A stretch of DNA of 64,000 nt from Rhodovibrionaceae bacterium (GTDB lineage: Bacteria > Pseudomonadota > Alphaproteobacteria > Kiloniellales > DSM-21159), in contig JANQMX010000058.1 in assembly GCA_028279885.1 (NCBI GenBank), positions 186,001 through 250,000 of the forward strand, given 5' to 3'. Positions 1-64,000 of the stretch are shown piece by piece. How positions within the stretch are numbered: the first letter of the stretch is position 1; every line of letters begins with the position of its first letter. Under the pieces are notes generated by a model. The model made no database searches, was not told the DNA's origin, and saw nothing but the letters and a program-made list of their open reading frames with translations. Both the position numbers and the translations under genes were made by a program.

Positions 1-1023
1 CTTCATCCTTGGGGCGATCCGATCTCCCTTCTGAAGCTACCCGAACTGAGCCTCTTCCAGAAACTGCGCTACGCGCTGATGGCGTTCGTTTCCACCAAGC
101 GTTCGGATTGCTCGAAGCTTGAAGAGCTGAGCGCTCGCGAGTGGTTGGAAGGCTGGGTCGGTCGCTCGGCATACGAGAAGATGTGGGAGCCGCTGTTTCG
201 TCTCAAGTTCTTCGAGCTGGCGGACGACATCTCCGCCGCTTGGATCTGGACGCGTATCAAGCGGGTCGGAACTTCCCGAAGGTCGATGTTTCAGGAGGAG
301 CTGGGCTATATCGACGGCGGCTCGGAGACGCTTGTCCATGCACTGGTCGCAGCCGTCGAGGGCGCTGGCGGCACGCTCCGTCTCGGGGAGCCGGCCGCCG
401 AGGTCGTGGTAAAGAACGGCGCCGTCTCAGAGGTGCGCCTTGCTTCGGGCGAGTCACTTCCTTGCGAGGCGGTGATCTCGACCGTGCCCACGCCCTTTGT
501 GCCGCAACTGGTCCCCGCTCTTTCCGAGGCCTGGAAAGAGAAGTATCGCGCCATCCGCAATATACCCGTGGTGTGCGTGGTGGTGAAGCTAGGCCAGCCG
601 GTGTCGGAGAACTTCTGGGTCAACATCTGCGACCCCGAGATCGAGGTCCCGGGCATCATCGAGTTCTCCAACCTACGCCCATTTCCGGAGCCGATCGTCT
701 ACGTGCCCTACTACATGCCCGCGAGCCATCCGAAGTGGCAATGGAGCGACGAGCAGTTCATCGCGGAGGTCATCGGCTATCTGAAGCGCCTCAACCCCAA
801 GCTTCGCGACGACGACGTGCTTGCGACCAAGGTCGGCCGCCTGCGCTACGCACAGCCGGTCTGCGAGCCAGGTTTCGCCGCAAAGATCCCGCCAGTTCAA
901 ACACCGATCTCGGGCCTTCAAATCGCCGACACCTGTTTCTACTATCCGGAAGACCGCGGTATCGCAGAGAGCGTACGGCTGGGCGCTGAAATGGCGCTGA
1001 GGGTGGGCGCCGCGCCCCAATGA
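1..1023 (+). CDS. FAD-dependent amine-oxidase-family oxidoreductase, C-terminal part
   Basis: The reading frame is open from base 1, so the N-terminus with the FAD-binding GxGxxG lies outside the window; 340 residues are visible. The stretch GGSETLVHALVAAVEGAGG followed by an alternating strand region (VSEVRLASGESLPCEAVIST) is typical of the FAD/NAD(P)-binding amine-oxidase, phytoene-desaturase and protoporphyrinogen-oxidase superfamily. The C-terminal GLQIADTCFYYPEDRG resembles the last FAD-contacting segment of that fold. The substrate cannot be told. The convergent glycosyltransferase-like and GtrA genes suggest a role in surface glycan or lipid-linked sugar metabolism, which is inference. 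Confidence 0.75.
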   Translation, partial: LHPWGDPISLLKLPELSLFQKLRYALMAFVSTKRSDCSKLEELSAREWLEGWVGRSAYEKMWEPLFRLKFFELADDISAAWIWTRIKRVGTSRRSMFQEELGYIDGGSETLVHALVAAVEGAGGTLRLGEPAAEVVVKNGAVSEVRLASGESLPCEAVISTVPTPFVPQLVPALSEAWKEKYRAIRNIPVVCVVVKLGQPVSENFWVNICDPEIEVPGIIEFSNLRPFPEPIVYVPYYMPASHPKWQWSDEQFIAEVIGYLKRLNPKLRDDDVLATKVGRLRYAQPVCEPGFAAKIPPVQTPISGLQIADTCFYYPEDRGIAESVRLGAEMALRVGAAPQ

Positions 1024-1032
1024 TTGGCCTTT

Positions 1033-1061
1033 CGGCTCGCCAGTTTTCTCGCTGCGAGCCG
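1033..1061. terminator. Hairpin between convergent genes
   Basis: CGGCTCG (1033-1039) pairs with CGAGCCG (1055-1061), and an inner CAG/CTG (1041-1043 with 1052-1054) extends the stem. It fills the 39-base gap between two convergent stop codons, so it could end transcription from both sides. There is no clear T-run outside the stem. Confidence 0.4.
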
Positions 1062-1062
1062 C

Positions 1063-2703
1063 TCAGGGATTCGCTGGTGCCGCCTCCGTGTTCCCAGAAC
1101 AGGACCAGACATCATAGAACTCCCCTCGGAAAACGATTCGGTAGTTTTCCTGAAAGCTCTGTCGAAAGCGATCGGAGAACAGCGGCGTTTCGCCTTGGAA
1201 GAGATAAAGGTTCGGCATTGAGAAGGGTTGTCCTTCTCGTGGAAGGATCACCTCGCTGATCTCGCAATTGGCCACGAGTTCCTCGGCGCGCTCGACACCT
1301 TCGTTCACCGCCTGCAAATCCATGAAAAACCCAGGGTCTAGATGCACTGGCGCTCCCTGAAGGACGCCGAGAACACGAACCCACGTTTGCGGGTATCGCG
1401 CGTTGTCTGAAACGCCCATTTCCGCTGCCGGATAAGCGTCATAGATCACATCCAGTTCGTCCAAGAGAGCGTGATGGCGTTCCGATGATGCCACGAGCCG
1501 ATACATTTCAAGGGGGGCACCAATGGTGGCCGGGGCGAAACCGATGAGGTAGATGAGAAAGAAACCGCATGCTCTTGCCCGGAAGCGCAGCGAGGGAATG
1601 TCGTTACGATCGAGAGAGGTCGCCATCTGCAGGGCAATAGAGAGGGCTGGCATCAAGAAAGGGAGCATATGGTGAGAGCCGGCACCTGCCTTAGAACCAA
1701 TTACGGCGACGACCAGCATGCAAAAAAGCAATGACGTCAGATAGTAAACCTGCTCTAGAACCACTTTCCTTCCGCCTAAAATCGACAGAACCAAAACTGG
1801 CGACAAAATAATAAGTAAGATTCTAAAATTCTTCCAAAACAGTGCCATTTCCAACCTATGATTGGCTGTCAAATTCAAGTAGTTTGCATAGCTATAGACG
1901 TCTATGTTTGGGTGAAAGAACGGAGCGGCGACAATGATCGCTGCAAGAAGCCCTATTGTTGCGGCAATACGAATCATCGCTAGAGGTCGCTTATCTCTCA
2001 GCACGACGACAAGCGCCATTGGTGCGAAGTAAAGCGCGGCGTGAAGCTTGAGACTCATCGCCAGCCCACAAACCAAGCCAATCGCCAAGGCGGCTCTGTT
2101 TTGAGGTAGTCGGATGGCCAGGACAGCTGCTGCTGACAAGAGTAGTAAGAACGGATCCGGTCGACTCCAAAATACCTCGTGAGCATAGGTCAGAAAAAGT
2201 ACAGACACGCAGCCAGCCGTTATCAATGAAATGGTTAGGCTATTTGTCCGTCTTTTTGCTTCGATAGAAATGAGAATTATTGTGCCCCATAGGGCTAGAA
2301 AACCTGCGATCTTCGTGGCTGCAATTGTCGGGGAAAGCAATAAAAAGGCCCCGTGGATCATATACAAGAAGGGACCGTAAATCATTCCGCGCAGGTTCCC
2401 CCCATCATGCCACGAGGGATACACGGGCTCTCCTGCCAGAAATAGTGCAGAGACGGCGGCAACCGTAGGCTCGATATGCGTAAAATAACCGGGTATGAAG
2501 AGATAGGTGGCCGTGTAAATAAAATAGGCCGTGATGAATAAACCAGCAAAAATACAGACAATTAATTGAAATGATCTCTTTTCAAGAAAATGAAATGAGG
2601 AAGGATCGCGTTTAATACAGATGACGGACGCAATCAGGAATATACCAAAAAGAAGGCCATAAGGTATCGACGTCAGGATGTCGGCGAGTGTCCAAATGCC
2701 CAT
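1063..2703 (-). CDS. Polytopic membrane glycosyltransferase-like protein
   Basis: A 546-residue protein with roughly ten or eleven hydrophobic segments in the first 400 residues and a soluble C-terminal domain of about 140 residues. A short loop after the second or third segment carries GEPVYPSWHDGGNLRGMIYG, the place where GT-C glycosyltransferases (ArnT/PMT/GT87 type) keep catalytic acidic residues. GT-C enzymes move sugars from polyprenyl-phosphate carriers on the periplasmic side. It is 2 bases from the upstream gtrA-like gene, so the two form one minus-strand operon. The middle of the gene is unusually AT-rich for this genome (18 G/C in the 60 bases at 2521-2580), suggesting transfer. 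Exact donor and acceptor are unknown. Confidence 0.7.
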   Translation of the reverse strand: MGIWTLADILTSIPYGLLFGIFLIASVICIKRDPSSFHFLEKRSFQLIVCIFAGLFITAYFIYTATYLFIPGYFTHIEPTVAAVSALFLAGEPVYPSWHDGGNLRGMIYGPFLYMIHGAFLLLSPTIAATKIAGFLALWGTIILISIEAKRRTNSLTISLITAGCVSVLFLTYAHEVFWSRPDPFLLLLSAAAVLAIRLPQNRAALAIGLVCGLAMSLKLHAALYFAPMALVVVLRDKRPLAMIRIAATIGLLAAIIVAAPFFHPNIDVYSYANYLNLTANHRLEMALFWKNFRILLIILSPVLVLSILGGRKVVLEQVYYLTSLLFCMLVVAVIGSKAGAGSHHMLPFLMPALSIALQMATSLDRNDIPSLRFRARACGFFLIYLIGFAPATIGAPLEMYRLVASSERHHALLDELDVIYDAYPAAEMGVSDNARYPQTWVRVLGVLQGAPVHLDPGFFMDLQAVNEGVERAEELVANCEISEVILPREGQPFSMPNLYLFQGETPLFSDRFRQSFQENYRIVFRGEFYDVWSCSGNTEAAPANP

Positions 2704-2705
2704 GA

Positions 2706-3260
2706 CTAGTTCTTGTCCTTTGAGTAAGTCACGTTTGAAAAGGTGTAGAAGCGGTGGCCGACATAGCTGGTCACGGCCGTCGTGCTGAGTCCAATAAAAT
2801 GGGCAACGGTTTCGGGGTGCCAGTCAAACCCGATGGAGGGAAAGAACACCCGGGCGAGGCCGACACTGACGCACCAAACCAGCACGAGCGCGAAAGCGTT
2901 GACGACCGAGAAGCGATAAAACTCTGACAGGATGGACCTTTCGCTTGCCTGAAAGACGAAGCAGCGTGCCAGTGTGAAGGCAACGGCCATGCCGACGAGA
3001 TAGGCAAGAGCAACCGCGAGCTCGAAGGAGACATAGAAGTTAAGAAGGTATCGGCTCGCCATGTTGACGACTAAGGAAAAGCCGCCTGTCACTAGGAACA
3101 GGCTGAACTGCTTGACTGTCGGTCCGGTGTCCAAATTACGTAGCACTGCCTTCGATATCCCTGAACTCGGCCAAAGCCAGTCGTCCGATAGCTTGTCTTG
3201 TCGGCTTTGACGCAGCTTTCCACGTGTATGTGTCTCTTCGCACCACGTAATAGTGAACAA
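2706..3260 (-). CDS. GtrA family membrane protein
   Basis: Four hydrophobic segments in a small protein, with the family-like motifs FLVTGGFSLVVN near the start of the first segment and TSYVGHRFYTF near the end. GtrA proteins are thought to flip or hand over undecaprenyl-phosphate-linked sugars for O-antigen, teichoic or arabinogalactan decoration. The gene is 2 bases from the following GT-C-like gene, which could be its enzyme partner. The first 38 residues look non-conserved. A GTG at 3146 preceded by GAAGG would give a 146-residue protein, closer to the usual GtrA size, and may be the true start. Confidence 0.8.
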   Translation of the reverse strand: MFTITWCEETHTRGKLRQSRQDKLSDDWLWPSSGISKAVLRNLDTGPTVKQFSLFLVTGGFSLVVNMASRYLLNFYVSFELAVALAYLVGMAVAFTLARCFVFQASERSILSEFYRFSVVNAFALVLVWCVSVGLARVFFPSIGFDWHPETVAHFIGLSTTAVTSYVGHRFYTFSNVTYSKDKN

Positions 3261-3732
3261 TCCTGCGAAAAGTCTGAAAGTACGACCAGTTGATTCGAGT
3301 CGAACAGACTCACTCGGCCTGGTCCACGACGGCTAGATCGCCGGCGAGCAAGGCTCCGGCGCTTTCTTTGCCGAGACAGATACCCGTGCCGTGCTGCTCT
3401 TTCGCACCAAGGAAGAGATGCACATTCTCCATCCCTATGGGACGCCGAGCGTGTAAGCCCAACACGTCGCGGATGTCTACCGCAATATCTGGCTTGGGTT
3501 TACGAGCAGACCCGGGACGCGTGATGGAGATTGCTTTGGAGCGTATCGAGGCGAGTCACTTTGCAATTGCCACCGGCCGGAACCTGCGAAGGGGCCTTTC
3601 TAGATGCGGAGCCACGGCGGCGTGGTGTGAGCTTCGCCGTAGGGCGGTTGACGCACAGCTTCCCAGCCCCGCCGACCGCTTAACCGGGGGAAGGCGGTCC
3701 GGTTCGGGCTTCGGTCTGCCGCCGCCAACCCG
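3261..3732. other. 472-base gap with only degraded coding traces
   Basis: No intact gene is supported here. One plus-strand frame between 3331 and 3453 reads like a natural protein end (AETDTRAVLLFRTKEEMHIL, then HPYGTPSV and a stop) but is closed upstream by a stop, and neighbouring frames hold short protein-like runs (VADVYRNIWLGF, VMEIALERIEASHFAIAT). This pattern fits a decayed gene, but I do not recognise the family. Confidence 0.3.
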
Positions 3733-4209
3733 CTACAACGTTTCGACGAGCTGCATGCGGGCGCTGTAAAGCAGGGCCGGGAGAACCCGCACCTCCAACG
3801 ACAGAATTGCCGCTGCTTCGCTGTATGAGCGGCCGTCGATCACGACCAAGGCAAGCACGGCGCGCTCGGTCGTGGTCAACTCGGCTGTCTTGCGCCTGAT
3901 CCGTTCGATCGGCGTTCGATCTCCCTGGTGCGGCCCGTCGGAGCCGTTCTTCCGCATCGTTGGCGAGGGCTCCCATGCGGGGATGGGGTCGCCGCTCTGC
4001 CAGCGATAGGCCCACATCTCGTAAACGAGGCTGAACATGCGGCAATCGAGCTGAGCATCCGCGCTGTCGTGAACGGCTGCGCTGCCAGCTTCCTGGCAGG
4101 CAGCCTCGACCAGGCGTTCTGCGTCATGTCGGCTTCCGCCGAGAACAAAGGCAAAGCGTAGCAGTCTCGGAAGGAGCGCTGCCATTTCCGAACTATAGTC
4201 CTTGTGCAT
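3733..4209 (-). CDS. ECF-type RNA polymerase sigma factor-like protein
   Basis: A 158-residue protein with two parts. An N-terminal helix set (LLPRLLRFAFVLGGSRHDAE, about residues 12-31) resembles sigma region 2 of extracytoplasmic-function sigma factors. A C-terminal segment (about 100-158, with LTTTERAVLALVVIDGRSYSEAAAIL) fits the region 4.2 helix-turn-helix. Size suits the ECF class, which directs RNA polymerase to stress or envelope promoters. No anti-sigma gene is next to it. It is divergent from a sensor kinase/response regulator pair, and the shared 319-base intergenic region holds phased repeats. The region 2 core is weakly conserved, so it could be a divergent or regulatory-only family member. 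Confidence 0.7.
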   Translation of the reverse strand: MHKDYSSEMAALLPRLLRFAFVLGGSRHDAERLVEAACQEAGSAAVHDSADAQLDCRMFSLVYEMWAYRWQSGDPIPAWEPSPTMRKNGSDGPHQGDRTPIERIRRKTAELTTTERAVLALVVIDGRSYSEAAAILSLEVRVLPALLYSARMQLVETL

Positions 4210-4399
4210 GCTTGAATGGCGTCCAGATTCCTGATGATCCAGCTGGCAAGCGCACTCCCGCCTCTGTCTCGCCCTGGTGCTTAGGCGTTATGCCCAAGCC
4301 CTTGCGCCTTTATCGAGGACACCTCTTATTGTTTACCGTAGTGAGCTACAGGCAGAGCGACGACGAGAGAAGCGAAATAACCGAAAGCTAATGCGGCGC

Positions 4400-4443
4400 T
4401 CATCCTCTGCTCATTGTGGCGTCATCTGGCGTTCATGTAGCTC
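4400..4443 (+). promoter_or_regulatory. Four TCAT direct repeats with 11-bp period (PhoB/OmpR-type box)
   Basis: TCAT occurs at 4400, 4411, 4422 and 4433, exactly one helical turn apart, each preceded by a G/C-rich triplet (cgc, tgc, gcg, cgt). Tandem half-sites with 11-bp spacing are how PhoB/OmpR-family regulators bind head-to-tail. The regulator encoded at 6196 is of that family, so autoregulation of its operon, the divergent sigma gene, or both is likely. The binding assignment is inference. Confidence 0.5.
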
Positions 4444-4481
4444 GGACGGCAGCGACTAAGTCCCTGTCATCCGAGAGGTTT

Positions 4482-4510
4482 TTGGACAGTGATCTGGGCG
4501 CAATTAATCT
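4482..4510 (+). promoter_or_regulatory. Candidate promoter of the kinase/regulator operon
   Basis: TTGGAC (4482-4487) and TAATCT (4505-4510) are separated by 17 bases and lie just downstream of the TCAT repeats, a geometry that suits activation by a PhoB-like protein. If real, transcription would start only about 12 bases before the first ATG, which may mean that the later ATG at 4565 is used. Confidence 0.3.
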
Positions 4511-4528
4511 GCCGTTCATGTACGACAG

Positions 4529-6199
4529 ATGGTCAAGCAGAGCGCCGGCAATTACATTTCCCGGATGCAGGTTCGCACGACAATTTCGCTGTGCATTGGA
4601 CTGCTGGCGATTGTCATCGTGGCGGGTGCGGGACTGTCGCTCTGGAACACCAACCGCGTTCTCTACAATCACGACCGTACGCGTCTCGCCTACGAAGAGC
4701 TCGGCGGATATCTCCAGCTCTCGGGTGAGATATTCCGCACCTTCAAGCAAGCCCGCCGTGACCTGCTGACGGACAACGGCCAACTGACGTTCGATCTTGA
4801 GACGTCGAAGCAAAGCATCGAGCGGATCCTCGAAGAGATCATCTTGTTCGAAGAAGAGGAGAAGCGGATAGGTCTCAGGTCTCGCGAGTCGCCGAGCGAC
4901 GAAGTGCGCGTGGGAGCGCTGCGCGAAGAGCTTGCCCTGGCCTTCGGCGACATCCGAACGACGGAACGTCTAATAAGTCTGGGACGGAGAGAGGAGGCGG
5001 TGGCCTTTCTTGGCAAGAGCCTGGAGACCCGCATCGACGGTCGCGTCGACCGCCTGATCGAAGCCGGAATCGCCGATGAACAAGGCGAGTTGACCGATGC
5101 CCTGCGCGATATCGAGCTCTGGAACCGTACCGTCACCTGGCTATCGATCGCAGCGGTGGCCATAGCGCTCGGTGCGGCCGGGCTGGTCATTTTCTCTCTG
5201 GTGCTGCGTCTTCGGCGCAGCCTGGTGAAGCTCGAAGCCGGCGCTGCGTGCTTTGCCAGAGGCGAGCTCAATCATCAAATCCCCATTTCCGGCCAGGATG
5301 AGTTCGCGACGCTATCGCAACGCTTCAATCTGATGGCACAGCAGCTCCTGCAACAGCGCGAGGCGCTCGAAGGCGCCAGGGCGTCCTTGGAGTTGCGGGT
5401 GGCGGAGCGGACACGCGAGCTGTTTGCCGCCAATGCCGAATTGAAGCGTCGAGACGCGACGCGACGCGAGTTCTTCGCCGATATCGGCCATGAACTGCGC
5501 ACGCCGATCACGGCGTTGCGCGGCGAAGCGGAGGTGGCGCTCCGCGCTCGCTCGGACCGGGAAGCCGGCTATCGCTATGCTTTAGAGCGCATCGTCGAGA
5601 TCTCCGGGCAGTTAACGCGCTTCGTCAACGACATCTTTCTGATCGCGCGCGAGCAGGCCGGTGTGCTCGACCTACGGCTCCATGTCTTCGATCTCAGAGA
5701 CGCCGTGCGTGCCGGCTTCGATCACATGCACGCCACGTTGGACCTTAACGCGGTCGAAGCCGAAATCGAGCTTCCTACGGAAGCAGCCTTGATCGAGGGA
5801 GACGAGGAGAGGGTTGCGCAACTGGTGCGTATCCTGGTCTCCAATGCTATCGAGCATGCCTCTAACGGGCGGGCGGTGCGCGTTCTCGTGTCGCGCGTCG
5901 ATGACTGCTGGCAGCTCAGCGTCGAAGACAACGGGCCTGGCATCCCCGAGGACGAGCAACCATGGGTTTTCGAACGCTTCTACCGCGGCTCAGGGCTCTC
6001 GAAGGAGCAGCGGACAAGCGGCAGCGGCTTGGGCCTGCCGATCGCCAGATCTTTGGTTCAGGCGCACGGCGGCCGCATCTGGATCGACCAGGCCTACGGC
6101 GACGGACTGGCCATCCGCGCCGGCTTCCCGGCGCTGGATGTGGAGAGCGAGGCGGCGGACGATCGCGCGCAGCTTGCGGCGAGGCACGCGAGCCTATGA
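4529..6199 (+). CDS. Membrane sensor histidine kinase
   Basis: Order of parts: membrane segment 1 (about residues 14-36), an all-helical acidic periplasmic domain (about 37-200), membrane segment 2 (about 201-228), HAMP linker, dimerisation domain with the H-box FFADIGHELRTPITAL (phospho-acceptor His321), and a C-terminal ATPase domain with the N-box ILVSNAIEHA, G1 box VEDNGPGIPEDE and G2 box SGSGLGLPIARSL. It autophosphorylates and passes phosphate to the regulator whose ATG overlaps its stop by 4 bases. The signal is unknown. There is no good ribosome site for the first ATG; Met13 at 4565 is an alternative start. Confidence 0.93.
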   Translation: MVKQSAGNYISRMQVRTTISLCIGLLAIVIVAGAGLSLWNTNRVLYNHDRTRLAYEELGGYLQLSGEIFRTFKQARRDLLTDNGQLTFDLETSKQSIERILEEIILFEEEEKRIGLRSRESPSDEVRVGALREELALAFGDIRTTERLISLGRREEAVAFLGKSLETRIDGRVDRLIEAGIADEQGELTDALRDIELWNRTVTWLSIAAVAIALGAAGLVIFSLVLRLRRSLVKLEAGAACFARGELNHQIPISGQDEFATLSQRFNLMAQQLLQQREALEGARASLELRVAERTRELFAANAELKRRDATRREFFADIGHELRTPITALRGEAEVALRARSDREAGYRYALERIVEISGQLTRFVNDIFLIAREQAGVLDLRLHVFDLRDAVRAGFDHMHATLDLNAVEAEIELPTEAALIEGDEERVAQLVRILVSNAIEHASNGRAVRVLVSRVDDCWQLSVEDNGPGIPEDEQPWVFERFYRGSGLSKEQRTSGSGLGLPIARSLVQAHGGRIWIDQAYGDGLAIRAGFPALDVESEAADDRAQLAARHASL

Positions 6200-6879
6200 A
6201 TCTTCTTCTGATCGAGGATGACCCGCGGATCGTCGAGTTCCTCGATCGCGGTCTGCGTGCCGAAGGACACACGGTCGAGGTTGCCAGCAATGGCCAGCTT
6301 GGGCTGGAAAAGGCACGGGCGAAGGCCTGGGATGCCATTATTCTCGATCTGATGCTTCCCATGCTCGATGGGCGTGAGCTTTGCCGGACCCTGCGCATGG
6401 AGCGCAACACCACGCCGGTCATCATACTGACTGCACTCGACAGCACGGAGGACGTGGTCCGGGGCCTTCGTATGGGCGCGGACGACTATCTCACAAAGCC
6501 GTTCGCCTTCGACGAGCTCCTGGCGCGCTTGGAGACGCTGCCGCAACGTGCCCGCTGTGCTGCCGGTATGCCAAACGAGACAACCCTGGTCGCCGCCGAC
6601 TTGAGCTTCGATCGAGAGGCTCTGGTCGTGCGCCGTGCCGGCGTGGAGCTGGACCTAACCTCGCTTGAGTACGCGCTCTTGGAGTTTCTTATGCTTGAGC
6701 AAGGCAAGGTCTTAAGTCGTGCCCGCATCCTTCAGAACGTCTGGGGCGCTCATCAGGATCCGCTGACGAACGTGGTCGACGTCTACATTCGGCGATTGCG
6801 CGCCAAGATCGACGATCCTTTCGAGCGCAAGCTCATCACGACAATCCGCGGCCGCGGCTATCGCCTGGCTGCCTCTTAG
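6196..6879 (+). CDS. OmpR/PhoB-family response regulator
   Basis: A 227-residue two-domain protein. The receiver domain has the acid pair near residues 7-9 (IEDD), phospho-acceptor Asp51 in LDLMLPMLDG, Thr79 and Lys101 (DDYLTKPF). The C-terminal winged-helix domain has LTSLEYALLEFLM and the recognition-helix region TNVVDVYIRRLRAKID, ending in the family's IRGRGYRL. ATG overlaps the kinase stop (ATGA), so the pair is translationally coupled. An upstream in-frame extension was rejected because the receiver begins exactly at this Met. Its likely target is the phased TCAT array before the kinase gene. Confidence 0.95.
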   Translation: MNLLLIEDDPRIVEFLDRGLRAEGHTVEVASNGQLGLEKARAKAWDAIILDLMLPMLDGRELCRTLRMERNTTPVIILTALDSTEDVVRGLRMGADDYLTKPFAFDELLARLETLPQRARCAAGMPNETTLVAADLSFDREALVVRRAGVELDLTSLEYALLEFLMLEQGKVLSRARILQNVWGAHQDPLTNVVDVYIRRLRAKIDDPFERKLITTIRGRGYRLAAS

Positions 6880-7192
6880 CGGTCCGAATCCAAAGTTCAT
6901 CGCGGCAAGCCGCATGGACAGACAATAATCGACATAAATGTGAAGTGGCTCACTGAGCGGCGGTGTGAATGCGGTAGAGCTTTCATCACCGTGAACCGCG
7001 CATTGGGGGCTTCAAGATGATGCGCACGACGATGGCTATGGCCATGATTACCGTAGGGTTTCTCATCCACCTTCTCGCCACCACAGTCTGAATCGTAAGG
7101 CGAAGCCACTTTTGCCGCTGCCGGCGATTTCCCACGGCGCGGAAATGCCGTACTCTCGTCGTCCGGGACATCAGGCTGGCATGGAGGCGGCG
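6880..7192. other. Intergenic region with one candidate mini-gene
   Basis: 313 bases between the response regulator stop and the dioxygenase start. Apart from the 24-codon reading frame at 7017, I see a small perfect inverted repeat (GCGGC-AA-GCCGC, 6902-6913) just after the regulator gene, which could be part of a terminator, and no clear promoter. Confidence 0.4.
7017..7091 (+). CDS. Possible 24-residue hydrophobic small membrane protein
   Basis: ATG to TGA gives MMRTTMAMAMITVGFLIHLL plus four residues: a positively charged N-end followed by one membrane-length hydrophobic stretch. A purine-rich TTGGGGGC lies a few bases upstream. This resembles bacterial single-pass mini-proteins, but length alone makes chance occurrence quite possible. 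No family is recognised. Confidence 0.3.
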   Translation: MMRTTMAMAMITVGFLIHLLATTV

Positions 7193-8020
7193 ATGGAGAT
7201 TGTTCCTCTCACCGGAGAGTTGGGCGCGGAGCTGCTCGGCGCGGACGTGCGGCGCGACGAAGACTTCGAGACGATCCAGGCCGCTTTCATCGAGCATTCG
7301 GTTATCGTCATCCGCGATCAGAAGCTGACGCCCGACGAGCATTTGGCGTTCGCCCGGCGCTGGGGCCCGATCAACGTCAACCGCTTCTTCCAAAAGCTGG
7401 ACAGCCATCCAGAGATCGCCGTCGTCCTCAAGGAGCCGCACCAAAAAGAGGTGATCGGGGAGGGTTGGCACACCGATCACTCCTATGACAACTCGCCGGC
7501 TTTGGGCTCAATCCTGCACGCAATCGAAACGCCAGCCTACGGCGGCGATACGGTCTTTTGTTCCATGGCCGCGGCCTATGATGCCCTGTCCGACCGCTTC
7601 AAGGAACTCTTGAGCGGGCTCTATGCCTGGCATTCCTCGCGGCATACCTTTGGCGAGAGCCAGGCCGATACGGAATCGGTGAAGAGCGGGCGCCTCGGCA
7701 ACGCGGCCTTGGCGGTGCAGGATGCACTGCACCCCGTGGTCATCGTGCATCCTCTCTCGGGCCGCAAAGGGCTTTACGTCAATCCCGTCTTCACCACCCG
7801 GATAGACGGCCTCACGCAAGCCGAATCCGACGGCCTGCTGAACATCCTGTTTCAACACTGCATGCGGCCCGAGTTCCAATGCCGGGTGCGTTGGCAGGCC
7901 GGCGACATCACCATGTGGGACAACCGGGCGACCTGGCACAAGGCGATCAACGATTATCACGGCCACCGCCGCTACATGCACCGGGTGACCCTGGAAGGCT
8001 GCGCTCTGCAGGCGGGTTGA
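7193..8020 (+). CDS. TauD/TfdA-family Fe(II)/2-oxoglutarate dioxygenase
   Basis: The protein has the facial triad of the family: His93-x-Asp95 in GWHTDHSYD, and a distal His near residue 249 in NRATWHKAIND, followed by an arginine-rich HGHRRYMHR that would bind the 2-oxoglutarate carboxylate. These enzymes hydroxylate a substrate and often release sulfite or an aldehyde, as taurine and 2,4-D dioxygenases do; the substrate here is unknown. I chose the ATG at 7193 because GGAGG (7183-7187) sits 5 bases upstream and the protein then begins like other TauD proteins (MEIVPLTGELGAEL). Upstream ATGs at 7145 and 7181 lack that support. It is a single gene facing a convergent transporter. Confidence 0.9.
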   Translation: MEIVPLTGELGAELLGADVRRDEDFETIQAAFIEHSVIVIRDQKLTPDEHLAFARRWGPINVNRFFQKLDSHPEIAVVLKEPHQKEVIGEGWHTDHSYDNSPALGSILHAIETPAYGGDTVFCSMAAAYDALSDRFKELLSGLYAWHSSRHTFGESQADTESVKSGRLGNAALAVQDALHPVVIVHPLSGRKGLYVNPVFTTRIDGLTQAESDGLLNILFQHCMRPEFQCRVRWQAGDITMWDNRATWHKAINDYHGHRRYMHRVTLEGCALQAG

Positions 8021-8048
8021 TCGCCGGTGAGGGTGCGGTCAGCCGATT

Positions 8049-8936
8049 CTAATCTGATCGCGCCGGGCGGCGGCCGACAGCCGCTTGTGTGACCGCGTGG
8101 CCAAAGACCGCAAGGAAAACGATCGCTCCGCCAGTCAAGCTCGCGGCCGGTGGAAGTTCGGCCAGAAGGACTGCGGCGAGGATAATGGCAAAGGGAGTCT
8201 CGGCGGTCCCAAGCAGGCCCGACTCGGCCGCCGGGATACGCCGCGTTCCCTCCGTCCAGAGGACCACCGCCGCGGCGAACGATAGTCCGAAGAGCGTCAG
8301 GAGCAGCGCATCTCGGGCCGAGACGTGCAAAGGCGCTGTCATCGGCAAGCTGGCGAAGAACAGCAGCAAGGCCGACGCACCGCCGGCCCAGACGACCGAG
8401 ACACCGCGAAAGCGGCGAATCAGCACCATGTAGAGCGCGCTGCCACAGGTCATGGCGACGGCCATAAGGTCCCCGGCAAGGCTGAAGGAGCCCAGACCCC
8501 CGGCCACGACCACGGTTACGCCCGCAAGGGAAAGCAAGCCGGCGAGCAGCGTTTGTAAGGAGAGAGTTTCGCGCAGCAGCCACCATCCTAGCGCCGCGGC
8601 GATGAAAGGGGCGGTGGCATAGATGACGGCCACATTGGCCACGTAGGTCAGCTTGAAGGCGTAAATGAAGGCAAGGCTGGCGAGGCTACCGACGGCGGCC
8701 AGCAGCCAGCCTTCTGGGCCAAGACGGAAGGCATTAGCCAGAGAGGCTCCATTTCGACGGCAGGTGACATAGGCCGCAATGGCAAGAGAGCCGATCAGCC
8801 CGCGCCAGCAGACGATGGTCCAGACGTCGGCGGTGATTGCCTTGGTGAGCACACCGGAGAGACTGAACATCAAGGCGGAGCCAATGACGAGCAGGCCGCC
8901 AATCATCCGCCCGTCGTTTGTCGTCGCAGGGATCAC
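8049..8936 (-). CDS. DMT-superfamily (EamA) transporter
   Basis: About ten membrane segments in 295 residues arranged as two EamA repeats (roughly residues 12-140 and 155-285), with the conserved pattern FIAAALGWWLLRETLS at the end of the first repeat and its counterpart FAIILAAVLLAELPPAA in the second. Members export amino acids or other metabolites in the inner membrane; the substrate cannot be deduced. Translation starts at GTG. The gene lies downstream of, and in the same direction as, the HAD hydrolase but is separated from it by a strong hairpin. Confidence 0.88.
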   Translation of the reverse strand: MIPATTNDGRMIGGLLVIGSALMFSLSGVLTKAITADVWTIVCWRGLIGSLAIAAYVTCRRNGASLANAFRLGPEGWLLAAVGSLASLAFIYAFKLTYVANVAVIYATAPFIAAALGWWLLRETLSLQTLLAGLLSLAGVTVVVAGGLGSFSLAGDLMAVAMTCGSALYMVLIRRFRGVSVVWAGGASALLLFFASLPMTAPLHVSARDALLLTLFGLSFAAAVVLWTEGTRRIPAAESGLLGTAETPFAIILAAVLLAELPPAASLTGGAIVFLAVFGHAVTQAAVGRRPARSD

Positions 8937-8993
8937 CGTCGCCGCCCTCTGCCTTCGCCTTGCCCACCTGCCGCAGTGGGACTTAGCGAAGGT

Positions 8994-9017
8994 CTGCTGA
9001 CAGCGTCCTGTCAGCAG
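8994..9017 (-). terminator. Perfect 10-bp hairpin overlapping the HAD gene stop codon
   Basis: CTGCTGACAG (8994-9003) and CTGTCAGCAG (9008-9017) form a mismatch-free stem with the loop CGTC. The stop codon of the minus-strand HAD gene (9011-9013) lies inside the stem. No T-run follows, so it may act as a terminator, a pause site or an mRNA 3'-end stabiliser. Confidence 0.5.
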
Positions 9018-9718
9018 CCTTGAGGGGCTTCCGGCAGACCGGACAGCCAGCGCCGGGTAATGGCTTCGGCGTCGGCAAAACTGTCAGCGACATGGTGAGC
9101 GCCGGCGGCAACCAGGCGGGCGGCGTGGCCGGCTTGGATGTGAGAGGCCGCGGTAAGCCCGATGACGGTCATGCCGGCAGCGATCGCCGCTTCCACACCG
9201 GTGGGGCCGTCTTCCAGGACGAGGCAGCACGATGGGGCGACACCGACCTGTTCGGCCGCATAGAGAAAGACATCCGGTGCCGGCTTGCCGCGGGCGACCA
9301 TGCTGGCGCTGTAGACGTGGGGCCTGAACTGGTCGCGCAAGCCTAGCACCTCGAGGCAGAGGGCCAGACGGTCCGGCGACGAGGATGACGCGATACAGCG
9401 CTGCGGCTCCGGAAAGGCCATCAGATAGTCATGCAGGCCCGCAACCACCTTGAGATCTTTGCCGAGGGCGGCAAGCGTTCTTTCCTGCAGCGCCTCTGGA
9501 AAACCTTCCGGGAGTGGGCGACCTATGGCCCGCGCAATTTCGGCCAGCACCTCCGGGGCGCGCTTGCCCATATAGCGCTTGTAGGAGTCCTCTCGGCTGG
9601 TGGGCACGCCAAGCTCGGAAACCGCCTCGGCCAGGACGTCGTTTGCGACAACCTCGCTGTCGGCAACCACGCCGTCGAAGTCGAAGATCAGAAGGCGGTT
9701 TGCCGGCTGGTCATCCAT
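9011..9718 (-). CDS. HAD-superfamily phosphatase, beta-phosphoglucomutase/phosphoglycolate phosphatase-like
   Basis: A 235-residue subfamily I HAD enzyme with motif 1 FDFDGVVADSE (nucleophile Asp13, acid Asp15), motif 2 SSSS (CIASSSSPDR), motif 3 lysine in RGKPAPDVFL and motif 4 acidic pair in VLEDGPTGVEAA. A helical cap lies between motifs 1 and 2. These are soluble Mg-dependent phosphatases or sugar phosphomutases. The ATG at 9718 was chosen because the HAD core begins right after it; the longer upstream frame is not protein-like. The gene is divergent from the DUF6134 gene. Confidence 0.9.
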   Translation of the reverse strand: MDDQPANRLLIFDFDGVVADSEVVANDVLAEAVSELGVPTSREDSYKRYMGKRAPEVLAEIARAIGRPLPEGFPEALQERTLAALGKDLKVVAGLHDYLMAFPEPQRCIASSSSPDRLALCLEVLGLRDQFRPHVYSASMVARGKPAPDVFLYAAEQVGVAPSCCLVLEDGPTGVEAAIAAGMTVIGLTAASHIQAGHAARLVAAGAHHVADSFADAEAITRRWLSGLPEAPQGC

Positions 9719-9912
9719 GGTCTTGCAGTGGGCCCGGGGGGTTCGTGTAAAACGGGATAAAGGACAGCCGTTCTGCAGCGCGCGTGAAGAGATGGGGGCC
9801 TTTTGGCACGAACCTGCGACAGTGCTGTAGACCGCTGGACCGGTCGGGGCAAACCGCCTTTTCTCGCCCGACCTGCCGGCTATGCTGCCAACGAGAAGGA
9901 GGGGAAGGTTCA

Positions 9913-10554
9913 ATGAAACGACGGAACTTTGCGGCAGGCATGGCTGTTCTGGCGGCTTTTGGCCCAAGGGCTTTGCAGGCAGCGGTACGGGACCCATTGC
10001 CGGCCGAGGGGGTCGAGCTGACCTACAAGGTCTTCTACGGCAAGCAGGACATCGGTCAGCAGACTGTTTCGATACGCCAGCACGATGAGGCCGGGCATGT
10101 GGTCGTCGCGTACCGCACCAAGCTCAAAGTGAAGATTCTCTTCACCACCGCTTACGAGCTGGACCACAACAGCACCGAGGTTTGGAACGGCTTCACCCTC
10201 AAGTCCCTGCGCGCCAAGACCGTCGAGGATGGCGAGCACTTCGAGGTCGAGGGGGAAGCGACGGACGATGGCTTCCGCGTTCGTCAGGGCCTATCGGACT
10301 GGACGGCGCCTAACGACACGGTGACCAGCGATAGCTTCTGGGTCGCCGCTGCGCTGACCGCGCCGAACGTGATTAACGCGCGAAGCGGAGAGTCCTCTGC
10401 GCTCCAGGTGACTGACCTCGGCAACAGCCGCTGGCGTTTGGAGGCGGACTTCGACGATGGGCCGATCAAAGCCACGCTGCGCTTCGACGGGGACTTTCTC
10501 GCGGAGGCCGAGGTCGATAGCGGCGGCCATCTCGTCAACTTCCAGCGGGTCTAA
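9913..10554 (+). CDS. Exported DUF6134-family protein
   Basis: A 213-residue protein. The N-terminus KRRNFAAGMAVLAAFGPRAL ends in ALQA and looks like a signal peptide; the twin arginine followed by xFxxG hints at Tat rather than Sec export. The mature part has a beta-rich pattern and the segment STEVWNGFTLKSLRAKTVED, which fits the DUF6134 family of unknown function. A strong ribosome site (GAAGGAGGGG) is 7 to 10 bases upstream of the ATG. The next gene also encodes a secreted protein and may be co-transcribed (46-base gap). Confidence 0.75.
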   Translation: MKRRNFAAGMAVLAAFGPRALQAAVRDPLPAEGVELTYKVFYGKQDIGQQTVSIRQHDEAGHVVVAYRTKLKVKILFTTAYELDHNSTEVWNGFTLKSLRAKTVEDGEHFEVEGEATDDGFRVRQGLSDWTAPNDTVTSDSFWVAAALTAPNVINARSGESSALQVTDLGNSRWRLEADFDDGPIKATLRFDGDFLAEAEVDSGGHLVNFQRV

Positions 10555-10600
10555 GTCGTCGTTTAGAATCAGCCTGGTCGCTTAAGCGAGAGGTATTGCC

Positions 10601-11233
10601 ATGGTCCTGCGCGCTTCCATCGTTGTGCTGGTGCTCTTGGCTATGAGGCTCGCAGCGGCGGGCGAGCCGGGCAGCGGCCTCTACGCCGAGGACTGCAGAA
10701 CGCCTGACACCGGCTTTGCGGTTGAGATTGCCGCCGACGGCACGGCCGAGGTTACTGCCGGAGGCGAGGTCTACGCCGACCTTCTGACGTCCTATTCCTT
10801 CTTTGGCGTGCGGACGCCCGCTGACTTCCATATCGCCGTGCTGTTCGGGCGCGAGCGGTCGCCGGTGCCCATGAAGGACGGTGCGCCCGGCTGGTTGGAA
10901 ATCTGGAAAGGGGAAGCTGCCTACTATCTCCTGGTCAACGGTGAGACGGCGCCGCAGTATTCCTTCTGCGCCGAGGTGGCGCGGCGCGAGGTTTGGAGCT
11001 GCAGCGAGAAGAACACCAAGTTGCAAGTGACGGCCTTCAAGACCGAGCCCGAAACCATCAAGCTCGTTCGGGGTAACGAGAGCACGACGGCCATCCAGCG
11101 TCGGTCCGGGTCCGGCGTGCGCTACCTGGGTTCTTCCGGCGTCGTGTTCTGGATGAAGGGAAGGGAGGCGACGCTCGAATGGCCGCAGGGCACGGACGAG
11201 CAGTGCCGCTATCAAGGTCCGTTGGGCGAATAG
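10601..11233 (+). CDS. Secreted protein with C-terminal MliC-like (lysozyme inhibitor) domain
   Basis: The first 20 residues (ending AMRLAAAG) form a signal peptide. The N-terminal half of the mature protein (about 22-120) is unrecognised. The C-terminal part (about 125-207) matches the pattern of MliC/PliC, membrane-bound inhibitors of c-type lysozyme: a WSCSEKNTKLQVTAF strand start, then SGSGVRYLGSSGVVFWMKG (family pattern SGxRY...FWxKGxEA), ATLEW and a final Cys. MliC proteins block lysozyme in the periplasm. The domain call is by eye. Neighbours on either side share no obvious pathway, and the gene ends only 5 bases from the convergent DUF2160 stop. Confidence 0.6.
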   Translation: MVLRASIVVLVLLAMRLAAAGEPGSGLYAEDCRTPDTGFAVEIAADGTAEVTAGGEVYADLLTSYSFFGVRTPADFHIAVLFGRERSPVPMKDGAPGWLEIWKGEAAYYLLVNGETAPQYSFCAEVARREVWSCSEKNTKLQVTAFKTEPETIKLVRGNESTTAIQRRSGSGVRYLGSSGVVFWMKGREATLEWPQGTDEQCRYQGPLGE

Positions 11234-11238
11234 CGGCC

Positions 11239-11520
11239 TCAAACCCAGCGGAAGACGGAGCCGGCGTAGATTAGCGCGATGGCCAGGCCGCCCCAAAGCG
11301 GGGTGCCCATGACCGCGAGCCAGGCGAGGAAGATCATCGCCGAACCGAGCAGGGAGATGAACAGCCGGTCGCCGCGGGTGGTCACCAGGCCCAGCGCACC
11401 GCGCCGCGGCGCGCCGCCGGGCGAGCGCAGCTCCCAGACGATCATCGAGGTCAGGCAGAGCGCAATGAAGCAAAAGAAGGCGGCGGTGGGCCAGGTCCAA
11501 GCCATCCAGCTGAGCGACAT
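11239..11520 (-). CDS. DUF2160 small integral membrane protein of the glycerol ABC locus
   Basis: A 93-residue protein with about three membrane segments (around 8-27, 55-70 and 74-90) and a basic loop ELRSPGGAPRRGALG. DUF2160 proteins are regularly encoded after the glycerol ABC permeases in alphaproteobacteria; their role is unknown but association with the transporter is likely. The ATG at 11520 follows the glpQ stop by 23 bases. The longer overlapping frame in this position runs antisense-like through glpQ and was rejected. Confidence 0.85.
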   Translation of the reverse strand: MSLSWMAWTWPTAAFFCFIALCLTSMIVWELRSPGGAPRRGALGLVTTRGDRLFISLLGSAMIFLAWLAVMGTPLWGGLAIALIYAGSVFRWV

Positions 11521-11543
11521 TTGGCGTCCTCCTTGCGCTGCGG

Positions 11544-12343
11544 TCACACGCGGCCCAGGGCGAAGCCCTTGGCGATGTAGTTGCGCACGAAATAGATCAC
11601 GATGGCGCCCGGTATAATCGTGAGAGCGCCGGCGGCGGCCAGGAGTCCAAGCTCGTAGCCGGAGGTACTGGCTGTTCGGGTCATCGTGGCGGCGATGGGC
11701 TTGGCCTCCACTGCGGTCAGGGTCTTGGCCAGCAAGAGCTCGACCCAGGAGAACATGAAGCAGAAGAAGGCGGCGACCCCGATGCCCGAAGAGATGTTGG
11801 GAATGAAGATCTTGAAGAAGAAGCGCGGGAAGGAGTAGCCGTCGACGTAGGCGGTCTCGTCGAGCTCCCGCGGCACGCCGGACATGAAGCCCTCCAGGAT
11901 CCAGACGGCAAGCGGGATGTTGAAGAGGCAGTGCGCCAGCGCCACGGCGAAGGGCGTGTCGAACAGGCCGACCGCAGAGTAGAGCTGGAAGAAGGGCAGG
12001 GCGAAGACCGCCGGCGGCGCCATGCGGTTGCTCAGCAGCCAGAAGAAGAGGTGCTTGTCGCCGATGAAGCGATAGCGCGAGAAGGCGTAGGCGGCGGGCA
12101 GGGCGACGGTGATAGAGATCACCGTGTTCATCACCACGTAGGTGATGGAGTTGATGTAGCCGCTGTACCAGGTCGGGTCGGTGAAGATCTCCCGGTAATT
12201 GTCGAGCGTGAACTCGTGCGGCCAGAGGGAGAAGCCGCCGAGGATCTCGTTGGTCGTCTTGAACGACATGTTCAAGAGCCAATAGATCGGCAGCATCAGG
12301 AAGATGATGTAGAGCATGAGGGGGAGACCTCTCAGGCGCGGCA

Positions 12344-12344
<1 letters not shown>
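11544..12344 (-). CDS. glpQ: Glycerol ABC transporter permease GlpQ
   Basis: A 266-residue inner-membrane permease of the binding-protein-dependent MalG/UgpE class with six hydrophobic segments. The EAA loop reads ELDETAYVDGYSFPRFFFKIFIP, where the permease docks on the ATPases. Its ATG shares one base with the stop of the other permease gene (TGATG), so the pair is coupled. The name follows the alphaproteobacterial glpSTPQV glycerol transporter. In this class two different permeases form the channel. Confidence 0.9.
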
Positions 12345-13210
<866 letters not shown>

Positions 13211-13220
13211 GGCCCGACCT

Positions 13221-14288
13221 TTAGTTCACGATCCAGCCGTCTGCGTAGACCTGGGTGTGGTCCGGGTCGAAACGCAGAAAGGCGTGATCGGCCGGCACGG
13301 GGATGCCTTCGCCGACCAGGAGGTTGACGCGGGTCGCGCCGCAGCGCGTCTCGACGATGCGGTAGCGTCCGGCATCGCTGACCTTGACGATCTCGGCGGG
13401 CACGCCGCTATCATCTAGGCTGATGAACTCCGGCCTGACGCCGATCTCGATCTTGGCACCGGGTTCTGCCGTGCCGGGCGCGCGGGCCGTGTCGATGCGT
13501 TGGCCGTCGAACCAGGCGGCGCCTTCGCGCAGCTCGGCCGGCAGCAGGTTCATGCCCGGCGAGCCGATGAAGTGGCCAACGAAGGTGTGCTGCGGCCGCT
13601 CGAAGAGCTCGACCGGCGTGCCGACCTGCACCACCACCCCTTCCTGCATGACCACCACCTGGTCGGCGAAGGTCAGCGCCTCGGTCTGGTCGTGGGTCAC
13701 GTAAATCATGGTGGTACGCACCTTCTGGTGCAGCTCCTTGAGCTTGGAGCGCAACAGCCACTTCAGGTGCGGGTCGATGACGGTGAGCGGCTCGTCGAAC
13801 ATGATGACGTTGACGTCCGGGCGCACCAGGCCGCGGCCGAGCGAGATCTTCTGCTTGCCGTCGGCCGTCAGACCGGCGGCGCGGCGTTCCAAGGTTGCGG
13901 TGAGGTCGAGCATCTCGGCAATCTCCCGCACGCGGGCGTCGATCTCCTCATCCGCCACGCCGCGATTGCGGAGAGGGAAGGCCAGGTTCTCGTAGACCGT
14001 CATGGTGTCGTAGACGACCGGGAACTGGAAAACCTGCGCGATGTTGCGCTGGTCCGGCGGCATCGCGGTGACGTCCACGTCGTCGAACAGGATGCGGCCT
14101 TCGGTTGGCTGTAGCAGGCCGGAGATGAGGTTGAGCAGGGTGGTCTTGCCGCAGCCGGAAGGGCCGAGCAGGGCATAGGCGCCGCCGTTGGACCAGTCGA
14201 TGTCGATCTGTTTGAGCGCCCAGTCCGCCTCGCTCTTCGGGTTCGGCAGATAGCTGTGGCGTAGCTGGCGCAGGCCGATGCGGGCCAT
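13221..14288 (-). CDS. glpT: Glycerol ABC transporter ATP-binding protein GlpT
   Basis: A 355-residue ABC ATPase with a C-terminal TOBE-like regulatory domain (about residues 240-355). Walker A is GPSGCGKT, Walker B VNVIMFDEP with catalytic Glu, and the H-loop THDQTEAL is intact. The signature motif is not LSGGQ but LTADGKQKIS, and the D-loop is VIDP. This altered signature is, to my knowledge, usual for GlpT-type subunits. Together with GlpS it should form an asymmetric ATPase dimer (see findings). The upstream in-frame extension lacks sense, and the ATG precedes the typical first strand. Confidence 0.9.
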   Translation of the reverse strand: MARIGLRQLRHSYLPNPKSEADWALKQIDIDWSNGGAYALLGPSGCGKTTLLNLISGLLQPTEGRILFDDVDVTAMPPDQRNIAQVFQFPVVYDTMTVYENLAFPLRNRGVADEEIDARVREIAEMLDLTATLERRAAGLTADGKQKISLGRGLVRPDVNVIMFDEPLTVIDPHLKWLLRSKLKELHQKVRTTMIYVTHDQTEALTFADQVVVMQEGVVVQVGTPVELFERPQHTFVGHFIGSPGMNLLPAELREGAAWFDGQRIDTARAPGTAEPGAKIEIGVRPEFISLDDSGVPAEIVKVSDAGRYRIVETRCGATRVNLLVGEGIPVPADHAFLRFDPDHTQVYADGWIVN

Positions 14289-14319
14289 CAGTCGGTGCCT
14301 CTCTTTGTCTTCGCGCCAA

Positions 14320-15378
14320 TCATGCGACCAGAGCCTCGTCCGGACCGAAGTAGAGGCAGCGCTCGGTATCGATGAAGAAGCTCGCCACTTCGCCCACTTC
14401 GTGGGGGTGAATGCCGTGCGACTGCGAGACCCAGCTGCGGCCCTCGAGATCGAAGTGGATGATGCTCTCCGAGCCACTCAGCTCGGTGACCTGCACCTGG
14501 CCGCTGACCTGCACGGCATTCGCTCCGGCGGCGCGCGGCGTCAGGTGGTGCGGACGGATGCCGACGGTGTAGGGGCCGTCGGGCATGGCGAGACCATTGG
14601 CCGGCCAGCGCACCTGTTCGTTGAGTATGATGGTGTCGCCCTGCCGCTGAACGGCCGCGGTGTTGATCGGTGGGTCGGAGAAGACCCGAGCGCTGACGAG
14701 ATCCTTCGGCGCGCGGTAGATCCGCGAGGTCTCGCCGAACTGCGTCACCCGGCCTTCGTAGAGGGTCGCCGTGTGGCCGCCGAGCAGCAAGGCTTCGGCC
14801 GGCTCGGTCGTGGCATAGACCACGGTGCAGCCGCGGTCGGCGAAGAGCCGGGGCAGCTCGTCGCGCAGCTCCTCGCGCAGTTTGAAATCCAGATTGGCCA
14901 GCGGCTCGTCGAGCAGTACCAGATCGGAGTCCTTGACCAGTGCCCGGGCCAGGGCGGTGCGCTGCTGCTGGCCGCCGGAGAGCTCGGCCGGTTTGCGCTT
15001 GAGCATCGGCGAGAGACGCAGCAACTCGGCGACGCTTTCGACGCGGCGCGTGATCTCCTGGCTCGGCAGCCGGGCGACGCGCAGGGGCGAGGCGATGTTC
15101 TCGAAGACGCTGAGGTTGGGGTAGTTGATGAACTGCTGGTGCACCATCGAGACGTTGCGCTGCTGCACCGAGACACCGGTCACGTTCTTGCCGTCGAACC
15201 AGATCTCCCCGGAGGCCGGGCGCTCAAGGCCGGCCATGAGCTGCATCAGGCTGGTCTTTCCGGCCAGCGTCGAGCCGAGCAGGATGTTGAAGCCGCTCTC
15301 CGCCAGGGCCAGGGAGGTCTCGTAGATGTGGACCTCGCCGCCCACACGTTTGGAGACTCCCTTGAGTTCAAGCGTCAT
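14320..15378 (-). CDS. glpS: Glycerol ABC transporter ATP-binding protein GlpS
   Basis: A 352-residue ABC ATPase of the MalK/UgpC shape with a C-terminal TOBE domain. Walker A is GSTLAGKT, the signature LSGGQQQRTA is canonical, and Walker B is LVLLDEPLANLD. The H-loop histidine is replaced: the site reads YATTEPAEAL instead of YVTHDQxEA. GlpS pairs with GlpT on the cytoplasmic face to energise glycerol import. The gene starts 140 bases after the glpV stop, across a strong hairpin, and 31 bases separate it from glpT. Confidence 0.9.
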   Translation of the reverse strand: MTLELKGVSKRVGGEVHIYETSLALAESGFNILLGSTLAGKTSLMQLMAGLERPASGEIWFDGKNVTGVSVQQRNVSMVHQQFINYPNLSVFENIASPLRVARLPSQEITRRVESVAELLRLSPMLKRKPAELSGGQQQRTALARALVKDSDLVLLDEPLANLDFKLREELRDELPRLFADRGCTVVYATTEPAEALLLGGHTATLYEGRVTQFGETSRIYRAPKDLVSARVFSDPPINTAAVQRQGDTIILNEQVRWPANGLAMPDGPYTVGIRPHHLTPRAAGANAVQVSGQVQVTELSGSESIIHFDLEGRSWVSQSHGIHPHEVGEVASFFIDTERCLYFGPDEALVA

Positions 15379-15464
15379 TGGGCAACTTCTTCGGGGGCAA
15401 CTTCTCTGACGCGGCACGGCCGCGAACGGTTGAAAGCATAGCGAGGGTGCAGCGGGAAACGAAA

Positions 15465-15495
15465 GGCCGAGGAGGGTGGAAGGCCCTCCCCGGCC
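15465..15495 (-). terminator. Hairpin with T-rich tail between glpV and glpS
   Basis: GGCCG (15465-15469) pairs with CGGCC (15491-15495) and GGAGGG (15471-15476) with CCCTCC (15484-15489); on the minus strand the one mismatch is a G-U pair. On that strand the stem is followed by TTTCGTTT. It is probably a partial terminator that keeps glpV mRNA in excess over the membrane subunits. Confidence 0.6.
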
Positions 15496-15518
15496 AGGTG
15501 GTTAGGCACGTTGAAGCT

Positions 15519-17261
15519 TTAGTTGCCCTGAGCCCACTGCTGGATCAGCTCCTCGTAGGCGATTGTTTCGCCTTGCGGCTTTTCGTTCGCCAGCTTGGCC
15601 TTGGGCGAGCCCGGCTGCTCGAGCCAGTAAGAGGCTTCCCGCTCCTCGTTGAGCCGCGGGCCGCAGCCGCCGTAGGTGCCGGCACGCTCGTCGGCGGACT
15701 GCATGCGGGCCATGACCTGGTCCATCTCGCTGGCCAGGCGGTCCATGGCTTCCTGCGGCGTGAAGGCGCCGGAGTTCACGTCACCGATCTGCTGCCACCA
15801 GATCTGCGCCAGCTTGGGATAGTCGGGCACGTTGACGCCCGTCGGGCTCCAGCGCACGCGGTCGGGCGAGCGATAGAACTCGACGAGGCCGCCGAGCTTC
15901 GGCGCGCGCTCGGTGAAGGACTCGTGGTTCACCGAGCTGTCGCGGATGAAGGTCAGGCCCACGTGGCTCTTCTTCACATCGACCGTCTTGGAGGTGACGA
16001 ACTGAGCGTAGAGCCAGGCGGCCTTGCGACGGTCGACCGGGGTCGAGTTGAACAGCGTCCAGGAGCCTGCGTCCTGATAGCCCAGCTTCTGGCCGTCCTC
16101 CCAATAGGGGCCGTAGGGCGAGGGAGCCATGCGCCAAAGGGGATTGCCCTCTGCATCGACGGTGTTGTTGCCCTCGCTCTGAGGCTTGACCATGGAGGCG
16201 GTGAAAGCGGTGTACCAGAAGATCTGCTGGGCCACGTTGCCTTGCGAGAGGGCCGGCAGCGACTGGTAGAAGTCGTAGCTGGCCGCAGCCGGAGGGGCGT
16301 ACTTGCGCAGCCACTCGTCCCACTTGCGGATGGCATAGACCGCGGCCGGGCCGTTGGCGGCACCGCCGCGGGTGACCGAGGCGCCGACCGGGTTGCAGGT
16401 GCCTTCCTCCATGCGGATGCCCCACTCGTCGACCGGCACGCCGTTTGGCAGGCCCTTGGAGCCGGCGCCGGCCATGGAGAGCCAGGCGTCCGTCATGCGC
16501 CAGCCAAGGTCAGGTGCGCGCTTGCCGTAGTCCATGTGGCCGTAGACGCGCACGCCGTCGATCTCCTTGACGTGCTCGGTGAAGAACTCGGCGATGTCCT
16601 CATAGGCCGACCAGTTGCGCGGCACGCCGAGCTCGTAGCCGTAGATATCCTCGAACTGGCTCTTGATCTCTGGCCGGTCGAACCAGTCCTTGCGGAACCA
16701 GTAGAGGTTGGCGAACTGCTGACCGGGCAACTGGTAGAGCTTGCCGTCGGGGCCGGTGGTGAAGCTCTTGCCGATGAAGTCGTCGACGTCGAGCATGGGG
16801 TTGGTGACGTCCTTGCCGTCGCCTTCCATCCAATCGGTCAGGTTGACGGCGAGCTGGAGGCGCGAGTGGGTGCCGATCAGATCGGAGTCGTTGATGTAGG
16901 CGTCGTAGAGATTGCGCTTGGTCTGCATCTGGGTTTGCACCGCCTGCACGACCTCGCCTTCGCCGAGCAGCTGATGGTTGACCTTGATGCCGGTGATCTC
17001 CTCGAAGGCCTGGGTCAGCGTCTTCGACTCGTACTCGTGGGTCGGAATTGTCTCCGACAGCACGTTGATCTCCATGCCCTGGAAGGGCTCGGCCGCCTTG
17101 ATGAACCACTCCATCTCCTGCAGCTGCTCCTCGCGGGAGAGCGCGGAGGGCTGAAACTCGGAATCGATCCAGCGTTCGGCGGCTGCCATGTCCGCCCTGA
17201 CGTCTCCGTTGACGGACGTCAAAGCGGCCGCGGCGACGGCAGCCAATAGATATCGTCTCAT
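15519..17261 (-). CDS. glpV: Glycerol ABC transporter periplasmic binding protein GlpV
   Basis: A 580-residue extracellular solute-binding protein, larger than sugar-binding relatives, as is usual for GlpV. Residues 1-24 (ending GDVRA) form the signal peptide, then long alpha/beta lobes with signature-like stretches LLGEGEVVQAVQTQMQTK and PGQQFANLYWFRKDWFD. It captures glycerol for GlpPQ. The start at 17261 has GGAGG 6 bases upstream; the frame continues further upstream but without coding character. A 12-base direct repeat lies just before the ribosome site. The gene is first in the operon and divergent from glpR. Confidence 0.92.
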   Translation of the reverse strand: MRRYLLAAVAAAALTSVNGDVRADMAAAERWIDSEFQPSALSREEQLQEMEWFIKAAEPFQGMEINVLSETIPTHEYESKTLTQAFEEITGIKVNHQLLGEGEVVQAVQTQMQTKRNLYDAYINDSDLIGTHSRLQLAVNLTDWMEGDGKDVTNPMLDVDDFIGKSFTTGPDGKLYQLPGQQFANLYWFRKDWFDRPEIKSQFEDIYGYELGVPRNWSAYEDIAEFFTEHVKEIDGVRVYGHMDYGKRAPDLGWRMTDAWLSMAGAGSKGLPNGVPVDEWGIRMEEGTCNPVGASVTRGGAANGPAAVYAIRKWDEWLRKYAPPAAASYDFYQSLPALSQGNVAQQIFWYTAFTASMVKPQSEGNNTVDAEGNPLWRMAPSPYGPYWEDGQKLGYQDAGSWTLFNSTPVDRRKAAWLYAQFVTSKTVDVKKSHVGLTFIRDSSVNHESFTERAPKLGGLVEFYRSPDRVRWSPTGVNVPDYPKLAQIWWQQIGDVNSGAFTPQEAMDRLASEMDQVMARMQSADERAGTYGGCGPRLNEEREASYWLEQPGSPKAKLANEKPQGETIAYEELIQQWAQGN

Positions 17262-17274
17262 TGTGTCCTCCCGG

Positions 17275-17302
17275 ATTTCTTGCTTGCCAGATTTCTTGCT
17301 TG
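17275..17302 (-). repeat. 12-bp direct repeat in the glpV leader
   Basis: ATTTCTTGCTTG occurs at 17275-17286 and again at 17291-17302 (CAAGCAAGAAAT in the mRNA sense), ending three bases before the glpV ribosome-binding site. It could be a site for an sRNA or protein acting on translation, or a recent slip duplication. Confidence 0.5.
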
Positions 17303-17307
17303 ATCGA

Positions 17308-17342
17308 CTATCATTTGAAAAAAAACGAACGTCAATCGAAAA
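17308..17342 (-). promoter_or_regulatory. Putative GlpR operator upstream of glpV
   Basis: Read on the minus strand this site begins TTTTCGATTGACGTTCGTTT and continues as a T-run to TGATAG. It matches the glpR-glpD intergenic site at 18 of the first 24 positions (shared TTTTCG, TT, GTTC, TTTT, TT). GlpR is a DeoR-family repressor encoded next door, so this is a likely operator for the transporter operon. Confidence 0.5.
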
Positions 17343-17418
17343 TAGCAGCTTCGCCATAACGTCCGAGTCACCGCGATATGGCAGGATCGATCTGGAACGG
17401 CGGAGCGAAGGAGCGGGC

Positions 17419-18186
17419 ATGGAGCCGACACCGCGGCAGAGCCGCATCATCGATTTAGCACGGCGCCGGGGCCGGGTGGGGGTCGACGCGCTGGCCGACG
17501 ACTTCGGAGTAACGCCGCAGACCATTCGGCGCGACCTGAACGAGCTCTGCCAAAGAGGTGTGCTTAGCCGGGTTCATGGCGGTGCCGTGCTGGCGCACAG
17601 CGTGTCGAACTTCGGCTACCAGGCGCGTCGTGTCTTGGCGGCAGACGGCAAGCGCTGGATCGGCGAGCGCGCGGCCGCCCTGATCCCTGATGACTGCTCT
17701 CTGTTCATCAACATCGGGACGACGACGGAACAGGTCGCGCGTGCCTTGCAAGGCCACAAAGACCTCCTCGTGATTAGCAATAACATCAATGTTATCAATA
17801 TATTGAATGACAGTCCGAGCATTGAGAGCATCGTTGCCGGTGGTCTGGTGCGCAAGAGCGACGGCGGCATTCTGGGCGAGGCGGCTGTCGAGTTCATCCG
17901 ACAGTTCAAGGTGGATTACGCCGTCATTGGCACCTCGGCCATCGATAGCGACGGGGCGCTGCTCGACTACGACTTTCGCGAGGTGAAGGTGGCGCAAGCG
18001 ATTCTGGAGAACGCCCGGCACAGCATCCTGGTCGCGGATGCCATGAAGTGGGAGCGCACCGCACCCATGCGCATTACGGAACTCGGTGCGATGGATGCCT
18101 TCGTCACCGACAAGGCACCACCGCTTCACCTGCGCCGCGTCTGTCGCGAGGGCGATGTGCAGTTGGAGTTTCCGCCAGAGACTTGA
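17419..18186 (+). CDS. glpR: DeoR-family glycerol-3-phosphate regulon repressor GlpR
   Basis: A 255-residue DeoR-family regulator. The N-terminal winged helix has VDALADDFGVTPQTIRRDL (about residues 19-37) and RVHGGAV after it. The C-terminal sugar-phosphate-sensing domain has NIGTTTEQVARAL and LLDYDFREVKVAQAIL. It is expected to bind glycerol-3-phosphate and release operators before glpV and glpD. The ATG at 17419 has GAAGGAG upstream. Its place between the divergent transporter operon and glpD fixes the assignment. Confidence 0.92.
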   Translation: MEPTPRQSRIIDLARRRGRVGVDALADDFGVTPQTIRRDLNELCQRGVLSRVHGGAVLAHSVSNFGYQARRVLAADGKRWIGERAAALIPDDCSLFINIGTTTEQVARALQGHKDLLVISNNINVINILNDSPSIESIVAGGLVRKSDGGILGEAAVEFIRQFKVDYAVIGTSAIDSDGALLDYDFREVKVAQAILENARHSILVADAMKWERTAPMRITELGAMDAFVTDKAPPLHLRRVCREGDVQLEFPPET

Positions 18187-18206
18187 TACATCGTTCCATA
18201 GCCCAA

Positions 18207-18240
18207 TTTTCGTTTTCTGTTCATTTTCTTCGTTTGATGG
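18207..18240 (+). promoter_or_regulatory. Putative GlpR operator upstream of glpD
   Basis: TTTTCGTTTTCTGTTCATTT, then TCTTCGTTTGATGG, lies between the glpR stop and the glpD start. It aligns with the site before glpV on the other strand, including the order TTTTCG, GTTC, TTTT and a trailing TGAT. It suggests that glpD has its own GlpR-controlled promoter. Confidence 0.5.
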
Positions 18241-18313
18241 TTCAATCTGCCCCCGTCGCATTGTGATCGCCGTGGCGAAGAACGCTGAGCCAAGGAGCTT
18301 TCTGTTGCGTGAA

Positions 18314-19840
18314 ATGTTCGATATTGCCGTGATCGGCGGTGGCGTGAATGGCTGCGGCGTGGCCCGTGATGCGGCCGGGCGGGGGCTCTCCGTCCTCTTG
18401 GCTGAGCGGGACGATCTGGGCAGCGGCACCTCCTCTGCCTCCACCAAGCTCATTCATGGCGGTCTCCGCTACCTGGAGCACTACGAGTTCCGTCTGGTGC
18501 GAGAGGCCTTGAAGGAGCGGGAAGTGCTGCTGCGCGCGGCACCGCACATCATTTGGCCCCTGCGCTTCGTGCTGCCGCACCTGAAGGGGCTGAGGCCCTG
18601 GTGGCTGATTCGCCTCGGCCTGTTCCTCTACGACCATCTCGGCGGCCGGGAGATCCTGCCGGGCTCGCGTGGGCTCGATCTTCGCCGCGACCCGGCCGGT
18701 GCGCTGCTCAAGGGCGACCTGAAGATAGGCTTCGAGTACTCCGACTGCTGGGTCGAGGACTCGCGTCTGGTGGTGCTCACCGCACGCGATGCCGCTGACC
18801 GCGGAGCCTCGGTCCGGCCACGCACCGAGGTGCTGTCGGCGGAACGCAACGGCACGCATTGGTCGCTCGTGTTGCAAGACCGCATCACGGGGCGCAACGA
18901 GGTTGCCAAGGCGCGGATCCTGGTCAACGCCGCGGGGCCTTGGGTCGCCGAGGTCATCGGCCAGCGGCTGCGCTTCAACAGCGCCGCCCGTGTGCGCCTG
19001 GTCAAGGGCAGCCACATCGTGACCCGGCGGCTCTTCGACCACGACCGGGCCTACATCTTTCAGAACGCGGACCGCCGCATCATCTTCGCCATCCCTTATG
19101 AGCGGGACTTCACCCTGATCGGGACCACGGACATCGACTACCACGGCAATCCGGCCGAGGTGGCGATCACGCCCGACGAGATCGACTATCTCTGCACCGC
19201 CATCTCGGAGTACTTCGTCAAGCCGGTCACGCCCGAGGACGTGGTCTGGTCTTTCTCAGGCGTTCGGCCGCTCTATGACGATGGCAAGACGGCGGCGCAG
19301 GAAGCGACGCGCGACTTCGTTCTCGAGCTGGAGGCGGAAGGCGGTGTGCCTCCGCTGCTCAGCATCTTCGGCGGAAAGATCACCACCTATCGCCGCTTGG
19401 CCGAGGAGGTCCTGGAGCGCCTGTCACCTTGGCTGGCGGGGGCTGGGGCGCCCTGGACGCGCGACGCGCATTTGCCGGGCGGCGACTTTCCAGTCCGCGC
19501 GTTCGAGGCGGAGGTTGCCCGCCTGCAGGCCCATTGCTCTAGCCTCGATGCAGCTTTGGTGCGGCGCTACCTGCGCGCCTACGGAACCCTGGCATGGGAG
19601 TTGGTCAAGGGGGTGCGCACGGCCGAGGACCTGGGCGAGTACTTCGGCGGCGGCCTCTATGAGCGTGAAATCGAGTACCTAGCCGCACGGGAATGGGCCA
19701 TGACGGCCGACGATGTGCTCTGGCGGCGCAGCAAGCTGGGCCTACGCCTGACGGCGGAAGAGCGCGCCCGCGTCGAGAGCTTTATGCACCGGTCTCGCGG
19801 TGCCGATGTTGCCATTGACGTCGCTTCATCACGCCGCTGA
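18314..19840 (+). CDS. glpD: Aerobic glycerol-3-phosphate dehydrogenase
   Basis: A 508-residue FAD-dependent, membrane-associated enzyme that oxidises glycerol-3-phosphate to dihydroxyacetone phosphate and reduces quinone. The N-terminal dinucleotide fold is IAVIGGGVNGCGVARDAAGR. Signature stretches SSASTKLIHGGLRYLE and FSGVRPLYDD are present, as is GGKITTYRRLAEE. AAGGAG (18292-18297) is 16 bases before this ATG but only 7 before an in-frame TTG at 18305, so the true start may be the TTG, three codons earlier. It completes the pathway with glpV-S-T-P-Q; a kinase (glpK) is not in the window. Confidence 0.95.
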   Translation: MFDIAVIGGGVNGCGVARDAAGRGLSVLLAERDDLGSGTSSASTKLIHGGLRYLEHYEFRLVREALKEREVLLRAAPHIIWPLRFVLPHLKGLRPWWLIRLGLFLYDHLGGREILPGSRGLDLRRDPAGALLKGDLKIGFEYSDCWVEDSRLVVLTARDAADRGASVRPRTEVLSAERNGTHWSLVLQDRITGRNEVAKARILVNAAGPWVAEVIGQRLRFNSAARVRLVKGSHIVTRRLFDHDRAYIFQNADRRIIFAIPYERDFTLIGTTDIDYHGNPAEVAITPDEIDYLCTAISEYFVKPVTPEDVVWSFSGVRPLYDDGKTAAQEATRDFVLELEAEGGVPPLLSIFGGKITTYRRLAEEVLERLSPWLAGAGAPWTRDAHLPGGDFPVRAFEAEVARLQAHCSSLDAALVRRYLRAYGTLAWELVKGVRTAEDLGEYFGGGLYEREIEYLAAREWAMTADDVLWRRSKLGLRLTAEERARVESFMHRSRGADVAIDVASSRR

Positions 19841-19885
19841 TGCAGTAGAGCAGAGCGGCAGTCTGTTCCGGCCGTGAAGGCTCGG

Positions 19886-20596
19886 CTATTCGGTGTCGCT
19901 GCCGCCGCAAGGCCAGCTTGCCGGGCGGATCAGGTCGGGCGGCAAGGTCGTCTCGTCGTCACCGCAGGCGATCTCAAGCTGTTCCTGCGTCAGGTTGAGC
20001 GCGGCGGAGAGGTCGCTGCCCTCAAAACGTGTCAGCAGCGTATAGGCACCGTGAAAGTCGGCGCCGACCAGCGTGGCGTCCTGCAACTGCGCTCGCGAGA
20101 TGTTGGCGTAAACGAGAACCGCATTGGAGAGGTTGCTTCCCGTCAGCTTGGCGCGCGGGAGGTCGGCTTTTGACAGGTCCGCTTCGGAGAGGTTGGCGCC
20201 GCTGAGGTCTGCTCGACTGAACTCCACCTTGTTCATGATTGCGCCCGTCAGGTTGGCGCCAACGAACCTGGCGCGGCTGCCGAGCGCGTTCGACAGGTCG
20301 GCGCCGCTGAGGTCGGCGTCATTCAGGGTCGTCCGCAGCAGATTGGTGCGCAGCATGCTGGCCCCCCTCAGCTCCGCGCCGTTCAGACTGCTGCCGCTGA
20401 AATCCGTGTCTGTGAATTGGCCACCGCTCAACTCGGCGCCGGCCAGCCGCTTCTTGGCCTTGTCGCAGCGCGACCAGTCGACCCCGGGCTTGGGAGAGTC
20501 GGTGCAGGCGGCCTCGGCAGGTGGCGTGGGTAGCAGCAGGACGCCGAGCAGGGCAGCGGCGAGAAGCGCTATTCTGTTTGGCGGGAGGAGTTGCAC
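19886..20596 (-). CDS. Exported pentapeptide-repeat protein
   Basis: A 236-residue protein: signal peptide (about residues 1-29, ending PPAEA), a short segment with two cysteines, then roughly thirty A(D/N)LXX-type repeats from about residue 52 to 175 (for example LSGADLSNALG, ADLSGANLSEADLSKADL), which should fold as a right-handed quadrilateral beta helix. The C-terminal tail TQEQLEIACGDDETTLPPDL ends in a WPC motif often seen after pentapeptide repeats. Function is unknown; periplasmic location is inferred from the signal peptide. It is convergent with glpD. Confidence 0.85.
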   Translation of the reverse strand: MQLLPPNRIALLAAALLGVLLLPTPPAEAACTDSPKPGVDWSRCDKAKKRLAGAELSGGQFTDTDFSGSSLNGAELRGASMLRTNLLRTTLNDADLSGADLSNALGSRARFVGANLTGAIMNKVEFSRADLSGANLSEADLSKADLPRAKLTGSNLSNAVLVYANISRAQLQDATLVGADFHGAYTLLTRFEGSDLSAALNLTQEQLEIACGDDETTLPPDLIRPASWPCGGSDTE

Positions 20597-20953
20597 GGTC
20601 TTGGTCTCGCGGTTTCCATTTCAGAGGGGTCTCAATCACATAGGTGGCATCGGCGTGCCCGCGAGAAAAGCGGTCGCTACGATTGCACCGGCAAGCCGGC
20701 CACGTGCCTGTAGCGGAAGACCAAGGCGCCGCACTGTGAGGCGCGTCATTGACTCTACCGCGGCTGTCGACTCTGGCATAGTACAGTGGAGTTGGCGCAA
20801 CTGTGTCGTGCAGTCGATTTCCGGTCGGGTTCAACTAAGACCGTCGGAAAGCGCGATGACAGTTTGTGCAATGCCGAACTGTGTTATGAACACTGACATG
20901 TATGTGTGGTGATGTCGTGTCGGACGAGATGGAACCGAGATAAGGAGGTCCAT
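20597..20953. other. 357-base intergenic region, divergent promoters
   Basis: It lies between the starts of the minus-strand pentapeptide-repeat gene and the plus-strand Rap1a-domain gene, so it must contain both promoters. The only clear structure is the inverted repeat GTGTT-ATG-AACAC at 20881-20893, about 60 bases before the second gene, a possible operator. I found no convincing additional gene. Confidence 0.4.
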
Positions 20954-21349
20954 ATGAAAGCTCTCAAGCGAGCGGTACTGGGAATTGCGGCGCTGGGCGC
21001 GACCGCGCTCTGGTTTGGCCAGGCCAAGGCTGAACCCTCGTTCTTCGTATCCACCACGCAAGAGTTGTATGCGCTCTGCACGACGCCGCGGGACGACCCG
21101 CAGCGCCCAGAGGCCATCCATTACTGCATCGCCTATCTCGACGGTGTCGTCGACTATCACGATGCTGTGAGCGCGCATGAGGATCTCAAACCGCTGATCT
21201 GCTACCCCGACAGGTCGACCTTGGAGCAAGGCGTCCTGGTGTTCATTCGTTGGGCCGAAGAGCGGCAGAACGATACGATGGTGATGAACGAGATTCCCGT
21301 CATCGGTGTCGTCCGGGCACTGGCCAACGAGTGGCCCTGTGAGAGCTAG
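20954..21349 (+). CDS. Exported Rap1a/Tai-family domain protein
   Basis: A 131-residue protein with a signal peptide (about residues 1-26, ending GQAKA). The mature domain has TTQELYALC, HYCIAYLDGVVDYHD, ICYPDRSTLEQGVLVFIRWAEE and a final VRALANEWPCES. Four regularly placed cysteines and the pattern ELYxLC...CxxYxxGVVD...WPC fit the Rap1a/Tai family, first known as immunity proteins against type VI secretion amidases, with many orphan members of unknown role. A perfect Shine-Dalgarno TAAGGAGGT is 4 bases before the ATG, suggesting strong translation. No type VI genes are in the window. Confidence 0.7.
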   Translation: MKALKRAVLGIAALGATALWFGQAKAEPSFFVSTTQELYALCTTPRDDPQRPEAIHYCIAYLDGVVDYHDAVSAHEDLKPLICYPDRSTLEQGVLVFIRWAEERQNDTMVMNEIPVIGVVRALANEWPCES

Positions 21350-21368
21350 AGACGCTGACGGGCGTCTC
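21349..21368 (+). terminator. Hairpin after the Rap1a-domain gene
   Basis: GAGACGC (21349-21355) pairs with GCGTCTC (21362-21368) across the loop TGACGG, starting on the last base of the stop codon. No T-run follows, so its efficiency is uncertain. Confidence 0.35.
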
Positions 21369-21420
21369 GGCGCCCGCCATACTGTGTGACTTCGATGATT
21401 GGATTCCGAGGAGCTATGAC

Positions 21421-21648
21421 ATGAAGGCAGTCTCTCTTGCCGCCGCGCTATGCCTTTCTCTCGGCCTTGCCGGCTGTGGCGACACCACCGCGTCCCGCAG
21501 CTTGAGCGGCGGCGCGGTCGGCGCCGCAGGCGGCGCGGCGATCGGCGCAATCGCCGGTGCGACGCCGTTGGGTGCCGCGATCGGCGGCGTCGCCGGTCTT
21601 CTTGGCGGTTATCTCTACGACCAGCATGAGAAGGGCAACATCGACTGA
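21421..21648 (+). CDS. Small glycine-zipper lipoprotein
   Basis: 75 residues. The lipobox LAGC (Cys19) ends an N-terminal signal. The mature part is almost entirely a glycine-zipper: GGAVGAAGGAAIGAIAGA and GAAIGGVAGLLGGYLYD, a helix-packing pattern found in outer-membrane-associated SmpA/OmpA-linker and 17-kDa-antigen-like proteins. AGGAG lies about 8 bases upstream. It is clearly related to the lipoprotein at 28814 (shared RxLSGxxxGA and GAxxGGxAG). Its function is unknown. Confidence 0.75.
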   Translation: MKAVSLAAALCLSLGLAGCGDTTASRSLSGGAVGAAGGAAIGAIAGATPLGAAIGGVAGLLGGYLYDQHEKGNID

Positions 21649-21728
21649 GCCAATCCGGCATCGCAGACGCGGTGCCTTGGCAAAGTGACGTTGCAAGCGG
21701 CTGCCGGTCGTGCTGGAAGAGAGCCGCG

Positions 21729-23246
21729 ATGAAGCGGCAGCCAAACATACTCATCCTGATGCTGGACCAGTTGAGCGGCACGCTCTTCCCCGACGGTCCG
21801 GCGGACTTCTTGCACGTCCCGCACTTGCGGGCGCTGGCAGAGCGAAGTTTGCGCTTCGCCAACTGCTATACGCCGAGCCCGCTTTGCGTGCCGGCCCGCG
21901 TCTCCTTTATGACCGGGTTGCTGCCCTCCAAGACTGGTGTTTACGACAACGCAGCGGAGTTTCCCGCCTCGCTGCCGAGCTTCGCGCACTATCTGCGCCG
22001 CGCCGGCTATCTCACTGTGCTTTCTGGCAAGATGCACTTCGTGGGCCCGGACCAGCTGCACGGTTTCGAAAGGCGCCTCACCACCGATATCTACCCGGCG
22101 GACTTCGGCTGGACACCGGACTATCGCAAGCCGGGCGAGCGCATCGACTGGTGGTACCACAACATGAGCTCGGTGACCGGCGCCGGCGTCGCCGAGACCA
22201 GCAATCAGCTGGAGTTCGATGACGAGGTCGCCTTTCACGCCGAGGCCGAGATCTACCGCCTGGCGCGCGGCGGGGAGGGGCGACCCTGGTGCCTGACCGT
22301 CAGCTTCACCCACCCGCACGACCCCTATGTCGCCCGGCCCGAGTTCTGGGACCTCTACCAAGACTGTCCGGCCCTGGAGCCTGAAACTGCAGGGATTCCC
22401 TTTGCCAAGCAGGACCCGCACAGCCAGCGCCTGCTGCTGGCCAACGACTACGAGAACTTCGAGATCCGACCCGAGGATGTCCGACGCGCCCGCAGGGCCT
22501 ACTTCGCCAACGTCTCTTATGTGGACGAGAAGATCGGACGTATTCTCAGCGCCTTGTCGCGCTGTGGCCTGGCCGACGACACGGTGGTGGTGCTCTGCGC
22601 CGATCACGGCGACATGCTGGGTGAGCGCGGCCTTTGGTTCAAAATGAGCTTCTTCGAGGGCTCGGCCCGCATCCCCCTGATGCTGGCCGCGCCCGGTTTT
22701 GAGCCGACAAGGGTCGAGACGCCGGTATCGCTGCTGGACGTGGCGCCGACCCTGGCAGATCTCGCTTGCCCCGGTGGAGCCGAGTCCATGCTTCCCGTCG
22801 ACGGCTCCTCCCTTATGGGCCTTGCCGCGGGAGAGGGGCGGAATGCGCCGGTCCTGATGGAATATGCCGCCGAGGGCTCCTACGCGCCGCTGGTCGCCAT
22901 CCGCGAAGGCCGCTGGAAGTTCACCCACTGCCCCTTGGACCCGCCGCAGCTCTTCGATCTCGAAGCCGACCCTCTGGAGCGGAGGAACCTGGCCGAAGAT
23001 CCACACCACGGCCCGCAGGTGGTCGCCTTCATGCAGCAGGTTGAGGCGCGCTGGGACATGGCTGCCTTCGATGCGGCAGTACGCGAAAGCCAGGCCCGCC
23101 GCTGGGTAGTCTATGAGGCGCTGCGCCAGGGCCGCCATCGGCCTTGGGACTACGAGCCGCAAACCGATGCCGCCGAGCGCTTCATGCGCAATCACTTGGA
23201 CCTGAACGTGGTCGAGACGAAGGCCCGTTTTCCGCGTGACGAGTGA
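21729..23246 (+). CDS. betC: Choline-sulfatase (type I sulfatase)
   Basis: A 505-residue alkaline-phosphatase-fold sulfatase. The formylglycine motif is C53-V-P-A-R in SPLCVPARVSFMTG. Choline-sulfatase-like stretches follow: TGVYDNAAEF, LSGKMHFVGPDQLHGFE, TDIYPADFGWTPD and RIDWWYHNMSSV. The metal site CADHGDMLGERG is present. It would hydrolyse choline-O-sulfate to choline and sulfate, feeding osmoprotectant or carbon metabolism. The ATG at 21729 begins just before the sulfatase core. No betABI or transport genes are adjacent; a GNAT gene overlaps its end by 11 bases. Confidence 0.88.
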   Translation: MKRQPNILILMLDQLSGTLFPDGPADFLHVPHLRALAERSLRFANCYTPSPLCVPARVSFMTGLLPSKTGVYDNAAEFPASLPSFAHYLRRAGYLTVLSGKMHFVGPDQLHGFERRLTTDIYPADFGWTPDYRKPGERIDWWYHNMSSVTGAGVAETSNQLEFDDEVAFHAEAEIYRLARGGEGRPWCLTVSFTHPHDPYVARPEFWDLYQDCPALEPETAGIPFAKQDPHSQRLLLANDYENFEIRPEDVRRARRAYFANVSYVDEKIGRILSALSRCGLADDTVVVLCADHGDMLGERGLWFKMSFFEGSARIPLMLAAPGFEPTRVETPVSLLDVAPTLADLACPGGAESMLPVDGSSLMGLAAGEGRNAPVLMEYAAEGSYAPLVAIREGRWKFTHCPLDPPQLFDLEADPLERRNLAEDPHHGPQVVAFMQQVEARWDMAAFDAAVRESQARRWVVYEALRQGRHRPWDYEPQTDAAERFMRNHLDLNVVETKARFPRDE

Positions 23247-23928
23247 CTCGCAGGCCGGATTGCCCCTGGAAGAGACGTCACTCTCGTCAGGCGAGGCGGC
23301 CGTTGCCTTGCGGAGGGCGACGGCCGATGACATCGAGGCCTTCTATGCCATTTCTCTGGCAACGGGGGACCGTGGCGGCGATGCCGCTGCGCTCTATCGC
23401 GACCCGCGGATGCTCGGCCATATCTACGCCGGGCCTTACCTGACGCTCTGTCCCGAACACTGCTTCGTCGCCGAGGACGGCGAGGGTGTCGGCGGCTACG
23501 TTGTCGGGACGCTGGACACTCGCGCTTTCGAGGCACGATTGGAGCAGGACTGGTGGCCCGCCCTGAGACGCCGCTATCCGCCGCCGGCGGGGGAGCCTAA
23601 GCGCTGGGATGCCGATCAGCGCCGCTGCTACATGATCCACAATCCGCGCTGCGTGCCGGACAAGGTCGTCCGGGCCTATCCTGGCCATCTCCACATGAAC
23701 CTGCTGCCAAGGCTGCAGGGGCGTGGCCTTGGGCCCGCTCTCTTGGGCCTGTGGCTTTCGAACGCCCAGGCACGAGGCTGTCGCGCGGTCCACATCGCCA
23801 CGAGTGCGACCAATCCTCGCGCGCTCTATTTCTGGACAGCACACGGCTTCGCCGAAGTGCTGCAGACCTCGGACCATGGCTCGAGCGGAACGATCTGGTG
23901 CGGTCGGTCTCTGGCAACGTGCGGTTAG
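23236..23928 (+). CDS. GNAT-family N-acetyltransferase
   Basis: A 230-residue protein starting at GTG inside the end of betC (11-base overlap), so translation is probably coupled. After about 25 residues the acetyltransferase fold begins (VALRRATADDIEAFYAIS). The acetyl-CoA loop is LLPRLQGRGLGPALLGLWL, followed by IATSATNPRALYFWTAHGF, the usual last helix and strand of GNAT proteins. The insertion of about 50 residues before the CoA loop recalls O-GlcNAcase-associated GNATs. The substrate is unknown; linkage to choline-sulfate use is possible but unproven. Confidence 0.85.
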   Translation: MTSDSQAGLPLEETSLSSGEAAVALRRATADDIEAFYAISLATGDRGGDAAALYRDPRMLGHIYAGPYLTLCPEHCFVAEDGEGVGGYVVGTLDTRAFEARLEQDWWPALRRRYPPPAGEPKRWDADQRRCYMIHNPRCVPDKVVRAYPGHLHMNLLPRLQGRGLGPALLGLWLSNAQARGCRAVHIATSATNPRALYFWTAHGFAEVLQTSDHGSSGTIWCGRSLATCG

Positions 23929-24084
23929 CCAGGCACGTTTTCACATTGAAATCATGGGGGAAATCGACTGCGGCAATTCGCACGGCCGGTTTTCGCCGCA
24001 GCGCACAAGATGCCGCTTGAACCGCTTGTGGTCGCCCCCATCTGGCGTTGGGTTTGGGACGCTCTTCCCCTTTTCACAATCGTG

Positions 24085-24366
24085 ATGGAGATGTCTTCGA
24101 TGCGCTTTTTGCCTTATCTGTTGGTTGGCTTGATGTCCGTTCCCCTGATCGTCTGGACTCTGCTCGAGCTTTTCGTTCTGCCGACCAACGCAACCCCCTT
24201 CGCATCGAAGGACCTCGTCAAGATGGGAACCTTGGCTGTGTTGGCGCTTCCGGCGATGGGCCTATTGGCCTGGTGGATGAGCCGCCAGATCGACGGCCAG
24301 CAGCGCCAAGCGCTTGTGATGGCTGGGCAGTCTTCCGACAGCGAGGCTAATCGGCCGGGCAGATAA
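24085..24366 (+). CDS. Small two-helix membrane protein, unknown
   Basis: About 93 residues from this ATG, with two hydrophobic segments (roughly 8-27 and 47-66) and a polar C-terminus. In-frame ATGs at 24091 and 24100 are also possible; GGAG at 24087-24090 would suit 24100. The gene ends 20 bases inside the convergent cupin gene. I recognise no family. Confidence 0.5.
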   Translation: MEMSSMRFLPYLLVGLMSVPLIVWTLLELFVLPTNATPFASKDLVKMGTLAVLALPAMGLLAWWMSRQIDGQQRQALVMAGQSSDSEANRPGR

Positions 24367-24868
24367 TCGTGCCGTCACGGCGCATGAACATCTGCCGTCC
24401 TTCGGCGTCGTGGCGCACCAGCAGGTCGTCGTCCGGGTAGGTGGTCTCGTCGACCTCCGGCCGTCGGCTGCCGACCTCGAGATAGACGGCCAGCGCGTCC
24501 GAGCGGTTCTCCAGCCGGTGTCCGTCCGGGACGCCGGCTGAAAAGCCGGCGCAGTCGCCGGCACGCAGGGTCTGTGCGCCGGCATCGGTGACGAGGGTCA
24601 GCTCACCCTCCAGCACCATGACGAACTCGTCCTCGTGGCTGTGCCAGTGGCGCACCGTGGACCAGACCCCGGGGTCGAGCTCCACCCGGTTGACGCCAAA
24701 CTGGCTCAAGCCGACAGCGTCCGAGAGCCGCTGCTTGCGCCGTGCCTTGCAGCGGTCCACGGCCGGAACCGGGTGCGCTGCTCCCGGCTTGAGTGGGATT
24801 TCGTCCAAACGTTTGGCCGGCATATCGCTCTGCGTCTCCGTAGCGACTGTCGCCTCAGGATACAGCAT
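24347..24868 (-). CDS. Cupin-domain protein
   Basis: A 173-residue protein with a single cupin_2 barrel: motif 1 RHWHSHEDEFVMVLEGEL (metal-binding His and Glu residues) and motif 2 around GVPDGHRLENRSD. The C-terminal YPDDDLLVRHDAEGRQMFMR is typical of cupins annotated as possible sugar isomerases or transcription-linked sensors. The catalytic role is unknown. An internal ATG at 24823 (protein start MPAKRLDEIPL) is a good alternative, since the first 15 residues look unstructured. It is convergent with the small membrane protein gene. Confidence 0.8.
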   Translation of the reverse strand: MLYPEATVATETQSDMPAKRLDEIPLKPGAAHPVPAVDRCKARRKQRLSDAVGLSQFGVNRVELDPGVWSTVRHWHSHEDEFVMVLEGELTLVTDAGAQTLRAGDCAGFSAGVPDGHRLENRSDALAVYLEVGSRRPEVDETTYPDDDLLVRHDAEGRQMFMRRDGTIICPAD

Positions 24869-25011
24869 CCGCTTGGATGTGCCATGCCGCCCGGTGAGGG
24901 AGGGTGCTCTACCGCTGCTTCAAAAGCTTCACACCCATATGCAAAGCAGGCGACTACCGTGGCTAGCTGGTTATAGTGACGAGAGCGATGAGCGCCGAAG
25001 CGGAGGCAAGC

Positions 25012-25800
25012 ATGAAACGAGTGCTGTTGGTAGCGGCCCTGAGCCTGACGACCTTTTCGGCCCAGGCGGAGATCAAGACCGAAGAGATCGTCTATCGGGT
25101 GGGTGATCAGGAGTTCACCGGCTATCTCGCCTATGATTCTGCCGTGGAAGGCAAGCGACCTGGCGTTCTCGTTTTACACGAGTGGTGGGGACACAACGAT
25201 TATGCGCGCGAGCGAGCGCGAATGCTTGCCGAGTTGGGCTACACCGGCTTCGCCCTCGACATGTACGGGACGGACAAGCTCGCCGACAATCCCGACGCCG
25301 CCCGAGGCCACATGAACGACCTCATGAATGTGCCCGGTCAGGTCACGGAGCGCTTCGAGGCCGCTTATGCGCTGGTCCGCAGCCATCCCACGGTGGACGG
25401 CGAGCGCATAGGCGCACTGGGCTACTGCATGGGTGGCAGCATCGTTCTCAACATGGCGCGCGCCGGGGCGGATCTGGATGCCGTCGCCACCTATCATGCC
25501 GGCCTTGGCACCCAGCAGCGCGCGACGCCGGGTTCGATCAAGGCCCCCCTCAAGGTCTTCAACGGCGCGGCCGATCCCTTCGTTCCCCGGGATCAAGTGA
25601 CGGCCTTCAAGGCGGAGATGGAGGCGGCGGGCGCCTCGCTGGAGTTTTTCGACTATCCGGACGTGCTGCACAGCTTCACCAACCCAGCGGCCGATGGTTT
25701 CGGCGAAGAGTTTGGGATGCCGCTCAAGTACGATGCCGAGGCCGATCGGGACTCCTGGGCGCGCACCGAGGAGTTTCTTCGGGAGCGGCTCGGCCGCTAA
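25012..25800 (+). CDS. Periplasmic dienelactone hydrolase-family protein
   Basis: A 262-residue alpha/beta hydrolase. Residues 1-19 form a cleavable signal (SAQA). The nucleophile elbow is GYC139MGG with cysteine, as in dienelactone hydrolase; Asp189 (GAADPF) and His220 (DVLHSF) complete the triad. The family hydrolyses cyclic lactones or esters, but exported members have unassigned substrates. GGAGG 5 bases before the chosen ATG decides the start; an upstream in-frame ATG at 24976 would bury the signal peptide. It appears to be a single transcription unit ended by the hairpin that follows. Confidence 0.88.
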   Translation: MKRVLLVAALSLTTFSAQAEIKTEEIVYRVGDQEFTGYLAYDSAVEGKRPGVLVLHEWWGHNDYARERARMLAELGYTGFALDMYGTDKLADNPDAARGHMNDLMNVPGQVTERFEAAYALVRSHPTVDGERIGALGYCMGGSIVLNMARAGADLDAVATYHAGLGTQQRATPGSIKAPLKVFNGAADPFVPRDQVTAFKAEMEAAGASLEFFDYPDVLHSFTNPAADGFGEEFGMPLKYDAEADRDSWARTEEFLRERLGR

Positions 25801-25840
25801 CGACGAGGGGATAGGGCCTTGTTTGGCTCTATCCCCGTCG
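25801..25840 (+). terminator. Hairpin directly after the dienelactone hydrolase gene
   Basis: GGGGATAG (25807-25814) pairs with CTATCCCC (25829-25836), and CGAC/GTCG extend the stem beyond a 2-base bulge. It begins on the first base after the stop codon. No long T-run is present. Confidence 0.5.
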
Positions 25841-26039
25841 CCTGGCCCTTTTCGCACTCGGTCTGGCCGGCTTGGCCGCAGCGACCCGGCGCAGCCGGCC
25901 GCTCAGACAGCGCCAAGCTTAGTCCCGCCGCTCGTTCGGGAACAAGATTGAGACAAGGCAGCGCGTCGCTCGTCCGAGGTTGTCGGTTCGCCTAGCATCG
26001 CCGCCAGGTGTGCGATGATGGGCGGTAGGGTGACGCGTC

Positions 26040-26288
26040 ATGTCCGTGTCGATTGGCCTTGTTTGGTACCTGCTTTTTCTGGTGCTGCTCGGCTTGGCGA
26101 TCGCCAAGCCCATGCGGCGGCGCGGTCGCCTGCGCAAGAGCCTGCAGAGCGGCTTCGTCAGAAGCTGGGAGCTGAGTTGGTTCGATCGCCGTCTGGTCAA
26201 GAACGGCAACGTGGTCCTGGTGGCCTGTGTCACCGTCATGCTGCTGATCGTCTGGTGGTCGCTGCTCGCTCTTCTAGCTCGTCCCTGA
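26040..26288 (+). CDS. Small two-helix membrane protein, unknown
   Basis: 82 residues with a hydrophobic segment at about 4-21, a strongly basic middle (KPMRRRGRLRKSLQ, then SWFDRRLVKNG) and a second segment at about 58-79. The basic loop predicts that the middle is cytoplasmic. No family is recognised, and there is only a weak ribosome site (GGTAGGGTGACGCGTC). The next small gene follows in the same direction. Confidence 0.5.
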   Translation: MSVSIGLVWYLLFLVLLGLAIAKPMRRRGRLRKSLQSGFVRSWELSWFDRRLVKNGNVVLVACVTVMLLIVWWSLLALLARP

Positions 26289-26379
26289 CGGGCGAGGGGA
26301 GAGAACCTTGAGTGCTTGCGCCCTGGGCTCTTCACGCATATTTGCCAACTATCATCACCCGATCGGGAGGGCTTGGTTC

Positions 26380-26628
26380 ATGAGCAACGGTCAAAGCAGC
26401 GACAAGGATTTGGTGGAAGAGTTGGGGCGCTTGCGGGACGAGGTGCGTCTCAAGCTGCACCTTGCGTCCATGGAGGCGCGCGACGAGTGGGAGAAGCTCG
26501 AGGAGCGCTGGGAGCAATTCCGTCGCAAAGCCGATCTGGACGAGACGGTCGACGGGATTGGGGAGTCAGCCGAAGGCCTCGTCGACGAGCTGCGCAAAGG
26601 CTACGAACGCATCCGCAAGGCGCTTTAG
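26380..26628 (+). CDS. Small coiled-coil protein, unknown
   Basis: 82 very charged residues that should be almost all helix: heptad-like stretches LVEELGRLRDEVRLKL and WEKLEERWEQFRRKA, then ESAEGLVDELRKGYERIRKAL. GGGAGG lies 8 bases before the ATG. The upstream in-frame ATG at 26308 adds an unlikely leader. Many alphaproteobacteria carry small helical proteins of this type; no function is known to me. It is convergent with the flavin reductase-like gene. Confidence 0.6.
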   Translation: MSNGQSSDKDLVEELGRLRDEVRLKLHLASMEARDEWEKLEERWEQFRRKADLDETVDGIGESAEGLVDELRKGYERIRKAL

Positions 26629-26634
26629 CTGCCG

Positions 26635-27267
26635 CTACGTGGCTTTCTGACCAGGGCGCAGCATGGAGAAGACCTGCTCCACCGAGGTGTAGTCCATATA
26701 GCCGAGGCGGGCGAGGGGGCGGAAGCGCGGCGGCTCGACCAGGCCGCCTTCGTTGACGATGCTGTCGTCGATGTGAAAGCCCAGCACCTCGCCGAAGACC
26801 ACGAAGTTGCCGCGCCCGGCCTGAGTGCTCGGCATCTCGACGGTCTGCAGGTAGCGGCATTCCATGCTGATCGGAGATTCCGCCACGTGCGGCGGGGCGA
26901 CGAGTTTGGACTTCGCCATGGTCAGGCCGGAGAGCTCGAACTCGTTGACATGATGCGGCACCGAGGCCGAGGTCTCGTTCATATGGTCACGCAGGTCCCA
27001 GGTGGCGATGTTCACGACGAACTCGCCAGTCTCTTCGGCGTTGCGCTGGGAGTCCTTGATGCCGTCGGGGCGCGTTCCGGCGTTGGAGGCGAAGAAGACG
27101 CAGGGCGGCGAGTCGGCCACGGCGTTGAAGAAGCTGTAGGGCGCCAGATTGACGATGCCCTCGCGGCTGACGGAGGAAATCCAGCCGATCGGGCGCGGCA
27201 CCACGAGGCTCTTGAAAGGGTTGTGCGGCAGGCCGTGCTGCTGGTGTTCGCCGGGCTGAAAGAACAT
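26635..27267 (-). CDS. Flavin reductase-like domain protein (FMN-binding split barrel)
   Basis: A 210-residue protein with PRPIGWISSVSREGIVNLAPYS and the segments PPCVFFAS and GEFVVNIATWDL, which are the FMN-binding pattern of flavin-reductase-like split-barrel proteins. These either reduce flavins for a partner oxygenase or bind FMN with unknown activity. The ATG at 27267 is preceded by GGGAG and fits the family start (MFFQPGEHQQHGLPHNPFKS). No partner monooxygenase is next to it. Confidence 0.88.
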   Translation of the reverse strand: MFFQPGEHQQHGLPHNPFKSLVVPRPIGWISSVSREGIVNLAPYSFFNAVADSPPCVFFASNAGTRPDGIKDSQRNAEETGEFVVNIATWDLRDHMNETSASVPHHVNEFELSGLTMAKSKLVAPPHVAESPISMECRYLQTVEMPSTQAGRGNFVVFGEVLGFHIDDSIVNEGGLVEPPRFRPLARLGYMDYTSVEQVFSMLRPGQKAT

Positions 27268-27455
27268 TGGGGTGATTGCTCCCAAATCGGTTGCGATCTC
27301 TGTCGTTTTACCGTGGCCGGTATAGCCGCCGGGGACGGACGGCGAAAGCGGCCCGATTGATGGTCAAAGAGGCCATGACGCCGCTTGACCGGTGGGGTCT
27401 TGGGGAGTATCTCTCCGTCCTCCCGCCGGGGCGCTCAGGCCGCCCAGGCGACGCT

Positions 27456-27532
27456 GGGGGTGTAGCTCAGTTGGTTAGAGCGCTGGCCTGTCACGCCAGA
27501 GGCCGCGGGTTCGAGTCCCGTCACTCCCGCCA
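27456..27532 (+). tRNA. tRNA-Asp (anticodon GTC)
   Basis: 77 bases with a complete cloverleaf: acceptor GGGGGTG with CACTCCC (one G-U pair), D-arm GCTC...GAGC, anticodon stem CTGGC/GCCAG with loop CTGTCAC (anticodon GTC), T-arm GCGGG-TTCGAGT-CCCGT, discriminator G and an encoded CCA. A structured palindromic element follows directly. Confidence 0.97.
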
Positions 27533-27638
27533 TCCGCCTTCGCTGATTTCGGCAAAGCCGAAATCTAGCTACGGCGCGACAAGCCGTAGCGTGCGAAGTG
27601 GATGCCGCGCCGTAGTCCGTTAGGACGAAGGCGGGCTT
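27531..27638. repeat. Branched palindromic element immediately after tRNA-Asp
   Basis: An outer stem CATCC..CTTCGC (27531-27543) pairs with GCGAAG.GGATG (27593-27604) and encloses two perfect hairpins: GATTTCGGC/GCCGAAATC (27545-27565) and GCTACGGC/GCCGTAGC (about 27568-27590). A longer alternative closes CCGCCTTCG (27534-27542 region) with CGAAGGCGG (about 27624-27632), including GTCC-GTTA-GGAC. It resembles a small dispersed palindromic repeat or a tRNA-tail RNA structure; no T-run is present. Confidence 0.5.
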
Positions 27639-27668
27639 GTTCCAATTTTGGCTCTCCAGTCCAGTCAA

Positions 27669-28604
27669 TCATCGCCTCAAGGACATGAGTCCGGCCAGGA
27701 CGATCAGCCCGATGCCGAGCACCGACAACGCGTCCGGTATCTCGGCAAAAAACACGATTCCCCAGACCACGGCGAAGCCGACGTAGGCGAAGTCGAAGGT
27801 CCCGATGACGGCAGGGGGGCCGTTTTGATAGGCAATCGCGGCACCGACGCTGCCGATCAGAATGGCGCAGGCCAGGAGCCCCATCGACAGCCACTCTGCC
27901 GGCCCCATCGCCGCCCAAGTGGCCAGCAGAAAGCCCTCCCGTGAACCGATTGCGAGCAGGTCGATCAGCGCGGTGGCAAGACCGCCGACCAAGATGAACG
28001 CGACATTCAATGCAATGGAGAGCATGACCGGGTTCTCGCCGCGGCACTTGGTGCGGGTCAGGATCATGGCCAGGGCGTAGAGAACGGCTGCCAAGAGCGG
28101 CAGGAGGGCGAAGAGGTTGAAGTCCCCGGCTTTGGGCCGAAGGATCAAAAGAACCCCGAAAAACCCCACGAAAACAGCCGCCCATCCCAAGCGGCCGATA
28201 CGGTCGCCGATGATGGCGGCCGAGAACAGGGTGATGAAGATCGGCAAGGTATAGTAGGCCGCGGCGGCGACGGAGAGCTGGATATGCGGCAAGGCCGCAT
28301 AGTAGGCGACCCACATTCCCACCAGCAGCAGGCTGCGCAGCGCGGTCCACCCGAGCGCGGCGGGGATATGCAGGGCGGCGCGGTTCCTCAGCCGGAGATA
28401 GGCCAGGAGGACCGGGACGACGAGGAGGGACCGCAGGACGAAGATCTGCCAGATCACGAAGTCGCCGCTCGTGAACTTGATCAGTGCGTCGCCCAAGGAC
28501 AGGGCGAAGACGGTGAAAACGATCACCGCGACGGCGAACGGCACGTTGTCCGTCTGCAAACCTGGATCGCTGCGGCGCTGCAAAGCCGGGCACTCCCCCA
28601 ACAT
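27669..28604 (-). CDS. EamA-family (DMT) transporter
   Basis: A 311-residue protein with ten hydrophobic segments in two EamA repeats. Family patterns are AALPHIQLSVAAAAYYTLPIFITLFSA in the first repeat and PPAVIGTFDFAYVGFAVVWG in the second, each spread over adjacent helices. It is probably an inner-membrane metabolite exporter of unknown substrate. The first 20 residues are polar, and a start a little further in is possible. It is convergent with tRNA-Asp across the palindromic element. Confidence 0.87.
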   Translation of the reverse strand: MLGECPALQRRSDPGLQTDNVPFAVAVIVFTVFALSLGDALIKFTSGDFVIWQIFVLRSLLVVPVLLAYLRLRNRAALHIPAALGWTALRSLLLVGMWVAYYAALPHIQLSVAAAAYYTLPIFITLFSAAIIGDRIGRLGWAAVFVGFFGVLLILRPKAGDFNLFALLPLLAAVLYALAMILTRTKCRGENPVMLSIALNVAFILVGGLATALIDLLAIGSREGFLLATWAAMGPAEWLSMGLLACAILIGSVGAAIAYQNGPPAVIGTFDFAYVGFAVVWGIVFFAEIPDALSVLGIGLIVLAGLMSLRR

Positions 28605-28748
28605 AGCGACGAGAGACGTCGACGACTGTCGGCTATGTTAGGAACCTGGTCAGTCTGGCGGTTGTGCCGTCGCGGCCAAACTGTTTGTCGGTTCGTTTCA
28701 GCCGACTTCGCATCGGTGCGCCGTGCAGGTGCTCCCTTGCGACAGGAA

Positions 28749-28774
28749 AGCCCCGCCGTCGAAACGGCGGGGCT
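28749..28774 (-). terminator. Perfect 11-bp GC hairpin after the glycine-zipper lipoprotein gene
   Basis: AGCCCCGCCGT (28749-28759) and ACGGCGGGGCT (28764-28774) pair perfectly around a CGAA tetraloop, 40 bases after the stop of the minus-strand lipoprotein gene. On that strand CTTTCC follows, a weak T-tract. Confidence 0.7.
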
Positions 28775-28813
28775 CACCACTGAGTTGAGGGACTTTATAG
28801 GTCGTCTTAAACC

Positions 28814-29056
28814 CTAGTCCCAGATCGGGTCGCCGAGGTCGATGTCGTCTCTATCGGTCAGGCCGCCGATGGCGGCACCGGCGGCACCGCCGAGTACCGC
28901 GCCGGTGACCGGGCTGCCGACCAGCGCGCCGCCGACGGCACCGGCACCGGCGCCGATCCCGGCGCCGCTCAAGGCACGGTCGGTCGGGCTGCTGCCGCAG
29001 GCGGCGAGCCCCAAGAGGGCAGTCAGGCCAAAGGTGGCCAAGGTCAGCTTCGACAT
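28814..29056 (-). CDS. Small glycine-zipper lipoprotein, paralogue of the one at 21421
   Basis: 80 residues. Lipobox LAAC (Cys20), then a zipper GAGIGAGAGAVGGALVG and GAVLGGAAGAAIGG, and an acidic tail DRDDIDLGDPIWD. The order RALSGAGIGA near the lipid anchor copies RSLSGGAVGA in the other lipoprotein, so the two are paralogues with different tails. AAGGA lies about 9 bases upstream of the ATG at 29056; the longer frame before it is not protein-like. It is probably an outer-membrane or periplasm-facing lipoprotein of unknown role. Confidence 0.8.
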   Translation of the reverse strand: MSKLTLATFGLTALLGLAACGSSPTDRALSGAGIGAGAGAVGGALVGSPVTGAVLGGAAGAAIGGLTDRDDIDLGDPIWD

Positions 29057-29455
29057 TGTCGTTTTTTCCTTTGCTGTTGCATCCAGGGCCACCCTGCCCA
29101 AAGCCACCTCAACGATGAGAGGGTTCCAGACAGGAGGCCTGCGACGACAACGCTGAACCGGCTGCTTTCTTCCGTGGCGTTGGGTGTTTTTCACCGCATC
29201 GCCGGACGGCCCGGTCGTCTGCTGCTTGGTGATTCGTGGTGAACAGGCGGTTCATCCACGCTTTCTCAGTCGTCGGTCTCCAGCGTGTCGATCGACTGGC
29301 TGATGTTGGGCACCGGCACGAAGAGGTGGCCGATCAGCACCAGCCGTTCCATTCGCCGGGTTAGGCGCGGCGCAGAAGTGATTCCATTCAATCAGGAAAG
29401 GCCCTAGCGTCTGGCGTGCCGAAAGACCGCTCTGTCCGCTCCAGGAACTGGCCCT
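29057..29455. other. 399-base region between the lipoprotein and a small secreted-protein gene
   Basis: It holds the promoter side of the minus-strand lipoprotein gene. On the minus strand, a 28-codon frame at 29266-29352 (MERLVLIGHLFVPVPNISQS then IDTLETDD) is protein-like but very short and lacks a ribosome site; I list it only as a possibility. I see nothing else that I can support. Confidence 0.35.
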
Positions 29456-29608
29456 ATGCCCATCAAGCTCATCGCTCTACTGACCTTCGCCGCCTTTCTG
29501 ACCATCGGGATCCTGGCCTCCAAGGGTGTTTTCGGCCCGACAGGCTCGGCAGACCCTTGCGTGGACCTCGCCGGCCAGGAGCGGGAGGCCTGCCTGAACA
29601 GGCGCTGA
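29456..29608 (+). CDS. Small (50-residue) exported or membrane-anchored protein
   Basis: The ATG opens MPIKLIALLTFAAFLTIGIL, an ideal short signal or anchor, followed by ASKGVFGPTGSADPCVDLAG and QEREACLNRR with two cysteines 14 residues apart that could form a disulfide. AGGA lies about 11 bases upstream. Codon usage is GC-rich like its neighbours. No family is recognised. Confidence 0.5.
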   Translation: MPIKLIALLTFAAFLTIGILASKGVFGPTGSADPCVDLAGQEREACLNRR

Positions 29609-29719
29609 CATCACGGTGCCAGCTCCGATCTAGACACTCTCTCAAGGCCGAACCCGACTTAACGGATTCGCATGAAATCCGACCTAAAAGCTGGATTCCG
29701 CACTGCGGCAAGCCGCCCG

Positions 29720-29747
29720 TTGTTCCACCGCAAGGCCCCACTATACT
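29720..29747 (+). promoter_or_regulatory. Candidate promoter of the nuo operon
   Basis: TTGTTC (29720-29725) and TATACT (29742-29747) are 16 bases apart, about 110 bases before the nuoA ATG. The -10 lies inside an inverted repeat ACTATA-CTTC-TATAGT (29740-29755), which might also bind a regulator. Confidence 0.4.
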
Positions 29748-29859
29748 TCTATAGTAGAGCGTTCGGTCCGCGGCCGGCGGTTCGGCTTGTGGGGAGCGCT
29801 GCAGCATTGTAAGAAGCCGCCACCCCCGCTCAGCGCGGCTTGTGATTGGAGCTGCCCTC

Positions 29860-30231
29860 ATGGCCTCGAGCGAGTTTCTCGCCAACTACCTGCCAATCCT
29901 GATCTTTCTGGGCATTGCCATCGCCCTGGCAGTGATCATTGTCGCTGCTTCCTACATCGTGGCGCAGCAGCGGCCGGATTCGGAGAAGGTGTCGGCCTAC
30001 GAGTGCGGTTTCGAAGCGTTCGACGACGCGCGCAGCAAGTTCGACGTGCGCTTCTACCTGGTTGCCATCCTCTTCATCATCTTCGATCTCGAGGTGGCAT
30101 TTCTCTTCCCCTGGGCCGTGTCGCTCGGCGACATCGGCCTGTTCGGCTTCTGGTCGATGGTGGTGTTCCTCGGAATTCTAACCATCGGCTTTATCTACGA
30201 GTGGAAGAAGGGAGCGCTGGAATGGGAGTAG
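29860..30231 (+). CDS. nuoA: NADH-quinone oxidoreductase subunit A
   Basis: A 123-residue membrane subunit with three helices. The conserved loop between helices 1 and 2 reads [21 protein letters not shown], containing the redox-sensitive Cys of the ND3 loop near the quinone site. First gene of the 14-gene complex I operon. The ATG at 29860 has GGAG 8 bases upstream; a GTG at 29842 in frame is less well placed. It overlaps nuoB by 10 bases. Confidence 0.96.
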
Positions 30232-30764
30232 AGCGTAGCCTTCCTCAGCCGGCGGGCTTGCCTGCGGAGCAAGACGTTGTCATGCGGGCGGTCGGGCAGG
30301 AATTGCAGGACAAGGGCTTCCTGGTCACCCAGCTCGACAAGTTGGCCGGTTGGGCGCAAAGCGGTTCTCTGTGGCCGATGAGCTTCGGCCTGGCCTGCTG
30401 CGCGGTCGAGATGATGCATACGGCTTGCAGCCGCTACGATCTGGACCGCTTCGGGTCCGTCTTTCGGCCGAGCCCGCGCCAATCCGACGTGATGATCGTC
30501 GCCGGCACGCTGACCAACAAGATGGCGCCGGCCTTGCGCAAGGTCTACGACCAGATGGCCGAGCCGCGCTGGGTCATCTCCATGGGGTCCTGCGCCAACG
30601 GCGGCGGCTACTACCACTATTCTTACTCTGTGGTGCGCGGTTGCGACCGGGTCGTGCCGGTCGATATCTACGTCCCGGGCTGCCCGCCGACGGCGGAGGC
30701 GCTGCTCTACGGCGTCGTGCAGCTGCAGAAGAAGATCAAGCGGCGCGCCGCGATCGCCCGTTAA
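30222..30764 (+). CDS. nuoB: NADH-quinone oxidoreductase subunit B
   Basis: A 180-residue peripheral-arm subunit that holds cluster N2, the last iron-sulfur centre before quinone. Ligands are visible: the adjacent cysteines in [10 protein letters not shown], then [10 protein letters not shown] and [11 protein letters not shown]. The N-terminal 25 residues are a variable extension. The ATG lies inside the end of nuoA. Confidence 0.97.
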
Positions 30765-30774
30765 GGAGCCAGCC

Positions 30775-31410
30775 TTGGTCAAGAGCGTGTCGACGGAAGG
30801 GCTCGAGGAGCTCGCCGCAGCCATCGAAAGCGCGGTGCCGCAGTTGTTCGAGGAGATCGAGGTCGGCGCCGGCGGCCTGATCGTGACGACGGATCGCAGG
30901 CGCATCGTCGAGCTGCTGACCTTTCTGCGCGACGATCAAAACACCCAGATGAAGCAGCTGATCGACGTCACGGCGGTCGACTTTCCGCAGCGCATCGAGC
31001 GCTTCGAGGTGGTCTATCTGCTGCTCTCGCTGCGCCTTAATGAGCGGATGACCGTCAAGCTCATGACGGACGAGGATTCGCCCGTGCCGTCCGTTGCCGG
31101 CGTCTTTCCTTCGGCCATCTGGGCCGAGCGCGAGGTCTGGGACCTCTTTGGCGTTTTCTTCTCCGACCATCCGGACCTGCGGCGCATCTTGACCGACTAC
31201 GGCTTCGAGGGGCACCCGCTGCGCAAGGACTTCCCGCTGACCGGCCACGTCGAGGTGCGCTACGACGAGGAGCAGAAGCGGGTGGTCTACGAGCCGGTGA
31301 AGCTGGTCCAAGAGTTTCGCAGCTTCGACTTCGAGAGCCCCTGGGAGGGCATGCTGCATCTGCCGGGCGACGAGAAGGCCGGCGATCCGGAGAGCAAGGG
31401 GCAGTCCTGA
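30775..31410 (+). CDS. nuoC: NADH-quinone oxidoreductase subunit C
   Basis: A 211-residue 30-kDa subunit of the hydrophilic arm with the signature [22 protein letters not shown] in local form ([20 protein letters not shown]) and [12 protein letters not shown]. It is separate from nuoD, not fused as in E. coli. Translation starts at TTG with AAGGAG 6 bases upstream. Its stop overlaps the nuoD ATG by one base (TGATG). Confidence 0.96.
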
Positions 31411-32588
31411 TGGCCGAAGCGCAGATCAAGCCACTGACGCTCAACTTCGGCCCACAGCATCCGGCAGCGCACGGCGTGCTGCGCCTGGTGCTGGAGATGG
31501 ACGGCGAGATCATCGAGCGTGCCGACCCGCACATCGGTCTCCTGCACCGCGGCACCGAGAAGCTGATCGAGTACAAGACCTATCTCCAGGCGGTGCCTTA
31601 TTTCGATCGCCTGGACTACGTCTCGCCGATGAACCAGGAGCATGCCTTCGCCTTGGGCGTCGAGCGGCTGCTCGGTCTCGAGGTTCCGCCGCGCGGCCAG
31701 TACATTCGCATGCTCTATGCGGAGATGGGCCGCCTGCTCAATCACATCCTCAACATCGCGACCTTCGCCCTCGATGTCGGCGCCATGACGCCGATACTCT
31801 GGGGCTTCGAAGAGCGCGAGAAGATGATGGAGTTCTACGAGCGGGCCTGCGGCGCGCGCCTGCATGCCGCCTACTTCCGTCCCGGCGGCGTCCACCAGGA
31901 CCTGCCGGCCGGTCTGTTGGAAGACATCTGGGAGTTCTGCGAGAGCTTCCCCAAGATGATCGAAGACTACGACAACCTCTTGTCCGACAACCGTATCTTC
32001 CGTCAGCGGACGGTCGACATCGGTGGCTTCAGCGCCGAGGAGGCTTTGGCTTGGGGCTTCAGCGGTGTGATGCTGCGCAGTGCGGGCCTCGCCTGGGATT
32101 TGCGCAGGTCGCAACCCTACGAGCGCTACGACGAGATCGATTTCAAGGTGCCCGTAGGCAAAAACGGCGACTGCTTCGAGCGCTATCTCATCCGCATGGA
32201 GGAGATGCGCCAATCGGTCAGCATCATGAAGCAGTGCATCGAGAAGATGCCCGACGGCCCCGTGACCGTGGAGAACAACAAGATCGCGCCGCCCAAGCGC
32301 GGGGAGATGAAGCGCTCCATGGAGGCGCTGATCCATCACTTCAAGCTCTATACCGAGGGCTATCACGTGCCGCCCGGCGAGTGCTACGCCGCGGTCGAAG
32401 CGCCCAAGGGCGAGTTCGGCGTCTATCTCGTCTCTGACGGCAGCAACCGACCGTATCGCTGCAAGATCCGCGCGCCGGGCTTCTTCCACCTCGCCGCCAT
32501 GGATCATCTCTGCAAGGGGCACATGCTGGCCGACTCGGTGGCCATCCTTGGCGCGATGGACATCGTCTTCGGAGAGGTCGACCGATGA
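31410..32588 (+). CDS. nuoD: NADH-quinone oxidoreductase subunit D
   Basis: A 392-residue 49-kDa subunit forming the quinone pocket with NuoB. The family start [16 protein letters not shown] includes the His that contacts the quinone headgroup, and [14 protein letters not shown] follows. The C-terminus keeps the hydrogenase-like fold (GEVD just before the stop). It is coupled to nuoE by a 4-base overlap. Confidence 0.97.
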
Positions 32589-33232
32589 GCGTCCTCAAGA
32601 CCACCACCTACGATCCGCCGCGGACCGATGGCTTCGTGTTCTCGCCCGAGAACAAAGCAAAGGCCGATGCTTATCGCACGCGCTATCCCGAAGACCGCCA
32701 GGCCAGCGCGGTCTTGTGGCTGCTCTATCTGGCGCAAGAGCAGAACGGCGGCTGGCTCTCCAGTGACGCGATCGAATACGTCGCGGCCGAGCTCGACATG
32801 GCCCCCATTCGGGTGCATGAGGTCGCCACCTTCTACACCATGTTCAACCTGCGCCCGGTCGGCCGCTACCTCGTCCAGGTCTGCCGCACAACGAGTTGCT
32901 GGATGCGTGGTTCCGATGCCATCACCAAGGCCTGCCTCGAGGAGGCGGGCACCGGAGCCTTGGGCGAGGTCAGCGAAGACGGCGTCTTCAGCGTCGTCGA
33001 GGTCGAGTGCCTCGGCGCCTGTTGCAACGCGCCCATGTTCCAGGTCAACGATCGCGACTATTTCGAGGATCTGACGCCGGAAAGCGCCCGTGCCGTGATG
33101 GCAAAGCTGCGCGCCGGCGAAGAGGTCAAGCCTGGCTCCCAGAGCGGACGGGCCGGCTCCGAGCCGCAAGAGGGTGCCAAGACCTTGTTGCATCTCGCTG
33201 AGAGTCCGGCGCCGGCCGGCGACGGCGCCTAG
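32585..33232 (+). CDS. nuoE: NADH-quinone oxidoreductase subunit E
   Basis: A 215-residue 24-kDa subunit carrying the [2Fe-2S] cluster N1a in a thioredoxin-like domain: CRTTSC and CLGACCNAP. The helical N-terminal part starts [22 protein letters not shown]-terminal tail of about 45 residues rich in Gly, Ser and Glu is variable in the family. Its ATG overlaps the nuoD stop. Confidence 0.96.
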
Positions 33233-33247
33233 GAGAGAGGCAGGAGC

Positions 33248-34534
33248 ATGCTGCAGGACAAGGACCGCATCTTCCTAAACCTCTACGGCCAGGACGACTG
33301 GGGCCTGGAGGGCGCCCGCCGGCGCGGCATCTGGGACAACACGAAAGAGCTCGTGGCGCTCGGCCGCGACGAGATCATCCAGCGCATCAAGGATTCGCAG
33401 CTGCGCGGGCGCGGCGGCGCCGGCTTTCCGGCCGGCCTGAAGTGGTCCTTCATGCCTAAGGAGAACGACGGCCGGCCGCATTACCTGGTCATCAACGCCG
33501 ACGAGTCGGAGCCGGGATCCTGCAAGGATCGCGAGATCTTGCGCTACGATCCTCATATGCTGCTGGAAGGCTGCGTCATCGCCGGCTTCGCCATGGGCGC
33601 GCACAAGGCCTTCATCTACATCCGCGGTGAATACTGGGAGCCTCTGCAGCACCTTGAGGCGGCGATTCTCCAAGCGCGCGAGGCGGGCCTGCTGGGCGAC
33701 GATGCCTGCGGCAGCGGTTGGGCGTTCGATATCGAGGTAAGCCGGGGCGCCGGCGCCTATATCTGCGGCGAGGAGACCGCGCTGCTCGAGTCGCTCGAGG
33801 GCAAGAAGGGTCAGCCACGCCTCAAGCCGCCGTTCCCGGCTGCTGTCGGGGTCTATGGTTGCCCGACGACGGTCACCAATGTGGAAACCGTGGCAGTGGC
33901 GCCGTCCATTCTACGCCGCGGCGTCGAGTGGTGGACTGGCCTTGGCCGGCCCAACAACACCGGCACCAAGATCTTCTCCATCTCCGGCTGCGTGAACCAG
34001 CCCTGTAACGTCGAAGAAGAGATGGGCATCCCGATGAAGGAGCTCATCGAAAAGCACGCCGGCGGTGTGCGTGGCGGCTGGGACAATCTCCAGGCGGTCG
34101 TGCCTGGCGGCTCTTCCGTGCCTTGCCTGCCGGAGCCGATCTGCAAGCACATGCTGATGGACTTCGATTCCCTGCGCGAGGCCAAGTCCGGCCTGGGCAC
34201 GGCGGCTGTCATCGTCATCGACAAGTCGGTCGATATTGTCGAGGCGATCACCCGCTTCTCGCACTTTTACATGCATGAGAGCTGCGGCCAGTGTACGCCT
34301 TGCCGCGAAGGCACCGGCTGGATGTACCGGGTGATGAAGCGCCTGGTGAAAGGCGAGGCCGAGATCGATGAGATCGACACCCTGCTGGATGTCACCTATC
34401 AGGTCGAAGGCCACACCATCTGTGCGCTGGGCGATGCGGCCGCCTGGCCCATTCAAGGTTTGATCCGCCACTTCCGTCCCGAGCTCGAGCAGCGCATCGC
34501 CAGTTATCGGCAAATGATGCAGGCGGCCGAGTAG
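33248..34534 (+). CDS. nuoF: NADH-quinone oxidoreductase subunit F
   Basis: A 428-residue 51-kDa subunit where NADH gives up electrons. FMN/NADH loops [15 protein letters not shown] and [19 protein letters not shown] are intact, and the N3 [4Fe-4S] ligands appear as [11 protein letters not shown] with a later Cys in [16 protein letters not shown] lies 7 bases before the ATG; spacing to nuoE is 15 bases. Confidence 0.97.
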
Positions 34535-34574
34535 GGACATTGGGGCGCAAAGGGCGAGTTTGAGAGCGAAGGCA

Positions 34575-36656
34575 ATGCCGAAACTGACGATCGACGACAA
34601 GGAAATCGAGGTCCCGGCCGGCGTGACGGTGCTGCAGGCCTGCGAGATGGCCGGCGCCGAGATCCCGCGCTTCTGCTATCACGAGCGCCTGTCGGTCGCC
34701 GGCAATTGCCGCATGTGCCTGGTCGAGCTGGAGCGTGCGCCAAAGCCCATCGCTTCCTGCGCCATGCCGGTGAGCGAGGGCATGGTCATCCGCACCGACA
34801 GCGAGATGATCAAGAAGGCGCGCAACGGCGTCATGGAGTTCCTGCTGATCAACCATCCCCTCGACTGCCCGATCTGCGATCAGGGCGGCGAGTGCGACCT
34901 GCAAGACCAGGCCATGGCCTATGGCTTCGATCACAGCCGCTTCGAGGAGAACAAGCGGGCGGTGACGGAGAAGTACATGGGTCCGCTGATCAAGACGATC
35001 ATGACCCGCTGCATCCACTGCACCCGCTGCGTGCGCTTCGCCACCGAAGTCGCCGGTGTCGAGGACATCGGCCTGGTCAATCGTGGCGAGCATGCCGAGA
35101 TCACGACCCTGGAGCGGGCCATCGATTCGGAGCTGTCGGGCAACCTGGTCGACGTTTGCCCGGTCGGCGCCTTGACCTCTGCGCCCTATCAGTTCGCCGC
35201 GCGTCCGTGGGAGCTGCGCAAGACTCTCTCCATCGACGTGATGGACGCCGTCGGCTCCAACATCCGGGTCGACGCCCGCGGCCGCCACGTCATGCGCGTG
35301 CTGCCGCGCCTGCACGAGGGCGTCAACGAGGAGTGGATCGCCGACAAGACCCGCCACGCTTGCGACGGGCTGGCCCGCCAGCGCCTCGACCGGCCCTACG
35401 TGCGTGGGGCAGACGGCCGCCTGAAAGCGGCGAGCTGGGACGAGGCTTTCAGTGCCGTTGCCTCGCGTCTCAAGGGGCTCGAAGGCAAGAAGATCGCCGC
35501 GATTGCCGGCGACCTCTGCGACGCCGAGTCCATGCTGGCCCTCAAGGACCTGATGAGCGATCTCGGCTCACCCAACCTCGATTGCCGTCAAGATGGCGCC
35601 AAGGTCGGGGAGGGCCCACGGGCCAGCTATCTCTTCAACACAAGCATCGCCGGCATCGAGCGAGCCGATGCCGTGCTCCTCGTCGGCAGCAACCCGCGCT
35701 GGGAAGCGCCGATGGTCAACGCCCGCATCCGCAAGCGTTTCCTGCAAACCGGCATGCCCGTCGGGGTGATCGGCGAGAGCGTCGACCTGACCTATCAGAC
35801 CCAGTATCTCGGCGCTGGCCCGGAGACCTTGAAGGAGTTGGCCGAGGGCCGGCATCCCTTCGCGGAGGTCTTGGAAAAGGCGGCGCATCCGATGCTGATC
35901 CTCGGCTCCGGCGCGCTGGCGCGCGCCGACGGCCCGGCCATCCTCGCTCTGGCCCGCGCGCTGGCTGAGAAGACCGGCATGATCAAGGCGGCGACCGACG
36001 ATGAGCCCGCCTGGAACGGCTTCAATGTGCTGCAGCGCGTCGCCTCTCGCGTGGCCGGGCTCGATCTCGGCTTCTTGCCGGGCGAGGGCGGGCGCGCCAC
36101 CGAGGACATCCTGAGCGCAGTCGAGTCCGGCGAGATCGAGGTTGTCTATCTGCTGGGCGCCGACGAGTTCGACACGGCGCGTCTCAGCAAAGCCTTCGTC
36201 ATCTATCAAGGCCACCACGGCGATGCCGGCGCGCAGGCGGCCGACGTCATCCTGCCGGGCGCCGCCTACACCGAGAAGAACGGCACTTACGTCAACACCG
36301 AGGGGCGGGTTCAGCTCGGTCGTCTGGCCGCCTTCCCGCCGGGTGAGGCGCGCGAGGACTGGACCATTCTCAGGGCACTCTCCGCGGTGCTCGGCAAGGC
36401 GCTGCCCTACGACAATCTCGGCATGCTGCGGCAGAGCCTGGTCGAGCGCTTCCCGGTCTTCGCCGCCATCGACCAGATCGAGCCGGCGGCCTGGGAGCCC
36501 TTCGGTACGGAGGGCGCGGTCGACTCGGCGCCCTTCGCCCTGCCGATCGCCAACTACTACATGACCGACCCGATCAGCCGCTCGTCGGAGACCATGGCGC
36601 GCTGCACCGAGGCGCTCGGCAAGGGCGCAGTGAAGGCGACCGGCACCGATGGATAA
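34575..36656 (+). CDS. nuoG: NADH-quinone oxidoreductase subunit G
   Basis: A 693-residue 75-kDa subunit. The N-terminal [2Fe-2S] ferredoxin domain has [15 protein letters not shown], the His-Cys [4Fe-4S] motif is [18 protein letters not shown], and a further [4Fe-4S] motif is [10 protein letters not shown] with CPVGAL. The rest is a molybdopterin-oxidoreductase-like domain without cofactor. I chose the ATG at 34575 ([13 protein letters not shown], the family start); a TTG five codons upstream is possible. Confidence 0.96.
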
Positions 36657-37662
36657 CAGCTTTCTCGACGTCTACGTCATTCCCGGCGCGATCATCATCG
36701 CGCAGATCGTCGCCATCCTGGTGCCGGTGCTGATCGGCGTCGCCTATCTGACCTATGCCGAACGCAAGGTCATCGCCGCCATGCAGCTGCGCCGGGGCCC
36801 TAACGTGGTCGGGCCCTTCGGCCTGCTGCAGCCCATCGCCGACGCCATCAAGCTGCTGTTCAAGGAGACCATTCTGCCGGCCGGCTCCAACCGGGTGGTT
36901 TTCCTGATGGCGCCGATGCTGACCTTCGTCCTGGCCATGGTGGCCTGGGCGGTCATCCCGGTGGACGACGGCTGGGCCATCGCCGACATCAACGTCGGCG
37001 TGCTCTACCTCTTCGCCATCTCCTCGCTGGGCGTCTACGGCGTCATCATGGCCGGCTGGGCGTCGAACTCGAAGTATCCCTTCCTCGGTGCCTTGCGCTC
37101 GGCGGCGCAGATGGTGAGCTACGAGGTCTCCATGGGCTTCGTGCTGATCACCGTGATCCTCTGTGTCGGCTCCATGCGGCTCAATGACATCGTCATGGCG
37201 CAGCAGGGTCTCTGGTTCGCCGTGCCCTTGCTGCCGATGTTCGTGATCTTCTTCGTCTCGGTTTTAGCCGAGACCAACCGGGCGCCCTTCGATCTTCCGG
37301 AAGGCGAATCCGAGCTGGTCGGCGGCTATTTCACCGAGTACTCGGCCATGCCCTTCGCGCTCTTCTTCCTTGGCGAGTACGCCAACATGATCCTGATGAG
37401 CGGCATGGTGACGATCTTCTTCCTCGGCGGCTGGCTGCCGATCATCGACCTGCCGCCGTTCAACTGGATTCCCGGGCCGATCTGGTTCGCCGGCAAGGTC
37501 GCACTGGTGCTCTTCTTCTTCCTCTGGGTGCGCGCGACCTTCCCGCGTTATCGCTACGATCAGCTGATGCGCCTGGGTTGGAAGGTCTTTTTGCCCTTCT
37601 CCCTGTTCTGGGTCATTGCCACGGCCGGCGTGCTGATCGCCTTTGATTGGGTGCCGCAATGA
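36649..37662 (+). CDS. nuoH: NADH-quinone oxidoreductase subunit H
   Basis: A 337-residue membrane subunit (ND1) with about eight helices linking the hydrophilic and membrane arms. Conserved loops are [20 protein letters not shown] and [19 protein letters not shown], which line the quinone channel. It overlaps nuoG by 8 bases and is followed by a 105-base gap before nuoI. Confidence 0.97.
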
Positions 37663-37767
37663 GCGGGCAACAGATGATTGGGACGCTGGGCTTGTGCAGT
37701 TGCGAGAAGCCATTAGGTTGCGGGCACGTTGACGCGATGGGCGGGCCAACAAAGCGGAGTGTGATCG

Positions 37768-38256
37768 ATGAGTAGCATCTCACGTCTCGCCAACGCGCTG
37801 GTTCTGGGCGAACTGCTGAGTGGCATGAAGATGACCCTCGGCTACATGTTCAAGCCCAAGGTGACCTTGAACTATCCTTACGAAAAGGGACCGCTCAGCC
37901 CGCGTTTCCGCGGCGAGCACGCCTTGCGCCGCTATCCCAACGGGGAAGAGCGCTGCATCGCCTGCAAGCTCTGCGAGGCGATCTGTCCGGCGCAGGCCAT
38001 CACCATCGAGGCCGAGCCGCGGGCCGACGGCAGCCGCCGCACCACCCGCTACGACATCGACATGACCAAGTGCATTTACTGCGGCTTCTGCCAGGAGGCC
38101 TGTCCGGTGGATGCTATCGTGGAGGGGCCGAACTTCGAGTTCGCCACCGAGACCCGCGAAGAGTTGTTCTACAATAAGGAAAAGCTGCTGGAAAACGGCG
38201 ACCGTTGGGAATACGAGATCGCGCACAACCTTGCGCAGGATGCGCCCTACCGATAG
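37768..38256 (+). CDS. nuoI: NADH-quinone oxidoreductase subunit I
   Basis: A 162-residue 23-kDa subunit with two [4Fe-4S] clusters (N6a, N6b): [14 protein letters not shown] and [16 protein letters not shown]. An amphipathic N-terminal segment attaches it to the membrane arm. The upstream gap from nuoH (105 bases) and the hairpins at its stop codon make this gene the loosest link of the operon. Confidence 0.97.
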
Positions 38257-38293
38257 GGCGCATGGGGGCATGGTGCCGCCGCTCCAGGCGGCA
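38241..38293 (+). other. Tandem hairpins at the nuoI-nuoJ junction
   Basis: A perfect 9-bp stem TGCGCCCTA/TAGGGCGCA (38241-38249 with 38254-38262, loop CCGA) contains the nuoI stop codon, and a 7-bp stem TGCCGCC/GGCGGCA (38274-38280 with 38287-38293) follows. Both are intercistronic and lack T-runs, so RNA processing, stability or partial termination are options. Confidence 0.5.
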
Positions 38294-38352
38294 TCGTCAT
38301 TCGGCGGCAGGCTGTCTGCCGGGTCGGTTTGCAACACGGGGTCAGAGGGCCC

Positions 38353-38967
38353 ATGACACTGGAAGCGATTGCGTTCTATCTCTTCTCCGCGGTCGCCGTG
38401 GCGGCGGGCGTGATGGTTATCTCATCACGCAACCCGGTGCATTCGGTGCTGTTTCTGATCCTGGCCTTCTTCAACGCGGCCGGGCTGTTCGTGCTGATGG
38501 GCGCCGAGTTCCTGGCGATGATTCTGGTCATCGTCTACGTCGGCGCGATTGCCGTTCTCTTCCTCTTCGTCGTCATGATGCTCGACATCAACTTCGTCGA
38601 GATGCGCCAGGGCTTCCTGCAGTACCTGCCGATCGGCGCGCTGATCGGGATCATACTCTTGGCCGAGCTGGTCATGATCGGCGGCGCCTGGGTGGTAACG
38701 CCCGAGGCCGCCAGCGTCGCCGCCGTTCCCGCGCCAGATCCTGCAACGGTGACCAACACCGAAGCTTTGGGCCAGGTGCTCTACACCAAGTACGCCTATC
38801 TCTTTCAGCTCTCCGGCCTGGTGCTGCTGGTCGCCATGATCGGTGCCATCGTCCTGACCCTGCGTCAGCGTGAAGGCGTCAAGCGCCAGTCGATCGCCAC
38901 CCAGGTCACGCGGACGCGCGAGCAGGCCATCGAGGTCAAGGACGTGACGCCGGGGCAGGGGATCTAG
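38353..38967 (+). CDS. nuoJ: NADH-quinone oxidoreductase subunit J
   Basis: A 204-residue membrane subunit (ND6) with five helices. The third contains the conserved [21 protein letters not shown] with the flexible pi-bulge region. The ATG at 38353 matches the family start ([12 protein letters not shown]); an in-frame upstream start at 38329 lies in the hairpin leader and is less likely. Confidence 0.96.
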
Positions 38968-38969
38968 TC

Positions 38970-39281
38970 ATGTTGGAGATCGGCCTCGCCCACTACCTCA
39001 CCGTCGCCGCCGTGCTCTTCGTGCTCGGCATTCTCGGCATCTTCCTCAACCGCAAGAACGTCATCGTCATCCTGATGAGCGTCGAGTTGATGCTGCTGGC
39101 GGTGAACATAAATCTGGTCGCCTTCTCCAGCCATCTCGGCGATCTGGTCGGGCAGGTCTTCGCCATGTTCGTGCTCACCGTCGCGGCGGCAGAGGCCGCG
39201 ATCGGCCTGGCCATCGTGGTAGTCTTCTTCCGCAATCGCGGCTCCATCGCTGTCGAAGACGTCAGCATGATGAAGGGCTGA
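38970..39281 (+). CDS. nuoK: NADH-quinone oxidoreductase subunit K
   Basis: A 103-residue three-helix subunit (ND4L). The buried glutamates of the proton path are visible in [16 protein letters not shown] and [13 protein letters not shown]. It starts 2 bases after the nuoJ stop. Confidence 0.96.
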
Positions 39282-39287
39282 TCGGGT

Positions 39288-41231
39288 ATGTTGGCGTCTC
39301 TCGTCGTTTTTCTCCCGCTCGTCGGCGCTGCCCTGGCCGGCCTGTTCGGCCGCTCGCTCGGCGACCGCGGTTCGCAGTGGGTGACCTGTGTCCTGGTCGG
39401 CACCTCGGCGCTGCTGTCCATCGGCGTCTTCTTCGACGTTGCCATCCACGGCAACGCCTACACCGTCGAGCTCTTCACCTGGATCGATTCGGGCGCCTTC
39501 GAGGTCTCCTTCGCGCTGAGGATCGACACGCTGACGGCGGTCATGCTCTGCGTGGTGACCATCGTCTCCAGCCTCGTGCACATCTATTCGGTCGGCTACA
39601 TGGCGGAGGACAAGTCCATCCCCCGCTTCATGAGCTATCTGTCGCTCTTCACCTTCATGATGCTGATGCTGGTGACGGCCGACAACTTCCTGCAGATGTT
39701 CCTCGGCTGGGAAGGGGTGGGCCTGGCCTCCTACCTGCTGATCGGTTTCTGGTATGACCGGCCCAGCGCGAACAGCGCCGCGATCAAAGCCTTCCTGGTC
39801 AACCGGGTCGGCGACGTCGGCTTCGCCCTCGGCATCGCCGGCGCCTTTCTTCTGCTCGGCTCGGCGGAGTTCGACACGGTGTTCGCCGCGGTGCCCGAGC
39901 ATGCCGACACTGTAGTTTCGGTCTTCGGCATCGAAGGCCACGCGCTGACCCTCATCTGCATCCTGCTGTTCATCGGCGCCATGGGGAAATCCGCCCAGCT
40001 GGGCCTGCATACCTGGCTGCCGGATGCCATGGAGGGCCCGACGCCGGTCTCCGCCCTCATCCACGCCGCCACCATGGTGACGGCCGGCGTCTTCATGATC
40101 TGCCGCTTCTCGCCGATCTTCGAGTATTCTCCGACGGCCCTCGACGTGGTGACCTACGTGGGGGCTGCAACGGCGGTGTTCGCCGCCACGGTGGGTCTGA
40201 CCCAGAACGACATCAAGCGGGTCATCGCCTACTCGACCTGCTCGCAGCTCGGCTACATGTTCTTCGCCATCGGCGTCTCGGCTTACAGCGCCGCCATGTT
40301 CCACCTGATGACCCATGCCTTTTTCAAGGCGCTGCTGTTCCTCGGCGCCGGCGCGGTCATCCACGCCATGCATCACGAGCAGGACATGCGGAAGATGGGT
40401 GGGCTCTGGCGTAAGATCCCGCAGACCTACGTGCTGATGTGGATCGGGTCCCTCGCGCTCGCCGGAATCGGCATACCTGGCGCCTTCGTCGGCTTCGCCG
40501 GATTCTACTCCAAGGACCTCATGCTGGAGGCCGCCTTCGCCGATGGCAGCTTCGCCGGACACTTGGCCTTTTGGCTCGGCGTCTCGGCGGCGTTCATGAC
40601 CGCCTTCTACTCCTGGCGCCTACTGTTCATGACCTTCCACGGCGAGACCCGGGCCGACCCGCACACCTTCGAGCACGCCCATGAGGCACCGAAGGTGATG
40701 CTCTGGCCGCTCTATGTGCTCGCCGTCGGCGCCGTCTTCGCGGGCGTCCTCGGTTACTCCTACTTCGTCGGCGACAACCGGGAAGAGTTCTGGGGCGGCT
40801 CGCTGTTGGTCTTGCGGGACATCATCGAAGAGGCGCACCACGTGCCCTTCTGGGTCAAAGCCTTGCCGGTGGTCGTGGCCGTGGCTGGCATCGGCCTCGC
40901 TTACGTCATGTACATCCTCAAGCCCGACCTGCCGCGTTTGGCGGCACAGACCTTCCGGCCGCTGTACCTCTTCTCGTATCGCAAGTGGTACTTCGACGAA
41001 CTCTATGACTTCATCTTCGTGCGCCCGGCCATCCTTCTGGGCCGTGGTCTCTGGAAGGACGGGGACGGCAAGTTGATCGACGGCGTCGGGCCGGACGGCT
41101 TTGCCGCTGCGGTCCGCTATCTGGCCAAGCGCGCCAGCGCGCTGCAGAGCGGTTACCTCTATCATTACGCCTTCGCCATGCTGATCGGTGTGGTGGCCTT
41201 TGCCACCTGGTACATCGTGACGGCAGGCTGA
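39288..41231 (+). CDS. nuoL: NADH-quinone oxidoreductase subunit L
   Basis: A 647-residue antiporter-like subunit (ND5) with about 16 helices. The proton-channel Glu is in [19 protein letters not shown] and the key lysine in [20 protein letters not shown]. The long lateral helix and a final anchor helix form the C-terminal part. It begins 6 bases after nuoK. Confidence 0.97.
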
Positions 41232-41251
41232 GGAGGCTGGGACAAGACACC

Positions 41252-42781
41252 ATGGGCCAGCTTCCGCTGCTTTCGATCATCACCTTCCTGCCTCTTGTGG
41301 GCGCCGTCATCATCATGCTGGCGCGCGACGAGGATGAGGCGCGCCTGGCGACCAACGCGCGCAACATGGCGCTTTGGACCTCCTTCATCACCTTCGTCGT
41401 CTCGCTGTTGATCTGGTTCGGCTTCGAGACGGGAACGGCGGAGTTTCAGTTCGTCGAAAAGGCCGAATGGCTGCCGGAGTTCGGCATCGGCTACCACATG
41501 GGCGTGGACGGCATCTCCATGCCCTTCGTCCTGCTCTCCACCTTGCTAACGCCGATCTGCGTGCTGGCGAGCTGGGAGGCGGTGAAGCACCGGGTCAAGG
41601 AATACATGATCGCCTTCCTGGTGCTCGAGACCATGATGGTCGGCATGTTCTGTGCCCTCGACTTCGTCACCTTCTACATGTTCTTCGAGGGCGTGCTCAT
41701 TCCGATGTTCCTGATCATCGGCGTCTGGGGCGGGCCGCGGCGGGTCTATGCCGCCTTCAAGTTCTTCCTCTACACCCTGTTGGGCTCGGTGCTGATGCTG
41801 CTCGCCATCCTGGCGATCTACTTTGATGCCGGCACCACCGACATCCCCACCTTGCTGCAGCACCGCTTGCCGGCGGAGATGCAGATCTGGCTGTGGCTTG
41901 CCTTCTTCGCTTCCTTCGCGGTCAAGGTGCCCATGTGGCCGGTGCACACCTGGCTGCCGGATGCGCATGTCGAGGCGCCGACCGCCGGCTCGGTCATCCT
42001 GGCCGGCGTGCTCTTGAAGATGGGCGCCTACGGCTTCCTGCGCTTCTCCGTGCCTATGATGCCCTACGGGACCGAGTTCTTCACGCCGCTGGTCTTCACG
42101 CTCTCGGTGGTGGCCATCATCTACACCTCTCTCGTCGCCCTGGCGCAGGAGGATATGAAGAAGCTGATCGCCTATTCCTCGGTCGCTCATATGGGCTACG
42201 TGACCGTCGGCATCTTCACCCTGAACGTTCAGGGCATGCAGGGTGCCATCTTCCAGATGCTATCCCACGGCATCGTCTCGGCGGCACTCTTCCTGTTGGT
42301 CGGCGTGATCTACGACCGGCTGCACACGCGCATGATCGACCGCTACGGCGGCCTGGCTGACCAGATGCCGCACTATGCCCTGACCTTCATGATCTTCATG
42401 CTGGCCTCTGTCGGCCTGCCGCTCACCGGTGGCTTCATCGGCGAGTTCCTGGTCATCGTCGGGGCCTTCCAGGTCAACACCTGGGTCGCGCTCTTGACCG
42501 CCAGCGGCATGGTGCTGGGCGCCGCCTACATGCTCTATCTCTACCGCCAGGTGATCTTCGGAGCGCTCACCAAGCGCGATCTCATGAGCCTCCTGGACAT
42601 GAAATGGCGGGAAAAGCTGATCTTCGCGCCGCTCATCCTGCTGACCTTCTGGATGGGCATCTATCCCGAGCCGCTGCTCAACGTCATGGAGGCCTCGGTG
42701 GTCAACATCATCGAGAACTATCAGCTGGCCCTCGACGAACGGGCCGGCGTCTCGCTCGCCGAACTCATGCCGGGCCGCTAA
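41252..42781 (+). CDS. nuoM: NADH-quinone oxidoreductase subunit M
   Basis: A 509-residue antiporter-like subunit (ND4) with about 14 helices. Recognisable segments are [36 protein letters not shown] and the broken-helix region [17 protein letters not shown]. It is one of three proton-pumping modules, placed between nuoL and nuoN. Confidence 0.97.
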
Positions 42782-42784
42782 GCC

Positions 42785-44236
42785 ATGTCCGTTGCAGCCG
42801 ATCTCCAGATTGCCTTGCCCGAAGTGCTGTTGGCCGTCAGCGCCATGGCGCTCCTGATCTTCGGCGTCTATCAGGGCAAGGCGGCCGCTGGCCGCGTCAT
42901 GGTGCTCAGCGCCGTCACGCTCGTCGCCGTCATCGCCATTATCCTGGTGCGGGAGCCCGCCGGCATCGCCTTCGGCGGCCTTTATGTGGACGACGGCTTC
43001 GGCGACTACATGAAGATCCTGCTGCTGGTCGGCGCGCTGCTCGTGCTGATCATGTCGCACCGCTACCTGGAGCTCGAGCAGGCCAACCGCTTCGAGTATT
43101 CGGTGCTGCTGCTCTTCGCCACCCTGGGCATGATGGTCATGGTTTCGGCCAACGACCTGATCAGCCTCTATATCGGCCTGGAGCTGCAGAGCTTGGCGCT
43201 CTACGTCGTCGCCGCCATCCGCCGCGACAACGCGCGCTCCTCGGAGGCCGGGCTCAAGTACTTCGTGCTCGGCGCGCTGGCCTCTGGACTGCTGCTCTAC
43301 GGCATGTCGATGATCTACGGCTTCTCCGGCACCACCAGCTTTGAGTCGCTGGCCGAGATCCTGGCGGCGCCCGACACCGAGCCGAGCCTGGGCTTGATCG
43401 TCGGCCTGGTCTTCATCTGCGCCGGCCTGGCGTTCAAGGTCTCCGCCGTGCCTTTCCACATGTGGACGCCGGACGTCTACGAGGGCGCGCCCACCTCGGT
43501 CACCGCCTTCTTCGCCGTGGCGCCAAAGATCGCCGCCATCGCGCTCTTCACCCGCGTGCTGATGGGGCCCTTCCACGACCTGGTGGACGCCTGGCAGCAG
43601 ATCATCGTCTTCATTTCCATCGCGTCCATGGTGCTCGGCGCCTTCGCCGCCATCGCGCAGAACAACATCAAGCGCCTGATGGCCTACAGCTCCATCGGCC
43701 ACATCGGCTACGCCCTGGTCGGCCTCGCGGCCGGCACGCCCGCGGGGGTCAGCGGCGTCGGCGCCTACATGGCGATCTACCTGGTGATGAACGTCGGCAC
43801 CTTCGCCTGCATCCTCTCCATGCGGCAGAACGGACGCATGGTCGAAGGTGTTAACGACCTCAAGGGCATCAGCCGCACCAACCCCATGATTGCGTTGGCG
43901 CTCCTGATCTTCATGTTCTCGCTCGCCGGCATTCCGCCGATGGCCGGCTTCTGGGCCAAGTTCTGGGTCTTCAAGGCAGCCATCAGCGCCGAGCTCTACG
44001 GCCTTGCGGTGATCGGCGTGTTGGCCAGTGTGGTCTCCGCCTTCTACTACCTGCGCATCGTCAAGCTGATGTACTTCGACGAGGCCACCGAGGGGCTGGA
44101 CAAAGGCGTCGGGCGGGAGACCGGCCTCATTATTGTGGCGACGGCCGCGGCCACCATTCTCCTCTTTGCCATGCCGGGTGCGATCCTGGAGGGAGCGGAC
44201 GCTGCCGCCACCTCTCTCACCCACTATGCCGGGTGA
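42785..44236 (+). CDS. nuoN: NADH-quinone oxidoreductase subunit N
   Basis: A 483-residue antiporter-like subunit (ND2) with about 14 helices, carrying [33 protein letters not shown] and [17 protein letters not shown]. Last subunit of the complex I operon; the biotin ligase gene follows almost without gap and may be co-transcribed. Confidence 0.97.
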
Positions 44237-44255
44237 TGAGCGCCCTTCGCCGACG

Positions 44256-45023
44256 ATGAGCCTGAAACTACCGCCGGCCTATCGGCTGATCGAGCGCGAC
44301 GCGGTCAGCAACAGCAACGACGAGGCCAAAGTCCTGGCGCGTGCGGGGGCCGAGGACGGCACCTTGCTGTGGGTGAGGCAGCAGTCCGCCGGCAAAGGCC
44401 GCGGCGGCCGCACTTGGGACAGCCCGCCGGGCAATCTCTATCTCTCGCTGGTGCTGCGGCCCGACTGTCCGCTGAGCGAGGCCAGTGCGCTGGGCTTCAT
44501 CGCCGCCCTGGCGGTGGGCGAAGCCATCGGCAGCGTCGCTCCGCCCATGGACGTGCTCTACAAGTGGCCCAACGACGTGCTGCTGAACGGCCGCAAAGTG
44601 GCCGGCATTCTGCTGGAGTCTGAGACCAGCGGCGACGAGCTTGCCTGGCTGGTCCTGGGGATCGGCGTCAACGTCGCCCATTTCCCCAAGGAGGCCAACT
44701 TTCCCGCCACCTCGCTGCATTTCGAAGGGGCGCCTAGGACACTGAGCGTCGAGGAGCTGCTGCAGGCCTTCTGCCGCTACTTCCTCTCTTGGACCAACCG
44801 CTGGCTTGAGGAGGGCTTTGCGCCGGTGCGCGCAGCCTGGTCGCGCCACGCCTACCGCAAGGGCGAGGAGATCGAGGCGCGCCTGCCGCAGGAGACCTTG
44901 AGCGGCCGCTTCCAAGACATCGACGAGAGCGGCTGCCTGGTCCTGGCGCTGCCCGACGGCTCACAGCGACACATCGCCTACGGCGAAGTCTTTCCGCCGG
45001 AGAGCGCAGGGGAGGCGGGCTGA
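44256..45023 (+). CDS. birA: Biotin--[acetyl-CoA-carboxylase] ligase
   Basis: A 255-residue monofunctional biotin protein ligase without the N-terminal helix-turn-helix of E. coli BirA. The biotinyl-AMP loop is GKGRGGRTWDSPPGNLY; KWPNDVLLNGRKVAGILLE (catalytic Lys) and GIGVNV follow, and a C-terminal SH3-like cap closes it. It attaches biotin to carboxylase carrier proteins. The ATG at 44256 fits the domain; an ATG at 44226, overlapping nuoN, adds ten unlikely residues. Confidence 0.94.
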   Translation: MSLKLPPAYRLIERDAVSNSNDEAKVLARAGAEDGTLLWVRQQSAGKGRGGRTWDSPPGNLYLSLVLRPDCPLSEASALGFIAALAVGEAIGSVAPPMDVLYKWPNDVLLNGRKVAGILLESETSGDELAWLVLGIGVNVAHFPKEANFPATSLHFEGAPRTLSVEELLQAFCRYFLSWTNRWLEEGFAPVRAAWSRHAYRKGEEIEARLPQETLSGRFQDIDESGCLVLALPDGSQRHIAYGEVFPPESAGEAG

Positions 45024-45024
45024 C

Positions 45025-45810
45025 ATGCTGCTGGCCATCGATTCCGGAAACACCAACGTCGTCTTCGCGCTCTACGAGGGGCGGGAGCAGCGCGGCAAGT
45101 GGCGCATCTCGACCAAGCCGGGCCGGTCGGCGGACGAGTATGCCGTCTGGCTGACCCAGCTCATGACGCTGGGCGGCTTCGGGGTGTCCGACGTCACCTC
45201 GGTGGTGATCTCCAACGTCGTGCCCACCGCCCAGCGCAGCTTGAACCATTTCTGCAGTCGCTACTTCGCTCAGCCCCCGGTCTCGGTCGAGGAGTGCGTG
45301 GCTGCCTACGATTTCGCCATTCGGATCTCCCGGCCCGAGCAGGTCGGCGCCGACCGCATTGCCAACGCCGTGGCGGCGCACGAGGCCTACGAAGGCGGAC
45401 TGGTGATCATCGACTTCGGCACCGCCACCACCCTCGATTTGGTCGATCCGGACGGTGCCTACAGCGGCGGCATCATCGCGCCGGGCATCGACGTCTCCAT
45501 GGAGGCGCTCTACCAGGCGGCGGCTAAGCTGCCGCGTATCTCCGTGGAGAAGCCGAAGGACAACACCGTGGTCGGCTACGACACGGCGTCTGCCATGCAT
45601 TCAGGCGTCTTCTGGGGCTACATCAGCATGATCGAGGGTCTGGTCAAGCGCATCAAAGAGGAGCGGGGCGACAGCCTGACGGTCATCGCCACCGGTGGCT
45701 TGGCACCGCTTTTCCACCAAACCAGCGACGTCATCCACCACGTCGAGCCGGACCTGACGCTCAACGGCCTTGTATCGCTGCACGAGGCCTACCGGCGGCA
45801 GCAGACGTGA
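45025..45810 (+). CDS. coaX: Type III pantothenate kinase
   Basis: A 261-residue ASKHA-fold enzyme for the first step of coenzyme A synthesis. Phosphate-binding LLAIDSGNTNVVFAL at the N-terminus, RPEQVGADRIANAVAA in the middle and IDFGTATTLDLVD for the second nucleotide loop are all present. It starts one base after the birA stop and its stop overlaps the rnj GTG, so birA, coaX and rnj are tightly coupled. Confidence 0.96.
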   Translation: MLLAIDSGNTNVVFALYEGREQRGKWRISTKPGRSADEYAVWLTQLMTLGGFGVSDVTSVVISNVVPTAQRSLNHFCSRYFAQPPVSVEECVAAYDFAIRISRPEQVGADRIANAVAAHEAYEGGLVIIDFGTATTLDLVDPDGAYSGGIIAPGIDVSMEALYQAAAKLPRISVEKPKDNTVVGYDTASAMHSGVFWGYISMIEGLVKRIKEERGDSLTVIATGGLAPLFHQTSDVIHHVEPDLTLNGLVSLHEAYRRQQT

Positions 45811-47483
45811 CGGAGGACTTTACCCCCGGTGCCGACGAGCTGCTCTTTCTGCCTTTGGGCGGAACCGGCGAGATCGGCATGAACCTCAATCTCTACGGCC
45901 ATGCCGGCAAGTGGTTGATGGTCGACCTTGGCGTCACCTTCGGCGAGGAGAGCCTGCCGGGTATCGACGTGGTCATGGCCGACCCGCAGTTCATCCTCGA
46001 CCGCCGCGACCAGCTCGCCGGCCTGGTGCTGACCCATGCGCATGAGGACCATATCGGGGCGGTGCCCTACCTCTGGCCGGAGCTGCGCTGTCCGATCTAT
46101 GCGACGCCCTTCACCGCCGCGCTGCTGCGCCGCAAGTTCGCCGACGACGACATGGAGGACCCGCCGGAGATCACCGTGGTTCCCATGTCGGGGAGTTTCA
46201 CCGTCGGACCCTTCGAAATCGAACTGGTTACCCTGACCCATTCCATCCCGGAGCCCAACGCCGTTGTCCTGCGCACGCCGCCGGGCACGGTGCTGCACAC
46301 TGGCGACTGGAAGCTGGACCCGGACCCCCTGGTCGGCGACGACTATGACGCCCAGCGCCTGCGGGAGATCGCCCAGGAAGGCGTTCTGGCCATGGTGTGC
46401 GACTCGACCAACGCCCTGGTCGAGGGGGAATCGGGCTCCGAGCTCGACGCCCGCGAAGGTCTCGAGAGCCTCATTGCCGAGCTGAAGGGGCGGGTCGCCG
46501 TGGCCTGCTTTGCCAGCAACGTGGCTCGCCTGGAGAGCATCATGCGGGTGGCTGAGGCTTGCGGCCGCCGCGTTGCCCTGGTCGGGCGCTCCATGCATCG
46601 CATCGTCGCCTCGGCACGCGAGGCCGGGTACCTGCAGGATATCCCGGTGCTCATCGACCCTGAGGATATCGGCTATCTGCCGCGGGAGGAGGTGCTGCTG
46701 CTCTGCACCGGCAGCCAGGGAGAGACGCGGGCGGCGCTCTGGCGCATTGCCCAGAACAACCATCGCGATATCGCCCTCGAACCCGGCGATGCCGTCGTCT
46801 TCTCCTCTCGGGTGATCCCAGGCAACGAGAAGAGCATCTTCGCGCTCTACAACGCTTTGATCGCTGCCGGCGTCACGGTCTACGGCGACGACACGAGCGA
46901 TCTGACCTTGCACGTCTCCGGCCATCCGTGCCGCGGGGAGCTGGCCCAGATGTATCAGTGGGTGCGTCCGAAGGTTTCGATTCCCGTGCACGGTGAGCGG
47001 CGTCATCTGGCTGCCCATGCGGAGCTGGCGCGCCGCTGTCAGGTGCCGGAAGCCATCGTCTCCGGCAACGGCGACCTGATCCGGCTGGCGCCGGGAAAGG
47101 CGGAGATCGTCGCGACGGTGGAGACCGGGCGGCTGCTCGTCGACGGCGACATCCTGCGCCGCTCTGACAGCCCGGCGCTACAGCAGCGCCGGCGCGTGGC
47201 CTACTCGGGCTCGGCCGTGGTGACGGCGGTGTTCGACCGCGACGGCGAGCCGCGCGGCGCGCCTCGGCTCTTGGCGAGCAATCTGCTCGAGGAGGAGGAG
47301 GACGAGGATATCGCCGAAGCGGTGCTTGCGGCCGTGCAGGTGGCGCTCGGCCGACTGGGCCGTCAGGCGCGCCGCGACCCAAAGGCGGTGGGAGAGGCGA
47401 TGCGCCTGGCTGCTCGCCGCACGATCACCCGTTTGACGGGACGGCGTGCGATCGTCGAAGCGCAACCCATATTTCTTGATTGA
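45807..47483 (+). CDS. rnj: Ribonuclease J
   Basis: A 558-residue metallo-beta-lactamase/beta-CASP nuclease that processes and degrades RNA (endo- and 5'-exonuclease). The metal motif is THAHEDHIGAVPYLW, with the N-terminal strand LPLGGTGEIGMNLNLYG; the beta-CASP region has VVFSSRVIPGNEKSI and VSIPVHGERRHLAAHAEL. The start is GTG (GTGA overlap with coaX). RNase J next to coaX and mce is a common alphaproteobacterial arrangement. Confidence 0.95.
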   Translation: MTEDFTPGADELLFLPLGGTGEIGMNLNLYGHAGKWLMVDLGVTFGEESLPGIDVVMADPQFILDRRDQLAGLVLTHAHEDHIGAVPYLWPELRCPIYATPFTAALLRRKFADDDMEDPPEITVVPMSGSFTVGPFEIELVTLTHSIPEPNAVVLRTPPGTVLHTGDWKLDPDPLVGDDYDAQRLREIAQEGVLAMVCDSTNALVEGESGSELDAREGLESLIAELKGRVAVACFASNVARLESIMRVAEACGRRVALVGRSMHRIVASAREAGYLQDIPVLIDPEDIGYLPREEVLLLCTGSQGETRAALWRIAQNNHRDIALEPGDAVVFSSRVIPGNEKSIFALYNALIAAGVTVYGDDTSDLTLHVSGHPCRGELAQMYQWVRPKVSIPVHGERRHLAAHAELARRCQVPEAIVSGNGDLIRLAPGKAEIVATVETGRLLVDGDILRRSDSPALQQRRRVAYSGSAVVTAVFDRDGEPRGAPRLLASNLLEEEEDEDIAEAVLAAVQVALGRLGRQARRDPKAVGEAMRLAARRTITRLTGRRAIVEAQPIFLD

Positions 47484-47545
47484 GGCCCGTTGATTGAGGA
47501 CCGCGCGGCTTGGTTCGCCGCAGCCAGGACACTAGGTAGGACAGC

Positions 47546-47950
47546 ATGATCGGACGCTTGAACCACATTGCCATCGCCGTGCCGGACCTGGCGGCGGCCA
47601 GCGAGACGTACAGTACCACCCTGGGCGCCAAGGTTTCCCAACCCATCGATGAGCCGGACCACGGCGTGACCGTCGTTTTCGTCGAGCTGCCCAACACCAA
47701 GATCGAGCTCCTGCTGCCGCTCGGCGAGGACTCGCCGATCGCCAACTTCCTGGAGCGCAATCCGGGCGGCGGCATTCATCATGTCTGCTATGAGGTCGAC
47801 GACATTCTGGCGGCGCGGGACAAGCTGAAGGCGGAGGGTGCTCGCGTGCTGGGCGACGGCGAGCCCAAGATCGGCGCCCATGGCAAGCCGGTGCTGTTCC
47901 TGCATCCCAAGGACTTCCTGGGCACCCTGGTCGAGCTCGAGCAGGCCTAG
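47546..47950 (+). CDS. mce: Methylmalonyl-CoA epimerase
   Basis: A 134-residue glyoxalase-fold enzyme that interconverts (R)- and (S)-methylmalonyl-CoA in propionate metabolism. Typical features are LNHIAIAVPDLAAASETY with metal His, VELPNTKIELLLPLG, and GGGIHHVCYEVDD with the second metal His, ending KDFLGTLVELEQA. AGGACAG lies just upstream of the ATG. The mutase genes are not in the window. Confidence 0.94.
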   Translation: MIGRLNHIAIAVPDLAAASETYSTTLGAKVSQPIDEPDHGVTVVFVELPNTKIELLLPLGEDSPIANFLERNPGGGIHHVCYEVDDILAARDKLKAEGARVLGDGEPKIGAHGKPVLFLHPKDFLGTLVELEQA

Positions 47951-47968
47951 AAAGCTAAGGGCCGCCCA

Positions 47969-48211
47969 ATGAACTGGTTTACCGGCATTATGGTCTACAT
48001 CATCGTCTGGTGGATGGTGCTGCTGATGGTCCTGCCGCTCTGGATCCGCCGACCCGAGCAGGTCGAAAAGGGCCATGATCCGGGCGCCCCGGCCGAGGCC
48101 ATGATCGCCAAGAAACTGCTGGTGACGACCTTGGTCGCGGCTGCCGTTTTCGGGGTGATCTTCGCCATCATCGAAGCCGACCTCATCAGCTTCCGGCAAA
48201 TCGTGCGCTGA
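47969..48211 (+). CDS. DUF1467 family membrane protein
   Basis: An 80-residue inner-membrane protein with two helices (about 6-27 and 50-68) separated by a cytoplasmic PEQVEKGHDPGAPAE loop. DUF1467 proteins are restricted largely to alphaproteobacteria and typically sit after mce; function is unknown. It starts 18 bases after the mce stop and is followed by a terminator hairpin. Confidence 0.88.
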   Translation: MNWFTGIMVYIIVWWMVLLMVLPLWIRRPEQVEKGHDPGAPAEAMIAKKLLVTTLVAAAVFGVIFAIIEADLISFRQIVR

Positions 48212-48223
48212 GCCAGAATCAAA

Positions 48224-48250
48224 AACGCAGGTTCCGGAGGAACCCGCGTT
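48224..48250 (+). terminator. Rho-independent-type terminator after the DUF1467 gene
   Basis: AACGC-A-GGTTCC (48224-48235) pairs with GGAACC-C-GCGTT (48239-48250) around a GGA loop with one mismatch. A T-rich TTATTATTTTTA follows about 10 bases later. It ends the nuo/birA/coaX/rnj/mce run of genes. Confidence 0.65.
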
Positions 48251-48423
48251 GAGTCGGAGTTATTATTTTTACGTTCCTTGCGTTGGCGTACCAACACCCT
48301 TGTTAAGGCGGTTTCCTCCTTAAACTTGGGCCGCGACCTTAAGTGATCGGCTTCTTAATTGGTATCTTTTCATACTGGAACGAAGAGCAAGCGTCACGTT
48401 CTTTTTTTTCGGTGTCTGTTTCA

Positions 48424-49737
48424 TTAACCGGAGATTAAAGCCGATAGGTCGGAAGCCGTGAATTTCACGACGAAGGCGGCGGCGATCACGTAGACGGCAA
48501 TCGAGCAGTCGGCGGCCCGGCCCGAGAGCAGCTTGATGAGTGCGTAGGTGATGAAGCCGAGGCCGATGCCGTGGGCGATGGAGAAGGTGAGCGGCATGGC
48601 GATGGCCGTGACCACGGCAGGCGCGTACTCGCTGGCATCCTCCCAATCCACCTCGGCAAGACCCCGGGCCATCAGGCAGGCGACGTAGAGCAACGCCGGA
48701 GCCGTCGCATAGGCCGGCACGCTGGCCGCCAGCGGCGAGAGAAAGAGGCAGGCCAGGAACAACAGGGCCACGACCACGGCGGTCAGGCCCGTGCGCCCGC
48801 CCGCTTTGATGCCTGCCGCGCTCTCGATGTAGCTGGTCGTCGTCGAGGTGCCCATGGCCGCACCCGCGACCGTGGCCGTGGAGTCGGCCAGAAGGGCGCG
48901 CTTCAGACGGGGCAGGCGGCCGTTCTGATCGAGTAGGCCGCCGCGGTGGGCGACGCCGATCAAGGTGCCGGCGGTGTCGAAGAGGTCGACAAAGAGAAAG
49001 GTGAAGACGATCAGGATCAGCCCTGCCTGAAAGGCCCCGGCGATGTCGAGCTGCAGGAAGGTCGGGCTGGGGTCGGGCGGTGCGGAGGCGATGCCCTGGT
49101 ACTCGGAGATGCCGAGCCCGATACCGACCGCCGTCACCGCCAAGATGCCGATCACCACGGCCCCTGGCACCTTCCAGTGGTCGAGGGCGACCATCAGCCC
49201 GAAGCCCAGGAGCGCCAAGACGGCCGGCCAGTTGGTCAGATCGCCGAGGGTGACCAGGGTGTTGGGGTCGTCGACGACGATGCCGGCGTTCTTGAGGGCA
49301 ATGATGGCGAGGAACAGGCCGATGCCGGCCGAGATCGCCAGCTTCAGCCCGCGCGGAATGGCATTGATGACCCACTCGCGGATCGGCAGCACGGAAATGA
49401 TGATGAAAAGTATGCCCGAGAGGAAGACGGCGCCGAGGGCCACCTGCCAGCTATAGCCCAAGCCGAGGACTACGCCATAGGCGAAATAGGCGTTGAGTCC
49501 CATTCCTGGGGCCAGCGCAATGGGATAGTTGGCATAGAGTCCCATTATGAGACAGCCGATGGCGGCGGCAACGCAGGTCGCTACGAAGACGGCGCCAAAG
49601 TCCATCCCAGCATCGGACAGGATCGCTGGGTTGACGAAGGTGATGTAAGCCATGGTCAGGAAGGTCGTGACCCCGGCCATGACCTCAGTGCCGACAGAGC
49701 TGCGGTGATCGCTGATGTGGAAGAATCTGTCTAACAT
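48424..49737 (-). CDS. NCS2-family purine permease (AzgA/PbuG type)
   Basis: A 437-residue transporter with about 13 helices. The family start MLDRFFHISDHRSSVGTEV leads to AGVTTFLTMAYITFVNP, and the substrate region has APGMGLNAYF, VDLFDTAGTLIG and MGTSTTTSYIESAAG. These place it among hypoxanthine/guanine/adenine:proton symporters. The ATG at 49737 follows GAGGGGGCG; upstream in-frame residues are not conserved. It is divergent from the next gene and convergent with the DUF1467 gene. A T8 run at 48392-48399 is not placed for its own termination. Confidence 0.92.
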   Translation of the reverse strand: MLDRFFHISDHRSSVGTEVMAGVTTFLTMAYITFVNPAILSDAGMDFGAVFVATCVAAAIGCLIMGLYANYPIALAPGMGLNAYFAYGVVLGLGYSWQVALGAVFLSGILFIIISVLPIREWVINAIPRGLKLAISAGIGLFLAIIALKNAGIVVDDPNTLVTLGDLTNWPAVLALLGFGLMVALDHWKVPGAVVIGILAVTAVGIGLGISEYQGIASAPPDPSPTFLQLDIAGAFQAGLILIVFTFLFVDLFDTAGTLIGVAHRGGLLDQNGRLPRLKRALLADSTATVAGAAMGTSTTTSYIESAAGIKAGGRTGLTAVVVALLFLACLFLSPLAASVPAYATAPALLYVACLMARGLAEVDWEDASEYAPAVVTAIAMPLTFSIAHGIGLGFITYALIKLLSGRAADCSIAVYVIAAAFVVKFTASDLSALISG

Positions 49738-49845
49738 CGCCCCCTCAATTTGTCTCTCTTTGGCCCAAATCTGCCCGACCGGCGTCATCAGGTTTCCTTA
49801 ACGGCGCGCAAGGTAATCTGGGTGATAAGACGAGGCCAGAGAAGA

Positions 49846-50442
49846 ATGGTGCGCAAAACGACCCTGGCAGGGGTGGCTGGGCTGTGCTTGGCCGCGTTTG
49901 TCCCGATCGCAGAGTCCGCCGAGGCCGTCGAAGTGCAGGTCTCGCGCGAAGACTGCCTGCGCCTGACCAATTACGTCCCGGATGGTTCGGTTGCAGCCGG
50001 CTATGAGCCCGGCGTCGATAGTCGTGGGCGCCCCGTCGCGCCGGCCGACTATGGCACCGCCGGCGTCATCAAGCCGCCCGAGGTCTACCGCTTCGATGTC
50101 GAGCTCAACCCTTTCCCCCGCGATCGGGTGCGGCTGCAGGAAAGCCAGCTCAACGAGGTCGACACGGCCATCGCCCTGACCAAGCGGGAGATCGCCGCCA
50201 TGGAAGCGGCCGGCGACGACACCACGGCCGCCAGGGCAACCCTGTCCGACCTGGAGGGCGAGCGCTCCGGGCTGCTGGAGGGGCTTTCGCGGGCCGACCG
50301 CCGGCCGGGTGAGCGCAGCAAGCTCTCGGTGGGCGAGGTGACCGTCACGCAGGACGGCGCCGTGTTCTGGAACGGCCAGCCGCTGCAAGATCCCAACATC
50401 GTTCTGCTGACTGAGAAGTGCCGCGAGCTGCTGCGCCGTTGA
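49846..50442 (+). CDS. Exported protein of unknown function
   Basis: 198 residues: a signal peptide to about residue 25 (AESAEA), a predicted loop region with [20 protein letters not shown] and RPVAPADYG, then a helical stretch with heptads ([20 protein letters not shown]), and a C-terminal domain with a [20 protein letters not shown] strand pattern. I recognise no family. AGAGAAGA precedes the ATG; the in-frame start at 49750 would put 32 extra residues before the signal peptide. A terminator hairpin follows. Confidence 0.7.
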
Positions 50443-50503
50443 GCGTCACACCGTGCAGCCAGCGCCATGGACAAGCCCCTCGGCATTTCATAGGGTCCGC
50501 CGC

Positions 50504-50525
50504 GGCCGCAGCTCCGCGGCCTTTT
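50504..50525 (+). terminator. Intrinsic terminator before proS
   Basis: GGCCGC (50504-50509) pairs with GCGGCC (50516-50521) around AGCTCC and is followed at once by TTTT. It sits 60 bases after the exported-protein gene and 24 bases before the proS ATG. Confidence 0.6.
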
Positions 50526-50548
50526 GGCGAAATCATCAAGAGCAGAGC

Positions 50549-51877
50549 ATGCGCAGAACGGTCTTCTTTCTGCCGACCCTACGGGAGACCCCCAAGGAAG
50601 CGGAAATCGTCTCCCACCGCCTGATGCTGCGCGCGGGCATGGTTCGACAAGCCTCCGCCGGGATCTATTCCTGGTTGCCGCTTGGCTACAAGGTTTTGCG
50701 GCGCATCGAGGCCATCGTGCGCGAGGAGCAGGACCGCGCCGGCTGCCAGGAGGTCTTGATGCCGACCATTCAGTCGGCCGATCTTTGGCTCAAGTCAGGG
50801 CGCTACAACGACTACGGCCCTGAGATGCTGCGCATCCGCGACCGGCACGACCGCGACATGCTCTACGGCCCGACCAACGAGGAGCTGATCACCGACATTT
50901 TCGGCGAAAGCTGCCGCAGCTACCGCGACGTCCCGAAGCTGCTCTATCACATCCAATGGAAGTTCCGCGACGAGGTGCGGCCGCGCTTCGGCGTCATGCG
51001 CGGACGCGAGTTCCTGATGAAGGATGCCTACTCCTTCGATGTCGACTTCGAGGGCGCCAAGCGCTCCTACAACAAGATGTTCGCTGCCTATCTGCGCACC
51101 TTCGCGCGCATGGGCCTCAAGGCCATTCCCATGGAGGCGGACACCGGGCCGATCGGCGGCAACCTGAGCCACGAATTCATCATTCTGGCCGACACAGGCG
51201 AGAGCGAAGTCTTCTGCCACCAGAACTTCATCGACTTCGACGTGCTGAGCGAGGCCATCGACTACGACGACGATCTCGAGCCCATGGTGCGGCACTGGAC
51301 CGAGCTCTACGCGCGCACCGATGAGAAGCACGACCAAACTGTCTTCGAGGCCGAAGTGCCGGAGGACAAGCGCGTCCACCGACGCGGCATCGAGGTGGGG
51401 CACATCTTCTATTTCGGCACCAAGTACTCGGATCCGTTGGGCGCCCGCGTCACCTTGACCGATGGCAGCGAGCAGCCGGTCCATATGGGCTCGTACGGCA
51501 TCGGTGTCTCGCGCCTGGTCGGCGGCATTATCGAAGCGAGCCATGACGAGGACGGCATCGTCTGGCCGGACAGCGTGGCACCCTTCGGCGTCGGCCTGAT
51601 CAACCTCAAGGTCGCTGACGAGGCCTGCGTCGTTGCCTGCGACGGGGCATACAGGCAGCTTGTCGAGGCTGGCTTGGAGCCGCTCTACGACGACCGAGAC
51701 GAAAGCGCCGGCGCCAAGTTCGCCGACATGGACCTGATCGGGCTGCCTTGGCAGCTCATTGTCGGGCCGCGGGGCCTGAAGAACGGCGTGGTCGAGCTCA
51801 AGCGCCGGGCGAGCGGCGAGCGCGAGGAGCTTTCCCTGGAGTCGGCCATGGCACGTTTGACGGAAGGGCGCGGATGA
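50549..51877 (+). CDS. proS: Prolyl-tRNA synthetase, short alphaproteobacterial type
   Basis: A 442-residue class II synthetase lacking the editing insertion of the E. coli enzyme, the usual form in alphaproteobacteria. Motif 1 region [17 protein letters not shown], motif 2 [23 protein letters not shown] and motif 3 [16 protein letters not shown] are clear. It charges tRNA-Pro. The ATG at 50549 matches the family start ([11 protein letters not shown]). The stop overlaps the lolC/E ATG by 4 bases. Confidence 0.96.
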
Positions 51878-53121
51878 TCTTCGGCGCATTGGAGCGTTGG
51901 ATTGCCCTGCGCTATCTCAGGGCCCGGCGCAAAGAAGGCTTCATCTCCGTCATCGCCTGGTTCTCCCTGCTCGGCATTGCGCTCGGCGTGGCCACTCTGA
52001 TCATCGTCATGTCGGTGATGAACGGCTTTCGCGCCGAGCTCTTGGGACGCATCCTCGGCGTCAACGGGCACCTGACGATCTACAGCAATATCGGCGGTAT
52101 CGAGGACTATCAGGACATACGCCAGCGGGTCGAAGCCATCCCGGGCGTCGTCCTGGCAACGCCGCAGATCCAGAACCAAGTCATGGTGACCGCCGGGGCC
52201 CAGGCGCGCGGCGCGGTGATTCGCGCCCTGCAGCCGGAGGACTTCGCCCGCCGTGACTTGCTCCGCGAGAGCTTCCGCCAGGGTGATTTCAGGGCCTTCG
52301 AAGCCGGGGAAGGGCTGCTGATCGGCTCGCGTCTGGCGCAGTCGCTCGGGGTGAGGCCCGGCAGTCAGATCTCCCTGGTCACGCCGCGCGGCAACGCCAC
52401 CGCCATCGGCACCATACCGCGCATCAAGAGCTATCCGGTCGCCGGCATCTTCGATGTCGGTATGTTCGAGTACGACAGCAGCTTCATCTTCATGCCGCTA
52501 CCGCTGGCCCAGACCTATTTCCGGCTGCCGGAGCAGGCCAACGCCATCGAGGTCTTCGTCGACAACGTCGAGCAGGTGCGGGGGCCCAGACAGGCGATCG
52601 AATCCGATCTTGGCGGCGGCTTCCGCACGGTCGACTGGCAGAACGCCAACGCCAGCTTCTTCAACGCCATCCAGGTCGAGCGCAACGTCATGTTCCTCAT
52701 CCTGACGCTGATCATCCTGGTGGCCGCCTTCAACATCATCTCCGGCCAGATCATGTTGGTGAAGGACAAGGGGCGCGATATCGCCATCCTGCGCACCATG
52801 GGCGCGACGCGCGGCATGATCCTGCGCATCTTCTTTATGAGCGGCGCCTCCATCGGCGTGATCGGCACGCTCACCGGCCTGCTGCTCGGCTATGTCTTCG
52901 TCGACAACATCGCGGTTCTGCAGGGTTGGGTCGAGGCGATCGCCGGAACCCAGGTCTTCAATCCGGAGATCTATTTCCTCACCACGCTGCCGGCGGTGAT
53001 GGACCCGCGGGAGGTGGTCGAGGTGGTGTTGATGGCCTTGGCCATCGCCTTCTGCGCGCCGCTCTTCCCAGCCTGGCGGGCGGCGCGTTTGGACCCGGTC
53101 GAAGCCCTTCGCTATGAATGA
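51874..53121 (+). CDS. lolC: Lipoprotein-releasing ABC transporter permease LolC/LolE
   Basis: A 415-residue FtsX/MacB-type permease with four membrane helices: one after the N-terminal [21 protein letters not shown], a large periplasmic domain (about 50-260), and three helices at the end, with [19 protein letters not shown] as the coupling loop. It extracts lipoproteins from the inner membrane for LolA. A single LolC/E-type gene, presumably forming a homodimer, is typical of alphaproteobacteria. It overlaps proS by 4 and lolD by 8 bases. Confidence 0.93.
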
Positions 53122-53827
53122 CGCCTTGGCCCGGAGCAGCGCGACGGCGGCCGTGCCGCTCGAGGTCGTCGATCTGCGCAAATCCTTCCCGCAAGGCGAG
53201 GAACGCCTCGAGGTGCTGCGCGGCATCGATTTCTCCCTGGCGGCCGGGGAGATCGTGGCGTTGGTCGGCCCTTCCGGCGCCGGCAAGTCGACGTTACTGC
53301 AGATCATCGGCCTCTTGGAGCAGGCCGACAGCGGTACCTTGCGGCTCTCGGGCCACGATGCCTTCGGCCTCGACGATGGCGCGCGCACCCGCCTGCGCCG
53401 GGACTATCTCGGCTTCGTCTATCAGTTCCATCATCTGTTGCCGGAGTTCTCGGCGCTGGAGAACCTCACTCTGCCGTCCATGCTGGCTGGAGAAGGAAAA
53501 ACCCACGCGTTGCGGCGTGCCGATGATCTTTTGGCGAGGGTTGGCCTGGCTGAGCGGCGCACGCACCGGCCGGCCCAGCTATCCGGCGGTGAGCAGCAGC
53601 GGGTCGCCATCGCCCGCGCTCTGGTCAACAGCCCCACCGTGCTGCTGGCCGACGAGCCGACCGGCAACCTGGATCCGGAGACGGCGGATGGCGTTTTCAA
53701 CTACCTCCTGAGCGTGGTGCGGGAAACCCAGACGGCGGCGCTGATCGCCACCCATAACCCCGAGCTGGCCCGGCGCATGGACCGCATCCTCCGGCTTGAG
53801 GATGGTCACGTGGTGGAACAAGCTTAG
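53114..53827 (+). CDS. lolD: Lipoprotein-releasing ABC transporter ATP-binding protein LolD
   Basis: A 237-residue ABC ATPase with all motifs canonical: Walker [11 protein letters not shown]-loop [11 protein letters not shown], signature [15 protein letters not shown], Walker [13 protein letters not shown] and H-loop ATHNPELA. It powers the lipoprotein extractor encoded just upstream. The gene starts inside the end of the permease gene. Confidence 0.95.
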
Positions 53828-53873
53828 TTTCTTCCACAGCCGCGACTCGGCTTCCGCCACTAAGTCTTTAGTC

Positions 53874-56800
53874 ATGCCGCACGCCGATTTCGTTCATCTG
53901 CATGTCCACAGCGCCTATTCGCTCTCCGAAGGCGCCATCAAGATCAAAGAGCTGATCAAGCTCTGCCAGCGCCACAATATGCCGGCCGTCGCCATGACGG
54001 ACAGCAACAGCCTCTTTGGCGCGCTGGAGTTCGCCTTGGCGGCGCGCGAGGCGGGCATCCAGCCCATTGTCGGCAGCGTGGTGAGCCTGGTCCGGGAGGT
54101 GGCTGAGACCAACGGCCACGGCGGTCTGAACGGCAACGGCAATGGATCGCCCAAGGCGCCGGCCATGGAGCCCTTGGTGCTGTTGGCGCAGAACGAGGCG
54201 GGCTACCGGAACCTGTTGAAGCTGATGACCGCCGCCCACCTGGAACGGCCCGAGCAGCTGGCGCCCCATGTAACGCTGGATCACCTGACTGCCCATGGCG
54301 AGGGCGTGATTTGCCTGACCGGTGGGTTGCAAGGGCCGGTGGCGCAGCGCCTGTTCGATCGGAAAGATGCGGAGGCCGCAGCCCTGCTCGAGTCTTTGGC
54401 CGCCATCTTCCCCGGCCGCCTCTACGTTGAGCTGCAGCGCCACGGGCAGGAGGGAGAGCGGGCGGTCGAAGGGCGTCTGCTCGATCTCGCTTACGACAAA
54501 GACCTGCCTCTGGTGGCCACCAATGCCGTCTATTTCCCCGACAGCGACTTCTACGAGGCGCACGACGTGCTGCTCTGCATTGCCGAGAGCAGCTACCTGG
54601 CCGATCGCAACCGCCGACGCCTGACCCCGCAGCACTTCTTCAAGAGCGCCAAAGAGATGCGGGCGCTCTTCCAGGATTTGCCGGAGGCGGTCGACAACAG
54701 CCTGGTGGTCGCGCAGCGCTGCGCCTTCTTTCCGGAAAAGCGGCAGCCCATCCTGCCGCCCTTCGAGACCGCCGCGGGGCGCGATGAGGGTGAGGAGCTG
54801 GCGGCGCAAGCCAGGGCCGGGCTCGAAAAGCGCCTGGAAGCCCATGTCTTCGCGCCGGACGATGACGAGGCGGAGCGGACGCGCAAGGCTGAGCCTTACT
54901 GGCAGCGTCTCGATTACGAGCTCGGCGTCATCGCCGAGATGGGCTTTCCGGGCTACTTCCTGATCGTTGCCGACTTCATCCAGTGGTCCAAGGCGAACGG
55001 GATCCCGGTCGGTCCGGGCCGCGGCTCGGGCGCCGGCTCGGTGGTCGCCTGGTCGCTGACCATCACCGACCTGGATCCGCTCCGCTGGAACCTGCTGTTC
55101 GAGCGCTTTCTCAATCCCGAACGCATCTCCATGCCGGACTTCGATATCGACTTCTGCCAGGACCGGCGGGACGAGGTGCTGCGCTATGTGCAGGAGAAGT
55201 ACGGCCGCGACCGCATGGCGCAGATCATCACCTTCGGAAAGCTGCAGGCCCGCGCCGTGCTGCGCGACGTGGGGCGGGTACTGCAGATGCCCTATGGGCA
55301 GGTCGACCGCATCTGCAAGCAGGTCCCCAATAACCCGGCCGACCCGAAGACCCTGCAGGAAGCACTGGACAGCGAAGAGGGTCTCAGGGCCGAGCGGGAT
55401 AACGACCCGGACGTCGCCCGGCTGATCGGCATCGGCCAGCAGTTGGAGGGGCTCTATCGGCATGCCTCGACCCACGCGGCCGGTGTGGTGATCGGTGATC
55501 GGCCGTTGGACGAGCTGGTGCCGCTCTACCGCGACCCGCGCTCCGACATGCCGGTCACGCAGTTCAACATGAAGTATGTCGAGGAAGCCGGGCTGGTGAA
55601 GTTCGACTTCCTTGGGCTCAAGACCCTGAGCGTGCTGCGCAAGGCGGTGGAGCTGATCGCCGAGCGGGGGCGGGACCTCGATCTCTCCAGCTTGGCGCTG
55701 GACGATGAGAAAACCTACGCCATGCTGGCCCGGGGCGAGACGGTCGGCGTGTTCCAGCTGGAATCCTCGGGCATGCGCGACGTTCTGCGCAAGCTGAAGG
55801 CCGACCGTTTCGAAGATATCATCGCCGTGGTCGCGCTCTATCGGCCCGGTCCGATGGACAACATCCCGGCCTATATCGAGCGCAAGCACGGCCGGGAGGA
55901 GCCCGACTACCTCCACCCCAAGCTAAAGCACCTCCTGGAAGAGACCCACGGCATCATCATCTACCAGGAGCAGGTGCTGCAGATCGCCCAGGTGCTCTCG
56001 GGCTACAGCCTCGGCAAGGCCGACATCCTCCGCAAGGCCATGGGTAAGAAGATCAAGGAGGAGATGGACAAGCAGCGCGATGACTTCGTCGACGGCGCCG
56101 TCGAGCTGGGCACCAAAAAGGAGAAGGCCTCCTACATCTTCGATCTGGTGGCGAAGTTCGCCGGCTACGGCTTCAACCGCGCCCACGCCGCCTGCTACGC
56201 GCTGCTGGCCTATCAGACGGCCTATCTCAAGGCCAACCACCCGGTCGAGTTCATGGCCGCGACCATGACCTACGACATGGGCAACACCGACAAGCTCGGC
56301 ATGTTCCGGCAGGAATTACAGCAGCTTGGCGTGCCGCTTCTGCCGCCGGACGTGAACCATTCCCGGGCCGACTTCTCGGTCGAGGTCTCGCGTGAGGGAG
56401 AAGCGGCCGTGCGCTACGCCCTGGGGGCTCTCAAGAATGTCGGCACCACGGCCATGGAAGGCCTGGTCGAGGAGCGGGAGCGCGGCGGCACCTTCGCCTC
56501 GCTGGCCGACTTCGGCTTGCGGCTGGATGCTCGGCTGCTCAACCGTCGCATGATTGAGCAGCTGGCGGCCGCGGGCAGCTTCGATGGCTTGATGACCAAC
56601 CGGCGCCGGGTCTGCGAGGGGAGCGACCGCTTGCTCGCTCTTGCGGCGCGGGCGAGCGAAGAAAAAACGAGCAATCAAGTTAACTTATTTGGCGATGTTC
56701 AAGCGAACTGTGAGACAGAGCTGCTGCTGCGCGATTGCGAGGATTGGCCGAGCGCCGAGCGGCTGCAGCGCGAATACGACGCCATCGGCTTCTATCTGAC

Positions 56801-57371
56801 GGCCCATCCGTTGGACGCCTACGACGCCGCGCTCGCCCGCCTCAAGGTGATCGGAAGCGGTGAGCTGATGGAGGCGGCACGCGACATCAACGGCCCCAAG
56901 AAGCTGGCTGGTGTCGTGCTCAATCGGCAGGAGCGGCGCTCGCGCCGGGGCAATCGCTTTGCCTTCGTTCAGCTCTCCGACAGCCAGGGCATTTACGAGG
57001 TGATGGTTTTTTCCGAGCTTCTGGCGCAGAAGCGCGATCTCTTGCAGCCGGGCCGCCTGGTCCTGGTGAGCGTCTCCCTGGAGGCGCAGGCGGATGCCGA
57101 CATGCGTATGACGGCACAGGGCTTCCGCGATCTCGACGAAGCCATCGCCAACGACAGCCGCGGCTTGCGCCTGTTTCTGCGGGAAGACGGCTGCCTTTCG
57201 ATCCTGCGCGGCGTTCTGGAGCGCCAGCGCCAGGGGCAGGGACGGGTCAATTTGGTGCTGGAAACCGAGGCGGGAGAGGTCGAGATTGCCCTGCCGCCGG
57301 TCTATCAGCTCAGCCCGGCCGGGCGCCAGGCCATCAAGTCCGTCTCCGGCGTGGTGATGGAAGAGCTCTGA
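53874..57371 (+). CDS. dnaE: DNA polymerase III subunit alpha
   Basis: A 1165-residue replicative polymerase. The N-terminal PHP domain starts ADFVHLHVHSAYSLSEG; the catalytic acids are in MPDFDIDFCQDRRDEV with GPGRGSGAGS before them; the helix-hairpin-helix and OB-fold domains are in the last third (NRQERRSRRGNRFAFVQLSD). The family start MPHADFVHLHVHS fixes the ATG at 53874. A lolD-dnaE order is common in the class. A short AT-rich stretch (56660-56700) within the gene contrasts with the rest. Confidence 0.97.
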   Translation: MPHADFVHLHVHSAYSLSEGAIKIKELIKLCQRHNMPAVAMTDSNSLFGALEFALAAREAGIQPIVGSVVSLVREVAETNGHGGLNGNGNGSPKAPAMEPLVLLAQNEAGYRNLLKLMTAAHLERPEQLAPHVTLDHLTAHGEGVICLTGGLQGPVAQRLFDRKDAEAAALLESLAAIFPGRLYVELQRHGQEGERAVEGRLLDLAYDKDLPLVATNAVYFPDSDFYEAHDVLLCIAESSYLADRNRRRLTPQHFFKSAKEMRALFQDLPEAVDNSLVVAQRCAFFPEKRQPILPPFETAAGRDEGEELAAQARAGLEKRLEAHVFAPDDDEAERTRKAEPYWQRLDYELGVIAEMGFPGYFLIVADFIQWSKANGIPVGPGRGSGAGSVVAWSLTITDLDPLRWNLLFERFLNPERISMPDFDIDFCQDRRDEVLRYVQEKYGRDRMAQIITFGKLQARAVLRDVGRVLQMPYGQVDRICKQVPNNPADPKTLQEALDSEEGLRAERDNDPDVARLIGIGQQLEGLYRHASTHAAGVVIGDRPLDELVPLYRDPRSDMPVTQFNMKYVEEAGLVKFDFLGLKTLSVLRKAVELIAERGRDLDLSSLALDDEKTYAMLARGETVGVFQLESSGMRDVLRKLKADRFEDIIAVVALYRPGPMDNIPAYIERKHGREEPDYLHPKLKHLLEETHGIIIYQEQVLQIAQVLSGYSLGKADILRKAMGKKIKEEMDKQRDDFVDGAVELGTKKEKASYIFDLVAKFAGYGFNRAHAACYALLAYQTAYLKANHPVEFMAATMTYDMGNTDKLGMFRQELQQLGVPLLPPDVNHSRADFSVEVSREGEAAVRYALGALKNVGTTAMEGLVEERERGGTFASLADFGLRLDARLLNRRMIEQLAAAGSFDGLMTNRRRVCEGSDRLLALAARASEEKTSNQVNLFGDVQANCETELLLRDCEDWPSAERLQREYDAIGFYLTAHPLDAYDAALARLKVIGSGELMEAARDINGPKKLAGVVLNRQERRSRRGNRFAFVQLSDSQGIYEVMVFSELLAQKRDLLQPGRLVLVSVSLEAQADADMRMTAQGFRDLDEAIANDSRGLRLFLREDGCLSILRGVLERQRQGQGRVNLVLETEAGEVEIALPPVYQLSPAGRQAIKSVSGVVMEEL

Positions 57372-57429
57372 GACCTTCCACGCAACGCAGAATTGCCCCA
57401 TTTTCGCTGCAAACGCGGCCGCTTAGGCC

Positions 57430-57458
57430 TTGCAATCGCCGGGGGGCCTCGCTAATTA
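57430..57458 (+). promoter_or_regulatory. Candidate promoter of rpsB
   Basis: TTGCAA (57430-57435) and TAATTA (57453-57458) are exactly 17 bases apart, about 135 bases before the rpsB ATG. They are followed by a leader with a perfect small hairpin CGGGCA-TCTC-TGCCCG (57546-57561), a possible place for ribosomal-protein autoregulation. Confidence 0.4.
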
Positions 57459-57594
57459 CCGGCGGCCTAGCATTCAAACCACACGTGGGCTTTGCGGCGC
57501 TGCCAACCGGCGCGTCGCTCCGGTGTGCGCGGAATTCAAGGATTCCGGGCATCTCTGCCCGCGGCGGAATGAACCGGAACAGAAGGAATAGACG

Positions 57595-58521
57595 ATGGCA
57601 GTGCCAAGCTTCACCATGCGCCAGCTCCTGGAAGCCGGCGTCCATTTCGGCCATACCACCCGGCGGTGGAACCCGAAAATGGCCCCTTACATCTTCGGCG
57701 AGCGCAACGGGGTGCATATTCTCGACCTTGAGCAGACCTCGCCGCTGCTCAGCCAAGCCTTGTCCTTTCTCCGCAATGTCGTCTCTGGCGGCGGACGGGT
57801 GCTCTTCGTCGGCACCAAGCGGCAGGCGAGCGAGATCATCGCCGGCGCAGCCGAGCGCTGCGGCCAGTACTACGTGAACCACCGCTGGCTCGGCGGCACC
57901 CTGACCAACTGGAAGACCATCTCTTTTTCGATCAAGCGCTTGAAGGACCTGGAAGCGCGCCTGGCCGAGGAAAACCTGGGCCTGACCAAGAAGGAGCTGC
58001 TCAATCTGACCCGCAACCAGGAGAAGCTGGAGCGGGCCTTGGGCGGCATCAAGGACATGGGCGGCCTGCCGGATGCGATCTTCGTGATCGACACCAACAA
58101 GGAACACATCGCGATCGCCGAGGCCAAGGTGCTCAACATTCCCGTGGTCGCAGTGCTCGACTCCAACTCGGACCCCAACGGCGTCGACTATCCCATTCCG
58201 GGCAACGACGATGCCATCCGCGCGATCCAGACCTACTGCGACCTGGCGGCCGAGGCCATTCTCGACGGCCTGCAGCAGGAGGTAATGCAGACCGGCGGCG
58301 ATATCGGCGAGGCCGAGATCGCGCCCGTAGAGAACCTGGCGGAAGCCGCCGAGGCGCCCGCCGATGCCGAAGCGCCTGCCGAAGGCGCCACGGAAGCCCC
58401 CACGGAGGCCTCTGCGGAGACGACGACCACTGAGGCGCCCGCCGACAGCGCGCCTGAAGCAACGCCCGAGGCACCTGCCGAAGCCCCGTCCGAAGATGAA
58501 CAGCAGAAGGCGGCCGGGTAA
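57595..58521 (+). CDS. rpsB: 30S ribosomal protein S2
   Basis: 308 residues, longer than the usual 240-260. The S2 core runs to about residue 228 with [40 protein letters not shown] and [20 protein letters not shown]. From about 235 on there is a tail made mainly of Ala, Pro, Glu and Thr. AGAAGGA precedes the ATG. It is first in the rpsB-tsf-pyrH-frr cluster. Confidence 0.97.
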
Positions 58522-58550
58522 CGGCGGACGCCAGCCTGTCGACCAGACAG

Positions 58551-58577
58551 AAGGGGTGGCTGGTGCCGCCCCTTTTT
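58551..58577 (+). terminator. Strong terminator between rpsB and tsf
   Basis: AAGGGGTGGC (58551-58560) pairs with GCCGCCCCTT (58565-58574) around TGGT, followed by TTT. It is a textbook intrinsic terminator 30 bases after the rpsB stop, so tsf probably receives read-through or has its own promoter. Confidence 0.75.
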
Positions 58578-58624
58578 AGAAATCGCAATACGTTAGCGAA
58601 CGACCTAAAAGCACGAGGCTAGAA

Positions 58625-59545
58625 ATGTCGATTACCGCGAGCATGGTGAAGGAGCTGCGCGAGAAAACTGGCGCGGGCATGATGGACTGCAAGAAGGCGC
58701 TTTCAGAAGTGGAAGGCGATCTGGAGCAGGCTATCGATTGGCTGCGCAAGAAGGGCCTTGCGGCAGCCGCGAAGAAGGCCGGCCGTACGGCGGCCGAGGG
58801 TCTCGTCGGAGTCGCCACGCAAGGCAACCGCGGCGCAGTCGTCGAGCTCAATGCCGAGACTGACTTCGTGGCGCGCAACGAGCAGTTCCAGCAGTTCGTA
58901 AAGACGGTGACCGATCTGGCGCTTGAGGCCGGTGGGGATATGGCCTCGTTGGAAGAAGCACCTTACCCGGGAACCGGGCGCACGGTTGCCGAGGAGCTGA
59001 CTCAGCAGATCGCCACCATTGGTGAGAACATGAACCTGCGCCGGGTGGCCGGCTTCGAAGTCAATCCGGGCGTGGTTTCATCTTATGTCCACGGCCAAGT
59101 CGCTCCGGGCATGGGCAAGATCGGTGTCGTCGTGGCGCTGGAGTCGGAGGGCAATGCCGAGAGCCTTTCCGCCTTCGGCAAGCAGCTCGCCATGCACATC
59201 GCCGCGGCCAATCCGCAAGCCGTCGACATCGCCGACGTGGATGCCTCCGCCCTTGAGCGGGAGCGCGATGTGCTGGCCGATCAGGCGCGGGCCAGCGGCA
59301 AGCCGGAAGAAATCATCGCCAAGATGGTGGAAGGGCGGCTGCGCAAGTATTATGAGGAAGTGGTGCTGCTTGAGCAGACCTTCGTCATCGACGGCGAGAC
59401 GAAAGTCCGCAAGGCCGTCGAGGCGGCGGGTAAGGAAGCAGGCGGTGACGTCCGCGTGGTCGGCTTCGCCCGTTTCCAGCTCGGCGAGGGCATCGAGAAG
59501 GAAGAAGCAGACTTCGCGGCCGAGGTGGCGGCAACCCTGTCCTAG
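58625..59545 (+). CDS. tsf: Translation elongation factor Ts
   Basis: 306 residues. The N-terminal UBA-like part [20 protein letters not shown] and the nucleotide-exchange core [16 protein letters not shown] (the Thr-Asp-Phe-Val that contacts EF-Tu) are clear; the C-terminal dimerisation region contains LEQTFVIDG. It recycles EF-Tu-GDP. Confidence 0.97.
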
Positions 59546-59572
59546 GGTCGAACGGCTACGCACGGGAAGGCG

Positions 59573-60322
59573 ATGGCCGAAATCGCAAACGAAACACGCG
59601 CCGACGGTGGCACCCGCTACCGTCGCGTGCTCCTGAAAGTCTCCGGCGAAGCCCTGATGGGCGGGCGCGACTACGGCCTGGACCCTGACACGGTCAACCG
59701 GGTCGCAGAGGAGGTGAAGGCCGTCCACGACCTGGGCGTCGAGATCTGCCTGGTTATTGGCGGCGGCAACATCTTCCGTGGGCTGTCGGCCGCGGCGGAC
59801 GGCATGGAGCGGGCCACCGCCGACTACATGGGCATGCTGGCGACAGTGATTAACTCGCTGGCCATGCAGAATGCCCTGGAGACGATCGGCGTGCCTACTC
59901 GGGTGCAGTCGGCCATCCCGATGGCGACGGTCTCGGAGCCCTACATCCGGCGGCGGGCCGTCCGCCACATGGAGAAGGGGCGGGTGGTGATCTTTGCCGC
60001 CGGAACCGGCAATCCCTTTTTCACCACCGATACGGCGGCCGCCTTGCGGGCGTCTGAGATGAACTGCGACGCGCTGCTCAAAGGGACCAAGGTGGACGGC
60101 GTCTATGATGCCGACCCGACCGCCGACAGCACGGCGCGCCGGTTCGACAGCCTGACCTACAAGGAAGTACTGTCCCGCGATCTTCGGGTCATGGACCACG
60201 CCGCCATAACGCTTGCGCGGGAGAACCATATTCCTATCTTGGTTTTCTCGATCGCGGAACCCGGCCGATTCGCAGAGGTTCTGTTGGGGCAGGGCGCCTT
60301 CACCGTCGTGCAAGACGGCTGA
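59573..60322 (+). CDS. pyrH: UMP kinase
   Basis: A 249-residue amino-acid-kinase-fold enzyme making UDP from UMP. Conserved segments are [40 protein letters not shown], and [13 protein letters not shown]. The first 17 residues are variable. The gene follows tsf by 27 bases. Confidence 0.97.
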
Positions 60323-60348
60323 TCGTTGGTTGGAGGAGACGTTGGGAA

Positions 60349-60903
60349 ATGAGCGCAGACCTGAAAGAACTGAAGCGCCGCATGGATGGAGCGATCGAGG
60401 CCCTGAAGCGTGAGTTCGGGGGGCTGCGCACGGGGCGGGCCAGCACCGGCTTGCTTGAGCCGATCGTCGTCGACGCCTACGGCGCGCAGATGCCCATTTC
60501 CCAGGTCGGGACCATCGGCGTCCCCGAGCCGCGCATGCTCAGCGTCCAGGTCTGGGACCGCCAGCTCGTCTCCGCGGTGGATAAAGCGATACGCGAATCC
60601 GATTTGGGACTAAATCCTGTCATTGATGGGCAGCTATTACGCATTCCTATCCCGCCTCTGACCGAAGAGAGACGGCAGGAATTGACCAAAGTGGCAGCGC
60701 GCTATGCGGAACAGGCCCGTGTCGCCATACGAAACGTGCGCCGGGATGGCATGGAGTCGCTGAAGAAGATGGAGAAGGACGGCGAGATCTCACAGGATGA
60801 GCACCATACACGCGCCGACGATATCCAGAAGATCACCGATGAGCACGTCAAGCTCGTGGACGAACTCCTCAGTCATAAAGACTCGGAGATAATGCAGGTC
60901 TGA
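60349..60903 (+). CDS. frr: Ribosome recycling factor
   Basis: 184 residues: a three-helix bundle with an inserted beta domain. [19 protein letters not shown] and [18 protein letters not shown] are typical, as is the terminal [15 protein letters not shown]. It splits post-termination ribosomes together with EF-G. GTTGGGAA precedes the ATG. Confidence 0.97.
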
Positions 60904-60907
60904 TCGG

Positions 60908-61627
60908 ATGGTTTACGTGGAGGGGACGGCCGTGCCGCAGCATGTTGCCATCATCATGGACGGTAACGGACGCTGGGCGAAAGCCCGCGGCTTGCCGCGC
61001 ACGGCTGGGCATCGCCAGGGCGTGGAGGCCGTCCGCCGGACGATCAGCGGCGCGATCGAGCTCGGCATCCAGTATGTGACGCTGTTCAGCTTCTCCTCCG
61101 AGAACTGGGGGCGGCCGGTCGACGAGGTCAGCGACCTCATGGGGTTGATGCGCCGTTACCTGCGCAGCGAGACGGCCGAGCTCCGCGAGCAGGGCGTGCG
61201 AGTCCGAGTGATCGGAGAGCGCGAACGCCTGCCCCGGGATATCGCCGAGATGATCAGTCAGCTCGAGGTGCAAACCCGCGAGAATAGCCGGCTGAACCTG
61301 GTCGTGGCCCTGAGCTATGGGGGACGGGCGGAGCTTGTGCTGGCGGCCAAGCAGCTCGCCAGTGCCGTGCAGGACGGCAAGCTGAGTCTCGAGGATGTCT
61401 CGGAAGAAACCTTTGGCCAGTGCCTCTTCACCGACGGCATTCCCGATCCGGACCTGCTCATCCGCACCAGCGGCGAAAAGCGCATCAGCAACTTCCTGCT
61501 GTGGCAATTGGCCTACAGCGAGCTGATTTTCGTCGATACGCTGTGGCCGGATTTCGGCAAGGATGAGCTGGAAGGCGCCATCGCCGAGTTCCGCCAGCGT
61601 GACCGGCGCTATGGCGTCGCCGTCTGA
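60908..61627 (+). CDS. uppS: Isoprenyl transferase (undecaprenyl diphosphate synthase)
   Basis: A 239-residue cis-prenyltransferase that makes the C55 carrier lipid for peptidoglycan. The catalytic P-loop is VAIIMDGNGRWAKARGLPR and the C-terminal signature RTSGEKRISNFLLWQLAYSE. It starts 4 bases after the frr stop and overlaps cdsA by 17 bases. Confidence 0.96.
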   Translation: MVYVEGTAVPQHVAIIMDGNGRWAKARGLPRTAGHRQGVEAVRRTISGAIELGIQYVTLFSFSSENWGRPVDEVSDLMGLMRRYLRSETAELREQGVRVRVIGERERLPRDIAEMISQLEVQTRENSRLNLVVALSYGGRAELVLAAKQLASAVQDGKLSLEDVSEETFGQCLFTDGIPDPDLLIRTSGEKRISNFLLWQLAYSELIFVDTLWPDFGKDELEGAIAEFRQRDRRYGVAV

Positions 61628-62459
61628 GGCTCATAGGATCGGCGCCGGCCTTTGGCCTCGACTGCTTTCGGCCCTCTGCTTCGGGCCTCTGGTTCTTGTC
61701 GTCGTCTACATCGGCCCGCCGCTCAGCGATCTTGGCTTGGCGCTGGCCGGCGGCCTGATGATGTGGGAGTGGCTGCGTCTGACCGGGGCGGTCGCAGGTT
61801 GGCGCTCCCAGTGGAGCTGGTTGGCTCTGCTGCCAGCGCTGGTCGTTCTTTGCGCGGCGGGGCATCTGCCGATCTGGGCGCTCCTGGCGTTGCCGCTGGG
61901 GCTGGTCGTTGCCTTTTCCCTGCAAACGCCGGCCGGAGGCCGAACAGCCTTTCCGCGGCTTTGGCTGCTCGCTGGTCTAGCCTACGTGGCTATTCCGCTC
62001 CTTTCCCTGCAGTGGATTCGAAACCAGGCCGAAGATGGCATGCTGCTGGTATTCTTCTTGCTCGCCTGCGTCTGGGTCAGCGATAGCGCCGCCTATTTCG
62101 TAGGCAAGACCGTGGGGGGACCCAAACTCTTCCCCCGGATCAGCCCCAAAAAGACCTGGTCGGGAGGCATCGCCGGCCTGCTCGCCGGGGCGCTTGCTTG
62201 GCTGATCGGCATGATGCTGTACGCTGAGGGGAGTTTCGTTGTCTTTGCCTTGATAGGGATCCTCTTGAGTCTGGTCTGCATATGCGGAGACTTTGTCGAG
62301 TCGGCCCTGAAACGGCATTTCGGCGTCAAGGACAGCGGTCGGCTGATACCAGGGCATGGGGGCATACTGGATAGGGTCGATGGATTGATGTTTGCTGCCG
62401 TTATACTGGCAATCATTTCGATGCTCTGGGGCTCGCCCTTGAGCTGGCAGTTTAACTAA
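61611..62459 (+). CDS. cdsA: Phosphatidate cytidylyltransferase
   Basis: A 282-residue polytopic enzyme that forms CDP-diacylglycerol for phospholipid synthesis. The PROSITE-type signature is perfect: SALKRHFGVKDSGRLIPGHG then GILDRVD. DSAAYFVGKTVGG and SPKKTWSGGIAG lie on earlier cytoplasmic loops. The ATG at 61611 inside uppS gives a normal N-terminus; the in-frame start at 61563 is too deep in uppS. Confidence 0.95.
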   Translation: MASPSEAHRIGAGLWPRLLSALCFGPLVLVVVYIGPPLSDLGLALAGGLMMWEWLRLTGAVAGWRSQWSWLALLPALVVLCAAGHLPIWALLALPLGLVVAFSLQTPAGGRTAFPRLWLLAGLAYVAIPLLSLQWIRNQAEDGMLLVFFLLACVWVSDSAAYFVGKTVGGPKLFPRISPKKTWSGGIAGLLAGALAWLIGMMLYAEGSFVVFALIGILLSLVCICGDFVESALKRHFGVKDSGRLIPGHGGILDRVDGLMFAAVILAIISMLWGSPLSWQFN

Positions 62460-62470
62460 GGGTGGGCCGG

Positions 62471-63670
62471 ATGGCTGAGTCTGCGGAACCGAGAAGCCTG
62501 GCCGTCTTCGGCTCCACCGGATCGGTGGGCCGCAGCACGCTGGACCTGGTCGCCCAGAGCAACGGCGACTTTCAGGTCGATGTGCTGACGGCGCACCGCT
62601 CGGTCTCGGAGTTGGCCGAGCAGGCGCGGCGCCATGGCTGCAACCTTGCGGTCATCGCCGAGCCCGAGCTCTACGGCGATCTCAAGGATGCGCTGGCTGG
62701 CGAGCCGATCGAGGTTGCCGCCGGAGCCGAGGCTCTGGTTGAGGCGGCCGAGCGGGCCTCCGACCTGGTCATGGCGGCCATCGTTGGCGCAGCGGGCCTA
62801 CCGGCCACGATGGCGGCGGTGCGGCGCGGGGCGACCATTGCGCTCGCCAACAAAGAGACCTTGATCTGCGCCGGCCCTCTGGTGATGGAGGCGGTCAGCC
62901 GGCATGGGGCGACCTTTCTGCCGGTCGACTCGGAACACAACGCGATCTTCCAAGTCCTCGAAGACAAGCAGATCGACTGCGTCGACCGTATCGTCCTGAC
63001 GGCCTCCGGCGGGCCCTTTCGCACCATGGCACAAGACGATATGGAGGCCGTCACACCGGCGCAGGCGGTGGCTCATCCGAACTGGAGCATGGGCGCCAAG
63101 ATCTCGGTCGATTCGGCGACCATGATGAACAAAGGCCTCGAAATCATTGAGGCACATCACCTTTTCGGCCTGCCCAATGAGCAGATCGACGTTGTCGTCC
63201 ATCCCCAGTCGATCATACACAGCCTGGTGGCCTACAAAGACGGCTCGATGCTGGCGCAGCTCGGTGTGCCCGATATGCGGGTGCCGATCGCTTATGCCCT
63301 GTCGTGGCCGCAGCGCATGGCCACCAATATCCCTCAGCTCGACCTGGTCGAGGTGGCAACCTTGACGTTCGAACCGCCCGATATGGGCCGTTTTCCCGCT
63401 CTCCGCCTCGCTCGGGAGGCGCTCTCGGGCGGCGGCGGAGCGCCCACGGTGCTCAATGCGGCCAATGAGGTCGCCGTGGCGGCTTTTCTCGAGGGCGGCA
63501 TCGGCTTCCTGGATATCTGTCGGACCATTGAGCGGGCGCTGGAGCGCTTCGATGGCAGCGTGCTGGGCGGGCTGGAGGATGTCTTGGCACTGGACGCGGA
63601 TGCCAGGCGCTTTGCCACCGAAACGCTGTCCAACGGGTCAGGTGGGCTCGTCAGGGCCGTGGCCCAATGA
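62471..63670 (+). CDS. dxr: 1-deoxy-D-xylulose 5-phosphate reductoisomerase
   Basis: 399 residues; second step of the MEP isoprenoid pathway. The NADPH fold is AVFGSTGSVGRSTLDL, the metal and substrate region LPVDSEHNAIFQ, and TASGGPFR, HPNWSMGAKISVDSATMMNK are the conserved catalytic stretches. The ATG at 62471 is preferred to a GTG three codons before. With uppS next to it, the pathway from DXP to carrier lipid is partly clustered here. Confidence 0.97.
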   Translation: MAESAEPRSLAVFGSTGSVGRSTLDLVAQSNGDFQVDVLTAHRSVSELAEQARRHGCNLAVIAEPELYGDLKDALAGEPIEVAAGAEALVEAAERASDLVMAAIVGAAGLPATMAAVRRGATIALANKETLICAGPLVMEAVSRHGATFLPVDSEHNAIFQVLEDKQIDCVDRIVLTASGGPFRTMAQDDMEAVTPAQAVAHPNWSMGAKISVDSATMMNKGLEIIEAHHLFGLPNEQIDVVVHPQSIIHSLVAYKDGSMLAQLGVPDMRVPIAYALSWPQRMATNIPQLDLVEVATLTFEPPDMGRFPALRLAREALSGGGGAPTVLNAANEVAVAAFLEGGIGFLDICRTIERALERFDGSVLGGLEDVLALDADARRFATETLSNGSGGLVRAVAQ

Positions 63671-63816
63671 CGCGCTGGGCTTTCATGATGACCTGGGCTG
63701 CATGACACTCAGGCCTTCGCTTTTCCTCAATCGAAGGCCTATATGACCAGGACCTGTGGTACGGCGTCGCTGGGAGGCGCCTGCCGCCCCGGAAATCAAG
63801 CTAGCAGGCAGTCTCC

Positions 63817-64000
63817 ATGGATTGGATAGTCGGCATTCTCTCGGGTTTTTCTGACGTCATCATACCGTTCCTGGTGGTGCTGACCATCCTCGTCTTCATC
63901 CACGAGCTTGGCCACTACTGGGTGGCGCGGCGCTGCGGCGTGCGGGTCGACGTCTTCTCAATTGGCTTTGGGCCGGAGATCTTCGGCTGGAACGATCGGT
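63817..64000 (+). CDS. rseP: RIP metalloprotease RseP, N-terminal fragment
   Basis: Only the first 61 codons are in the window. The first membrane helix carries the zinc motif HELGH in VFIHELGHYWVARRCGVRVD, followed by FSIGFGPEIFGW, as in site-2 protease RseP/MmpA. It cleaves anti-sigma factors and remnant signal peptides in the membrane. The position after dxr is the usual one. The 146 bases before it hold no gene that I can support. Confidence 0.93.
   Translation, partial: MDWIVGILSGFSDVIIPFLVVLTILVFIHELGHYWVARRCGVRVDVFSIGFGPEIFGWNDR

Follow-up and report, generated by a model that had tools for sequence, protein, structure and literature searches.

A predicted six-unit OmpR/PhoB-family operator of 11-bp direct repeats between a sigma factor gene and a sensor kinase operon

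The effector domains of the response regulators PhoB and PhoP bind direct repeats in tandem, one domain per 11-nt unit, and the core of the PhoB box is CTGTCAT (PMC4415409). At the pitH2 operator of Streptomyces, the four units of a core and two weaker units are filled in order of affinity, and 64 nt are protected (PMC7866108). The PHO boxes of Streptomyces PhoP, an OmpR/PhoB-family regulator, are 11-nt direct repeats of the form GTTCACCnnnn with the core GTTCAC (PMC7866108, PMC4415409). In E. coli, the pho box of PhoB consists likewise of head-to-tail 11-nt repeats containing TCAT, with several boxes at ugp.

We analysed a 64-kb stretch of a Rhodovibrionaceae genome (the window), in which an array of related design lies between divergent genes. 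As at pitH2, four good and two weak units occupy about 64-66 bp. The core, CGTTCAT, is similar to GTTCAC; Streptomyces PhoP belongs to another regulator clade and another phylum and responds to phosphate. The features of the locus are as follows:

3733-4209, minus strand: divergent ECF-like sigma factor gene, candidate second target (region 4 match below the Pfam cut-off).
4375-4440, plus strand: six-unit array of 11-bp direct repeats (periodicity, position weight matrix (PWM) and profile model), with the units AAATAACCGAA AGCTAATGCGG CGCTCATCCTC TGCTCATTGTG GCGTCATCTGG CGTTCATGTAG in this order, AAATAACCGAA being degenerate.
4400-4436, plus strand: the four perfect TCAT half-sites of the initial annotation (pattern searches of window and genome).
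4502-4523, plus strand: proximal two-unit site AATTAATCTGC CGTTCATGTAC, about 44-45 bp 5' of the likely kinase start (PWM).
4568-6199, plus strand: sensor histidine kinase gene (domain matches to HAMP, HisKA and HATPase_c; start conserved with genome G053).
6196-6879, plus strand: gene for an OmpR/PhoB-family response regulator (receiver and winged-helix effector), the presumed binder of the array.
7018-7092, plus strand: tiny ORF MMRTTMAMAMITVGFLIHLLATTV, conserved with the congener G001.

The initial annotation had placed TCAT at 4400, 4411, 4422 and 4433 of the plus strand with an exact 11-bp spacing, which we reproduced. Its count of four units, taken to suggest two dimers, was too low: two degenerate units (TAAC at 4378 and TAAT at 4389) stand in phase at the start of the array, which gives six units, or three dimers, and a separate two-unit site lies further downstream. 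The G/C triplet said to precede each TCAT is loose (CGC, TGC, GCG and CGT), and the conserved unit, refined from 83 units, is CGTTCATcTGG. The distance to the sigma gene, put at about 190 bases, is 165 bp from the array edge at 4375 to the sigma ATG at 4209.

The array stands out by several measures. The exact four-unit TCAT pattern occurs once in the window, and with up to three mismatches it gives 4 overlapping matches, all within the array (0.13 expected from shuffles); in the whole 5.6-Mb genome the array is the sole exact four-unit match, with 0 matches to a reversed-pattern control. A motif-free period test, run on the intergenic region of 319 bp with 1000 dinucleotide shuffles and comparing periods 8 to 15, returned p=0.001 for period 11 whether n was 3, 4 or 5 units; for n=4 and 5, period 11 alone reached p<0.01, and for n=3, periods 9 and 15 scored low as well. 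Scored with a PWM built from 29 units of other genomes, the window being excluded, the array ranks first in the window at 35.1 (five units), and the best unrelated place reaches 3.4. The locus carries a direct head-to-tail repeat at an 11-bp period, as in the tandem operators of OmpR/PhoB-family regulators. Between the array and the proximal site, an inverted repeat CTGTCATCC...TTGGACAG was noted at 4464-4489, with a lone half-site at 4464 that is out of phase with the array. A scan of 4200-4600 for a sigma-70-like consensus promoter and a terminator found none.

Given the tandem recognition of 11-nt units by regulators of this family and the pitH2-like anatomy, we take the array as the predicted operator of the cognate regulator encoded at 6196, a reading to which we assign a probability of roughly 0.8. 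This regulator has a receiver domain (PF00072, 4.9e-28) and a winged-helix effector domain (PF00486, Trans_reg_C, 2.2e-26). Its best NCBIfam match is the CopR/CusR/CzcR heavy-metal regulator family (TIGR01387), at 231.9 bits against a curated cut-off of 279.2, so that membership was rejected; no metal genes were found among the neighbours looked at. Just 3' of the regulator gene, the tiny ORF encodes a hydrophobic peptide of 24 amino acids, possibly a small membrane protein.

The proximal site, absent from the initial annotation, is the top two-unit match in the whole window for a PWM trained without the window and without G053, the genome that holds the closest orthologues (regulator 74% identical, sensor part of the kinase 58%). 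The G053 counterpart is the top two-unit match in 7.5 kb and lies at a nearly equal distance from the kinase ATG: if the kinase begins at 4568, GTTCAT is 54 bp from the ATG in the window and 51 bp in G053. The start at 4568 (ATGCAGGTTCGCAC), common to G053, is the likely one on this comparison, and an upstream ATG at 4529 is less likely.

Homologous loci were gathered with two queries, the regulator and the sensor part of the kinase. In the motif-free test, period 11 was significant 5' of the kinase in G019, G026, G012 and the Acetobacteraceae contig L070 (p=0.001 to 0.002), with six, six, five and four units, respectively, those of L070 on the opposite strand; a second locus in G026 carries six units. 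G053 was considered as a counter-example, with two units before the kinase itself, and was set aside because a six-unit array sits 5' of the preceding gene, its units running TAA, TAA, TCA, TCA, TCA, TCA as in the window. The half-site varies within the clade, being GTTA/GTTAAT in G019 and G026 and TTCAT elsewhere. An 11-bp period is also that of the PmrA box (CTTAAT-N5-CTTAAT) and the CtrA site (TTAA-N7-TTAA), whose half-sites resemble those of G019 and G026, whereas most array members have TTCAT. Among more distant clade members, the array heads a cluster of genes for a MobB/CbiA-like P-loop protein, a CydC-like ABC exporter, the kinase and the regulator (L170-L177; L152 769-1842), and a second array often lies near an aspartyl/asparaginyl beta-hydroxylase gene. 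Standalone MobB-like P-loop genes in G012, G019 and G026 carry arrays too.

The arrays track one group of regulators. When 37 regulators were placed in a tree, the 16 associated with arrays all grouped in a single clade with support of 100/97 (bootstrap not fully settled). Upstream regions of other OmpR-type regulators reached p<=0.01 at period 11 in 3 of 99 cases, no more commonly than at periods 9, 12 and 15; these controls lie mostly outside the clade and come from loci that are regulator-first or of a different operon type, whereas the array clade is kinase-first. On this count the array as a generic feature of OmpR-type regulators was ruled out, for regulator-first loci only. The clade members examined carry arrays of the motif, and array-model matches are absent from genomes of the same family that have no clade regulator; the exceptions are the array of G001, which has no adjacent regulator, and a few weak model matches outside the clade.

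Regulon searches combined pattern searches with a sequence-only profile model built from eight arrays. In the own genome, the matches with E<0.2 are the window array itself (1.2e-10, a training row) and an independent one at C88:29144 (0.006), which heads a paralogous kinase-regulator cluster; the next two have E-values of 0.27 and 0.79. When the model was applied to 59 genomes of the order, training rows took the first seven places, and the independent matches below 0.02 comprise the syntenic site in G001, clade loci in G055, G012, G056 and the own contig C88, three single copies of MobB-like genes (G019:C232, G012:C3 and G026:C590) and four other places. Matches preceding DegP genes in G038 and G041 were left uncounted, being weak, and the G038 regulator lies outside the clade.

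The initial annotation had made conservation in orthologous intergenic regions the check on its reading, and the congener G001 keeps both the spacing and the core bases. At its syntenic locus (L187, G001:C120, 1-1272), the sigma gene (72% identical), the array, the tiny ORF and a TauD-like gene stand in the same order as in the window, and the segment corresponding to about 4439 to 6938, with the proximal site, the kinase and the regulator, is missing. The six units of the G001 array are without indels, and 22 of 24 core bases are identical as against 28 of 42 others (p=0.02). The best regulator in G001 is a paralog on C252, 48% identical to that of the window; since the assembly is 88% complete, a regulator copy elsewhere is possible. 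Either another regulator, such as the paralog, must bind the array in G001, or the array is a remnant there. A block at 4314-4335 (GAGGACACCTCTTATTGTTTA), between the array and the sigma gene, is almost identical in the congener and may be the sigma promoter region. The persistence of the array without an adjacent kinase-regulator operon indicates that it is more than an autoregulatory site, and its retention beside the sigma gene that it probably has a role on the sigma side as well.

One could go further and suppose that the six-unit array acts as operator for the sigma gene, possibly with other targets, and contributes little to autoregulation, which would pass through the proximal two-unit site alone. 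Besides the gene content of G001, this is consistent with G053, where the array stands 5' of a carbonic anhydrase gene and a separate two-unit site serves the kinase, and with G019, where the array is also found in reverse orientation some 150 bp from the start of a carbonic anhydrase gene, comparable to the reversed array 165 bp from the sigma gene. Against it, the arrays of G019 and G026 read toward the kinase and end about 32 bp before its start, and in the clusters of MobB-like, ABC and kinase genes the array stands at a short distance from the first gene and reads toward it. The picture as a whole is mixed: array orientation speaks for the kinase side in the window and in G019 and G026, G001 and G053 speak for the other gene, and the arrays of G053 and L070 do not point toward the kinase. 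We regard an exclusive role at the sigma gene as possible but unlikely. Dual control that includes the sigma gene is plausible, because the congener lacks the kinase-regulator operon and has retained both the array and the sigma gene.

Across the examined array loci, adjacency of the sigma gene to the array is confined to the window genome and its congener. Beside the G053 array lies a homologue of metal-independent carbonic anhydrases (NF047901, 3.2e-35, 121 bits against a curated cut-off of 350), and in G026 the adjacent gene is a divergent carbonic anhydrase of the alpha type (PF00194, 1.2e-42) with a close homologue in G019, where another carbonic anhydrase-like copy, at a distance of 8.6 kb, has a second array next to it (L168 1221-1763; L166 1486-2256; L165 near 10474 and about 1000-2100). 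The occurrence of two unrelated carbonic anhydrase types in the nearest relatives is a lead on function, and control of these genes would make a circuit responsive to CO2/bicarbonate or to pH possible. A fuller scenario is speculative and, in our view, rather doubtful: an undescribed clade with six-unit operators, of which the window's subclade would control carbonic anhydrases (alpha-type in G019 and G026, metal-independent in G053), maybe in a CO2/bicarbonate or pH circuit, the operator now driving a sigma factor in the window lineage and having outlived its regulator in the congener. In the literature searched, nothing relevant to the array motif or to a two-component system linked to carbonic anhydrase was found.

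It is very improbable that the array is a PhoB (phosphate) box. The TCAT half-site at 11-bp spacing does resemble CTGTCAT, and elsewhere in the own genome a site of three TCAT units precedes a pair of genes for a DeoR regulator and an ABC ATPase that resembles a glycerol-phosphate uptake operon. The own genome, however, has PhoB as a separate gene (G000:C62), and the array follows another regulator: PhoB scores above its family cut-off in 21 of 21 genomes, and array matches are absent from genomes of the same family without the clade regulator. The half-sites in G019 and G026 are GTTA/GTTAAT, not TGTCAT, and the three-unit site is outside the own-genome matches of the model up to E=10, although its units are PWM-positive. 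The array neither follows PhoB nor has the CTGTCAT core, and the PhoB reading was rejected on distribution and half-site. The three-unit site itself (L067 1500-1537; G000:C12:3671-3707) consists of perfect TCAT units at 11 bp and is PhoB box-like, with the DeoR-type regulator and ABC ATPase genes on one side and a small monooxygenase-like ORF on the other. A functionless repeat arising by chance or composition is barely conceivable, short as the four-base motif is and AT-richer than the genome as intergenic regions are, in view of the shuffle tests, the genome-wide uniqueness, the conservation in the congener, the related loci with the same motif and period, and the clade restriction.

Returning to the array as the operator of regulator 6196, the head-to-tail design proposed initially for this regulator gained support from the congener and from the clade, and its unit and dimer count did not hold. 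In the mechanism that we propose, the kinase encoded at 4568 would phosphorylate the regulator, which would then dimerise, and winged-helix domains would line up on the DNA head to tail, each on an 11-bp unit and hence all on one face of the helix. The four well-matched units at 4397-4440 would form a high-affinity core, the two weaker units at 4375-4396 would fill as occupancy rises, and the pair of units at 4502-4523 would be bound separately. The proximal site would most likely autoregulate the kinase-regulator operon, and the six-unit array would most likely act on the divergent sigma gene, on the operon or on both. The sequence comparisons establish the repeats, their conservation and their association with one regulator clade; the identity of the binder, the cooperative filling, the targeting of the sigma gene, and whether and in which direction regulation is positive or negative are inferred.

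The predicted operator adds a new case to a familiar class of bacterial switches and is ordinary in kind. An uncharacterised clade of kinases and regulators gains a defined predicted motif, which makes regulon prediction and footprinting straightforward. The recurrent carbonic anhydrase neighbours hint at a testable signal, and G001, which has lost the regulator and kept the operator and the sigma gene, offers a natural experiment on operator rewiring.
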